Shown here: one piece after another, positions 1 to 64,000 of the stretch
Position numbering within the stretch: the first letter of the stretch is position 1
Layout: each line of letters begins with the position of its first letter
Assembly: GCA_025526935.1 (NCBI GenBank)
Contig: JAHLKD010000057.1
Coordinates: 124,001-188,000 of the forward strand
DNA: 64,000 nucleotides
Source of the DNA: Cladochytrium replicatum
Lineage: Eukaryota > Chytridiomycota > Chytridiomycetes > Cladochytriales > Cladochytriaceae
Reading direction: 5' to 3'
Position numbers and translations under genes: made by a program
Notes under the pieces: model-generated
Seen by the model: the letters and a program-made list of their open reading frames with translations, nothing else
Database searches by the model: none
Told to the model about the DNA's origin: nothing

Positions 1-429
1 CTACGATTCCCACGATGCCTGGCCCTTTCCTGCCTAACAGCCCCGCCTCGGTACAGAACGAGTCTTTGTTCTTGATTTATTATTGGCGTGGAAGAAAGGA
101 TTATTTGTGGTTCTGGATCGACTCGGATGGAAATGTGGTGAAGAGCGAATGGCATAGTGATTTTGAATGATGATCTGCGATGTAAAATATGGACATAAGG
201 AAACTTTGGTGGCGGTAATCATTGCTGAAAATTAACAAAAAATGATGCTTGTTATGGACATATACGCCGGTTCTATTTAAGCGATAAAGAGCTGAACATC
301 ATAAGCCTATTTGAGCACATGGAGATCTCAACTCTTCGGGTGGTCAGGCCGTTTTTTTGAATCTTTGCTCACTGCACTCTTGGTGAGACGCTCACATCTG
401 CCACCTCGTGACCACGCGTTTCCGCCAAA
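1..429. other. Intergenic, no gene seen
   Basis: No open frame here has family character or a usable ATG start followed by splice sites. The last 100 bases before the P450 start are presumably its promoter and 5' leader, but no specific element can be named. Confidence 0.5.
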
Positions 430-2127
430 ATGGAACCGCTAGCTGTCACTGGATTCGTCTCCGTTATCACGTTGCTAGCTCTGGCGCTTCTCTTTGATCC
501 AATGAGATTTAAGAAGTCTAAGGACGGGCGTGCCCTCCACCTCCCTCCTACGATTCCATGGATTTACGTTTTGCCACGGATCGGCAACATCCGAAAGCTG
601 TTGTTAGAAATTGAAAAGCGCTATGGACGCCTTGTTTGTGTGCATGTAATCGTATTAAGCGTTTATCTATCAATTGTGGCTCTGATAGAATCTGTAAGGT
701 CCCTTTCCGCGGAACAGCAGTGGTTTGCATCGGGCAAGAGGCGGCTCATTGGTTTCACAACGTTCCAGCAAAAGAACTCAATGATCTGGGAGTATTGCTC
801 GGAGAATGGACACCGGAGTTCCCCGATAAGCTTCCAACTTCAAGCAACGGACTGAAGCTTATCGCCCGTTGCCTCAGCAATCAGTTTTATCAGGACATTT
901 TGACATCTCTTAGAGGCTTACTGCGCGACCGAGTCGTGATCTGGGCAAAGGACGGTGAAAATGGAAAGTCTTATGACGCATTTGAGCAAGCTCATAGCTT
1001 GATCCTTGATGTTAACACAAAGGTAACTACTTGAACGCACAAAGATTTGCAATCTAACCGAGAAAACTGCTCCTGAAGGTGATGTTTGGGGACGATTGGG
1101 ACGAGAAAAATTTGGCTGCATTCAAGCAGGTTTGATACTAAGCAGATTAAAAGAGCTCAAACTGACACGTTAACCACTAGGCCTTCCTCATTTCCGATCC
1201 TGCCACATGGTTTACGAATCCTGTTTACTTGCTATTTCCCTTTCTTGGACGTAGAGTTCGCAAGGAAGCTGGAAAGATTCTGGTGAATTCTGCAATCTGC
1301 CAAGCCAAAAAGCATCAAGAACAGGGGATCAAGCCGGACCAATGTTCACTGGACTTTTATCTGAGCGAGTTTCCACAGTCTCCTAGCATTGCTGCACAAC
1401 AGACCTGGGGACTCGAGCTTGCAAGCTTCATCACGACTGCCTCCGCCTCATCATGGTTTCTGTATCACATCGCTTCCGATCCAAAACTTCAGGAACGTGT
1501 TCGTGAAGATCTTCGTTCAGCGGTGCCTTATGGCGAGGAACTGACTTTGGACCATCTGTCGAAAATGCGTTTCATCGACTCCCTTATAAGGGAAGTCATT
1601 CGTACTCACCTGCACGGCCTCAATGCCCGCGCAGCGCTCACGGACCTGCAATATGAGGGCTTTGACATTCTGAAGGGAATGACGGTAGTATGTCCGCATG
1701 CTCCGATGCATTACAGTGACTGCTTTAAGGACCCGTTCGAGTTCAAACCGGACCGTTTTCTGTCAGAGACCAATGAATTTGATACGAGCGACCTCACGCG
1801 CACCTGTGTGTACCTAGGATTCGGCGCTGGACGTCATGTAAGGCCATTAAAAAGCCCCTGCTCTTCAGTATAGTCTAAATTGGTACAGCCTTGCCTTGGA
1901 ATGCGCCTTGCTGTGTCGGAACTTAAAATCCTGGCATACGAACTGCTCACTTCCTACGACCTGAAGTTGGCCAACAAGCCTATTCTTCCAATGATTAATG
2001 GATTGGGCTTCGAGCAACCAAAGGTAGGTTCCGACCCTCTTTAAACACTCTCCTTTATCTCATTTTGGACGGCCTTAAGAACTCCATCCGCTTCCTGGTG
2101 TCTCGCCGCACATGTGAAGCAACTTAA
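430..2127 (+). CDS. Cytochrome P450 (six exons)
   Basis: A haem-thiolate monooxygenase, or a P450-fold enzyme of unknown substrate. The model is exons 430-645, 699-1022, 1079-1129, 1181-1837, 1889-2023 and 2080-2127, giving 476 aa. The N-terminus has a short hydrophobic anchor (residues about 5-22) followed by a basic/proline hinge, so the protein is expected in the ER membrane. The helix-K ExxR motif reads EVIR, the PERF motif is PDRF, and the haem loop is FGAGRH plus PCLGMRLA once the fifth intron is removed; the Cys ligand is near residue 418. The I-helix (near 1410-1470) reads SFITTASASSW and lacks the usual acid before the TT pair. This makes ordinary O2 activation uncertain. The last exon is short and its acceptor is the least certain. 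The substrate cannot be predicted. Confidence 0.85.
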
Positions 2128-2278
2128 TGAGTCTCTTTCAAAAGTACCGCCCGCATTCTTACTATTTACTCATCATTGCTTCCGACCATATCATTCAATT
2201 GTGTTGTGTCAAGGGGACGCTGTTGGATAGTTCCATATTAATGGTTTAGCTCGGCATATTATATTGATTCAGAGAGCG

Positions 2279-4248
2279 TTAATCAATGTTGACAGTGTTA
2301 GATAGAGCCTTCATTTTCTTTCCCTCGAATAGGAATTCTTTCACATTTTGCATGGTCACATCGGCGATTGCAGTTAAAGCTTCCTCAGTCAGGAAAGCCT
2401 GCCAGGATCGCAATGCGTTTCAAATAAGATTCATAAGACGCCAATTGCACTTACCTGATGACTGGTTACAACAACGTTTTGGAAACTGAGCAATCTCGCA
2501 AGGATGTCATCGCACAGTAGCTCTCCTGATTTATCCTCGAAGAAGTAGGCTGGGAACAGGTTATTGAATATTATTTCTCAAAATGTCTTTTTTTTCAATC
2601 TCACTTTGCTCGTCTTCGTAGACATCCAATCCGGCACCGCCGATATGACCAGTCTTCAGCGCATCAATAAGATCCACAGTCTTGATCAATCCACCTCGAC
2701 TTGTGTTGATGATAATCGCTCCTTTTGGCATCAAAGCAATTGAATCTTTGTTGATCATATGCTTGTTTGCCAAAAGTGGACAATGAATCGAAAGGATGTT
2801 GGAGGCGCGCAGAAGATCGTCCATGTTTTCAACGTAGCGGACGTTCGGGTTTGCAACCAACTCGGGATTGGGGTGCATATCGTAGCATACTATGTTGCAG
2901 CCGAATCCTAGCATAATTTGAATGAAGCAGCATCCGATCTACACACACGATCAGCATTGCAAAACCATTTGTGAACGGTAAACCTCACACCTTTCCTGTT
3001 CCAATTACGCCCACAGTTTTTCCGTGAATATCAAACCCAACTAGATGATTCAATGAGAAGTTTCCTGTCCGCACTCGGTTGTATGCCAAATGAATCTTTC
3101 TGTTGATGACCAAAAGTAATGCAGCACAATGTTCGGCGACCGCGTACGGAGAATACTTATTGCCCTTCGATTAGCATACCTCAAAAGAGAAATTTAAAGT
3201 ACAATTACCGCAGGAACTCTCGCAGTAGAAATCCCAAAGTCTTTGCACGCACTGAGATCACAGTTATTGAAGCCAGCACATCTCAAAGCAACCATCTCCA
3301 CATTTTTCACGCGGAGCTCCCTCAAAACTTCCGAGCCTGCGTTGTCGTTAACAAAAATACAAACAATCTGAAAGACTCGGGGTCAGTCAATGTTTCTCTT
3401 TAAAGGGTTCTATGTACTTTCGCTCCATTCGCATAGTGAACTGTGTCGAGACTCAGCTTTGCATCGATATACTTCACGCGCACTGGCTTTTTAGAGCCAG
3501 ACTCACGGTTCAGCGCTTGCAGAGCCGCTTCGAAGAAGTGTCGCTCATAGGGTTTGTGGTCATACAGAACCATAGTGGTGACCGATTCATCGGTAACATC
3601 ATTCCCACCTCCGGTGTCTTGCAATGCTGATAGTTTTGCAGAAAAATCGCGGAGCTCTTTGGTAAGGTATCTTGAGATAGACATGCCGATCGACGCATTC
3701 TCGCTGACGATTTTATCGAATGATTGTTGATCAATTCTGAAGCACGCTGCCTGGTTATCCGAAGTAACTGTGATCGTCACATCCAACACAGATCGATCGA
3801 GCTGATTAGGTCATTAGAAAGGCAGAAGAAAAGTCGACGACTTCCTCACCAGAGCGGCCACACCGATAATATCGCCCCTTCTCAACAACATCAACTGCTT
3901 TCCGTTTTTGGTGACTTCCGCGGTTCCCTCAGAAATAATGTAGCAGTACTTTGGGGGATCTCCCTCTTTGCCTAATAGTGAGCCTTTGACGTGGAGACTC
4001 TCCTCCATGGTGGCCGCGAAGAGCGAGGCTGCAGCATCGGGGAGGTCCTGAAACATTGACATAGATTTTAACAGCACGATTCGCTTGTCAGAGGGATCTA
4101 CACGCTTCCCTTGGACGGTATTCCCCCCAGCGGTCGTTGAAGCTTTTTCGAAGAGCTTTAGACATTTGCACCAAGAATTTTTACTACGTACCGCATGCAC
4201 CCATTCCTTTGATTCTACAGAGTTAATAAGTATTGTTTGCCTAGCCAT
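2279..4248 (-). CDS. cNMP-binding-like domain fused to D-lactate dehydrogenase
   Basis: The seven-exon model (4248-3850, 3801-3418, 3367-3209, 3155-2991, 2938-2605, 2549-2455, 2398-2279) gives 551 aa. An in-frame ATG at 4293 would add 15 residues. Residues about 55-190 resemble a cyclic-nucleotide-binding beta-roll, including [13 protein letters not shown] and a GDIIGVAAL segment. The phosphate-binding cassette lacks the usual Glu and Arg, so ligand binding is doubtful. Residues about 210-551 are a complete NAD-dependent D-lactate dehydrogenase. They show GTGKIG for NAD, Asp after the second beta-strand (CYDMHPN), Arg in NTSRGG, Glu in DVYEDE and the catalytic His in TSHQAF. Exon 2 crosses the domain junction without an intron, so the fusion is not an artefact of joining two genes. 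The enzyme would interconvert pyruvate and D-lactate. The gene is divergent from the SNX gene, with starts 69 bp (or 25 bp) apart. Confidence 0.88.
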
Positions 4249-4317
4249 GATTGGCTGCCTGTGCCCCGTTCCCACGCGCTGGCTTCCAGCCACACCTGGA
4301 CCTGAGGACCCTCAACT

Positions 4318-7300
4318 ATGTACATTCCGGCCGATCCTTCGCCAGCGTACAAGCCGTGGACATGGTTGGATGTAGCGAAACACTCGCTCAACTTTCTCGG
4401 GCTGTCGTGGCAGCTGTTTGTCCTTGTTTGGGTTACCATCTTTGAGCAGCAAAGGAGATTGTTCATCCCCTTTGTACTCCTTGTTGTCGGATATAACTCG
4501 TACTGGATCGTGCGGTTTCTCGTTCAATTAGTCTACGTTATTGTTGCGTGCGTTGTGGTCTATGCTTGGTATAATTGGTTTTTCCGTCTCGCCCCAAGAT
4601 CTTCTGGGCGATACCAAGCGTTAACAGCGCTTCGACGTCTCGTCGCTGCACAGCCGACCACTAATAATAGCCTCACGTTTGTTCACTCTCGAACGCCATC
4701 TCCAGAGAGATCAATTTCTCCTGACTCAAGGAGCTTTCGCGAACCGGAAGAGACGGTTTGGTGGGCATCGAATAATGTTCTCCGGCCACCGCCATTCTCT
4801 CAACCGCAAGCGTGGAAAGAATGGCAGAAGCGGAGGGAAAAGGAAGCGGTCATGACTGGGTACGGTGAACCTCCAGGATTGAGGATCGAGTCTGCAAAGC
4901 TGAACCAGTTGGTAGAAATGCTCATCAACTACGTCGTCAGAGACTTTGTCGATTCGTGGTATCGGAATTATGTTTCGCGAGAACTGGCTGTGTCTCTGCA
5001 GATTCACGCTCTGCTGCGACATATCACGAATCATCTTGTTGAGGATGTTACAAAGAAGGATTTCGTCTCGTTCATCGTCAATCGTGTTCTGCCTCTATTC
5101 AAACAGCACATCCATGAATGTCGGAAAGCTGAGCGCACACTCAAATCAATCAAAGCATATCGAGCAGTCTACCTTGACCCCAACATGCGTTTGGAGAAAG
5201 ATGATACCGTCGAATCGTATGTTGCGAGATGCTATCGTGATGGCTATGTACACGATGCCATTACTGAGAAACCAGTACCTACTCTTTCGTTTGAGCTTAA
5301 ATACCTGCGAAAATTGATCGGAGTTATGATGAAGCATTTTTGCCCTGAACGTGAAATGAATAGTTCTCTTGTTCGCATATTTGTTCGAGAGGTTTTGGTC
5401 AGTAGGATTGTTCAGCCTTCGCTGGATTATCTATCCGATCCCGACTATTGGAACCAGATGATTAACAGAATGGTAGTTGGGAAGAAGTCTCATCTCAAAA
5501 TCTTACTAATACCTCCATAGGCGGACTTTCTTTCTGCTGGTGAAAGGTAAGAACAATAACTTAGTTTTACGCTCTGAAACCCTGAATATCTTCGTCAGCA
5601 ATTTGGTAAACAAGATCCAACAAGCGCTGGAAGATCAACAATGGAATGGTGTTAGATATGACGATGGTGACCAAGGCGAAGCAGGTGGTGGTGACTGGAT
5701 CACTGCTGATTTGATGGAGTCCAAGAAGATTGCGGACCGATTTGTCCGTTATACGAGACAAGTTAACAACCTGGAAGAATCATACGCTCTCCATGCCAAA
5801 GTCACCGACGATATTCATGAGATCCGATCAATCATTGGTAAGGCATCCGCGTCCTCGTTTCTTAAAGACTCTAACGATATGCAATCAGGGGGCATGGCAG
5901 CGGACGAATACGTCCAAGGCAGGAAGGTTCAGGACTTTAAAGTTCACCTGAAACGACTTCATACTGCACGGAAGCGGTTAGATGCACGCATCATTGATCT
6001 AGGTGGTTACTTGGAGAAGGTTAGCTGAATTTGTATTTTTGGAATTACTGCTAATTTGTACGAAAGCCTACAAAAGATTCGCGTGCCATGGACGACTTAA
6101 ACGGGCCGCCCTTGCGCAATGTATTGGAATCCGAAGACGACAGTCTGTTTCACGTTTTTATGGCTTGGATCCGCAATCGCGACCGCGATCGTTTTCTCCT
6201 CTTTTGGATCCGTGTGAATCAAGTACTAATAACGGCAGCCCCGGTTATCGACGAGAAAATGCGAACGATTTCGCCTACCGGTCAAGACGGTGGTGACTCC
6301 AAGAGCCCCTCCCCAACAAAAACGTCATTTCAGCAGCGTGGCCCTCCAAGAACTATTCGAACAAATTCTCAACCTGGCATCTCCGAAATCACTTCACCAA
6401 TATCTGTTGTTGATGCAAAGACTGTTGAAAGAGAGCAAATTGAGAAATGGCGATCCCTTGCGGACCTTATCATTGATCTACACCGAACGTTCTTGGCCCG
6501 TGGTGCCATGTATCGAATCGACGTTGCTAGTCCCGCGATTGGTCGTGAAGTTGACAAACTCATCACATCAATCGATTCATATGTAACGGAGTCGAATCGG
6601 AACGTTGCACTCCTGGACTTAATGGGGAAGCCATTCGCACCAAACTCGAAAGATCAAGATTTCCAGTCCTTTCAGCAAGATGTTCAACTGGTTGTGCGTC
6701 ACTTGATGGATATTCAGGATCAGGTTTTCGCAGTACTGAAATCAGAGGACTACCCAATGTTTCTACAGAGTACAGATTATCTGAAATACACAGCTCAGGT
6801 TTCACCTGGTGCGCAGATGCTCTCACCAACGAAGATCAAAACAGGGGAACGGATTATGCGTGCTATCTCCCCTATACCGACGGACGGCACCGGCAGAGAC
6901 GAAAAAGGCACCCCTGCAGTACTGAAAGGAAAGCATTCTTGGAGTGGCAGCTCGCCTTCGCTTCTTCAAACGGCCACCCCAAACTTATCCCAACGGCCAC
7001 CGCTTCCAGGTGATGGTCGTCTCGTGGGGAACGAAATTGAAGAAGAAAACCAACCAGATTCTATCGCACGCAGTAAGAGCACCCCAGGAACCGCTTTATC
7101 AGCCGACGATTTGATAGCAATTAGCTCGAAAAAATCATCGAAGAAGGGTGAGCGAGGTACGCCAACAACTGCTGCTAAGACTGCGAATTTCTTGAAGCGC
7201 ACTTCGCGGAACGTCTTTTTCCCTATCTACAGAACACCATCTGCAGAAGGTGATAAGTCAGAGTTTTCAGGGGTTCCTGGAGAATTGAATCCGGATAAGG

Positions 7301-10300
7301 CAACCACCACGCTCTCTTTTGACTCCCTGAATGCAGAAGCTGGATTAGGTGCATCGAAGAGCATGCGAAATGTGAAGACCAGAGCGTACCGGAGCTCGGA
7401 AGAGCTTCGTGCTTCCAGCGCACCGTCGTTGCTTGATCAAGAACCGCAGACGGCGAAGCAGAACCGAGGCATATTGGCCAATTCTGGACTGGAGAAATTG
7501 GACCTCAAACAGACAGATCTCACCAACTCGGGATTACAACCTTTGTCACCAAAGCGACGAACCATTGGGGACTCACGGGAGGCTCGTAAGACTGTAACTG
7601 CAGCCACTGACCCAAGCATATTTGGCCATGGTAGTGAAAGAAACTCAACCGTTCAAGCTTTGGTGTCTCAAGAGAGCTCAGCGGAAGTTCCGGTCGGAGG
7701 AGAATTATTCCTAGAAAGCGAACCTCCCAAAGTTCGACGTTCAGAAACACGCTGGAGCACTGGAAGTGGAAAAAAGAAGTCTGACGAGGAAGAATCGACC
7801 TGGACAAGTTTTCTTGGCAAGTCAACAAAGTCCCGGAGAAAGAACACTAAGCGTATTTCCTACGAAGGACGACGTGAGTCGAGTGTCGCTGCAGATGGAG
7901 TTTCCGATTCAGATGATGAAACTAAAGAAGCCAACACCATCTCAGTGTCCCCTACCAAGTTAAAGTTCATTCCTGATATGTTCAAGAAGGCGAAAGGACG
8001 AGGGCGTGAACTGGAAGGAAACAGTGATGCAGAAGCTGATCCTGAAAACGACGCACCCAGAGGAGTACGAATGCCATTCAGGTTCTCCAAACGGACATCC
8101 GGCGATGAGCTGGAGAACGATGGAAATGCTGAAGCCGGGGAGAATTCAAAGATTCATCTTAATTTTCTGAAAAAGAGGAATCGCTCACCAGTGAAGCGCA
8201 GCGATAGCATCAAGGAGGCACACCAAGACACTGCCGCTGCAGCAGAACAGTTGTCAAGCGAGGACGAAGATGAGGGAATGAATTCCAATAGTCGAAGTAC
8301 AATTCCTGATGAGCAGGGAAGAAACGATGGCGATGAGAACAACACGGGGATCCGGAGCTTCAAGAAGCGCACTCCGATCTTGAAAGCTAACACGGTCAGC
8401 CAGATTGGGAAATCTGCGAGTGAGGGAATACGAGCCGGATCGAAGTTGGTAAAGGACAAGCTTTTACTTCGAAAATCGGTCGAGTCTTCGGTCCCTGCTG
8501 AGAATACCCTGCGTCTATCGATGGATCGCCCGCCCTCGCCGGTTAAGGAATCGCTTTCTCCAACAGATCGATCCCCCAAGCAGTCATTCGACAATGATGA
8601 AAGAAGTTCGACACCAACGCCGTTCCGCAGGAGGCGATCAATCACGTCTCGATTCAACTCGTCAGAGAGTGGATCGCTCAGGGGCAACCCATTGCTCAAT
8701 GCTAATCTTGGTGTGTTTACATTCAACAAACGTGCCGCACTTCGGCGAAACTTGCGCAAGATGAGTCAGGAAGGATCAGGTGTGCGATCTTCATCACTCC
8801 AAGCACGTTCGCGGAGCAGATCAAGGGCTCCTAGCGTACTAGTGGGAGAAAAGGAGCAGCTTAATGCGAGGATTGGTAGCGTGGAAGACAGAGGAAACGT
8901 GCAAGACGACGAGTATGGATTGGAGGGCAATTTGAATCGCTTGGTGGACTCAGACGAGGACACAAGCATGTCTTCAGAGTCTGAGGACGGTCTTCTGAAC
9001 TTAGATTCAGAAAGCGAATCAAACGACGAAAACACAGCCGATGAGCTGATATTCACTCCTGCGGACGAAGTTAAGGTTTCAAGTGTGCCAAGAACAACAG
9101 TTGAGCAGCAGGAGGCCATTCCCTCTGGTTTTCGGGGAAACAATTCCGCTGTCAATCCGGATGCAGGGGTTCCTTTGACGATAAGAGTGGAGTTAGGAGT
9201 ATCTGAGAAGCAACTTGACAGAATCCCCAGTTATGCCAACCCAATCCCCAGCTATGCCAACCCCGATCCGGTTGTCTCGCGATCTTCTACTCCAGCTCCT
9301 GAAATTGGAATACCGGTCAAGTTTGAACCTCATTCCAATATCAGTGGGCTTCCAGAGATTCCGTTCCCTCTTTGGACACAATCAGTTTCAGATGTCACAA
9401 AAGAACTAGAAAGTCGCCGAGCTCAAGAAAGAAAACATATCAACCTTCTCCGTGTAGCCGAAACCTCGAATGGTGGTCCCCAAGCAGGTGAAGCGACTGA
9501 TCAAGCCAGTTCAATGTCTATTCAAGATCGAAAGGACTTGATTGTTGGTGTACAGGCGAGCATTGCTCGACTGGAAGCGCAAAAAGTGTCGATTATATCG
9601 GAAGTGTTGGATAACGTTCTGGCTCCAGTATGTCAGCTTGAGGATATGTGAATGCTTGACATTAAACACTCAATTCGTTCAGGAAAAGACCACGGTCAGT
9701 ATTCCCACCATTCAGGTTCTCGAGGAAGAGAGCGGAAAGGAATTTATTGTATACGAGGTGGAAGTCGTGAGGACTGCAAATGAGAACGCTTACTATGGGT
9801 TGGAAAGAGGATCTCTGACATGGACCGTTCGACGACGGTTTGGGGATTTTACTGCCTTACATCAGCAGCTCAGAACAAGATTTCCTTCCGTAAACCAGAT
9901 TGAGTTGCCGAACAAGGCCATCACAGATTTTTGGAAACTTAAAAAGGAGTTTGTGGAAAATCGTCGGACTACTTTTGAGAGATATTTGCAGGTGTGAGCT
10001 TGCCGCCATCGATATGGAGCTGATTGAGACTGATTTTTTATTTGACAGTCTTTGCTACGAATGCGAGATGTTGGGAAAGCAGTGGAATTTCGCAATTTCA
10101 TTTGCAATGACGAGCTGCGTCACCTCTTTGCTATCTATCGCCCAACTCAGCTTGGGGTAACCATTCAGCAAGGAGGATCTGTTTCACGGAAGATTGTCCG
10201 TGGCCTGCTCCAAATGGATGTGAACATGTTTCGGACGCCGAGCGGGCAACCCGTAGTTGCAGATGCTCCCCCAGAACCTGGGATTAGTGCTCCGCCTCTC

Positions 10301-11134
10301 CAACCTTCATCCACTTCAACCTTATCTGCCATTCCAAATCAGTTGTTCAATGCTTACGTTCCACCAATTCCTCAACCGGTACCAACGTCAGCAGCGTCTG
10401 CTACAGACGTTCTTTCGGACCTCCTGATGGAAATGTTCGAACTGCGAGAAAAGAACAACTGGCTTCGACGAAACACGATGGTTTTTGTTCTGCAACAAGT
10501 ATTTGGCGGAGCTGTTGAGCGGCGGATCAACGATACGCTCAAATGGTTTGTCGGAGAAGAAAATATGACGTACCTGATCACAACGGTGAAAGACACATTC
10601 TGGCCCGGAGGTGTGTGGTATACGTCAAAAAAGAAATCCGAACCAATTCCTCCTGTGAAAGTTGAGAGTCCGCCTATGCCCGCGAAAGATACTTTCCAAA
10701 CTCCGATGTCGGTTCGTACTGCGACAGCATCGGCCGCCTTCAATGCCGATCGACGACGAAGCAATAGCTCTCCAGAACGGCCATTGTTTCGAGGAGGCAG
10801 CACCTCTCCAACGAAAGACAAAACCATCTCGGACAGAAATGCACAACCTGGGAAGGATGCGCCAAGCAACAGCGGTCCGCGAACTTTGGAGCAACGCAAA
10901 AAGACTAGAGAGGAGGCACAAATGAAGTTGGCTAGTCTTCTCCCTGAAATACTCGGACAGCTGGTTGGGAGACAGAACGCACGCAGAGGGGCCAATCAAA
11001 TTGTTCAGCTGTTCCAAAATCGGCGCCTGAATCAGCAGCTGATATACTCGTTGTTCGACGAGGTTGCCTGTTTCTTGTACCCTGAGCTGGAGGAGCTAGT
11101 TTCCTCTCAGCGGACAGGACGAGGCACGCGATAG
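4318..11134 (+). CDS. Mdm1/SNX13-type sorting nexin: TM, PXA, RGS, PX, nexin C
   Basis: The six-exon model (4318-5472, 5521-5546, 5599-6019, 6067-9627, 9683-9991, 10049-11134) gives 2185 aa. Two hydrophobic stretches within residues 20-90 anchor it, presumably in the ER. A PXA domain follows (about 190-400), then an RGS-like domain (about 535-770), a very long Ser/Lys/Glu-rich disordered insert (about 770-1700), a PX domain for phosphoinositide binding (about 1725-1835, with RRRFGDFTALHQQL and the proline loop ELPNKAITDFWK) and a C-terminal nexin domain (about 1950-2170). In yeast Mdm1 and animal SNX13/14 this order tethers the ER to vacuole/lysosome or lipid droplets. The insert is encoded in one 3.5-kb exon and contains a tandem IPSYANP repeat at about 9220-9265. 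The family is clear; the exact function is inferred. Confidence 0.9.
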
Positions 11135-11324
11135 TGCGAAAGTGTTCCATTTCGTGAGCTGTAATATCCCGTCTAAAACATTTTCAATCTTGTGTATAAA
11201 TAAATAATTGGTCAGGTCAAAAACAGTGATTGCAGTTCAACTAATCCACAAAATCCTCTCCAAAAACTGACGGTTCCCTTTTGACGTCGCAATCGCGGCG
11301 TTTGTCCGCCGATATTCCTGATAA

Positions 11325-12844
11325 ATGGCTCAATACTGGGACGAAATGGCAGTTCCTTCGATTCCAGCCGCTTGGGACATCAACTATGTCTCAAAAGATG
11401 CTCTGGAATGGAAGCCCGTCACTTCAACGTTGAGCCAGTATTCGCAGTCGAATGATGTCGCGATTGGTGATTTCGCAAAATTTCGTCAGCATATGAAACG
11501 GATTGTAAAATCGTCCCGAACTGCAGCCAGTCCATCCGCTGGTTCGAGACAGAATGAAGACTTTATCGGCCTTGACCATACTGATGATCACACAACGAGA
11601 CTGGAGAGAAACTTTGTGCTGTCCACTATTCACAGCGCAGCCCATGTCTTGTCCCAAACGATCAACCTTCCGACTCAAACCAAGATGATGAGGACTTGGA
11701 TGATGAAGTGATGGAAATCGAACGAGGGGTATTCTTAATCCATGATCAGAGATCAATAAGGAATCATTCGCGGGCTGGATCCAGCAAATCTCAAATGCAA
11801 TATGATCTTGAAGGTGAAGGAAACGAGCAATCGGTTATGTCTATTTGCCAGTACCACTCAAGGCGGGAGCGACGGCTTTTGATATCTGAGCAAGTCACTT
11901 TAATTGAAGACGAGCAGAACCCAAACTTGATCATGGTGGAGGACTCGGAATGGGGAGAACAGGGAGATAGCACTGCTGTGGTATCAGATGGAAACCGGCA
12001 AAACATGCAGCAGCAACTGGAAAACGATCAGCACACGGGCGAGTATCCATATGCTGAGGAAAGGTTTTCTAGTGATAGCCATGAAAAATATGGTTGCTCA
12101 CACACTCGATTCCCCAGAATCAAGTCCTGATTTGCAGTTCGTTGAAGATGTTATAGCGCTACCTGGAATCGCCACCCAAGTGACGGGAAGTGATCGTCCG
12201 CTATCCGTTCATGATTCATCTCTTGAGCCTGAAGGCGAAATGCTGGCCCACCACGGTTATGGAAATGAGTCTGGCGAAGGGTATCAAAATCAGGAACTCA
12301 TGAATGCTCTTGTTCGCATTCAGGAGCTTGAGGCGACATTAGCCATTCGTGACGCCACCATTGAGCACCGTAATCGTACCGCACAAGATCGCTTGAAAGG
12401 AATGGAAGGAGCACTGGGCCATTTCCGGGATGAATGCAGTCGGCTTGAACAAGTCATTATCGACGCACAGAATGATAGGGATACATATTTAGATTTTGCC
12501 AGAGAGCTTCAGGCAGCGGCGGAGAAATCTGAGGATAATCTCCGACGGACGCTTCAAGAGTTGGCGATGTGCAAGGAGGAGCTGGATCACTGGAAACGAG
12601 TTGCACGGGATACGGAAGATCGAGCCTACGAGACTGCTGAAAAGGCGAGGACAATAAAAGAGAAGCTGGATAGGTAAAGTAGTTCATGGTTCATGGAAGT
12701 GTGTCTCAACGATTTTTTTGCTTTAGCACTCTGGGTATTAAAGAGCAAGCTTTTCAGCACTTTGTTTCATTTGTCGCCGGCGTCCGCGAAGCATCCACCG
12801 CCCTTGGGACCCTTATCCCTCCCCGAATTCACGAAACATCGTAA
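11325..12844 (+). CDS. Hypothetical coiled-coil protein
   Basis: Not recognised. The four-exon model (11325-11504, 11636-12071, 12118-12673, 12727-12844) gives 429 aa, with correct phase at every junction. The apparent frame changes are therefore explained by introns, not frameshifts. The N-terminal third is polar (MAQYWDEMAVP start) and the middle is acidic and low in complexity, with a DDEDLDDE run. Residues about 270-385 form a long heptad-rich coiled coil with many Glu, Lys and Arg residues. The last exon encodes an amphipathic tail ending in IPPRIHETS. The shape suits a scaffold or cytoskeletal adaptor, but no domain is identified. It lies about 190 bp downstream of the SNX gene on the same strand. 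Confidence 0.7.
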
Positions 12845-13360
12845 AGTTCTCTGGGATTACTGCCAAATTTTGTAACCATTAGACAACACCTTGTGCATCT
12901 TTTTTGTTTCTTATTTAAGTTTTCTAATTCATTTTCTTCGAGTGAGTGATTCTACACATGTTGTGCAGTACGGTTTATCTTCTTCTGATGACACTTTGAG
13001 GTCCAACTTTTTCTCGCATTTATATTTAGGAGCTGAAAAAAGTTTCTGAGCTGAAACTGACCGTGCACACAAAGAAGGATTGATGATATCCAGCTTCCTT
13101 CAATGAGATGAGCTGAGTTTGTCATTTTCATCTGGCTTAATCTTTGCAGCGCAACGGTTACAAGGTTGCAGATACAGCTCTTCGTAACAAGGCTAGGAGT
13201 TAGGATTCATCACTCTATCAGTGGAAAGAGATATCAATACGACCACACAAACGAATCCATCTCCTTTCACAAAGTGCCCACCGCTTATCTCCTGGAGCAC
13301 TTGCCAAAACAATAACGACTAAACTTCAAATTTACACATCTATCTCTCTTTGGCATGATC
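12845..13360. other. Intergenic, no gene seen
   Basis: AT-rich and without convincing coding frames on either strand. It separates the convergent coiled-coil gene and the minus-strand genes to the right. Confidence 0.45.
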
Positions 13361-13783
13361 TCACAGTAGGATGATAAATACTCCTATCCACCTGGGTCCA
13401 TCCGTAACCTTTCCACATGCTTTGCACCGGCCTGCCAACTTGTCATCATACCAAGTGCGACAAATTGGCTTCTTTCCACGGGTTTTGTCTGAAGCGAAAG
13501 CTCCGCGGTCTCGACAAGATTTCGCGTGATGTGCAGCAAACCACGTTGCTTCGTGAAGAACGTAGTTGATCCCATTACATGTGTATGACGGTAACAGAGC
13601 ATACGGAGTTTGGGCACAGACTATGGATTGTCCTAATTTCGAGAGTTCATACCTTTAAACTGCAGATCTCCAATGAATCAAAGATCTAAATAGCAGCATG
13701 CTTGAGCTTTTCTCCAGTTAGAAATTCTCTTGCTTCACCTTTGGAAGTTGACCACCAAGGGCGTCAAAGAATAGCTGATCCAT
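13361..13783 (-). CDS. Possible small Cys-rich protein with a micro-exon
   Basis: A tentative model. Reading minus from an ATG at 13783 gives MDQLFFDALGGQLPK. A 7-nt micro-exon (tttaaag) between good GT-AG boundaries, then a larger exon starting near 13619, restores the frame. This yields a Cys/His-rich stretch with HEATWFAAHHAKSC and CKACGKV and a stop at 13361. The pairs of Cys and His suggest a metal-binding fold, but no family is recognised. The frame also stays open upstream toward 13853, just beyond the GT31 stop, so these exons could instead be an alternative 3' extension of that gene. Low certainty. Confidence 0.35.
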
Positions 13784-13903
13784 TTCCGTTGGCGTGGGCA
13801 CATGTACAGGTCCTTTCCTTTTGTAAACAGATTCCAAACCAAAACGTCGAAGCTTACATATGAGTTGAATTAATAAACGAAAATATACAATAACGATAGA
13901 GTA

Positions 13904-15502
13904 TTATCCTCTGGCAGCCACAATTCGCGTCAAAGAATCATAAACACCTCCTTCATCCAACTTTGGTGAGCAAATGTACTTTGTTGGCACGGCACCACTG
14001 AAGTATTGCTCTTTTGGGGTGCCGACAACTGTCACGCCTGATTTAAGCCAGCAGTTATTGCTCGCTACCTCGTAAGACCATGACGAGCAAGCAGGTTCAA
14101 AAGCAGATTCACAAAGGCGCATGCAGATCCGTGCAGCGGTGGATGTGCTATCTTCTAAGGAGGTGTGTTCATCTTTGGCTAGCTCTGTAGACTTCAGCAT
14201 AGGGAATGTGTGCAGGATGGTCGATACTTCGTATGCTTTGTAGTCGCGACCAGGTCGGTCAACATTGACTTCGAATGCGAAAGAATTTGAAAGCTCCTTT
14301 GAAAGATGATCATTCCAGTACCTTTGGAAAAGCTCGGCGTACGTAATGCCGGAAGTTGTTGCGGCGTGTGAGCGCGTTTCCGCCATGTCGATTACCATAG
14401 TGTCAGGATGCTTTCCAGTCGTCCGCTCCATGTTTGTCAGGATTTGCATGTGGATTGCTTCAAGATGGTGGAAAGTTGCTGGTCGCTGGCAAGGGTTTTT
14501 GGGCCACTTGTGCGTGGGAGAGAAAGGCGGCTCAGCATTGAAACTATGTGTACGGTTCAGTAGTATTCCATGATCCCGTAAGCAAAGTGCAGTCCGAACA
14601 TCCCCCGCCCAGCAAGTGCGATAGCGAACAATGCACTTATCAATTCCTCCTAGCTTTACTGAAAGTTCCTCGCCATCCGGAAGCTGATCAACGGCGACTG
14701 CCGCTTCAAGTAAAGACAGTCCTTTGATCATTTGACTAAGTGCTCCTCTGGAAATCAAAATGCCTGATCCACCATGAGCAAAGGCTGGCCCGTCTCCCTT
14801 CACTCTCACTCCGTCACAGCCGACGAAATGAGCTGGAGTGCCCATGTAAACAGGTTCCTCGGGAGAGATGTCTTTCAACAGCCTCATGAGATTATTCCAC
14901 AGAACGTATGTGTCGTCGTCAATCATCATGTACCATGATGCGTTTGGATATGTCCGATGCAACAACTTGAAGCCGGGTAAGTTTTTGTGCGCGTCCATCT
15001 TCCATCCTGGCGCTGATTCGCGCTTCTTTGATTCATTTACACTCAGATCCTTTTGGTTGTCTCCCTTCTTTGAATTTTGAGCAGCGATAATCTCGGGAGG
15101 AATGAACCCCATCCGCTCCTCGTACAATCCAGAAATAACATCATGCACCCGCTCATTTCCGACGAACAATCCCGGAGAATCGCCGATGAAAAGTCTGTTT
15201 TTGACTCCTGAAAGAAATGTTGCTAGCTGGATTGGAATTCTTCCAGCTGACACGTCGCCTCCTGTTTTGACCGCTACGGCAAAGTCGTCTATCGAAAAAT
15301 CCGGCTGTTTTCGAGGTGTAGCGCCAAGCAGATCATGCTCGCCGTGTTGCTCGGGTTTCGGCCCGTGTTTCAACGAAGGCACGTTTCTCTCTACCTGGTC
15401 CGCGTCTGATTGCACCAGAATATCTTGTGGGCGGATTACCCATACGAGCATGCCGAGCAGTACCAGCCATAGGACCCGCCTCTTCTTCAACGTGTTAGCC
15501 AT
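13904..15502 (-). CDS. Fringe-like GT31 glycosyltransferase with PAN domain
   Basis: A single exon of 532 aa from the ATG at 15502. An upstream in-frame ATG at 15580 would add a second hydrophobic stretch and is less likely. A short basic N-terminus (MANTLKKRR) is followed by one membrane helix (about 10-25), giving a type II Golgi protein. The catalytic region has SWYMMIDDDTYVLW, where the Asp triplet is the metal/nucleotide-sugar DxD site, and HGGSGILISRGAL, as in Fringe/GT31 families. Residues about 455-520 resemble a PAN/apple module with paired cysteines (CMRLCE, CSSWSY, CWLKSG). It probably elongates sugar chains on secreted proteins or lipids. Donor and acceptor are unknown. It is divergent from PIG-S, with 148 bp between starts. 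Confidence 0.82.
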   Translation of the reverse strand: MANTLKKRRVLWLVLLGMLVWVIRPQDILVQSDADQVERNVPSLKHGPKPEQHGEHDLLGATPRKQPDFSIDDFAVAVKTGGDVSAGRIPIQLATFLSGVKNRLFIGDSPGLFVGNERVHDVISGLYEERMGFIPPEIIAAQNSKKGDNQKDLSVNESKKRESAPGWKMDAHKNLPGFKLLHRTYPNASWYMMIDDDTYVLWNNLMRLLKDISPEEPVYMGTPAHFVGCDGVRVKGDGPAFAHGGSGILISRGALSQMIKGLSLLEAAVAVDQLPDGEELSVKLGGIDKCIVRYRTCWAGDVRTALCLRDHGILLNRTHSFNAEPPFSPTHKWPKNPCQRPATFHHLEAIHMQILTNMERTTGKHPDTMVIDMAETRSHAATTSGITYAELFQRYWNDHLSKELSNSFAFEVNVDRPGRDYKAYEVSTILHTFPMLKSTELAKDEHTSLEDSTSTAARICMRLCESAFEPACSSWSYEVASNNCWLKSGVTVVGTPKEQYFSGAVPTKYICSPKLDEGGVYDSLTRIVAARG

Positions 15503-15650
15503 GATCTCGTGTTTCGCGTGTGCCTGTGCCACAGCAATCCGCAAATAGGAATGGATGGTAAGTGCAAGCAGGAAGCCCAAGTGGTAATGCCACTCTGATT
15601 TCTAAAATGATCTCCCACATCGACTAGGCGAGCGCTCTCAGAACAGAAGA

Positions 15651-17763
15651 ATGGCCATTGTTGCCTCAATAGCAGCAGTGTTCGTGGCGGCACTACCGAT
15701 GTGGTGGCAGACGACCGCTGTTTACCGTGCCCCTCTTCCTTTATCCTCCATTCAGAAATGGTCAGAGCCCAGTGTATGAATTCATTCCACCAAATGCTTT
15801 GTCATCTACTCATTGAATCCTAGGCACTCGATTTCACCTATAATGTACGGATTCAATTCTATTCTCCGAAGGATTGGCCATTCGACGGAGCAGTTGCGGC
15901 TGCTGAGATACAACGACGAGTAGCGGAAGTATATTCTTCTGGATGGGAGCAATCAAAGTCCAGAGTCACAGCGACGGGCGGAACGGGGGGTCAGGCTGGC
16001 TCAGCTGGCCCGGCCCCAATCGTACGGCTGGCGATTGGCGTAAATTATGGAGGTGTTTCTCCAGAGGTCATTGATGGTATGTATGTGTATTCCATCTGGC
16101 TTAGAAATAAGGTTTATGTGGTTACCTTGAAGACATTCCCGGTGGCGAGGAACCGGGATCATACAGCGTGTTCGTTAAGTGTGGGATGAAACAGGGCGAG
16201 CGGGGATCTTCTATACGAGTGAGAACAGGGCGAGGAGTGGTAATCGAATTCTCACACCGCTGTGACGATCAAAGTAGGCTCTGAAATTTACTAAAGAGCG
16301 CTTCCAACAAGTTTCTCCAGATGAGGTCATTACTGTTCTCTCTAATGTTGCGGCTGGGCTTTTTGCAGATGAGCAACTTGATTTCATCGACTTTCGACGT
16401 TCCAAGAGTACGAACCAAAAGAACGTACGTCGAATTTCCCGAAGCTCGATTGACTTCGTACTCATTATATACTGTCCAGCTCGACTTCGAAAACATGCGA
16501 GTTATGAAATACTCCAACGAATATCAAATTGCATTCAGTTTGCTGAACGGTGACCCAACCGATGTTGTCGTGTCATGGGACGCAAAAGCTGCGCTAGACG
16601 GTAAGCTCGACTAATGGTGTGGACTTTTTCATTCATTCTCGGACATTCAAGCGTATGTGAATCCACTGCTTGAGCGTTTGGGAGACATATACACGTTTCA
16701 CCTAAATTCTCAGGTAGGATAATTTCATGATCTTTGATTTGGGTTGAATTCCGGTTAGGTTCAAAATTATGCCACTCTTCCCGTGACACCGGACCGAGAA
16801 GTTGGGTCTGATGGTTCAGTTAAGTATACTTTATCAGCACATTCGCTATCAACATTTATCAATAGTGCTGAATGGAACATGGGTATGTCAGGAGCAAAGG
16901 AAATTTAAATCAACTGGGACTCATTCACCGTGTTCTTTCCTCTAGTTGCTTCCACAGTATCACATGCCCCTCCACTAAATTTCGTTCTCTACGTTCCGCC
17001 TCGCATTCTGACCCCCCTTCATCTCAAAAGGGCTGATGGTACGTATTCGCTTCAATAGCAGATTGTTGCTAATTCATTTCTTTTTAAAGGCAGCTTATTG
17101 GAGTCGAACGCGTTCTTGGTCCATCGTTGGGGCGGAATTGTGATATCCAATACTCCAAACACCGTATCCACACCAGGCACTACCGAATCGCCAGAATTCC
17201 ACTACACAGTGTCTGAACTTCAGGGGCCCCTTTCTTATTTTGTCGCTCAACTTCGAACCTTGTGCGGAGTTAAGCCAACTCGTATTCGGAAAGCATCTTC
17301 GCTGCTCCCGGGAGTATCGATCACATACGACACTTCACGAGATGGAATCACATCTTGGGAATACGATCGCCTTCTTCGCTTCCGCGTTGCCGCGATCCTC
17401 CGTGATGCAGCTGGCACGCTTCAGTCCCTCGCCACACTCGTCACCTCGATGCCCAACATGGTTGTTCTGGACGCGATCAGGGACCGGGTTAGTGATGCGC
17501 TCGATGATATGGATGACGCGCGTGAAGCACTCAACGTCGGTAATGAGACCGAGGCGCTCAAAAGAGCAAGGAGTGCGCTAAAGGGTGCAGAAGACGCGTT
17601 CTTTGATCCTACCATGGTCTCGTTGCTATACTTCCCTGATGAGCATAAGTACGCGGTGTATTTGCCGCTGTTTTTCCCAATATCTGTACCATTGATTTTG
17701 GCTTTGCTTGATGCCACAAAGAGAACCCAGGGACAACGCCGGTGGTGGAGAAGACAACAATAG
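15651..17763 (+). CDS. PIGS: GPI transamidase subunit PIG-S (Gpi17)
   Basis: A subunit of the ER complex that attaches GPI anchors to proteins. The N-terminus MAIVASIAAVFVAALPMWWQ is a membrane segment followed by TTAVYRAPLP, the family hallmark (WWxTTxxYRAPLP). No ATG lies upstream before an in-frame stop. The gene is broken by several short introns, the first at 15774-15833, with more around 16.1-17.1 kb. The last exon (about 17090-17763) ends with a second membrane segment, YLPLFFPISVPLILALL, and a short basic cytosolic tail ending RRWWRRQQ. One helix at each end with a large lumenal domain between is the known PIG-S topology. Confidence 0.9.
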
Positions 17764-18105
17764 ATCACTCAAGTGTCCCCCAACGATCAATATGGTTTCA
17801 AAGAAATGAGTCAAAATTGGAATCTGAAATTGAAAGATGACCGAAAGGAAAAACTGCTTTACAAAATATTGCTCGATCAATACAGTGCAATCCGGAACGT
17901 GAAATTGTGCTCTGTAGATGGATGGTCTCCGCTTGACTTGACTTAATAATTTATTTTGCACATTAATCAATTTTCTTGTTACACCAAGAGAACCCACCGG
18001 AGCTGTAATGTCGAGCTGAACTCTCTCATCAAAGCTGGGGTCGATCCTGCAGATCCATGCATCCTTCATCAGATGCCCCAAACCTCATACTAGCGCTGAG
18101 TGTTG
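17764..18105. other. Intergenic, no gene seen
   Basis: AT-rich sequence downstream of PIG-S without a convincing coding frame on either strand. Confidence 0.4.
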
Positions 18106-18790
18106 CATGTACGGTTTACATCAAAGCAAAGCTGAAGGCACAGAAACCTAAAAGCAAAGCTAAAGGCACAGAAACCTAAAGGCAATGCAGCCAGCTTGAA
18201 AGATTCGGACAACATTCTGATTCAGAAAACAAATCCACTCCAATCTTGAAAGTTAGAGACAATGCTGTAAAGCAATCCTCCTTCAGATATTTGATCACAC
18301 CAATGTAGGCGTAATTAAAAGGCATTGAAGGCAAAGATTGACCATTATACAGTTCACATCATGCGAAAAAATCAAGGCAACCTTGATTGATGGACTTCCA
18401 TGTGGATGACACCAAATGTTCATGTTTTGACAATAATGAACAATGCAAATGTCTTCAAGACGTCGATTTGGCAAACGATACTGTTGTACCAGTCAATGGT
18501 ATTGGGGATGAAAGTCTTGTTTTACCAAATGGAAAAATCAGATGCATTCAAAATGCTTTCCATGTTCCTGATTTAGTGGAAACACTTGCATCTTAGCATC
18601 ATTGGGGACAGTGGAGACATAATTTGTTAGTTTCTCTCAAGACAATGCTATGCTCGAAAACAGAGACACTAACAAATATGTTGTCTTATATTACATGTTA
18701 CTTCAGTCCAATGGTATTCTTTGTTTCAGTTTAGGAACAAAGAATCGATTGTCTGATTGAAGCACTATTTAGTATCAACAAAAATATTAC
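18106..18790 (+). mobile_element. Ty1/copia-like retrotransposon relic (protease region)
   Basis: Around 18387-18596 a frame encodes FHVDDTKCSCF, LANDTVVPVNGIGDE and NAFHVPDL. This matches the layout of the copia aspartic-protease region (an 'ANG...V.G.G' loop followed by a 'VLHVP.L' motif). It is interrupted by stops on both sides. Upstream, an imperfect 28-bp unit is tandemly duplicated at about 18124-18179. No LTRs, integrase or reverse transcriptase were found nearby, so this is an isolated decayed fragment. Downstream traces (to about 18790) continue in the same frame with many stops. Confidence 0.55.
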
Positions 18791-18989
18791 TTGTTGGGAA
18801 CAGTAGTTGAGTAATCAAGCCATTAGAGTATATGATGATTGAGTGGCGTTTATGAGTCTCAGGATCGACTCTACTAAATCACTTTCGAACGGAGTATACC
18901 GTACTCCTACTTCGCCGATTAACCATACTAGAATGTAGCCCACAATAGGCTGTTGAGCTGGTCACTAATCATGGCAACCTGCACTGACC

Positions 18990-19350
18990 CTGAAGACGAA
19001 CCTTTAAGATTTATGGTGCTGCTAATTTCTGTGAATATCAGAGGGCCTCTATTGGATTAACAGTTGGCTTTGGATTCATGAGCATTGTCATAGTTGCTGT
19101 GATTGCGTTTGGAATCACCAGGTCAGTCAGAAATTTGACACGCTAATGTCGCAGTTAAGGTGGATCGTTTATTATTTGCATGATGCTCAGCTCATTACCA
19201 CTCGTGCCATTTGTAATAATTCTCCGTCCCACAGACGGGTATGAAAGTGGAGAGAAACCGGGTTGGTTGCCTGCACAGGCTGAGATAGTCATTTCGTGGA
19301 GTTTTGTGACGGCGGCAGTGGGCTTTCACAAAAAGTCAAATGTCGGATTA
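18990..19350 (+). other. Possible exons of a small two-helix membrane protein
   Basis: One frame reads YGAANFCEYQRASIGL followed by a hydrophobic helix (FMSIVIVAVIAFGITR). A second frame after about 19150 reads a second helix (SFIICMMLSSLPLVPFVIIL) and a polar tail ending in VGLFS and a stop at about 19355. A GT at 19121 and AGs near 19157-19162 could form an intron, but no pair keeps the phase. This may therefore be a decayed gene or a wrong model. Family not recognised. Confidence 0.3.
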
Positions 19351-19355
19351 TTCAG

Positions 19356-19904
19356 CTGATCTTAGTCTTGAATAATAGAACGACCAGAATTTGCTCTTAC
19401 AACCAAGAAGGATATTTCCCTTGTTGATTGAGTCGGAATGACAGACTGAGTAAATGTAACGATTCCTACTTCCAATATTGTAGTGGTCCGTTTTGGGCAA
19501 AATGACTGAACAGTGAGGCTTGTGCAGCCATTTCGTCGCTCGTAAACGCAAAATAAGGGTAAAGGACATCCCAATAAATACCTACTGCATTCACTCATCT
19601 AAGTGTCAAAAAAGTATTATTTTTCCAATTCAACTCGGAGTGCACAAACTCTTGTCATTTCTACTAATCGCAATCACTTATCTTAATGCTCTGAAATAGT
19701 TAAGCGGGCCATTCCTCGAATACAGCAAGCACCTAAGGACCTCCCTCAAAACACAAAAACACGTAATGGCTGTGCCAAATCCCACGGCCAGCACCACGTG
19801 ACGCAGCGTGGAAAACCACACCTCCCACCGCACTCCCAGGCCAAACTTCTCACCCTTACCGCCGACCCTGGGAGACCGACGACCTAACTGGGAATCGCTC
19901 GATT
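19356..19904. other. Intergenic; promoter region of the CSL gene
   Basis: No convincing coding frame. The final 150 bases are C-rich and presumably include the CSL promoter and 5' leader. Confidence 0.4.
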
Positions 19905-22423
19905 ATGGAGAGACGCGTCAGCAAGAGGAGGAAGACCGGTCCTGAGGATTACGCTGAGCACGACGACGAGAACGGTGGCACATCCGAACATGAAGAAACG
20001 GTGGACTACGCAGAGCAACTGGCGCTGAGCGTCGGGAATGTGCTCAATGGGCCAAAGATACCCGAAGCGAATATTCCGGTAGGATTCTGCAACTTATGAG
20101 AGAAAATATGTCGTTTGCCGATGTGTTGGAGTGAAATCTCACAGTGTGAAACTTGCTCAATTTAATCCAAATCGTCTAAAATAGGCTGATATCCTTGCGC
20201 AATATCACCCACATTTCGTTATCGATCGGAGAGAACTGGTGAAGCAATATCTACTGGACCCAAGCCGAGAATGCACTGTCGTCTTTCTTCATCCAATCGT
20301 TGCCCAGAAATCGTATGATACAGAAAAGAGGTAGTGTAACTGATCGTTTCTCATTTTAAATTTTCACCAAGTCGACCCGTGCGCTATACTTTCATGTAGA
20401 TTCATCACACCTCCACCTCTTGCTCTTGCAATTGGAGAGGGCTGGGCAGATTTGGATGATAGCGCTGCAATGCCCAGAAAACATCGATCTTCCTCATCTT
20501 CTGTCGTGAATTCGCCCTCTCTGGAGCGGAATCGACTGACAGACATAATTGCCCCGATGAGGATGGTGCTCTCATTTGCGTCGCCGAACCAGCAACCGGA
20601 AGGAGAAACAATGGAAGTGATCTCAGCTCCGATTACTCCTCCGGAGCCTCCAAAAGTTCACAATCAAATCGAAGAGGAAGACGGTGGCGATGACGACGAT
20701 AACTACGACGGAGGCCGAAAGAGGCGCAAAAAAAGCAAAGGTACCAATGCTCGCAAGCGTTCGGTAGGCGATATCAAGCCGGCTCAAGTAGCACCTGATC
20801 ACGAAGGTGTGATCTCACTCCGAGACATGAGGTTTGCCGGTGCAACATTTGCATCTGCATTGCGTGATGAAGTTGGGGCACGAGCGGGTACTCAGTCATG
20901 CTGGAGTGGCATGTTTAGAAGCGTTTTTGTCAACGACGAAATCGGAACCAAGACTTTTGATCTTTTCCTTGGGGTATGAAAACTGATTCCATCTCAAGCC
21001 CCGACATTTACCTGCGTTTCCTCAAAGATTCGGACATATTCCGGCAGATTGATGAATGTTTTATCTTCTGAAAATATTAAGATTATCTCGAAGCCGTCCA
21101 GGGTCGCCAGAGGTAAGAGCTGCTGATGAAAGCGAACTGCTTTATTCTGAGTCTTGCTGGACGTTTTTGCAGATGGGATTCGTTCGGGGTCTTATGTCGC
21201 CCTGTTCAACCGCATCAGGGCTCAAACGGTTAGCACACGGTATCTTTGTGCAAGCTGTGATGATCGGCATGATCTCGAGGCGAGAAATGACCACTGGGAC
21301 GCTTTTGTCATCTGGCTGGCAGATGATCCCCGTCTGACTGGCAGCTCATCATCGGTTGGGCCTTCGTCTCCTTTGCAAGAAGAACGGCTCACTTCGTGCA
21401 AACTACAGTACACGGAAGCGTCCGGTAGCAGCAAGCTTGTGGACCAGAAACCTGTGTGCGTTCTTCTCCCCGAATCAAGTGTGCCTCAGAAACCGCCCGC
21501 CTCACCGAACGCCGCCGCGTGGGGTGGAGACGATGCCGAAGTTCGTGGATTGTGCTACAACGACCTAGTCGTGCTGGAACATGTCAACACTGGAATGAGA
21601 TCGGTCCCCTTTGTTCTGCGCAGAACAGAAGGAGCGGACAAGGTTGTTGTAGACGGAGAAAAAGAAGACGGAGGGATTGAACCCGTTAAGCGTGGTGGCG
21701 AGCTGATCTCACAATTGCATAAGATTGCACTTGAAATTCAGGGAGAGCCCGGGGTTTACATGCAGGTCAATGAAGAAGATGGAGTCGGTGTGACGACTGT
21801 CACGGCTGGTGCAGCCCGTGGAGGAGGTCGTATGAACAACAAACGGAAACGTGAGATTTTGCAGAAGGGCAAGGACGGGTTCTTCAGGGAGTCTGTGCAT
21901 GACTCATCTCTTTGGACCATTGTCAGTGTTGGTAAGCCCATGAATGCAATTAAGTTATCATGACTTCAATTCACATTTTCTTACAGAATACACCGAGTCT
22001 ACCTTCTACATTCCCCCAACCACTCCATCTCCGCCTCAAATCCCTACCACTACCCCCCAAGTATTTGATATCCACCCGACTGCCGATGGTACTCTTACAC
22101 TCAGCGTTGCGCACTTTCCTTCGAACCTCGAGGTTTACTTTGGTCCTATCCATTCGGACTCAACGATTCATCAGCCGGCCGAGAGCAGCGTGATCGTTCA
22201 CATACCGCGGGTCGATCCTGCGACTGCCGAAGAACTTGTCCAGTTTGAGCGTCAGTGCTGTGCTGCGTCCGCACAGCGAGCTGGGCGGAACGAAATGGAG
22301 ATAATTCAGTTTGCTGCATCTGTCGAAGGCGTCACTGGGGTTACGGTGCCGATCTTACTGGTTGGAGACGAGGTTATTTACCGGACGGGATACTACCATC
22401 GATTCTGCTTTGAGTTTATTTGA
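19905..22423 (+). CDS. CSL-family transcription factor (CBF1/Su(H)/LAG-1)
   Basis: A sequence-specific DNA-binding protein of the family that acts at the end of Notch signalling in animals but also exists in Notch-free fungi. At least six exons begin at 19905, about 20185, 20400, about 21030, about 21174 and about 21987. The N-terminal Rel-like domain contains AQKSYDTEKR joined to FITPPPP and later IKIISKPSR. The beta-trefoil domain contains VALFNRIRAQTVSTRYL and WDAFVIWLADD. The C-terminal Rel/IPT domain begins WTIVSVEYTESTFY and ends in FCFEFI. A Lys/Arg-rich segment (RKRRKKSKG, near 20725) and acidic runs form a fungal-type insert within the Rel-N domain. It should bind a GTGGGAA-like site. 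Target genes are unknown. Confidence 0.92.
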
Positions 22424-22971
22424 GATTAGCCGAAACGCTCCCACAGAGTAGCAATTTCTTCCAATTGCCAAATCAAATTCACACCACAGCTTATGAACAC
22501 CTTGCGGTCGGATCATAAAGCCATGTTTTCGGTGCAGATGTTCGAAAACTGATGTCGCTAGCTCCATGCCATTTGCTATTGGTTTAATGTCTCTCATTTT
22601 CCCCCGCTTGCCCCTTTTTATCAGATTTCTTTATGAACTATGTTTTAATAATGTTTTTTGTCGACCGTTGTCGCAAACAGGTGTTGAAGTATTATTAAGA
22701 AATGTACAAATGCCAACAGTTTATCTGGTCAGACACTCTTCCAACCTCGCCGCGTCAGCATCGACATCAACCGATCAGATCGTAACTCGCTGTCTCATTG
22801 CGAGCACCTACCCATTCCAAGTCCAACGGGCACATTCGCAAGGTATTAATACCTCCCAAGTTCTCTCCATTTCAGATAATTGTGTCGCTGGCGTTTTCAT
22901 TTTTATTTGTCTCACTTTGAGAACTGAGCTAATCAATCCCATCCAGTTCCAAGAAACAAACATTGCATACC
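22424..22971. other. Intergenic, no gene seen
   Basis: The spacer between the CSL stop and the Rpt5 start contains no frame with family character. Its right end is the Rpt5 promoter and leader. Confidence 0.4.
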
Positions 22972-24763
22972 ATGGCAACGCTAGAGGAGCTTGTTGGGAA
23001 AGGTGCGGACGGTTCGGATGCACCGGGAGACGACTACGACGATCTCGGTCAGGAGATCCTCCGAGCCAGCACTGACGAGATTTACAACCGCCAGAAGCTT
23101 CTCGAAAATGACATTAAGGTAGAGAGGATTTTTTGATGGTAATTGGGCCGCTTATGGGTGGACGGCCGGAGGGTTATGGATTACTGAATTGCAGTTGGTT
23201 GGAAATCACAGGTCATGAAATCTGAGCAGCTGAGATTGCAGCACGAACAGACGGCGATGAAGGAGAAAATAAAGGACAACCAGGAGAAGATTAAGATGAA
23301 CAGGCAATTGCCTTATCTCGTTGCCAACATCGTAGAGGTGATGACAGCGAGAGTTTGCGTCTTCTAATTATATTCTAAACGGCGCACTCTGCTTCTGAAT
23401 TTTTCAGTTGCTGGATATGGACCCAAATGACGAGCCTGAGGAGGACGGAGCGAACATCGATTTGGATGCACACCGAAAGGGAAAATGTGCGGTTGTGAAG
23501 ACCTCTACCCGTCAGGTACGCTTGGTCTAACTTTTGTATCTGAGAAATGATTTATAGATCTCCATCGTAGACCATTTTCCTTCCGATGATTGGATTGGTG
23601 GATAAGGAGGCGCTCAGGCCAGGAGATCTCGTGGGGGTTAACAAAGACAGCTATCTGATTCTCGACATGCTTCCGGCAGAGTGAGAACACGGAAGATGTA
23701 CGAGGATCAACCAATTCTAATGTTTACTTTAGGTATGACTCGAGAGTCAAGGCAATGGAGGTGGACGAGAAACCTACCGACTCTTATACCGATATTGGTG
23801 GTCTGGAGAAGCAGATTGAGGAGCTGGTGGAAGCGATTGTTCTGCCGATGACGCACAGGGATCGCTTCATTAATCTCGGGATCAAACCACCCAAGGGTCA
23901 GTCGGCTATGGAAAAAATTTGAAGGATCAATCTGATCTGAATGCAGGCTGTTTGATGTACGGACCACCTGGAACGGGAAAGACCTTGTTGGCAAGAGCTT
24001 GCGCAGCTGAGACCAATTCAACATTTTTGAAGCTCGCTGGTCCCCAGCTTGTACAGGTAAATAATCCGGCCCGTGTTTTATTGAACGCAAACGTACTTGC
24101 GATTTGCAAACAGATGTTCATCGGAGACGGCGCCAAGCTTGTCCGCGACGCTTTCGCGTTGGCCAAGGAAAAGGCGCCAGCAATCATTTTCATTGACGAA
24201 ATCGATGCTATCGGAACGAAACGTTTCGACTCCGAAAAATCTGGTGACCGTGAAGTCCAGCGAACAATGTTGGAGTTGTTGAACCAGCTTGATGGTTTCA
24301 GCAGTGATGACAGGATAAAGGTAGCTTTGAATTGTTGGTTCTTTCGAGTTGTTGTACATACTACGTCGATTAGGTTATTGCAGCTACCAACCGAATTGAC
24401 ATTCTTGATCCTGCGCTGCTTCGATCTGGGCGTTTGGACAGGAAGATCGAGTTTCCAGTACCAAACGAAGAGGCTCGTGCGCATATCATGCAGATTCACT
24501 CGCGAAAGATGAACGTGTCGAGTGACGTGAACTTCAGTGAGCTCGCCAGGAGTTGCGACGAATTCAACGGTGCGCAGTGCAAGGCGGTGTGTGTCGAGGC
24601 TGGTATGATTGCGCTCCGTCGGAATGCAGTTACAATCACACACGAGGACTTCATGGAAGGTTTGTACGAGTGATCTCAAATCCATGCCAGTAGCTTATTG
24701 GTTGACGCAGGGATCCAGGAAGTTCAAGCAAAGAAGAAGAACTCGCTTATGTACTTCGCTTAA
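22972..24763 (+). CDS. RPT5: 26S proteasome regulatory ATPase Rpt5 (PSMC3/S6A)
   Basis: One of six AAA ATPases that unfold substrates at the base of the 19S particle. The start [14 protein letters not shown] and the following [20 protein letters not shown] are typical of Rpt5. Several short introns split the gene, including one between Walker A and Walker B. The nucleotide site shows GPPGTGKT and [16 protein letters not shown], then [16 protein letters not shown], and the arginine-finger region is present. The final exon after an intron at about 24662-24710 encodes [16 protein letters not shown]. The terminal tripeptide is Tyr-Phe-Ala, where known Rpt5 tails have hydrophobic-Tyr-X (HbYX). UCH37, another proteasome-associated gene, lies 2 kb to the right. 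Confidence 0.93.
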
Positions 24764-25188
24764 ATTTTTCGTTCGTCTCCCATTATGAATACATTTACCC
24801 TCCACGATACACATTAACCCAGCTTGGTCCCTGCATAAAAGCCTTCCATGAATCCTGCCGACTCCAACAAGCCGGTCCTTGCGAACAACCACCGAAGCGT
24901 ACTGAAAGGCGTGGTAACTGCGATTGCTTTTTCGAGGCGGAGGAGTATCTGCATGGATGGGGGACGAGGGGTGCAGTGCGAAGGTGGATATTCCACAACC
25001 GATTGAAACGAAGGTTGTAGGGAACTCGCTAGACAGTCTGAACTTCCGCAATTGTTGGTGTGGAAAGCATGCACGCAGTGATCCTGTGTTGCGGAGGAAG
25101 GTTGTGGAGGCCTGATGAGCATTTTTGAAAGCAACTGAGCGTGAAAAGAAAATCTGTCCTTTGGGGTTTTGGAGAGCAAATATCAATT
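24764..25188. other. Unresolved region downstream of Rpt5
   Basis: Two overlapping minus-strand frames and one plus-strand frame stay open for 60-160 codons here, but none has a recognisable motif and they exclude one another. It may contain 3' exons of a minus-strand gene or the remains of one. No call is made. Confidence 0.3.
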
Positions 25189-25790
25189 ACATCTCATCAA
25201 GAAAAGGATCGCGAAATAGTCTGTATCGATCCTCTTCCCACTCCAAGGACACAGGAAACCATCCATGCGATAGATAGGGATTTGTCCACGTTAGGCGAAA
25301 TTATCCAATAGATGACATCCACATCAGCTCAGGTGGAGAAACATCGGTACGCCTTCGAAAAGAGTTCCCCAGGTTTCCTGATTTCGTCTGGGGAAACCGG
25401 TTCGTGACTCCTCGGTACGTTTGCAGTAACAGGCAGTCAATCGAGTTGATCGACGGATAGACAACTTCGGTGCTGTTTGGGTCGACTAAATGCTCCACTG
25501 TTTTAAGTGCCGCTTCCTCGATAGTCGGGTCATTTGAACGGAGCAATGCGGTCACATGAAACCCCGATGATGCATCAGGTACTTCTTAGTGCACGATTGG
25601 TAGGGGAGCAGCAGCTGTGACAGCGGCACAAGAGGATCGAATATCTCGGCGCATTTGATCCTTGCAGTAAGGGGATGGTCCTCAGGTCCTCAGCGGGATC
25701 TTGTACTATTTGCGCAATCGCTGGACTCGGAACTGATAAGAGTATTGACACTGCTACACATCGCTTTACGATGTGCCATGCACGGACCAT
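25189..25790 (-). pseudogene. Decayed helical-repeat protein gene
   Basis: Minus-strand frames read in order MVRAWHIVKRC (from 25790), IKCAEIFDPLVPLSQLLLPY, then ALLRSNDPTIEEAALKTVEH, and finally TNPYLSHGWFPVSLEWEEDR with a stop near 25190. The segments look like one helical-repeat (ARM/HEAT-like) protein. The second and third are in different frames with no GT-AG pair that keeps phase. An in-frame TAA (25301-25303) separates the last two. Family not identified. Undetected introns cannot be fully excluded. Confidence 0.4.
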
Positions 25791-25948
25791 GCACCAAAGA
25801 TGGCATTTTGCGCTTTCTTTTGCAGTGAATAGTTTGGAGACTGGTTAGGAAATGGATAAATTTATTGTTGGTGATATGAAGAATTCCCAGATCAGAAAGT
25901 CTATCCTATGACAGCTCTGAGGCGGCTCAGGTAACGTGGTATATTCCA

Positions 25949-26478
25949 TCAAGCCTGGTCATAAATAGACGCCGGAGGGAATGATCGACGCTGCCCTCGC
26001 TGGAGTGGAGATGCAGGTGACTGAGGGCTATCTTCAGGCTCACGAATCATGGCAAGGTGGTGGAGGTCTTGTAGAGATCGAGCTTCACGTTGGAGAGATT
26101 TCTGGAGCGACTGAAGTGAAGCAGCTTCCTGTCCGATCAAGTAGCCCCCTAAACCGTGCCCGCGACACGCAAGAACATGTTAAATGTGAAGCGTCAAAGT
26201 TGTCAAAGAGTACCCATGGTCACGAGTGCAATCAGCATAAGTGACTGAAATACGGTAAACAAGACGCTGTTCGGACGGTCGTTGAGAAGGTCATCAGCTG
26301 ACTCACTCTGGCTTTGGCGACGGCTGCGTACGGGCCATTGTCTCGGAGAGATAACCTGTTCCTCATTCTTATGCTGCGCAATCCCTTTATCATTGCTTTT
26401 CTCAGACCGGGAGTTCTTTCGTCGCCGAACAGTGGTGGGCTGCTGATTTGACTTAGCTTTGTCGTATTGTTTGGGCAT
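25949..26478 (-). CDS. Small single-pass membrane protein, unrecognised
   Basis: Two exons on the minus strand. The first starts MPKQYDKAKSNQQPTTVRR at 26478 and is highly basic and polar, then gives a membrane helix (VLFTVFQSLMLIALVTMG). A GT-AG intron of about 70 bp (donor gtactc, acceptor tttag) joins phase 1 to GGYLIGQEAASLQSLQKSLQ, a short coiled-coil-like stretch. A polar tail ends in SIYDQA at 25949. The product is about 150 aa with one helix near residue 75-95. It loosely recalls small ER membrane proteins, but no family match is claimed. It is divergent from UCH37, with starts about 185 bp apart. Confidence 0.5.
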
Positions 26479-26663
26479 TGCTGTACTTCAGAATTGATCG
26501 GTAGGACCTATTGAATATAAGGGAGCTTACTGTTCCCGGGCACAGCAGATTCTCATCTATATTTGTATTTGTAGCGCATAGCTCCCCAAATGTGAGTCTA
26601 TGATTGGACCGCGAATCATGTTTTCAAACGTCCATAAAAAATGGCTTGGTTCACAGGCTCAAA

Positions 26664-28398
26664 ATGGACTCTCGACAAACCAACGAAATGGCCATCCCAA
26701 ATCAAGACAACAGCGCTGAAACAAACGAACTCCCGCAACCATGGCAGCTGTTGGAAAGCGATCCGGCCATATTCACCTGCCTTCTAAGAGATCTTGGTGT
26801 TGAAGGTGGTCAGGTGGAAGAGGTTGTTTCGCTTGACGAAGAGATGCTCAGGGATCTCGGGTACGCATTGGCTCGTTTCATGGATTACATGTAATGATTG
26901 ATCTATTTTTTCCAAATTCTATGCTCGCTAGTCCAGCGTATGGACTTATCTTTCTGTTCCGATGGACTGATCAGGATACAGATGAAACGGAGCTCGATGG
27001 TGTTCCGCCAAAGGGGATGTTCTTTGCAAATCAGGTGGATCTGCTTTCCGAGACTCTATTATGCTCGCTGACAACGCTCCCAGGTCACTGACAATGCGTG
27101 TGCAACGCAGGCATTACTGAGCGTTGTACTGAACAGCCCGCAATTACGACTAAGCCGTGAGCTCGAAGTTTTCAAAGAGTTCTGCGAAGATATAACTCCC
27201 CCGGTGAGCATCGATTCTACGGCGTTTTGACTTTGCCGTGAGACTTATATCATAATCGAAGTTCCGAGGTTTAGCCCTCGCAAATCATTCAACGTTCCGG
27301 AAAGCTCACAACTCTTTCGCAAGGTGAGTCAAGTTGGTATGCAATTTATGATCCGGTTTTGATTTACACCTTTGCAGGGTGTCACCACTTCCTTTCCGTG
27401 AATACTCAATACCACACATGGTTTTCAAAGAAGCTGCCATACGCAAGAACAAGAATGTGAAAAAGCCAAAGAACAAACAAAAACGTTCGGAGTCGCCTGA
27501 ATCTGATGAGAACGGCGTGTACCATTTTATCAGTTTCATGCCTTTTGATGGAAAAGTTTGGGAGGTAGACGGCCTGAAGAGAGCACCAATATTGCTTGGT
27601 ACGGTGCAAATTCGCACATCATCATGATCGCTGAACTGCTGAAAATCATAAGGAAACGTCCGTATTGACAATGAGTGGCTGATGGTAGCACTCCCAGCTA
27701 TTAGGAAGAGAATGGATCAGTGAGTTTGCTAATGACTGTTGAAAACCTATGCCTCAACTAGCAACACCACACGCAGATACGTCAAAGATGAAATCACATT
27801 CAGCTTGATGGCAATAGTCCAATCCAAAGAGCTTCAGATTAAGAGTGTGATCAGTGATCTAAATGGGTTTTGTGATGCAACCGAAGAAAAGTTACAGGAA
27901 ATAAAGCCAGATTGGAGAACTTCAGTATGTTCCCACGATTGCTAGAATTGATTTCGGTCTTACCATGTTCTCCTTGTAGTTCCTGTCACAATGGGTAATA
28001 GACAGGAGTGCAGGACTATCAATTGCAGAGTTTCACCAAAACACCTTTATGTCAATGGAGGCCATCAAAAATGCAACGGCAGATCAAGCAAAATTGCTTG
28101 CTGCAGCATGGGTAAATGGACGCGAGAAGCTGGAAGTTCAGCACCGCCTTTTAGAGGAAGAAAAAACGAAGGTGAAACAGTATGAGGTAAGTGTACATCT
28201 ATTCTTCCTTCCAAACATGCATGTTCCATATGGAAGAGGTTCACACCTTTTGACACTGTACAACTATGTTTACTATTACCTTTCATTGTGTTGTAGAATG
28301 CAAATGATCGGAGGCGGCATAACTTAGATCCGTTTATTCAAGCATTCCTACGAAAGTTGGGAGATGAAGGGAGATTAAAGCAAAAGATCCTGGAGTAA
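26664..28398 (+). CDS. UCH37/UCHL5-type ubiquitin C-terminal hydrolase
   Basis: A cysteine deubiquitinase that in other organisms binds the proteasome through Rpn13 or the INO80 complex. The N-terminal catalytic domain begins PWQLLESDPAIFTCLLRDLG and continues PAYGLIFLFRW across an intron. The active-site Cys sits in VTDNACATQALLSVVLN, the catalytic His in YHFISFMPFDG, and the crossover-loop and C-terminal helical segments follow. The last exons encode a ULD-like tail with HNLDPFIQAFLRKLGDEGRL, as in UCH37, where it contacts Rpn13. At least eight short exons are needed. The ATG at 26664 was chosen because it lies just before the conserved start and has no competitor in frame. The gene is absent from budding yeast but common in other fungi and animals. 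Confidence 0.9.
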
Positions 28399-28678
28399 TA
28401 TCATCATTTGGTGCATATTGTTATTAGATTTTTATGTAGTGCTCAACTTGTCTCAGAAGATTAAAAATGGCAGTTGACCATACAGCTGAACAACCCGTAT
28501 CAAAAGTCGTCGAGATCAGGTGGTGGAACACAATCTTATTGAAATTGCCTAGTCTTGTATGCTCTTCATGCGAATTGAAGTGGATTCATTTGAGGCGTTT
28601 GGTCCTGCACCACTCTTTTGCTGTCACATAAATTCAACACCTGCGATACATGGAAAGTGGCCCACTTGACCTTATACA

Positions 28679-31600
28679 TCATGATCTTCGGGATTTTGGT
28701 TCAATGAGTTCCTGTCCCTCATCATCTCCATACTCATCCACATCAGCTGAAAAGCTCTCAAACAAGACATCTTTCCGCTGTTGAGAACGTCCTCCGCCAC
28801 CCAATGTCTCATTCCCTTTCTCTATGTCTTGGATATCATCAAACTCATCTTCATCATGATACTGCAGCCTTCCCGGACTCGTTGAGCGCACTCCCATCTG
28901 ACTGCTATCTCGCATCTCATATCCCTCCCCGTCATCAAACTCGTCTTCTGAATTCAGCACTGCAAACTCGTAGCCTTGGCCCCCACCATTTGCGCCATGG
29001 CCTCCGATGAGTCCACCCCACGATTTTTTATCACGCCCACTTGCTCCAGCGGCCGCGAACCGCTTCCTACGAATATACAAGATCGAGCCGACAGTGACAA
29101 GAGCACCGACACCGAAGAAAACAGCGACCACAGTGGAGGTGTTAACGCTGGTGCCATCGCTGGCAGGTGTCGTATCTCCATCAGAGTTGATAGCATCAGG
29201 TTTTGAGCTGACTTCAGGGGTTTGCTTTGTTTCAGGGCTTTGCGTAGGTTCACCAACAGCAAGGGTGGTGCTTCTGGTTGGGGTTTTGGTGGTGGATGTG
29301 CCCTGTTTTGGTGGGGTGGTTGGTTTCGACTGTTGATGGTTTGATTCACCAAAGAGAGTGATCCACCAGGTCTTGAAGGTGCCCTTTGATTCGGGATCAA
29401 AAACGTCCGAAACACGTAACTTCCATTCTCCCAACGGGTCTTCATCCCTATAAATTGAAGATCGAGTCAAATAAAGAGTAATCCCAAAACAGACGAATGT
29501 TACCAGTGAGCTACAGTCATGAACGTCCAATTTGAAAACCCTTTGTTGCTTGTGTCTGATGGTCTCCGGGTAGCCAGCTGCGAGACAATGCCGTGCGGTG
29601 AGGTCAATGTAACCTCAACATCACCACGGCGCTGGTGCTCAATGGAAAGTGTAACTGTGATGTGCTCCAGGCGTTTGAAATTGTTTGACTTCAGGTGTGC
29701 TTCCGTGACTGTGAACAATGACTCGACATAGCTATCGTCCCGTGCTTCAAGCTTTCCCCCCGCCGTTTGGGGGATATCCTTATTAACTTTTATCACGGCG
29801 CTCTGTATCTTTGTCTGTGGCTGGACGTTGACAAAGTTGCGTGCGAACTCCACTGTGCGATAGGCATCCAACTTTCCGTATCCGTATTTGTGGCTGTACG
29901 GTCGGCCCGCAAAAGTCTCGAACCACGAACGGTCACCGAGGCTGATTGGGATCGCTGAGTCCACGCAGATGTGCTGCAAATCACGCCAGGATAAATCGGG
30001 GCTACGATCCCATTAATGAACGTCATTGAGCGTTCAAGTGATCCATCCTTACCGAATCTGTAGTACAAGCGCAATTATCCCGGAAACCAACGGAGCAGCG
30101 GCAGAAGTCCCGCCGTGGCGGTCAGTGCATTGGTCTGGCCAGTCCGAAGTGTACTTAAACATAATTTAAGCACCTCACTTCTTCCAACAACCTCAACGAC
30201 TCACAATAGCGCTCCCTGCACCACTAGTGTATGCAACCACCATCTGTGCGGAACATTCCTCAGAATACGGGGGGTGGCCGTTTTGACGGTCTACAGCTCC
30301 GACCGTGATTGTGTAGATGCTATTCGTATATCCGTCAAAGTTGCTGAGAAGTGATCAACCTTAGTAATGGAGGCAGGAGTATCAACTAAGAACAGACCAG
30401 TTATCGCCGTTCGCACCACCATTGCCTGTGGCGAATACGAAGACCGATCCGAGGCCTCCTCGACCATTGACGATACCATTGATGAAAGCATCCGCAACGA
30501 TTGCTGGAGGTGCTTCCATCGCCTGTCCGTTATCCGATGGACCCCAACTGCATGAATATATGTGATTTTCTTGGAACGCATAGTTAATCGAGGCGGCTTC
30601 ATCGACTTCGGTAAGATCCCCGGAAAGAATGCGAACGCCTGTTCATGTGACATAAATGGTTTTCGCCGAAGTTAAAATTGATCACTGTCTTACCAGATAC
30701 ACGGGAACCATAAGCAACGCCAACTCCACAAACATCATTGGGTCTGGCCGCAACTTCTCCCGCGCATCGAGTACCGTGACGATCTTCTCCAACGATGCGT
30801 GGCATAGGCGTTTTCACATGATCGTTATAGTCATACGACCCTTCGAAGTACTAAATGGAATTTTATCCAGAGCCGAAAGCGAGTACGGGAAATAATTACA
30901 AAGGCATCGCGAAGATCTGGGTGCTCGTAATCAACGCCGTCGTCGATGAAACACACCACAACATTTTTCCCAGTGATTCCTGTCTAAGATTAAGAAAAAA
31001 GTAAATGGACATTTCATCTTTCTGAAATACCTTGCTCCCACACACCGGTTACATTGAGATCATTATCCGGTTGTACCCAATTGACCTGCGCACCAAAATT
31101 AGAGAATCCCAAATTTCCATGGATATCGCAAGTTACCAAATGCCATTGGTTTGTAAATCCCGGATCAGAGATATTTAGTGCTTTCCATCGTGCCAAATCA
31201 TCCTTAGACTGACGACGAAACAGATCCTCAGGTGGGCTCAATATGCGACGTTGATATTTTGGTTCCATCCCCACAAAATCCTGTGAGGCCACTCCATCGC
31301 GCCGATAAAGTCGTCTCGTCGGTATTTGGGGTCGGACATTGACAACGCCTTCTGTTGCTGACAGAGTCTCTATGTGTCGTTTGTGAAGATCAACAGTGCC
31401 CTCCACTTTTTCATCTGGTTTTGGTGTTGCGAACAGAAACCAGTCTGTGAGGGAGCCAACGGGGCCGAGTAGATGATATCCCATTTTCATACTAATATCT
31501 TCTGCACGACGAGCCAAATGAACTTCCCCTTTTTCGCTTACACCGTTGTGGTGCAATGTCGAGTCTAGTTTCACGGCGAAGTAGACATAGTTATCATGGT

Positions 31601-31718
31601 CGTTCGAACTTATTGCGTGGTTGACATGGTCCCCACACGACTGGAGAACGAACGATAGAACCAATGCGAGGCGCCAAAATGGCACAAAGAGTGAACCAAG
31701 GGCTGTCATCCTGGCCAA
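28679..31718 (-). CDS. KEX2: Kexin-type proprotein convertase
   Basis: A membrane-bound subtilisin-family protease of the late Golgi that cuts precursors after dibasic sites. The start at 31718 gives a signal peptide ([13 protein letters not shown]) and a prodomain ending in basic sites (RRLYRR, KYQRR). The catalytic Asp lies in [15 protein letters not shown], the His in [14 protein letters not shown], the oxyanion region near 30400-30480 and the Ser in [11 protein letters not shown] (about 30100). A P domain follows (SVIKVNKDI-like start near 29800 to [12 protein letters not shown] near 29360). Then come a Ser/Thr-rich stalk, a membrane helix ([20 protein letters not shown]) and an acidic cytosolic tail with [14 protein letters not shown], a plausible Tyr-based sorting signal. 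Several short introns interrupt it. Confidence 0.93.
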
Positions 31719-31930
31719 TATGGTTCAGGATTTTCAGCAAATATGGTGAAAGTCGAGATTGACGATGGGCTTTGCGTGTTTTGAGGGACCTGTTGAAAAA
31801 TAACAATGGTGATGTCTCTGGTGATGGATATCGCTTGTAAAGATTGTTAAAGCTCGGCTATAGAGAGACTAAAAAACTACGGCACCCGTTGTAAATCCTA
31901 TTTTAAAGGAAGGCTGATCTGAACTTCAAC

Positions 31931-32667
31931 ATGTCCAGAGAGCCCAGACGTTCAGGGGTCCAGCAGCAGGCGGCCGTTCCAAATGCGGCTGCTGTGCTCT
32001 CGGCTGCCATCGCAAACCAAATTCCTTCGCACCAGACCTTGAATCCTCCGCCGCTGCTGGGTCAGACGGCTTCATCTCAGTATACCAACCTGTTGACCAT
32101 CATGAAAGCTGTGTCGCCAGGACAGAATCTCAATCTCCCTTAAATCTCCTCTTATGCAGCCACATACTTTCCTTCAGCAACCCGTGTCGCTCAACTTGGG
32201 AGGGATCGCAAATCTGAGCGAGTTGCAGTCGGTCCATATGCAGAACTCCGTACAAAACACCACAGAACCATCAAGCTCCTCCTTCTATTAACCTGCTTGG
32301 TGTCCTTCAACAACAGCATCAGCAACAACAGCAACAACAGCAATAACTTCAACAACAGCTGCAATTCAATCAGCTCCAATACCACCTGCAAATGCAACAG
32401 CAGCAGGCAAAGGCGGGACAAATTATTCAGCAGCAGCAACGGCAACCTCAGCAGAATCAAGCACAACAGCAGCTGCCTCCTACGTCGAACTCACATCAAG
32501 GTGTTCCACCTGTAACTGCACCGACTACACCTACGGTACCATCAGCACCACCAGCTCCTCCACGACTGCCACCTCTCACATCTGATGAGATCAGCAGCTT
32601 GATGAAGTCTGTTCAACCGGTTGACGCGATCGGTGCAAGGTTCGATGTTAATCGTGATCCACTTTAA
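31931..32667 (+). pseudogene. Glutamine-rich protein gene with disrupted frames
   Basis: The start MSREPRRSGVQQQAAVPNAA is well placed and the first segment runs to about 32143. Coding character then continues in a second frame (MQPHTFLQQPVSLNLGGIAN) and a third (NHQAPPSINLLGVLQQQHQQ). The third enters a CAA/CAG run that contains an in-frame TAA at about 32345, and resumes as LQQQLQFNQLQYHLQMQQQQ and a proline-rich stretch to a TAA at 32665. Very short introns could explain the first two frame changes (a 35-50-bp AG-ended segment fits each), but no intron rescues the Gln-run stop cleanly. It may be a transcription-cofactor-like gene that has decayed, or a polymorphic repeat allele. Confidence 0.4.
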
Positions 32668-33703
32668 GAGACAGTAGGTTCGACTCAAGAAAGGGTCATT
32701 CTAGATAGGTATGTCAAGGAACTTTGGAGCGTTGCCAGTTTGCTCACGTCTTCAAGCAATGTTTCAAAGTACATTAGGAACGTGAACCACTCGATGCACA
32801 CCCAACGACCAATTGGCCAAACACAAATGTTTGATTCAAGGCTTCATGAGGTATATAGCATTTCCTTTGTTGCTCGGCATTATTGTTCTTCGCCCACTTT
32901 GCAAAACTGCAAAACTGCCAAAAAGCACAAATTGCAACGCTTTCATTATTTTTGTTTTGCTTTTTTTCTTTTTACTTGAATTTGACGGTGTTATTATTGT
33001 TGCCGCTTTCCTCTTTCTTCCTTCCCAAACGACCCAATACGTTCTTCAACCACCGTCCTGTTATGCACAAAATCCGGCCGTGCTTTCGACAGCACTGCTT
33101 GTCCTTCCTGTCCTTTCCTGCCGTCGTGGCCGACCCTCGACAACATCCGCTGCACGACGTCCTGTTGAATTCAAACTTGGCATGATTTGCCCTCGATTGC
33201 TCCCAACCCATCAAATTCCATTGAATTCTCCCTTAGCCCCGACGAGATCCACGGGAGCGGGCCGCTTGGGCACTCAAGGTTACAGCGAACGGGTGTTACG
33301 TAGGCATCCTGTCCAAACGTACTGTTGCGTGGATGGGTCAGGTTGGAAACCCGATTGTTTCCATCCTGCCAAGATTTACAAGTCCTGAGTATCCGAAAGA
33401 GATCGTTGCCAATGCGAACAAGAGATAGCTTCGATTACGAAATGTAATGAAATGTGACGTCCAGCTCGATTTGCTTTGCCAAAACAAAGATATTGCTCTC
33501 TGTGTCCTCCAGCAAATGGATCAAACCAAGAAGATAAGCAGCCTCTCCATGAATTGATCAACATCAAATTCGCTTTATTCAAAATGACAAAAAACATTGC
33601 AAAGCATTACACCGTCTCATAACACAGCCAGAAGTTTGAATACTGCCAATGCCAATAGGGCGAGTTGCCAAAATAGAGAAAACGAAACATCGTAAGCACG
33701 GAG
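32668..33703. other. Unresolved region
   Basis: Two mutually exclusive plus-strand frames stay open between about 33060 and 33395, after a good acceptor at 33237. Both end in stops without a recognised motif. They may be 3' exons of the Gln-rich gene or noise. No call is made. The rightmost 300 bases are the 3' flank of the F-box/WD40 gene. Confidence 0.3.
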
Positions 33704-35686
33704 TCAATCCCAAGCCGCACTAAGAACTAGCACCTCTCTCCAAGTACTTACATCGAATTCCAGTTTGCCCGCTATGCTCTCGAGTGACCGTTTCTCAAAG
33801 TAGCGTGGCCTCGCCACAGAGTTCCGAAAGTCCCAGGATAGAAGATAGACGTCCGTGCTTGATGCGAAAAGCAAAACATCATACAGTGATCCGAATAACC
33901 AAAGACGAGGTCCAACAACATACTTTTCATTTTCGACCGTACACATCAAAAAACTACCGCTGGCGTCGAGGGTGAAATCCGTGATCACCTCGTTCGGCTT
34001 GAAAAAGAATCCGCTCATTTGCAGGAAGCTGATGCTTTCGCTGAGCCTGTACAATAGCTGACCTTCCACGACGTCCCAAATGCACAGCTCGTGGCATCGT
34101 ACACCACGTGAAACCAGCGTTCTGTCAAACAAGGCGAGAACAGTTGGGTACTGAGTTGAATCCTGATCATCTCGTCGATGCAATTCGGGTTCAGACAAAG
34201 ACTGAAGAACGCTCCTGGATGATTTGGAAAGCACCAAGAAATGCGCATTCTTCAAAGCGTTAAATTGGACTTTGAAATTGTCCACACCAAGGCTTTTTAC
34301 CTCGAAACCGCAAACGATTGTGTCGCCCCATACCGCGACCTTGACTTCTTTGTTTAGAACCCTCTGATCCACGCCGTCAAGACCGCACAGGTCTATCGCT
34401 CCGATTGTGTCTTTGGACCTGGCATCCCATATCATCACAATGTTGTCGTTGTTGTATGATACTATAGTCTGCTCGTGCATCGCAACGTCCAGAATGTCGA
34501 CAGTAAAGATATGTTCACAATCCAAAGTGTCAAGATCCCAAAGGCGCATCGTGCGATCTTCTGATCCAGTCACAACGAGATTACGTTGGTTCACCTTCGA
34601 CACAAGTTGGCATGAGTGACGTGCGCACAAACAAAATTGCTAACTATAATTGTACCGCTAGACACACCAAAGTCGCAGTGTGACCTTGGAGAAGGTGTGG
34701 TGTATGACCATCGACTTTACAAACGGCGAGCGCCTCGTTACTGATCCAGCACAGCCAAGAGCCGCACAGACGCAAGCTTACTGCATATCCACTGCCATGA
34801 ATCGTCAGGAACAACTACAGCAATTCATGAAAAGTAAATCTCACCTTCCTGCCACCGTAGGCTGTCCACAATGAAGGACGTATCGACGATTACGTCGGAC
34901 ATACTAAAGAATGCAGGAACTGAGACACTGCCAATCGTTTCAATTCTTTGCGATTCGTTTCATACCTGCCCGCTCATCTGATTCACCAGTTCTTGCCTTT
35001 TGTTGCGCGACTCTCGATCGTCCAAGTCCGCCGCAATGTTGAAGCGATACTGTCCAGTGTAGACGTTGTGCATTTCCTCGTACACGCGTTTCCACTTTGC
35101 TTCTGCATTCAAAAAGTATGGAGAGAGAAGTTCATCGACTGTCGGCGCACCAGTGGTGCCTGGATCACTTCTGTTTTCAGGGTTGGACCCTTCGCGCCGC
35201 AAGACTGGAATTCGCCAACGCTTGTAGACTTGTGCGCGCCAAATGGGTTGCTCGAACCGAATGATCAGTTCATTGAACTTTCGTGAAGTGCGATAAAAGC
35301 GAATGACAGAGAGGGCATCAAAGTGATGCAACATGGCAAGAATAACATCATCTGGCAATGACTTGGGAAAACATACGTTGGGAATGGTACCGTCATAGTA
35401 ATGTGGGAGCACACCTTACCCCTAAAGAAAGGATCTTATTTTGTGTCGAAGAAATAGATATCCTCGGATCCATGATTTGAGCTCTATGTGTGAGATAATC
35501 CTTCGTTGCCTTCTGAACAGTTGTGTGTAACTTGAGGCGAGAGTCTGAGAGCAGCGCAATCCGCTGCAACTTCTCCGTGTCGGATAGCGAGCCGCTCGTA
35601 CATAAATTGCGCAGATCAGAGAGAAATGCGTCTTCCTCAGGCCAATCCTGGCGTGGGTTGACATTGGTGTTGTTTGATGAGGCCAT
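33704..35686 (-). CDS. F-box/WD40-repeat protein
   Basis: A likely substrate receptor of an SCF ubiquitin ligase. The first exon starts MASSNNTNVNPRQDWPEEDA at 35686. A 58-bp intron (gtaagg to cccaag) joins it to SLPDDVILAMLHHFDALSVI and WRAQVYKRWR, which is an F-box. Short exons around 34650-34900 carry the start of the propeller (GHTATLVCLA). The largest exon has repeats such as VVTGSEDRTMRLWDLDTLD and TIVSYNNDNIVMIWDARSKD, then more degenerate blades. The stop at 33704 follows a perfect gtaagt donor at about 33752, so the true C-terminus may use another exon further left. Substrate unknown. Confidence 0.8.
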
Positions 35687-35934
35687 CGGATCATTGCACA
35701 GTTCCGACCCAAATCACGAGGCGGCGAAGAGCGTAGATTTCAGCAATCGTCCTGGGGTTGTGCTCCACGGGGCTCCACAGCGACAGCAACAACACTCTGT
35801 AACCCCTGAGCCTGTGGCTGGCTTTCTGAACTTCAATTTCAATTTCGCTGTGAGTGATCTGGTTTTTGGCTTTCTTTTGAATGTGGATATAAACCTGACT
35901 CTGCAGCCTTGAAGCTCACTCCCAATATTGATCA

Positions 35935-38447
<2,513 letters not shown>

Positions 38448-38639
38448 AAGTTCAGCAACGTGTTAATTTGTGAACAGTTTGTAATCTGATGAGATATCTC
38501 TCGTACAAAAATGGACCTCCCGGTGGAAAGTGATATTGCTTGGGTCATTTCGCCTTGTGTTATCATCAGATGCTTTAAAACATCAATCAATTAGAGTACC
38601 AACTTCCTCCTGACATCGGTCCATTACAGCCACTCCCTG

Positions 38640-40428
38640 TTAAAGACCACTTTGGCAACTTAAGTATGTTCTTTAGCAATTCTGGTTTGGATATTTCTGC
38701 CACTGTCACCATCACCTCTCCAAAGTGTGAACCTCTTCTTTTGCTCTCGCATATTTGGATCTAACCGCTATTGTCTTCGCGTCATTTTCTTTTATCTTTT
38801 AATTGGCTTGCTCTTGAGTTTGGACTTTGTCTTCCTGCTTCTCCAGAAACAACTTGTCCCCTTCTTACTTTCCTCCACCAAAGGTTGTGTCGCTTTCTTC
38901 GTCTTTCTTTTCGTAACGTCAGTTAATGTTGTATTGTTTTTTTCGACTTCCACACATTGAATTTTTACAACAATTTCTTCAGTTTAAATTGTTTGATCAT
39001 TGGCTAGCAGATGATGCACCTCTTATTCACTCAGTTCTTTCATTTCTCAATTCAAAGTGTTATAGATTTCACCCCAAACCTGTTCCTTTCCAAAATCATA
39101 TGCTTTTTCCTATAGTACCTCATGCTATAATTCATCACTTTTAAATACTAGGGGCGTTTACATGAAGGCACATTGTGGGTGAATTTTTCTCCTTGGTATG
39201 TGAGACTTTTTGTTCATCCTTTACATCTTATTACTTGTGTCAGTTCGTCCAGTATGGGACCTGACATCTTTGTTGTGTGGCAGTGTGTCTCTTTATTATT
39301 GGTGTGGGGAGAGGACTTGGCCCATTGATCTTGTTGAAAGAGATACTTCGTCAAACTTTTAAAGAAGTTGTTGAAAATTGTGGAGAACGGTAAGAAAATA
39401 AAGATAACAAGGTAAAACAAGATGTCGCAAATGCTGAAATATTGTCCAAAAAGGTTAATTCCAAAAAAGGTAATAATCACTTATTGTCAAGTGAGGCGTG
39501 TTGACCAAACCATTACGTTTGTTATCTGACCAATGCCATTGTGAGACAGAGCTTTTCCTGGTTGCCTGACCGGCTTTGGTTGCGTGTGTCCTGGCCTGAT
39601 CAGTCAGTCGTGCACATACCTGAGGAAAACAGGCACTGGGCTGAGCTCCCTGTTCTTGAGTAGTTGTTGCAGCCTGCTTGAGGCACTTATGCCCTGCCCC
39701 ACTGCTGGAATAAGAGGCAAGGTTTTCAACACTCACCCTACTGACATTGTCGCCAATCAACGTCACCAAATTCCCTCCCAACACTGCGTGATAGCTGGTA
39801 GCTTCGCTCCCCTTGATTCCCTTCAACCTCACATGATGGCCATTGCACCTCCCAGATTTCCACTTTCCTCACATCTACTTCTTGTCCAATACCGTCTTGG
39901 ACGCCTAATTCATTTTCCAGGGAAGCTTTGCCAGTGTTGTCGCATTTATCATACCTGTCGCCTGCATGTATCAAAATGCTTCCAACTTTGACCTCATCTT
40001 ACCACCTGTTGATATCCTAGTTTTGCAGCTTCCACTACATGTTGCCATTGACATACTTCAACCAGTAGGCAATTCAACCCCTGGAACTTAGCCCTGTGGT
40101 TTCTGGTTTTTCAGTGCTCCACAAAATTTGGCTTCATTTCATGAGTCTCCCTTCAATGCCGATTTCACCTCCACAATCATTTTTCGCTCCTGCTTTTTTC
40201 TGGATCTCTAATTTGCCTTTTGGTTCTCTTTGAGGTTTTGATTATTCGTGTTTTATTGTTATTCTCACCCTGTTTTGACACCTTTGCACTTTCTGATGGG
40301 TTGCGAGAGGTTTGAGTTTTTCTTTACTTTCTTTGATATTTTTTGTTTTGCTTCTCTGGTCTTGTGACCAATTTGTGAGGCACTTTGGGTGATCCAATAT
40401 ATAAATGATAAAAAAATAATCAAAAAGT
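38640..40428 (+). mobile_element. Decayed LINE (A-like), C-terminal part and 3' UTR
   Basis: Frames with many stops read LEFGLCLPAS, LCRFLRLSFRNV, QFKLFDHWLADDAPLIHS and, after an interruption, LVQYRLGRLIHFPGKLCQCC. They align with the C-terminal half of the intact element A ORF2 (LEFGLYFILPS, CRFLRLSFSTS, QRWLDDDAPDMVHS, LLQYRLGRLFYHP). The 3' end matches the A tail (gaggcactttgggtg followed by an A-rich end near 40428). The copy is split by the solo LTR at 39139-39731. Confidence 0.75.
39139..39731 (+). mobile_element. Solo LTR (older copy) inside a LINE
   Basis: This 593-bp segment interrupts the LINE reading exactly where element A has PKPSDVIANHF. Its ends (ttttaaatactag at the left, ggttttcaaca at the right) match those of the younger LTR at 54094-54571. 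The flanking 5-mers atcac and ctcac differ by one base, consistent with an old target duplication. Inner parts also match (gttgcctgacc, aacaggcactgggc). No internal retrotransposon genes are present. The strand is relative to the similarity only. Confidence 0.65.
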
Positions 40429-40754
40429 TGCACCACATTTATTATCAATAATTGTGTTGGAGAAACTGAATTCAACTTGGGTCAATGGTTTTCTTTGACA
40501 TCGATTGCTTGGTCAAAGGTCAATGTAAATAGTACAAATGAGGTGCATGATCTGGAAACAATCGTGAGGAGATTTTGCAGGGCAAAGGAAAGATGGTGGC
40601 TGTCTACAAACTGTTCACAAACTGGAAGTACTTCTCGCATCTCTACTGGGATTTAGCAATAGCGGCCAAATGATCAGCATTTAGAAAAGAATTCTAATCT
40701 GGTGAAGGGGAAGGTAAATGTGTTTATTTTTTATATTAATTTTGCGTATACAAT

Positions 40755-40806
40755 GGATGTCCTCCAAAACCCCATTTGTGACACGCTTGGTACTTGATAC
40801 AAACAT
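40755..40806 (+). repeat. Left terminal inverted repeat
   Basis: Pairs with 43202-43253. The first 19 bases are identical and the match then continues with about 70-80 percent identity through the TTGGTAC motif to an acaaac at the inner end. Preceded by the AAT target duplication. An additional imperfect hairpin (aatttgtgaaga with tcttcacaaatt) lies just inside at about 40839-40870. Confidence 0.85.
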
Positions 40807-40919
40807 TTACTTGTGTATGGTTTAAACCATGTCACAATTTGTGAAGATTGGTTTTTGGTCTTCACAAATTAAGATTTGTTGTGGTTGCGTCAGTGAAACA
40901 AATGCGCCACAACTGCAGT

Positions 40920-41880
40920 ATTGGATCCCAACGATCCCAACTCCACTGAGAAGCGACCTCCTCCTGCTCCAGAGGAGGTGCTGATGGCTTTTGTACCTCC
41001 AAAAATTAGTAGATCAAACAGCACCAAAGGAAAGGGAAAGGTTCCGGCAAAACAACACTTTCTGCAACTTCAAGTCCTACAAACACCAAAAGGAAAATAA
41101 AAGGGAAGAATTTCACCTGTGCTGATACTCATCGTCAGTAGTAGAAAATATGAACTGTTTAAAGTAATTTGACCTGATTTTAGGTACACTTGATATGATT
41201 GAGTCCCGAAAACCTGCTGGGAAAATGAATGGGATATGTTGGGTTACAACAAAGGGCTACCTGTTGAGCATCACCATGATGCTTCAGCCTTGAGGAACAA
41301 GTTCAAGTGCCTTAAAGGCTTCACAAAGCCTACTGGTACACATACTAGTCAGACATGATTCAATTACCTTAACCGATGGTAGATCTACAAGGTGATCCTG
41401 ACTGTCCACCTGAAGTTCGCTCTGCCAAGCAGATTCAATCAACTGGCCTATCGCGTATGGATCTCTTGCTCCAGCTGTAGTAGCAATGGTTAAAGCAAGT
41501 GCGACATTGTTAAAGTGTAAAGGCAAGCTCTGTCTCCACCAGCTCCACTTCCAAGCCCCGCTCCATGACAGTGGATCCTTCTTGAACTGTTTATTTCAGA
41601 GAGTGCACAAAATTGACTTAACAGAGTTGGAGATATATTTGGCAATCAACTTTAAACAGGGAAAGTCCAGTGATCTTTTTGGGCTCCTTGCAATGCAGTT
41701 GCAGCAGGAAAAATGGTAATAGGATGATGCAGAACAACCAAAAGGGATGAGGAGCAGAGGGAGAGCGTAAGTAGGAGTATAAGCACCGAACAGAGATCAT
41801 TGTGGCAGATGATTATTTTTCTAAGTTTGGAAAAGGTGTGGAAACTTTCAAAAGGTGTTGAAAGTTGAAAAAAAGTCGTG
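40920..41880 (+). pseudogene. Myb-like (DUF6818-type) protein of the Harbinger element
   Basis: After an N-terminal basic segment (about 40990-41100), frames read KNFTCADTHR, TLDMIESRKPAGK, NEWDMLGYNKGLPVEHHHD, ALRNKFKCLKGFTKPTG and GDPDCPPEVRSAKQIQ. The last two are joined by a clean GT-AG intron of about 54 bp (near 41333-41391). This matches the trihelix/Myb-like DUF6818 domain as I know it, including the K-PTG-DP-CPPEVR-AK signature. A missing base in the A-run after PAGK shifts the frame, so this copy is broken. Downstream a Gln/Glu-rich coiled-coil trace (LLAMQLQQEKW) fits the family's C-terminus. Presumably it bound element DNA to help the transposase. Confidence 0.65.
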
Positions 41881-41899
41881 GATATTGAAGAGGCGTAAA

Positions 41900-42830
41900 T
41901 GTCAAATCTCATGGTTGAATGGAAGCGGCATCAGCAAATGCCTGCAGCACCTTGAAGGACTGCCCATGCGCCATTCTGCTTGTTGGATACAGGTAATGGC
42001 GTTGCCTTGAGCCTTTGCCCAAATGATTCCCATTGACACCAAAGCAGAGTGTCTCAGTGACAATAACAGAGTGAAGCAAGCCATTGTAAAGCGCACTCTG
42101 TTGGTCTGGTGTTTGAACTCTGTAGTCTTTGCTGTCAAGGAAGCCAAAGAGCCAAAGAGGTTCAATACCAGAGATTCCCTTGATTCAATTTATGCTGCCC
42201 ATGCTCTCTTCGTCTCAAACAACGTCCATTTGATTGCAGCAGTACCCCGCGAAGTGCTTCATATAAAGCAGTTTCAGCATTTAAAAAGACTCTAGAAAGT
42301 GTTGAAGGTGGAGTGCACAAGAGCTCGCCCAGAGTCTTGTTCTCCATTGTTCCTGTGTGAAACTGCAAAAGTATTCCAAGTACTGCACTCTTGTCTAACA
42401 TCCGCAATGGCCGCCCTGGTGAGTGATAAAGAAAAGTAAGAACACTCAACAGTGCGAAGAATATAACGGCAAAGAGCAAATCACTGTGTCAAACGAAGGT
42501 TAGAAGTATTGGTCATCGACGGATATACATGCAACAGCGTAGAAAGATGAGACGGATCAACAAGATTGCAGTAGAACAATGCAACAGCTGGCTCAGACAT
42601 AGTGCAATGGCCTTGGCACTTTGATGGAGCACAGAGTCATAGCGTTGCAAAGTGTCAGAACTGGCAGCATACGAAGGAGGGGACATTCATCCAAATCAGT
42701 GATTTCTCGACCAGGCAAGTGTTTGCGAATCAGATCAGCACCATAAGAACGACAAAGAAATTCAACAGAATCAGACCTGACGCCATGGTAAGCGGTATAT
42801 GGAAGATCTTTGCGAATCAGCACATGAAGG
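41900..42830 (-). pseudogene. DDE (Harbinger-type) transposase relic
   Basis: Minus-strand frames, in order, give a polar N-terminal part (to about 42593), TLGELLCTPPSTLSRVFLNA (helix-turn-helix-like, near 42300) and GFLDSKDYRVQTPDQQSALY followed by NGLLHSVIVTETLCFGVNG (near 42130-42030). The last is the region around the first catalytic Asp of the DDE_Tnp_4 superfamily. Frame changes and the absence of a clear second and third acid show it is incomplete. It runs toward the Myb-like gene, sharing the 3' region. Confidence 0.6.
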
Positions 42831-43201
42831 TTCCTGATTGGGCAACGAGCAAAACCAGGAAATTGAAGAGTAGTGAAGGATTCAGCACATTTTTTTACAA
42901 ATTGTCAGCAGGTCGTCCAAGAGGAAGTGTGAACAAGTAAGCTCATTCATGGAACCATTGGCGGCTAGTGATGAGGCTGGAGATTGGGCTGAGCAGGTGG
43001 CTGAACTGTCAAGAGTGGTGGTGGCAGTGTGTGTGGCACAGGGGGCAGTGCAGGCAGTGCAGGTGGCACCAAGGGCAGAGGTGGCAGCGACATGTAATTG
43101 TGGAGGAGAAGCTGGAGAGACTGGGGGAGTTGGAAGCAGATCAGGGTTGAGGGGGTTTAATAAATTAGATCTGCTTGTTACAAGAGGGTTTTGGAGTACA
43201 G

Positions 43202-43253
43202 ATTTGTTTGTTACCGTACCAACCTGTCAGAAACGGGGTTTTGGAGGACATCC
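43202..43253 (-). repeat. Right terminal inverted repeat
   Basis: Reverse complement of the left end of the Harbinger-like element and followed by AAT. A degenerate extra copy of the ggttttggag motif lies just inside, near 43186, suggesting subterminal binding-site repeats. Confidence 0.85.
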
Positions 43254-43281
43254 AATGCATCATAATAAACAACATCCATAA

Positions 43282-43490
43282 TTGGCCCCTTCAAAATTGT
43301 CATGGACCAGCACATAGGGAAGCACTCGCAGCATAAGGGAAAGCATCTAAAGAAAACAGAGGAAGTAAACTAAAACATGTGGCTACCAGTCAGATACTGT
43401 GAAGGTGCCAAAAAACAGAAAATGGTAAAGATCCACAAATGCAGGACCAAAGAGGGAGTCTGGAGGAGAAATTCTAATGGCAGACCCACA
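43282..43490 (-). mobile_element. LINE A 3'-end fragment
   Basis: Reverse complement of the element A end, diverged. It has tcatggaccagcacataggg, the CAGATACTG..AAGGTGCC block and the segment encoding the last residues of ORF2 (aaagagggagtctggaggag). It lies about 30 bp beyond the Harbinger right end. Confidence 0.7.
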
Positions 43491-43579
43491 CGGGAGATAC
43501 ATGCCTGAAGACCACATTCCACTCCCGAGCGTCGTGACTAAAATCCAGCACAGGCAGTATTAACCTGGCGATTAAACGT

Positions 43580-43720
43580 AATGTTTTCTTCTTTTTTTTG
43601 AAGTTTATAACATGTATTGACAATGCTTTTACCAGTACATATCACCCACTTGAAGTACACCTACGATTTGGAATCTTCAGTACATGGGGTGCCGGGCAAA
43701 CTGTAGGAAAGAGGAGCGAA
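43580..43720 (-). mobile_element. LINE B 3'-end fragment, diverged
   Basis: An A-run on the minus strand (ttttttttgaag at about 43591) followed by the B tail (catgtattgacaatg, agtacatatcaccc) similar to that of other B copies. Short and weak. Confidence 0.5.
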
Positions 43721-43875
43721 GGCATGGGACATTTGAAGGAGGTGTGGCGCGGTAATTGGAGGTGACAAAATATTGTGAGAGATGTAATTCGTAGGAAGTT
43801 CGAATCCAGTCCCCCATAAGAGTCGAACCACTGAGTTAAGCTTCGAAAAGTCAGTTTCGTACTGACTGAGCCACT

Positions 43876-44620
43876 TTTCTTTTTGAACGTCATAATATGT
43901 ATTATTTCCAACCAATACATATCACCCGCTGGTGTAAAATCCAAATACAAGTGTAAAAAAATGCACGTAAATTGGCAGCAATTGGGGAGCCATGCGAGCC
44001 GTAGGAAAAGTTAATTGTTTCATAAAACTAAGGCATATCCAAATCAACAAAAGCAGACAAGATAGAATCAGGAGCGGGAGACAAGCCTTGGTCATAACCA
44101 AGACAGTCTGACCAAATGTGATTAAGTGCACAAAGAACAAGAACCAACTGGGAAAAAGCAGGTGAAGGACAAAAAGGCAGTGGTGAAAGCATATTGATTG
44201 CAATGTCATGAGGTGAGTGGGGATCATCAGGCCTGCCTAAAGCAACACTAGCAGACAAACTAGCACGCAAATGTATAGACATTAGACACAGAGACATGGG
44301 CACGCAACACTTCAGGGGCATCATGACAGTTCCTACAATAAGGTCAGGGGTTTGGAAACAGGCGGCCAAGCTGATATAGCAGGAACAAACAAAGACATAC
44401 TGTTGGTGTGGGGGAAGGAACAAACGGTGACAAAAGTTTCAAATCTCGGATAGGAGCAAACAAAACTGCAATTGGTCCATTATGCGCAACAGCTAAAGAC
44501 TGAAAATGCAACATCAATGGATGAAGTGGGGGCACAGGCATAGGGATATTGAGATGATTGTGACAAGCTGAAACATAAGGAGACGAACCATAACCAACTG
44601 GAGGAAAGTGCAGCTCTCGA
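43876..44620 (-). mobile_element. LINE B copy, 5'-truncated
   Basis: On the minus strand it encodes SLAACFQTPDLIVGT, VALGRPDDPHSPHDIAINML and PAPDSILSAFVDLDMP, then the B 3' UTR (cagcgggtgatatgtattgg) and a short A-run near 43876. It aligns with the plus-strand B copy at 51704-53379 and breaks off at about 44620 within the ORF2 C-terminal half. Confidence 0.75.
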
Positions 44621-44639
44621 GGTCTGTTGTGGATGGAAA

Positions 44640-45095
44640 AAGTTTGTTACAAAACCTTGATTGCATCTTTGAAAGTGTCCGCTTGGACGGAAAATACAAA
44701 TGGCTTCCATCTATCTTTTCTTATGAGATCAGGTTTCACACAGGTCTAAAGCTCGACCCGATAAGGGTTTTGCTTCTGGACCTGATGATCCAACTTGAAA
44801 AACTTTCTGAAAATCCACCTATCGGATCAGGTACATTTTGTCAATGGACCCGAACCCGACCTGGAAGACCAGAAAACCTGCCGATCGTTAATTGCAACTG
44901 TGAACCTTGTACCCCTGCTGCCCTTCTTTTCACGTCTGCTCCTCTCTCCCTTAGCTCTCCATAGACCCTCTCACCTGCTTCTCATTGAAAGAGTGCATTT
45001 GATGAGCTTCTTGACACGTGTGTATGAAACAGAAATTATTTCCATATTTCAACTCTTTCCACAGGTTTCTTTGTTTTGCATTGTCAAATCATAGG
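44640..45095. other. No gene seen; likely old repeat
   Basis: Sequence between two retroelement fragments without a recognisable coding frame on either strand. Confidence 0.35.
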
Positions 45096-45390
45096 CGGGG
45101 AGATGTATTTGACACCTGAGCAGAGCTGATGGGTAGTCACAGGAATGAGTTGCATGATCTCTGATTTCTATTTCGCTTTGCCCTCCGACATGCACGCTTC
45201 CCAATGTGCTGGTCCACGACCATCTTGTAAGGCACTTTTGGTGTTGATTACTGTTATGCATTGTGTGCAAAATAAATAAATAATATTTAAAAAAAGATTC
45301 CCTATGTGCAGGTTCATCACGATCTTGTAAGGCACTTTCAGTGTTGTTTATTGTAAGTAAAATATAAACAAAAAACATTTTTGGACAAAC
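45096..45390 (+). mobile_element. Two LINE A 3'-end fragments in tandem
   Basis: Two successive copies of the A tail. The first contains ctgatgggtagtcacagg and ccatcttgtaaggcactttt and ends in an A-run at about 45291. The second (ccctatgtgcaggttcatc onward) ends near 45385. Both are diverged from the full-length element. Confidence 0.65.
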
Positions 45391-45537
45391 CACCAAGAGG
45401 CAGTGCTGTCTTGCAATTTGAGTTGAGTATGACTACAGTGAGACGGGCAAAAAAATATGCTGTCTAGCAAATTAGATGGATGTCCATCTTCGTGACACGA
45501 GGAGATACGACTGCAGAAGATAAACAATGTAATTCAT

Positions 45538-45610
45538 CGAGCCATGTAGGGCTCGAACCTACGACTCCTGATTCGTAGTCAGACGTTCTATCCAACTGAA
45601 CTAATAGCCC
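45538..45610 (-). tRNA. tRNA-Arg (ACG)
   Basis: Reading minus, a 73-nt cloverleaf is evident. The acceptor stem GGGCTAT pairs with ATGGCTC (with two G-U pairs). The D arm is GTTC/GAAC, the anticodon loop CTACGAA carries ACG, and the T arm is GTAGG-TTCGAGC-CCTAC with a good B box. The discriminator is G and there is no encoded CCA, as expected for a eukaryote. No T-run terminator follows directly. The 5' flank abuts a LINE A fragment. Confidence 0.85.
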
Positions 45611-45716
45611 GTATTGTGCACCATCTTGTAAGGCACTTTGCGTGTTGTTTTTTGTTATGCACTGTATGTGCAAAATAAATAATAATATTGTTAAAAAAAA
45701 AAAAAAAAAAAAAAAA
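45611..45716 (+). mobile_element. LINE A 3'-end fragment with poly(A)
   Basis: Starts in the ccatcttgtaaggcac block next to the tRNA-Arg gene, continues into aataataatattgtt and ends in a run of over 20 A at 45692-45714. First member of a poly(A)-to-head chain. Confidence 0.8.
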
Positions 45717-46071
45717 GCACCTCTTGACATTGCAATTGATATGCTTTCACCACGGCCTTTTTATCCTTCCCCTGCCTTTTCCCAGTGGGTTCTTGTTCTT
45801 CGTGCACTTAACCGCATTTGGTCAAACTGTCTTGGTTATGAGTTAGTTTTGTCTCCAGCTCCTGATTGTATCTTGTCTGCTTTTGTTGATTTGGATATGC
45901 CTTAGTGTTTTGAAACATTTTACTTTTCCTACGGCTCGCACGGCTCCCCATGTGCTGCCAATTTACGTGTATTTTTACACTTGTATTTGGATTTTGCACC
46001 AGCGGGTGATATGTATTGGTTGGACAATAAATACATATTATGAAGTTCAAAAAAAAAAAAAAAAAAAAAAA
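45717..46071 (+). mobile_element. LINE B 3' fragment with poly(A)
   Basis: Begins directly at the previous A-run and encodes the B ORF2 end (LDIAIDMLSPRPFYPSPAFS to FVDLDMP). The B 3' UTR and about 22 A follow. Almost identical to the fragment at 51300-51703. Confidence 0.85.
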
Positions 46072-46211
46072 GCACTTTTCCTTATGCTGCGTGCCGTTCC
46101 CTATGTGCTGGTCCATGACCATCTTGTAAGGCACTTTGGGTGTTGTTTTTTGTTATGCATTGTATGTGCAAAATAAATAATAATATTGTTAAAAAAAAAA
46201 AAAAAAAAAAA
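46072..46211 (+). mobile_element. LINE A 3'-end fragment with poly(A)
   Basis: From ccttatgctgcgtgccgttc through gcactttgggtgttg to an A-run of about 22 ending at 46211. Nearly identical to the 3' end of the full-length copy (51170-51299). Confidence 0.85.
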
Positions 46212-46217
46212 GCACTG

Positions 46218-46267
46218 TCTCACTCTCTCACTCTCTCACTCTCTCACTCTCTCACTCTCTCACTCTC

Positions 46268-46321
<54 letters not shown>
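46218..46321 (+). repeat. CT-rich microsatellite at the LINE A 5' end
   Basis: About nine CTCTCA-type units followed by about 24 CT dinucleotides, ending seven bases before the ORF1 start. It lies between the preceding poly(A) and the ORF1 start, so it is either the 5' UTR of the element or its target. Confidence 0.9.
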
Positions 46322-46327
<6 letters not shown>

Positions 46328-47749
46328 ATGCCGCCTCCCAGCGCTCCGCCTGCGCAGCCGCCTGACGCGCCGCATGCCGCGCCGCCCGCCGCGCCGCCTG
46401 CCGCACCCGCCTCAAAAATTTTCATCGCTTCTGGCCGTGCTCGCTCCCGTGCTCCCTCTGTGTCCCACCCTCGCGCCCCTCAGGAAAACATTCCTGACTC
46501 TCAGCCCAGCAACTTTGATGGAGAAAATTTTCTGTGGGCAGATGAAGTGAATTCTCCTCGCGAATCACGTGACTCACGATCACGTGACCAAGCGTCATCC
46601 ACTTCAGAACCGCCTCGAATTAGAGGAAGATCCCCCGCAAGTGTCGTTGATGTTCAGATGAATGATACAGTCGAAATGTCACTTACCCTTGCTGATGCTG
46701 ATCCCAAAGGGAAACGTCGAGCATCAAAATCACCCCCGACTCGCCGACCTGCCTCTCGTGCCAGGGTCGAGAAGAATGCCTCTGCAGCTGATCATTCTAC
46801 CTCTCCCTTGCCTACTCCTCGTGACTGATTCTTGGATGCTCTGCATATGCTGGCCCCTGCTCAAACTTCTGGATCTCATCCATTAGTAATGTCTGCTTTC
46901 ACTCGTGCAATGCAATTTCTCCCAGTATTGGAACCAGAGACTGAGGCTGCCTTCTTTGCTGCATTGACTATTGCTGTAGTTCCGTTGGTTGAAACTATCA
47001 GCTGCCCTCCTGCTGCTGTCTCTGCCGTGCCTTCCTATGCTCAAGTTGCGAGTGCTAGCCGACCGCCAACTGCCCCTGCTACTCGCAATCCTGGGCCTTT
47101 CAGCACTGCAAAATTTGCCTCTCGTGCATCAAATGCTATTGTTCGTATTGAAGCTGCCGAAGCAGATGCTCAACCCGCCCTTTATCGCTCAGTGGTTGCT
47201 GGAGTGGACCCCCTATCTCGCAGATCACTACGGCCACCCAGATTGGTGATTGATTACCCGGCTGAGTCACCAATTTTGATCAATCCTCCTCAGCCTGTTC
47301 GTGATCGTGCTGCTGGTTTTGCTACTGTGAGGTTTAAGGAAATTAGTCGTCAGCCACTTAATCAGCTCCGCACTCTGATTAATCGAATTTCTGGAAACCC
47401 TCAATTTTCCCGTGACATTCGCCATATTAGTTTTATTGGGCGTAACACTGCTGAGTTTATTTGTACTTCTGACTGTGCTGACAAGCTCCGCAAGGACATT
47501 TTTCCAGGTGATGAGGTGCCCGTTGATCTTTTTGACCCTGGGCAGCTTCGTTCTGGGTCTGTTCAATCACTTGAGCAACGTCAAGTTGCTGTAGCAAAGG
47601 CTGTTCACAAAAGATTTGCTCACCTCTTGCGAATTACTCATGATCCTGCAGTTTTTCATTATCTTCGTTCTAATCTTCCTGCTGCAGACTTTGAAGCTAC
47701 TGTTTCTTTAGCCCGTTCTTCGCGTTCTGAACCTACATCTCGCAATTAA
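46328..47749 (+). pseudogene. LINE A ORF1 with an in-frame TGA
   Basis: ORF1 of a non-LTR retrotransposon, expected to bind the element RNA. It starts MPPPSAPPAQPPDAPHAAP in a Pro/Ala-rich, GC-rich stretch. A Ser/Arg/Asp-rich part follows, and the C-terminal half contains FKEISRQPLNQLRTLINRIS and HISFIGRNTAEFICTSDCAD, an RRM-like fold in my reading. A TGA at 46826-46828 interrupts the same frame between PTPRD and FLDALHML. No zinc knuckle was seen. The stop codon TAA overlaps the ORF2 ATG. Confidence 0.75.
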
Positions 47750-50700
47750 TGTGGACTTTTCGTTCTGGAACCTTCAACTGTAGAGGTTTGCCTCTGGATT
47801 TTTCAGATTTACTTGCTTGGCTTGTTACTCATCAGCTTGATTTTTTAGTTTTAACAGAAACTCATCAGTTAACTTTAGACAGTGTTTCTTCTGAGTATTT
47901 GTTGTTTGATTCTCGTCCTCCACCAGACGCTCCTTTGGCATCTGGTGTTGCTCTTCTTATTAACCCACATCGTTGCAGTACTTATCAATTTAGGTTGATT
48001 GCATCAGTTCCTTCTGGGTTTGGTTTGTGGTTTAGGTTTCGTCAGGTCGTGATTGGTGGATTTTATTTTCCCCCACGTTGGACTGCGGAAGACTGTTTGG
48101 GTGCATTATCTGATTTTCCTCAATTTGTTTCGAATTCGGATACACCAGTAGTTTTGATGGGTGACTTCAATTTTAGAACTCAGAGCACTGGTGATCATGT
48201 TACTAATGCCCGTGCCAGAGCACTTCTTCCTTTTTTTACAGCCCACTCACTTTCATTGGTTGTCCCAGCTTCTTCTTCAGCTCGTCGCCCAACTTTTCGT
48301 TCCCACTTAGGGAGTTCAATTATTGATTTGTTTTTTGCTTCTACTTATGTGACAGCTTCCTCTTATTTAGTGCATGATCAACCCCAGTCTATGGCTCCCC
48401 ATCCTTCAGACCATTTTGCAGTGACCTGTTCATTTTCTTTAGCTGGCCCAGATCCTCAGGCCACTGTGCCTCCTCCTCTACCTTCTTGGAATCTCCCATT
48501 GTTAAAGGATGAAGTTATTCGTAAGTCGCACAGAGAAACTGCTAAGATTCTGCTTCCTCCAACATCAGAGGCGCTAACAGCAGCATTGGAACCACTTCAG
48601 GTCCCTGTGGGGACTTCTCTTTCTCGTGCAGTGGCCCAGGGAGCAATTGATTCTGCATTTCAAATTATAGTTGATTTTGTTGAGGCAACAGCAGTTCTGA
48701 CATTGGGACCACCAACACCTCGTCGTAGAGCACCAGCGACCACTCCTTTGCCCCCTGAGATTGCTTTGTTGCGTAGTAAGGCTCGTTCAGCATTCCGTGA
48801 CTATTATTCCCTCTTTCACCACAATTCTTCTGACCATCTTCTTCCTTTTCTAAGAACTCGCCAACGTGATAGTCACAAAGCATTCAAATCAGCTCTGAGA
48901 TCACACAGGCGTAAGACAAAAGCAAATTTTTTTGATGACCCTAGTTCTTCATCAGTGCCTTCTCTTCTGAAACATGTGTCTCATGCTCGGCGCTGCGCTA
49001 ACTTTCGTACTTCAGCTAATGGTTTAGATTTTGATCCTCAGTCTTTAGCCAAATATTCTGATCATTTTGCTAGTGTCTACAATGCTCAAGCTGCTGACCC
49101 AGTTTCACCTTCAATTGTTCTGTGTGATTTTCAGCTGCCATTGGATGTTGAAGCTTTTGTTCTAGCTATTAGGGACTGCCCTTTGGAGTCTGCCCCGGGT
49201 CATGATCGTCTGCCTGCAGAACTTTATCGCCCAATTTCAGCTATTCTTGCTCCATTGTTCTTGCAACTTTCTCAGTCCATTTTTCGCAGTAGTCTTACAC
49301 CCACTTCATGGAATCTTGGGCTTTTGCACCCAGTTTGGAAGCAACGTGGTACACTTGGTGATATTACTAATTATCGCCCCATTACTCTTTCGTGTGTTGC
49401 CCGAAAAATTTTTGAGCGAGCTTTGTTGCCACATCTTTATTCTGCTATCACGTCTCAACGCCCACTTGATGCTGCCCAAGCGGGATTTCAGTCACACCGC
49501 TCGGGAATGGAATGTGTTTTTGGTCTTCAGGCATGTATCTCCCGTGCGTCTAATGCCAAGGTTCCTTGGGTTGCTGGTTTTTTAGATATTCAAGCAGCTT
49601 ATGACACCACAAATCGTGCAATTCTTTGGGCTGAGCTTCTTTCTAGGGGAGTACCGTTGCCATTTGTTTTTGTTTTGAAGTCTCTGTTTGATTTTTGTTC
49701 TTCCAGAGTGGTTGTTGCAAATTGTTTTTCAGATGCTTTTGATTTGTTTAGAGGTTTGTTTCAAGGTTCTGTTCTCAGTCCACTTCTCTATATCACTTTT
49801 CTTGATCCTCTACCTGGGCTCCTCCGACCATTTGCCCCACCTATAACACTCTTTCATCCTGCCAAACCACGATATAATTCTTTTTTATTTGCAGATGATT
49901 TGGCCTTGTTTGCAATTACTTTGGATGCTATGCAGGTTCTTCTCTCTGTTTGTGACCAGTTTGCCCAAGCTCGTGGTTTTTCTTTTGCTCCTTTGAAGTC
50001 TGTGATTCTCACAAAAATTCCTATTCCTGCTCATTCGCCTTTGCTTCTTCATGGTCAACCTCTGCCTGTCAAGCCTTCATTTCGTTATCTGGGTTGCTTT
50101 TTTGGAGATACTGGATTTGATGTTTCACTGACTATTTCCCATCGACTTGCCAAAGCGCGCGCAGCTTCTTTTGCTTTGCTTTCTTTTTCAAGGATGTTTG
50201 GTTCTCATTCTCTGGTTGTGGTTCGTCATTTGTTTTTGTCTTTTATTCGACCTACGCTTGAATTTGGTTTATATTTTATTCTTCCCTCTGTTGCTGTTTG
50301 CAAACCAGTTCGGACTTTTATTCACCAATGTTTGTGTCGATTTCTTCGCCTTTCATTTTCCACTTCAATTGCTGGGGTTTTACTGTTTTTTAAGTTTCCT
50401 GACCTTCAGTTTCGGCTTCAATATCTGCAGTTTCAGATGTTTCAACGTTGGCTGGATGATGATGCCCCTGATATGGTTCACTCTATGTTGTCATTCTTTC
50501 TTCACCAGGGAAAGCACTTTCGTTGTTCTCCTGTCCCTTTCAACAATCACTTCCTCTTCCCGGCTGCAAATGTTGTAGTTCCCAAACCTTCTGATGTTAT
50601 CGCAAATCACTTTCACCAAGTAGCCTCATCTGCCTATGGTTCTATAGCTGCTAGCTTTGCTCCCCTTGCATCTGCACACCCTCATGCGCTAGCAATTGCT

Positions 50701-51060
50701 CCTCCATGCTTCCCTATTTCGTCAATCTTGAGGCTTCTGCAGTATCGTCTTGGACGTTTGTTTTATCACCCCCGCAAGCAGTGTTGTCACTGCCGCACTG
50801 CAACTCTCTCTAGATCTCATGTTTCAGAATGTTTGCGTCTTGACCTATTGTTGCCTCCTGTTCCTGTTCCTGTTTTACAACTTCCGCTTGACGTTGCAAT
50901 TGATGGCCTTCGTCCACTTCGCATTGTCAACCCAGTGAATCTTGCACCGTGGTATCTAGTTTTTCGTTGTCTCCATAAGATTTGGCTTCACTGTATGGGT
51001 CTGCCATTAGAAGTTTCTCCTCCAGACTCCCTCTTTGGCCCTGCATTTGTGGATCTTTAA
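47749..51060 (+). CDS. LINE A ORF2: APE endonuclease and reverse transcriptase
   Basis: An intact frame of 1103 codons. The endonuclease begins FRSGTFNCRGLPLDF and shows LTETHQL, VVLMGDFNFRT and HPSDHFAVTC, the APE-type motifs. The reverse transcriptase (about 470-780) has HDRLPAELYRPIS, NYRPITLSCVARKIFERAL, LDIQAAYDTTNRAILW, FQGSVLSPLLYITF and the catalytic FADDLALFA. After a thumb region the C-terminus has a Cys/His knuckle (CCHCRTATLSRSHVSEC). No RNase H was seen. The start ATG overlaps the ORF1 stop in TAATG, so translation is probably by termination-reinitiation. Base composition is T-rich compared with ORF1 and with host genes. Confidence 0.95.
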   Translation: MWTFRSGTFNCRGLPLDFSDLLAWLVTHQLDFLVLTETHQLTLDSVSSEYLLFDSRPPPDAPLASGVALLINPHRCSTYQFRLIASVPSGFGLWFRFRQVVIGGFYFPPRWTAEDCLGALSDFPQFVSNSDTPVVLMGDFNFRTQSTGDHVTNARARALLPFFTAHSLSLVVPASSSARRPTFRSHLGSSIIDLFFASTYVTASSYLVHDQPQSMAPHPSDHFAVTCSFSLAGPDPQATVPPPLPSWNLPLLKDEVIRKSHRETAKILLPPTSEALTAALEPLQVPVGTSLSRAVAQGAIDSAFQIIVDFVEATAVLTLGPPTPRRRAPATTPLPPEIALLRSKARSAFRDYYSLFHHNSSDHLLPFLRTRQRDSHKAFKSALRSHRRKTKANFFDDPSSSSVPSLLKHVSHARRCANFRTSANGLDFDPQSLAKYSDHFASVYNAQAADPVSPSIVLCDFQLPLDVEAFVLAIRDCPLESAPGHDRLPAELYRPISAILAPLFLQLSQSIFRSSLTPTSWNLGLLHPVWKQRGTLGDITNYRPITLSCVARKIFERALLPHLYSAITSQRPLDAAQAGFQSHRSGMECVFGLQACISRASNAKVPWVAGFLDIQAAYDTTNRAILWAELLSRGVPLPFVFVLKSLFDFCSSRVVVANCFSDAFDLFRGLFQGSVLSPLLYITFLDPLPGLLRPFAPPITLFHPAKPRYNSFLFADDLALFAITLDAMQVLLSVCDQFAQARGFSFAPLKSVILTKIPIPAHSPLLLHGQPLPVKPSFRYLGCFFGDTGFDVSLTISHRLAKARAASFALLSFSRMFGSHSLVVVRHLFLSFIRPTLEFGLYFILPSVAVCKPVRTFIHQCLCRFLRLSFSTSIAGVLLFFKFPDLQFRLQYLQFQMFQRWLDDDAPDMVHSMLSFFLHQGKHFRCSPVPFNNHFLFPAANVVVPKPSDVIANHFHQVASSAYGSIAASFAPLASAHPHALAIAPPCFPISSILRLLQYRLGRLFYHPRKQCCHCRTATLSRSHVSECLRLDLLLPPVPVPVLQLPLDVAIDGLRPLRIVNPVNLAPWYLVFRCLHKIWLHCMGLPLEVSPPDSLFGPAFVDL

Positions 51061-51299
51061 CGTTTTCTTTTCTCATTATTTATTACTCACCTGTTTTTTT
51101 GGCACCTTAGCAGTATCTGACGGGTAGCCACAGGTTTGAGTTTACATTCTCTGTTTTGCTTTGTTGCTTTTCCTTATGCTGCGCGCGCTTCCCTATGTGC
51201 TGGTCCATGACCATCTTGTAAGGCACTTTGGGTGTTGTTTTTTGTTATGCATTGTATGTGCAAAATAAATAATAATATTGTTAAAAAAAAAAAAAAAAA

Positions 51300-51703
51300 G
51301 TGCTAGTTTGTCTGCTAGTTTTGATTTAGGCCCGCCTGACGATCCCCGCCTACCTCTTGACATTGCAATTGATATGCTTTCACCACGGCCTTTTTATCCT
51401 TCCCCTGCCTTTTCCCAGTGGGTTCTTGTTCTTCGTGCACTTAACCGCATTTGGTCAAACTGTCTTGGTTATGAGTTAGTTTTGTCTCCAGCTCCTGATT
51501 GTATCTTGTCTGCTTTTGTTGATTTGGATATGCCTTAGTGTTTTGAAACATTTTACTTTTCCTACGGCTCGCACGGCTCCCCATGTGCTGCCAATTTACG
51601 TGTATTTTTACACTTGTATTTGGATTTTGCACCAGCGGGTGATATGTATTGGTTGGACAATAAATACATATTATGAAGTTCAAAAAAAAAAAAAAAAAAA
51701 AAA
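51300..51703 (+). mobile_element. LINE B 3' fragment with poly(A)
   Basis: Begins with gtgctagtttgtctgc immediately after the element A poly(A). It encodes the B ORF2 C-terminus (DLGPPDDPRLPLDIAIDML to FVDLDMP), the B 3' UTR and 22 A (51682-51703). Its shared part is identical to the fragment at 45717-46071 as far as I can read it. Confidence 0.85.
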
Positions 51704-53379
51704 TTTATTTAAAAACTTAGATGCTACTTTATTTAATTTTTTTCACACTGCTCTCGCTTATTGTGTTGCTTTCTTAGATATTAAAGCAGCGTATGGTACT
51801 GTGCATAGGCCTCTTTTGTGGGAACATCTTCGTCAATTTCCCAGAATTCCAAACCGTTTGATCTCTGTTTTGATGATTACGTTTGATCGTTGTTCTTCTT
51901 AGGTTGTTATAGAGAATCGTGCTTCTGATTTGTTTTCGCTTCCACGAGGTCTTTTTCAAGGTTCTGTTTTGTCTCCGTTCTTGTACTCAGTTTTCAGCAA
52001 TCCTTTAGCTCAGCTCCTTTGTCGTGAATCTTCTCATCTTGCTACGTTTTCTATAACACTCCCGTTTTCAATTCGTTGTTTTTTGCTGATGACATAGCTT
52101 TGTTTTCTGCCACCCCTGAGCAAGCCCAACGTGCATTGAAAATTTGTGAAGATTTTGCTTTAGCTTCTCATTTTGTGTTTTCACCTTCAAAGTGTGCTGT
52201 CTTATCTTCTCAGCAGTTACCCACCCCGTTGAAGCTTCATGGCTCTGCCCTCCCTGTCGAGGTTTCATTTAGATACCTTGGTCACTATTTTACTATTGCA
52301 GGGTTTGATCTTGCTGCAACTATTGATCATCGGTTAGAGAAAGCTCGTGCCTCATTGCATCTTTTGCACCTTATGTCTCATACTTTGGTGGGTCTGCTCC
52401 TTGTGTTGCCAGGTTGTTGTTTCTGTGCTTTGTTAGACCTTCACTTGAGTTTGGTTTAGCACTTATTCAGCCTTCCACTGCTCAGCTTCAGGTGTTTTCG
52501 CTAGCCCATACCACTTCGCGTGTTGGTTTGTTGCTGTTTGCGCAAATTCCTACTTTTGAGTTCAGGCTGAAGTACCTTCAGGCACGTATGTTTGCTCGCT
52601 GGTCTAGTGATTCCAGCCCTCTGTTGCCAGCTGCTGTGTTGCAATTCTATCGGTCATCTCCAGTCGGTTATGGTTCGTCTCCTTATGTATCAGTTTGTCA
52701 CAATGATCTCACTGCTCCTATGCCCGTTGTGCCCCACTTCATCCGTTGATGTTGCATTTTCAGTCTTTAGCTGTTGCGCATAATGGACCAATTGCAATTT
52801 TGTTTGCCCCTATCCGGGATTTGAAACTTTGTCACCGTTTGTTCCTTCCCCCACACCAACAGTATGTCTTTGTTTGTTCCTGCTATATCAGCTTGGCCGC
52901 CTGTTTCCAAACCCCCGACCTTATTGTAGGAACTGTCATGATGCCCCTGAAGTGTTGCGTGCCCATGTCTCTGTGTCTATACATTTGCGTGCTAGTTTGT
53001 CTGCTAGTGTTGCTTTAGGCAGGCCTGATGATCCCCACTCACCTCATGACATTGCAATCGATATGCTTTCACCACTGCCTTTTTATCCTTCACCTGCTTT
53101 TTCCCAGTGGGTTCTTGTTCTTCATGCACTTAACCGCATTTGGTCAAACTGTCTTGGCAATGACCTAGTTTTGTCTCCCGCTCCTGATTCTATCTTGTCT
53201 GCTTTTGTTGGTTTGGATATGCCTTAGTTTTATGAAACATTTTACTTTCCTACGGCTCGCACGGCTCCCCATGTGCTGCCAATTTACGTGTATGTTTACA
53301 CTTGTATTTGGATTTTGCACCAGCGGGTGATATGTATTGGTTGGAAAATAAATACATATTATGAAGTTCGAAAAAAAAA
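51704..53379 (+). mobile_element. LINE B copy, 5'-truncated, RT and C-terminus
   Basis: Starts inside the reverse transcriptase right after the preceding A-run and reads LDIKAAYGTVHRPLLWEH, LFQGSVLSPFLYSVFS and FADDIALFSATPEQAQRAL with several frame breaks. The C-terminal half (FRYLGHYFTIAGFDLAATID; LGRLFPNPRPYCRNC) and the B 3' UTR follow, ending in nine A at 53371-53379. Related to but clearly distinct from element A. Confidence 0.85.
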
Positions 53380-53385
53380 TCATTT

Positions 53386-53399
53386 TCTCTCTCTCTCTG

Positions 53400-53452
<53 letters not shown>
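53386..53452 (+). repeat. CT microsatellite
   Basis: About 30 CT dinucleotides with one tgtatgt interruption, immediately after the B poly(A) and before the inverted LINE C remnant. Confidence 0.9.
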
Positions 53453-53455
<3 letters not shown>

Positions 53456-53559
53456 ACAGCTGTTGTGTAGATGTGCATCCTACTGCTAGTGGGCAAGTAA
53501 GTAGCTCCGTTGCAAGGCCACTAAATGCAGCGGCAACAATGGCAGGGCAGGACGACGGC

Positions 53560-55540
53560 AAACTAAACTGGGGGGTCCATGACACAAGCAGCGCACAAAG
53601 TAACAAAGGACAAAATAATATCTAATGCAGAGTCAATACATCCCTGTGCAACATCCACAGACATTTGGGCAAGGGCGGGAGCTTCTAAAATTTGACTGAG
53701 CGCAGCATTGACATCAGCAAGGGTGGGATCAAAAAACAAATGTCCCACATCCTCTATTGCTTGAAAGACAGCAGGTTCACACAACAGATGAGCAGCCCAA
53801 CGCTTGTGGGGGAGCAGCGGAGGGAGCGCCGGCATTGGGAGGAGCAAAAGAAAAAACAGCTGTAACCGGAAAATGGTCAGAAGCCCAAGGCATAAACTTG
53901 CCGTCGGCAAGACGACTACTCAAACAACCTACTCCTACGATTTGAAGAATGATCACCAGTAGCTAAAAAACGGGCATTGAAATCGCCCAACAAAAGAACA
54001 GGGCAGGGAGACGACGGGACATGTTGAGGAAGCGAAGCAATAAACTGTTCAAGGAAGGGGTCCGGAGCAATACCACACGGACGCAAATAATACTGTTAAA
54101 AACTAGCATATCAGACTGTTCGCTATATGGGTTTTCCTTTGGGTTGTCTTTTTTCTCTTTGATCTGAGAGCTTTTTTGTCAATCCCCTTTTCGTTCTTAT
54201 TTATGGACTTGTATTTCATGTAATTATTTCCATGTTTAGCAGGTTCTGTGTAGAGTGATGGTGGCATTTAGTGGGGAATGTGGTGTGGCTTGGTCCTTTG
54301 TTGATGTGACCAATGTCTTTGACCACAGGTATGCCCACACGCACTGTTCACTTGAATATAGGAGTTGATGTGACTAATGTCTTTGACCACAGCATTCCCT
54401 GGTTGCCTGACCAGCTTGGGTGTAGTGTACAGCCTGTCTGATTATTAGGCATATACACGCACCGGGGAGAACAGGTACTGGGCCAAGAGACGGAACCTGG
54501 AGCTGTTGTGCTAGCTACAGTACAGCTAAAAACGCCCTACCGCTGCCAGGAGAAGCCCTTGGTTTTCAACAAATACCCTCCAACCAAAAGCCACGAAATG
54601 TAAACCATACCAGAACTAGAAACTAGACGGAAATCAGAAGCTCTACAAAAGACTGCGATTGATCAAGACTCCCAAACCAGCCTGTCGTGTACCTGATGAC
54701 CCAGGAGAAAAACGAGTGTCAAAAATCAAATCTGGGGAAGGCAGGGGGTCTAAAGGGAAAAGGTGTGTTTGAGTCAGGAGCAGAAAAACAACGTGATTTG
54801 CGCGCATAAAACAAAGCAGTGAATCAAGAACTCCAAAGCTCAAATTTCGACAATTGAAGGTACCAACTCGAACACTAATCATTGACGAAGATGGGTTGAG
54901 TGAGGCTGACGCGCAATCATGCAGGCACTGTCCAGCACAGTTTCCTGAGCATCCACGGGGAGCTGACTACAGACATACAGGAAAATAGCAGGATCAGTAA
55001 CTGAACTGAGGATATGTGCATATTGCTTGTGGACAACTTCCCTGACTGCAGCCTCCCGCTGCTCCAAAGGCAGAGTAGAGGCTCGGCGAAGAAAATCAGG
55101 GTTTGATTTGTCAGTGGAAGCTTCCTGGGTGGAGAAGTGCGCACGGAGAGCAATTGCGATTGAGCAAATACAGATAAAGGAAGCAATGTTGCGACCAACA
55201 AGACTGATGTGGCGGATACCACACGTCATTGCCCAAAAGAGCCCTCAGCATGGTCCGCACAAAGCCAAGCTGCTGTCTCATGATATCCTTGATGTACACA
55301 GTGGTCAAATCACCCACACGAGCCTGAAGATCAGCAGAAGGTGAGACCAGCAGCGGAGAGGTCGGTGGATAGAATACAACAGGCCGACGACCACGAAGGC
55401 TGACATTTGAAGTGGGGTCACGGCCAGCAAGGGCTGCCCTGACAGCTTCTGTACGAGATTCAGCACTCAGTGTGGGGAGACTCTCAAGCACACGGGCACG
55501 GGCATTGGCTCCAGCAGCAGCATAAGCTTTTTTATTATTA
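53560..55540 (-). mobile_element. LINE C remnant (ORF1 end, endonuclease, linker)
   Basis: On the minus strand the ORF1 C-terminus comes first (DLTTVYIKDIMRQQLGFVRT; HISLVGRNIASFICICSIAI), then the ORF2 start VRVGTFNCRNLSFG (ATG at 54882). The endonuclease then continues through VLLLGDFNARFLATGDHSSN to CEPAVFQAIEDVGHLFFDP near 53750. It breaks off near 53560 before the reverse transcriptase. Several frame breaks are present. The ORF1 stop and ORF2 start overlap as ATGA. The solo LTR at 54094-54571 splits the endonuclease. The family is related to but different from A and B, though B and C could be the same family since they cover different parts. Confidence 0.75.
54094..54571 (+). mobile_element. 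Solo LTR with AATAC target duplication
   Basis: A 478-bp segment beginning TGTTAAAAACTAG and ending GGTTTTCAACA, flanked on both sides by AATAC (54089-54093 and 54572-54576). The TG...CA ends and 5-bp duplication are the hallmarks of an LTR left by recombination. It interrupts the LINE C endonuclease precisely. Internally a 27-bp motif (gatgtgac.aatgtctttg...) occurs twice, at about 54299 and 54366. Confidence 0.85.
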
Positions 55541-56650
55541 TTATTATTTATTTTGCACATACAATGCATAACAAAAGCAACACCCAAACTGTGGCTACCC
55601 GTCAGATACTGCTAAGGTGCCAAAAAAACAGGTGAGTAATAAATAATGAAAAGAGAATAAGTTAAAGATCCATAAATGCAAGGGCAAAGAGGGAGTCTGG
55701 AGGAGAAACTTCTAATGGCAGACCAATACAGTGAAGCCAAATCTTATGGAGACAACGAAAAACGATACCACGGTGCAAGATTCGCTGGGATGACAATGCG
55801 AAGTGGACGAAGGAAGGCTATCAATTGCAATGTCAAGCGGAAGTTGTAAAACAGGAACAGGAACAGGAGGCAACAATAGGTCAAGACGCAAACATTCTGA
55901 AACATGAGATCTAGAGAGAGTTGCAGTGCGGCAGCGACAACATGCTTGCGGGGGTGATAAAAGAAACGTCCAAGACGATACTGCAGAAGCCTCAAGATTG
56001 ACGAAATAGGGAAGCATGGAGGAGCAATTGCTAGCGCATGAGGGTGTGCAGATGCAAGGGGAGCAAAGCTAGCAGCTATAGAACCATAGGCAGATGAGGC
56101 TACTTGGTGAAAGTGATTTGCAATAACATCAGAAGGTTTGGGAACTACAACATTTGCAGCCGGGAAGAGGAAGTGATTGTTGAAAGGGACAGGAGAACAA
56201 CAAAAGTGCTTTCCCTGGTGAAGAAAGAATGACAACATAGAGTGAACCATATCAGGGGCATCATCAATTCATCATCCAGCCAACGTTGAAACATCTGAAA
56301 CTGCAGATATTGAAGCCGAAACTGAAGGTCAGCAAACTTAAAAAACAGCAAAACCCCAGCAATTGAAGTGGAAAATGAAAGGCAAAGAAATCGACACAAA
56401 CTTTGGTGAATAAAAGTCCAAACTGGTTTGCAGACATCAACAGAGGGAAGAATAAAATATAAACCAAATTCAAGCGTAGGTCGAATAAAAGACAAAAACA
56501 AATGACCAACCACAACCAGAGATTGAGAACCAAACATCCTTGAAAAAGAAAGCAAAGCAAAAGAAGCTGCGCGCGCTTTGGCAAGTCGATGGGAAATAGT
56601 CAGTGAAACATCAAATCCAGTATCTCGAAAAGAGCAACTTAGATAACCAA
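55527..56650 (-). mobile_element. LINE A copy, 5'-truncated
   Basis: On the minus strand it starts in ORF2 at the GDTGFDVSLTISHRLAKARA block, continues to the ORF2 end and 3' UTR and ends in an AT-rich tail (aataataataataataaaaaag) at about 55527. Several frame breaks are present, one of them at QRWLDDELMM, where a small duplication has occurred. It closely matches element A. Confidence 0.85.
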
Positions 56651-56897
56651 TTTTTTTTTTTTTTTAACAATATTATTATTTATTTTGCACATACAATGCA
56701 TAACAAAAAACAACACCCAAAGTGCCTTACAAGATGGTCATGGACCAGCACATAGGGAAGCCCGCGCAGCATAAGGAAAAGCAACAAAGCAAAACAGAGA
56801 ATGTAAACTCAAACCTGTGGCTACCCGTCAGATACTGCTAAGGTGCCAAAAAAAAAAAATAATGAGTAATAAATAATGAGAAAAGAAAATCTGCTAA
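56651..56897 (-). mobile_element. LINE A 3'-end fragment with poly(A)
   Basis: Reverse complement of the A 3' UTR, from gacgggtagccacagg through gcactttgggtgttg to a run of A (T at 56651-56664 on the plus strand). The A-run abuts the 5' end of the next minus-strand copy, as in the plus-strand chain. The other end lies next to the initiator tRNA gene. Confidence 0.85.
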
Positions 56898-56899
56898 AA

Positions 56900-56971
56900 A
56901 GCAGTGTAGCGCAGTGGAAGCGTGATGAGCTCATAACCCATAGGTCGTAGGATCGAAACCTACCACTGCTA
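56900..56971 (+). tRNA. Initiator tRNA-Met (CAT), one stem mismatch
   Basis: A 72-nt sequence with the eukaryotic initiator hallmarks: A1-T72 in the acceptor stem (AGCAGTG with CACTGCT), GATCGAAA in the T loop region, and loop CTCATAA with anticodon CAT. The anticodon stem reads ATGAG against CCCAT, so the middle of the three conserved G-C pairs is an A-C mismatch. All other stems pair. It could be functional, edited or a pseudogene. Confidence 0.85.
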
Positions 56972-57243
56972 GTTCACGCTTCCTTGGACTGCTTGGAAAT
57001 GCGTACGTAACAATCAGTAGCACCGTTTGGTGTGGAAATGCGTATATCAAAATCTGTAGCAAAATTTGCTGTGTGATATGAGACGGAGTGGAGTCCTTGT
57101 TTTTTTGTCAATTTCGAATTTATATGAGGTTCTTGTAAACCTTTCTCAGAGTTCAAGGAGTAAGTTAAAAACAATAAAACAAGAGCAAATAGATAACATA
57201 ATCAAACTTCAAATGTGTCCATTTCCCTCCACACTTTTCCCAC
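56972..57243. other. Intergenic, no gene seen
   Basis: AT-rich flank between the tRNA and the PEX13 stop. A T-run at 57101-57107 is the nearest candidate Pol III stop but is 130 bp beyond the tRNA. Confidence 0.4.
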
Positions 57244-58679
57244 TTATGTCAATGTCTTGACAACGGGATCGCTCGCGCCAGTCGAAAACTCCTGTGGTAT
57301 AAACGTGTTTACTGCTGCAGCCCCACCACCTGGGGTCATCGGAGCACCTCCACTCGCACCCACTGATGCCGGTCTCTTCTGGATAATCTCGACGTATGTT
57401 GCCGGGAACCACCCGACCGCGCCGTTCTGCAACCTCCCTCTCCACCAATCGGCCTGCTGCCCAGTCGCAGGGTCCGTCTTTTGCAACACTGCAATTATCT
57501 CGCCGGCACCAAAGGACAGGTCCGTAGGCGGCTGCGGGACGGGTCTGTACTCGTACACTGCGCGCGCAAACTCCAGGTCTTTTATTTGGGAAGGGTGCAG
57601 CGCGGGGTCCTGTACAGGCATGCCCGGCACAGGCTGCGGCGGTGCGTTGGGGTCCGCTGCAGCTGCTGCGGCTGCTGCGGCTGCTTCAAGCCGTTGCCGA
57701 TTAAGCCTCTGCACGAGCTTTGAGATCAAGTACGGTATTCCGACCGCAAAGAGCAAAAACACAATGACTGGTTTCGATGAGCGCTTCGCGGCGATGGAGT
57801 CCTGGTACTTTGCAAAATCTTCTGGCGATAGCTCGCTCGCGTCGGCGGGGGGCGGCTTCTTCAGCACGCGCTTGTACACAGTGTTGCGGGCCCATCTGTA
57901 TATCGATACGACCGAGATTATTTGGGCGAGGTAGGTGCGGAGATTGCCAAACTGCTCTGCAACGCCGACCATAGCCATGAAGGAGGAGTAGGTTGCGTGG
58001 AACGTCGAGTCGAGCATCTGCGCGAAACCGCCGAACGCCTGCACGATCTGGTCGAGAGTTTGGAAGGCGGTCTGGGAGGACTGGGCGATTCCCATTCCCG
58101 GTGGGGCGTTGGGATCGTTGGGGTCGAGGGGCAACCCTGGACGGCCGTGCATGCCCATGCCCATGCCCATGCCGGAACCGAAACGGTTGTAGGGAGAGTT
58201 GTAGCCTCCGTACGAGCCGCCGTAGGAGGAGTAAGGGGAGTTGTAGCCGCCATATGAGCTGCCGTAGGAACTGTATGAGGAAGAGTATGGAGAGTTGCCA
58301 AAGCGGGAGTATGGAGATGAAATGGAGGAAGAGTAAGGCGAGTTGTAAGAGTTGTACGCGGAGGGGTATGATGAAGATGCCCCGTAGCCACCGTATGAGC
58401 CTGCACGAATGACGTCAGGGGAAAACTGTTAGAATGGGTATATTGCGTTGACATTGACATACCAGACATGGGGTTGTTGTTGAATTGGGTAGATGAGATA
58501 GCCGACGAGGAAGCGAGAGAGTCAGGGCGAGAGGGGATGGCAGGGGCAGCTATGGCCGTTGAGGTGGACGAGATAGCAGTTAGCTGACCAGCACCGATTG
58601 TGGCACCGGCACCGGCATTGGCATTGGCATTGGCATTGGGGTTCGCACGTTCCCAAGGCTTTGGCGGAGACACCATCAT
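57244..58679 (-). CDS. PEX13: Peroxin 13 (PEX13), SH3-containing
   Basis: A peroxisomal membrane docking protein that binds the import receptor Pex5. Two exons (58679-58463 and 58400-57244) give 457 aa. It starts MMVSPPKPWERANPNANANA, with the PPKPWER signature of the family. A long Gly/Tyr/Ser repeat region (GGYNSPYSSY-like, about residues 75-140) and Met-Gly repeats follow. The conserved middle has FAQMLDSTFHATYSSFMAMV and two hydrophobic segments (about 165-185 and 250-275). The SH3 domain near residues 345-410 begins FARAVYEYRPVPQ and ends GWFPATYVEII. An Ala-run precedes the SH3 domain. The start is about 80 bp from that of RPL24, on the opposite strand. Confidence 0.93.
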
Positions 58680-58759
58680 CAGGGAACAATTGAGATTCAC
58701 AATTCACACGGATTCAGCTCTCACTGCACAGCCACAGCAAGTAGGCAAGCGGACGACAA

Positions 58760-59650
58760 ATGAGGTACAGCTGGCGGATGGATGGAGGAATACTGGGATA
58801 TTGGATGGATGGATGGATGAGAGAGGGAGGGGAATATTGGATTACTGGAATACTGGATGGATGATGGAATATGGATGGTCGGTGACCAGTTGGATCGGGT
58901 GGTCGATAGGCGATACATGCCCTTGGCTCGCTCATCCGATCGTATCGTGGCTCCGTCACTCTGCTACTCGTTTCGTTTCGAGCTGGCAACTCTCGACTGT
59001 CGATACTCAGATTGTCTGTCCCCTTTTCTTACCATTCATCGTGCAGGACCGAAATTTGCAACTTCTCCGGGTTCAAGATCCACCCTGGCCACGGTAAGAT
59101 TTACGTGCGCACAGACAACAAGGTATGTCAACGAGTGATCGTTCCGGATTTTCTCAATTTATTTCTCTTGTCTAACAGTCGTTCCGCTTCATCAACGGAA
59201 AATGCGAGTCGTACTTCCTCCAGCGCCTGAAGCCCTCAAAGCTCGACTGGACCGTCGTCTTCCGTCGCATGCACAAGAAGGGTCTCACCGAGGAGATTTC
59301 GAAGAAAAAGTCAAAGCGCTCCGTCAAAGTCCAGAGGGCGGTCGTCGGTGCCTCCCTCGACGCCATTAAGCAGAAGCGAAACCTCAAGCCTGAGGTCCGC
59401 GCGGCCGCCAGGGCCGCCGCCGTCACCCAGGCCAAGGAGAAGAAGAAAGAGCAGGAGAACAAGAAGAAGGCCGAGAAGGCAAAGGTGTGTACAATGCTAA
59501 TCCTAAATCTTTGATTTTTATTTAATCGCTGCCACCACTTTTCTTTTTAAGACTGCTTCTCGTGGTGCACAGACCAAGTCACAGCAACCCAAGGTCAGCA
59601 AATTGCAACAGAAGGGTGCTGCTCCCAAGGTCCAGGCCAAATCCCGTTAA
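58760..59650 (+). CDS. RPL24: 60S ribosomal protein L24 (eL24)
   Basis: A structural protein of the large ribosomal subunit. The proposed first exon is only ATGAG (58760-58764). A 282-bp intron then joins it to GACCGAA (59047), giving [20 protein letters not shown]. Further exons are 59179-59484 and 59552-59650, for 161 aa in total, as usual for the family. The zinc-type N-terminus, [20 protein letters not shown] and the basic helix [20 protein letters not shown] are diagnostic. A long intron straight after the start codon is common in fungal ribosomal-protein genes. The first exon is the least certain part, since it was chosen by phase and splice consensus. Confidence 0.88.
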
Positions 59651-59868
59651 GTTTTCATCACCACATCTTCCTTTTGACACACATTCCATTTTATCGGCTG
59701 GCAATGCTTTTGGTTAATGATTGGAGATTTCCTATGTTGGGCACTGGCATTACATTCTAGTTCCCCTATCTTTGTGACTTCCAATACAACAACAGAGCAA
59801 AATCGTACATAGCTTAATTTCATACACACTGCTTTCATCCTTTCCAGATGGACGAAGTGAAACTCATG

Positions 59869-62723
59869 TTAAAGACCTCCTGGTGGTTGAGTTTTGCGAG
59901 TAGGCTGCATAGGCGACACTCCAGCGGTCTGGAAAGGATTATTCCCGCCGGGCAAGTCCAGGTCCCCTGGAGATGGAGCAACATACCCAGACGACAGCGT
60001 CAACCCTCCCGCCGACGTCACGATCCCTCCTCCAGGGATCCTCCCCGCCGGTCCCATACTACTACTCCGATTCCAAACACTCCCAAATCCGTCCTGGAAA
60101 TCCTCCGTGTTCGCCCTTGGGTCCCCAGACCCCGCCGGCCTGAACGGCGACACCGGTCTCCCGGGCGACGGAGCGGCCCGTCGTTCCTCCCTCTCTCGTT
60201 TCTGGTGACTGAGCGGGGCACCGGGGTTATTCACGGGCGACAAGAACGACGATGCACCGCCCGCGCCGCTGCTGTTGTTGCTGCTGTTGCTCCCCGTGCT
60301 CCAGACATTGTAGAAAGCCGAGAGTGGCCGTGTCGAGGACTGCGTGTGGGTCCCTGTCGCCAAAGCGACGATCGCGCCGCCGCCTGCACGCCCGAACGAT
60401 CTGGACGCACGTTGTTGTTGGTACTGTGCTTGTTGCTGCTGCTGCTGGTTCGGCACACGCTGCTGCGACGACCGCCTAGATTCCTGCGGCACCCGCCCAC
60501 CCGACGTGCTCGCTCCGCCTGGGGCAAGCAACCCCTCCCGACTCGGACTCACCCCCGTCCCGCCTATCCCAATCCCCGACGTCGTCGACAGCCGGGGGTA
60601 CTGGCTCGCCATCGACCGTCCCCACTTCCACCGCGTGCGCGTAAACAGCGGCTTCAGCCACCTGTTATCGAAACTAATAAACCAATGCGTCGTGTCCTCG
60701 TCAAAAGCCGGCAAATAAATATTCGGTCTCGACCCACGCGACGAGCTCCGCGCTCTCGGGTCCACAAGCCTCTCACCGGACCCCCGCCCCTCGGAATCCA
60801 TCGACGTCGCCTCGTCCCTCTCCACGCGTCTTCCGTATCGTTTCACCCTCGCCCGCGCGTCGCGTACAGACCCTGGCCCATCATCATTCCAATCCTCCAC
60901 ATCGTCGTCGCTCGAGCCCGACTCGACGTCCTCAAAGTCCTCGTCGTCAGGCGTCGGCGCGTCGTAGTTGGACTCCCCGACCCCTGTGCGGATATTGAGC
61001 GTCATCAGCGCATGGTGCGTTGTCCCCCCGAGGAGGATGATCGTCACCACGCAGACGACGAGTGTCGTGCTTCGGATCGCGTTGCCGGACTCGCCTCCGA
61101 CTTCGAAGGCGAGGGCGAAAGCGATGGCCCCGCGGAGGCCGGCCCACCAGAGCATGAGCTGGTGGTTGCGGGGAAGAACTTCGTCACGCTGGTAGATCCG
61201 CGTGTTGATCCAGTTGATCATGTGGGATAACGGCACGACGGAGACATACCGCGCCGCCATGATCAGTCCCTAACCAAAACTAAGTATGAGAAAATAGATC
61301 TCAATTGGAGTGTCTACATACAAGAGTGAAAATGATCAGGACGGGGTAGTACTGCTCATCGACCTTGGTGAACAGCGTCACGCCCAAGTAAATAAAGATA
61401 AAGTTCTCGCTCATCTGTGAGAGCACCCGGAACATGTACTTTGTCGTCCGCCGGCTCCGCATGCTCATGTTATCGTACGCATAGTGCTTCAGCGCGATAC
61501 CGCAGAACAGCAGCGACACGATCCCGGAGAGCTGGATCCCGTTGGAGAGGAGGTAGGACGAGTAGGCGAGGAGGAAGATCAGGCAGGACTCGAGCGAGGG
61601 GAACTGGTGCAGGTGCGAGTGTTTGAGCATCAGCGCGCAGATAAGGGCGATGATCAGGCCGATCATAACGGATCCAAAGAAGATGGCCATGAAGGTGCCG
61701 GCACCGTGGGCGAGGTTGATGAGCGTGACTTCTTTTCCTTTGAATTGGCCAAGGGTGCTAATCGTAATGCGAATGATTGGAAAGGTACGAATTCGTTTTG
61801 TCTGCGGAGCCAAACCTGAAAAGAACGATGGCAACTGAATCGTTGAGCAAGCTCTCGCCGAAAATGATGGCGTAGAGCTTCGGATCAACTTTGTTCTGGT
61901 GGAAAATGGCGAGGACGGTGACGGGGTCCGTGGACGAGAGGATTGCGCCGAAGACCATGGCATCAAGGAAGGACAATTTCAGTCCGTTGATACCAAGCAG
62001 GGCGTAGAGATAAATCGCACACCTGGTAAAGCAAAAAGTGTAAGAATAACAGATGTTTCGACTTGGAAAAACTCTGCGTACGCGATGATGACGGTCGAGA
62101 TAAACGTTCCGAGGAAGGCAAAAGTTAAGATGGACCCGAAATTGCGGAAAAAGTCTTTCTGTAAATTGAAAAATGTGTTAGCGTCATGATATTTCAGGAT
62201 TTCTGCATTAAATCTTATACGAACCCGTTTCATGTCGTAACCAGAGTTCAGGATGATGGGCGGAAGCAACAGATTGAAAAAGTACTTGTGGTCAAAACTG
62301 ACCATTCTCTGCAAATCAGGGGCTATTTAACGAGAGCCCATTAGAGAAACTCCTTATCGCACGCCAGAAACCTGACAAGTTTAACTCACAAGGAATCAGT
62401 CGAATCACCAAACCCACTACAAGCCCTACATACAAAAAAAAGGCGAGAGACGATGAAAAACAACAAGCACCACGCGCAGATAGAATACCCAGGAATATGG
62501 AGACGACAGTTTCATGAATAAACTTGATGCGTTTGCGTTGAAGGTAGTAGGATGTGAGCAGGGTAATGAAGAGGAGGGAGATGAGGATGAGGATGGCCCA
62601 TGTCGAGATGATTTCTTCGGCATGCGGCGAGGGGTCGTGCGATGGCGAAGGCAACGCTGTGCCCGAGGGCAGTTGCGAGGTTGAGGACGGCGGAGGGTCC
62701 TGGTCTTGCGGTGCCCTTTTCAT
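59869..62723 (-). CDS. Endosomal-type Na+/H+ exchanger (Nhx1/NHE)
   Basis: Exchanges Na+ or K+ for H+ across endosome or vacuole membranes. The ATG at 62723 gives [14 protein letters not shown] and then a first helix ([20 protein letters not shown]). Further exons carry [38 protein letters not shown], the catalytic-region [33 protein letters not shown] and, in the last exon (61260 onward), [17 protein letters not shown]. About ten membrane segments are visible. The C-terminal cytosolic tail of roughly 370 residues is acidic, then Ser/Gly/Gln-rich. About five short introns. The motif set is that of the NHE6/9-Nhx1 group. Confidence 0.9.
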
Positions 62724-63072
62724 GATAGGTTTGTGGCTTGATGATGGTTGCGAGAGAAATGGGAGGAACGAATTGAGATTCAGTTTTACAATTTTGCTGG
62801 AGGAGGACTGACTTGTGTTGGACTGTGTGGATGTGGGATATGGTGGTGGGAGTGGAAATGATTTGGAGATTAAGCCGTTCTGGACGTAAGTGAGTGGAGC
62901 AAATACCCGAGCATCACCATGCATGCTTGGCTGTTCTGTTTCTCCATTCATACATACATACACATGTACTGCTCCTCTCTCCCCCTCGCTCCTTCCCTCT
63001 CTCTGCGTCCTCTCCCCCTTCTCCCCTGTGATCCACCCCCTGCCATACATTTGTGCCGGGCACAAACGTGCC

Positions 63073-63520
63073 CTAGCGCGCCACTTCGATCTCAAGACAC
63101 TCGTCGTCGCCTATGAAAGCAAGCCTCGTATCACGACTGCGAGCAGCCAAAAATCCACCCGCAGACAAACCGGCTTCCACCAGTATTTTCCAGTCCTTTG
63201 ATTCGCATGCACTTCCAACCACGAGATCTTTGGTGTTGACGCTGGAGCTGTAGATCTGACTGTCGCACCGGCAGTAGGCGATCGACGACCACGAGACCCG
63301 GGCCACGTGTCGTTGAGTTGCCAGTACAGCACCCCACTGGTCTGCTGAGGCGGCGGTCGCCAGTGCTCGACTCCGATCCGGATGCACTCGGCTTGGTACA
63401 CTTGCGCAGGTGCACAGAACGCTCGAATGAGAAGGGGATGCGGAATCGGGTGGAGAAGTAGAAGAGGCGCTTGTAGTTCCCAGGGGTCTTTTTGGTGGGA
63501 TAGCATCACCGGGTCTTTGA
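63073..63520 (-). pseudogene. Beta-mannosidase (GH2) C-terminal remnant
   Basis: Minus-strand frames read GNYKRLFYFSTRFRIPFSFE, QVYQAECIRIGVEHWR, SGVLYWQLNDTWP and VSWSSIAY. These match the C-terminal catalytic barrel of beta-mannosidases (QAE..RIG.EHWRR, LYWQLND.WP, SWSSIDY). Each segment is in a different frame, separated by one-base changes (for example near 63409 and 63305) that no intron explains. The upstream two thirds of the enzyme are missing, so this is a truncated, decayed copy. Confidence 0.65.
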
Positions 63521-63778
63521 GGAAGGAGTGTGTCGTGTCGCGCCTTGGTGTACGATTGATGTGCGCATGAGCTTAATGGGTGATTGTTGTTGTTGTTGGG
63601 TGATTGTGAAAGCGGGAGAATAGGTGGGTATTTATACGAAATCGTGTTGCTGTCGGGCAGAACGGGGGAATGGCCAAACCCCCTACAAAACTGGCTTGGC
63701 GATTAGTATTGCGCACAGACCACCACAAAGGTCTAAACAAACTTGAAGCCCATAATTCTCAGTCGCGATCCACCAAAT
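63521..63778. other. Intergenic
   Basis: Contains a GTT-rich microsatellite (gttgttgttgtt, about 63585) and the presumed promoter of the next gene. No coding frame is supported. Confidence 0.4.
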
Positions 63779-64000
63779 ATGTCTTTTGTTGAAGAGCCTA
63801 CTGACTATCGGTATGTTTTCTCTCTCCAGTAGAACTCATATGAACATTGCACCTATACAGGATTACCTGGAGAAGAAGGATAGCACGTTCTTCATTATTC
63901 GACAGCGACAACACTCTCCGCATTGAAGTCCTTTTCGTACGCATTTTTTTCGACTCCCACCGATTCCTCACCAACGACTAAAAATTCGATTTGTGGGGAT
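63779..64000 (+). CDS. 5' part of an unrecognised gene (cut by window end)
   Basis: ATG at 63779 gives MSFVEEPTDYR. An intron (donor gtatgt, acceptor tacag at about 63861) joins phase 2 to ITWRRRIARSSLFDSDNTLR and IEVLF. A second donor (gtacgc, at about 63936) follows and the gene runs off the window. No family is recognisable from about 37 residues. Confidence 0.5.

Follow-up and report, generated by a model that had tools for sequence, protein, structure and literature searches.

On the minus strand of the window (the whole 64,000-nucleotide stretch of DNA that was analysed), positions 4204-2279 encode a 520-residue protein made of a cyclic-nucleotide-binding (CNB) domain followed by a complete fermentative D-lactate dehydrogenase (D-LDH). 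Its stop codon, 2281-2279, coincides with the first coordinate of the feature that an earlier sequence-only reading had described. The features of the gene are as follows.

2279..4204, minus strand: CNB-D-LDH fusion gene, running from the ATG at 4204 to the stop codon 2281-2279 in 8 exons and encoding 520 residues
4192..4204, minus strand: exon 1, 13 nt, encoding MGAC plus one base; the identical 13 nt occur in the paralogous copy C12
3850..4142, minus strand: exon 2, covering the N-terminal helices and the larger part of the putative CNB beta-roll, as far as the point where the phosphate-binding cassette begins
3418..3801, minus strand: exon 3, the fusion exon, in which the remainder of the CNB domain, the linker and the beginning of the D-LDH share a single frame
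3697..3987, minus strand: Pfam cNMP_binding match, residues 57-137, broken by the intron 3849-3802
3769..3876, minus strand: phosphate-binding cassette region, residues 94-113, containing the intron 3849-3802
2321..3564, minus strand: D-LDH catalytic and NAD domains, residues 182-507, exons 3-8
2690..2707, minus strand: active-site Arg motif NTSRGG, residues 416-421
2609..2626, minus strand: active-site Glu motif DVYEDE, residues 443-448
2393..2466, minus strand: active-site His motif TSHQAF, residues 478-483, split by the intron 2454-2399

The splice sites of the gene were deduced from the DNA sequence together with conservation. Every intron is of the GT-AG type, with lengths of 48-56 nt, and the spliced reading frame is open. 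Intron 1 (4191-4143, 49 nt) lies after MGAC in the start MGAC-ASTTAGG. An ATG at 4248, which gives seven exons and 551 residues, was considered as the start and rejected, given that it is absent from the C12 copy. That copy keeps the exon ATGGGTGCATGCG with the intron directly after it, and the equivalent of the 4248 ATG is missing. Since C12 has the ATG, the 13-nt exon and the same intron point, 4204 is the better choice of start codon.

A cytochrome P450 gene (PF00067, E 3.2e-31 for one exon) lies at window positions ~430-2040, downstream of the D-LDH gene; in the C12 duplicate, the flanks match but the stretch between them that would correspond to this gene is absent. On the other side, a divergent gene at 4318-6028 carries a PXA domain (E 1.9e-38), of a type found in sorting nexins, and starts ~110 bases from the D-LDH start.

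In the 551-residue model, the D-LDH half is matched by the Pfam families 2-Hacid_dh (PF00389; 88.0 bits, cut-off 24.6, E 5.6e-25) and 2-Hacid_dh_C (PF02826; 160.4 bits, cut-off 25.1, E 3.9e-47). The three active-site motifs listed above, together with GVIGTGKIG (GxGxxG) at residues 332-340 of the window protein, are what we take to be the catalytic Arg, Glu and His and the NAD motif of the enzyme. All four are present in the 520-residue protein, as the sequence-only reading had claimed, and the corresponding columns do not vary across a five-row alignment (A1) of three fungal copies and two bacterial ones. The best PDB match of this half is 5z20, named fermentative D-lactate dehydrogenase (E 7.2e-97) and presumably from Pseudomonas. 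The D-LDH half aligns with this bacterial LdhA-type enzyme from residue 33 to residue 326 of its 345 submitted residues and keeps the active-site and NAD motifs, whereas the 5z20 chain has no N-terminal CNB domain. Among the NCBIfam matches listed, the D-LDH and CNB-type partial matches are all below their cut-offs, and no model of the fused build appears among them. The ldhD gene of the gut fungus Pecoramyces is 996 bp long according to the available portion of PMC5796279, which is too short for the fusion; hence, a fungal D-LDH does not need a CNB module.

The CNB half is recognised by Pfam in the 551-residue window model (cNMP_binding, PF00027; 43.3 bits, cut-off 27.5, E 3.6e-11), and the nearest solved structures, among 51 sequences at E 0.01 or better, are those of protein kinases G and A. 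Although CNB domains of these kinases are its best sequence matches in the structure database, the window domain differs from them in having both Glu and Arg replaced and in having a metabolic dehydrogenase as its partner. In the alignment with PKG, the canonical Glu corresponds to Val99 and the canonical Arg to Leu108 (520-residue numbering). The cassettes of the other fungal copies read GVAALLDRSALDVT (C12), GLGTLLERTAHSAT (C104) and GLGNMLEHNPHSAS (C13 and C15), so that the clamp Glu is lost in 5/5 and the clamp Arg in 5/5 fungal fused copies. The earlier statement that the sensor cassette lacks the canonical residues thus extends from the window to the whole set. In comparison, six cassettes read from further CNB genes of this fungus (L003, L005, L008) all have Glu and Arg, in a rough control whose search pattern favours canonical cassettes and which left L001, L002 and L006 aside. 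Two genes with multiple tandem CNB domains were also seen (G000:C27:215541-217422 and C55:160648-162506), and the cassettes of the C55 gene (L003) are canonical, with Glu and Arg. Nucleotide-cyclase domain matches number 14 in the genome, on 8 contigs.

The genome searched comprises 50.5 Mb in 198 contigs. With the D-LDH half as query, five close loci were found, namely C57 (the window gene), C12, C104, C13 and C15, all of which are fused; the remaining D-LDH matches in the genome are only 29-32% identical. The CNB half as query returned the identical five loci, and all of them, once spliced, are open to a stop. The Pfam scan covered the window protein (C57), C104, C15 and the two bacterial fusions described below (G319, G289), with both halves above cut-off in each; the cNMP_binding scores are 46.2 bits in C104, 39.1 in C15, 72.4 in G319 and 70.4 in G289 (cut-off 27.5). 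For C12 and C13, identity to C57 and C15, respectively, is 94-98% across the two domains. Introns at alignment columns 287, 340 and 507 are present in 5/5 copies, and one at column 148, just past the cassette start, in 4/5 (missing in C104). Given these common intron positions, the fused gene predates the duplications, and the CNB-D-LDH build is, to judge from the sequences, an old and retained architecture in this genome.

The pairs C57/C12 and C13/C15 are alike beyond the D-LDH gene, with 79% and 83% identity over ~2 kb plus flanks, and dS in these duplicate stretches is ~0.6-1.1. The chitin synthase matches likewise look paired, and an old hybridisation or whole-genome duplication may lie behind this genome. 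The chitin synthase profile gave 73 matches (best E 1.7e-226) and the dynein stalk profile 12 matches on 12 contigs, from which the host is probably a flagellated, chytrid-like fungus. A radial-spoke marker had no match in the genome, and neither did its control.

Selection was measured in the two close paralogue pairs. Between C57 and C12, the CNB domain is identical at 128/131 positions, with dN/dS of 0.009 (NG86) or 0.016 (YN00) at dS of 1.08 or 0.72, while the D-LDH is identical at 327/345 (dN/dS 0.030 and 0.047, respectively) and the linker at 15/21. Between C15 and C13, identity is 128/135 for the CNB domain (dN/dS 0.029 with NG86, 0.026 with YN00) and 325/344 for the D-LDH (0.044 and 0.035). 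The codon-bootstrap 95% ranges of dN/dS for the CNB domain are 0.000-0.027 (C57/C12) and 0.010-0.065 (C15/C13), and those for the D-LDH are 0.016-0.047 and 0.025-0.070. Purifying selection on the CNB domain is as strong as on the D-LDH, yet not clearly stronger, since the ranges overlap. A domain identical at 128/131 positions at dS of 0.7-1.1, with dN/dS of 0.009-0.016, is not a relic. Such selection points to a working CNB domain, whether as a sensor of another ligand or as a module for dimerisation, two options that the sequence-only reading had allowed; it also fits a purely structural role. Between C57 and the copies C104, C15 and C13, the CNB domain is only 33-36% identical, compared with 64-65% for the D-LDH; given this divergence between paralogue groups, the ligand may differ among them.

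The same build was found in bacteria. The fusion occurs in at least 2/392 genomes of the Blastopirellula phylum (Planctomycetota by NCBI), a lower bound because the best three candidates per genome were scored, and a profile search over the 392 genomes returned the same two, G319 and G289. Identity to the query is 43% for G319 (residues 54-547 of the query) and 40% for G289 (residues 62-536). Each is a single intronless frame, of 495 aa in G319 and 509 aa in G289 counted from the start codon, with all three Pfam domains present. The cassette of G319, GEMCLFGQDRRSAT, is canonical, with Glu and Arg, and that of G289, GLTSIFAERPRSAT, keeps the Arg and lacks the Glu. Their contigs are short (5,055 and 6,769 bases), and by eye the adjoining frames look bacterial. 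We propose that these two bacterial frames and the five fungal loci form a CNB-D-LDH fusion family, with an N-terminal CNB domain immediately followed by the D-LDH, whether as one frame or as one spliced gene.

No further fusion turned up in class-level searches of 29 and 23 genomes. The genome-contig scan gave one bacterial locus, from Blastopirellula, which matches residues 210-541 and lacks the fusion. Among plasmids, none of 2690 matching records had a single place that spans 80% of the fused query, and with a bacterial fusion as query 0/2709 records reached 80% coverage. Long open frames in the phylum search (766 and 627 aa) showed no CNB recognisable by eye. In the same phylum, L049:1450-2874 (G127:C96) encodes a D-LDH that bears a response-regulator receiver domain (PF00072, E 3.5e-18) at its N-terminus; as the receiver sits in the same place, the N-terminus of D-LDH accepts different sensor domains.

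In a D-LDH tree of 33 rows, the fungal copies form one clade (100/100), G319 is sister to that clade with an unstarred support of 90/68, and G289 clusters with D-LDHs of its class that lack the fusion. The best tree thus splits the two bacterial fusions, although a topology that unites all seven fusions in one clade is not rejected (AU p 0.119). The fused CNB domain of G319 is the best non-fungal match of the C57, C104 and C13 CNB domains. For these three, it also outscores five CNB comparators from their own genome (L003, L004, L005, L007 and L008, with L001, L002 and L006 dropped), with small margins over L005 of 48.9 vs 41.2 bits for C104 and 39.7 vs 36.2 bits for C13. Either a single ancient fusion that moved between bacteria and fungi or repeated fusions are possible from these comparisons.

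We regard it as moderately probable that the protein is a catalytically competent NAD-type D-LDH carrying an N-terminal regulatory module of CNB fold, which would gate the enzyme through a ligand or through oligomerisation. The C-terminal CNB helices are predicted to run straight into the first D-LDH strand, and their movement would alter D-LDH activity; alternatively, the module may control assembly of the D-LDH dimer. Given that the helices lead into this strand, binding or pairing at the roll could change the open-closed movement of the enzyme or its assembly. The fungal module would descend from a version that senses cyclic nucleotides (cNMP), like that of G319, whose intact clamp suggests that one of the states of the family is control by cNMP. 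It would since have been re-tuned to another small molecule, most likely of the nucleoside or nucleotide type, or to a ligand-free role in dimerisation; a clamp that is gone in a domain that is held fits either outcome. In one paralogue pair, the MGAC N-terminus may add membrane anchoring.

That the locus is an artefact, i.e., two adjacent genes or a mis-spliced model, is extremely improbable. Although the window gene model rests on DNA and conservation, the junction is spanned by one exon (3418-3801), in which a single frame runs from the end of the CNB domain through the linker into the D-LDH, confirming what had been said of this exon. Five loci carry the same fusion with common introns, and two bacterial genomes have it as one intronless frame; for this reason the fusion is more than chance, and the claim that it is real in the DNA is borne out beyond the window. 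Rather unlikely, though a stronger contender, is a CNB domain without any role in the control of catalysis, acting as a tether or scaffold that places the D-LDH, e.g., at a membrane or the flagellum. Both C57 (window 4192-4204) and C12 start with MGACASTTAGG, and MGAC, with its Cys at position 4, is what we take to be an N-myristoylation pattern. The loss of the clamp residues in 5/5 copies also suits a tether, as do the dynein stalk matches of a genome that looks flagellated. A precedent is the trypanosome protein PGKL, whose CNB domain has no ligand contacts and which sits in the flagellum, at the axoneme, according to the part of PMC4106842 available. However, the starts of C104 and C13, read by eye, lack MGAC, and a tether leaves unexplained why the CNB helices enter the D-LDH through a short linker in bacteria and fungus alike.

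The reading that links D-lactate metabolism to a second messenger stands only in part. It would have the fungal CNB domain bind cAMP or cGMP in a non-classical way, thereby coupling D-lactate formation to cyclic-nucleotide signalling, which we find doubtful. The genome has nucleotide-cyclase domain matches, and the bacterial homologue G319 has a canonical clamp. Losing only the Arg is, moreover, compatible with a cAMP response: a clamp-Arg mutant of mammalian RI-alpha is still activated by cAMP, with an EC50 ~5-fold weaker, in the accessible text of PMC6440977. In the fungal fusions, however, both Glu and Arg are gone in 5/5 copies, while the six cassettes read from other CNB genes keep both, in the control whose pattern favours canonical ones. 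A comparably doubtful idea is that the CNB domain could be an allosteric sensor of purine-nucleotide energy state, inherited from a bacterial cNMP-gated D-LDH, behind the GTP inhibition of the D-LDH of zoosporic fungi. The species used by LeJohn in 1971 reportedly included aquatic fungi, and we know of no assigned site for GTP inhibition of fungal D-LDH. The title of that work, as given in the reference list of PMC2768740, names allosteric GTP inhibition of fungal D(-)-lactate dehydrogenases. That these enzymes were of the kind seen in the window is a guess.

A regulatory CNB module on a competent D-LDH, the reading we favour, may be set beside known systems. CNB domains are known to switch kinases, channels, exchange factors and transcription factors, and also a few enzymes. 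The mycobacterial acetyltransferase Pat, which is under cAMP control, and Bd1971 likewise have a CNB domain fused to an enzyme. The Pat model is matched by G319 and G289 over the CNB part only and far below cut-off, and Bd1971 chains are matched by sequence. Here, in contrast, the enzyme is a D-LDH and the fungal clamp is degenerate. Trypanosome PGKL is also a glycolytic-type protein with a CNB domain, yet its catalytic residues are gone and it contains HTH and membrane parts (PMC4106842, in the portion available), whereas in the present protein the D-LDH motifs are intact and the CNB domain precedes the enzyme. The PKA-R of kinetoplastids resembles the fungal module in that its clamp Arg is replaced, and it binds nucleoside-type ligands, namely 7-deaza-nucleosides (PMC6440977, accessible text); it differs in having two CNB domains and in regulating a kinase.

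As of 2014, the Pfam architectures with cNMP-binding domains included no fusion to a glycolytic enzyme, according to the available part of PMC4106842. No D-LDH-CNB case was found in the literature searched, where the broader searches are weak evidence of absence, and the word "cyclic" does not occur in the portion of the main text of PMC6303947 that was accessible. The literature found, including that 2014 paper as far as available, agrees with the earlier remark that no fermentation enzyme of this build had been described. What appears to be new is a CNB-bearing enzyme with an intact fermentation partner and a pocket that is degenerate but conserved.

If the proposed function is true, control of the last step of lactate fermentation would be built into the enzyme itself. 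The fusion also makes the GTP inhibition of fungal D-LDH, as named in LeJohn's 1971 title, testable. Furthermore, a CNB domain without the contacts for cAMP that is nevertheless held at dN/dS of ~0.01 makes a promising starting point in the search for a new CNB ligand.
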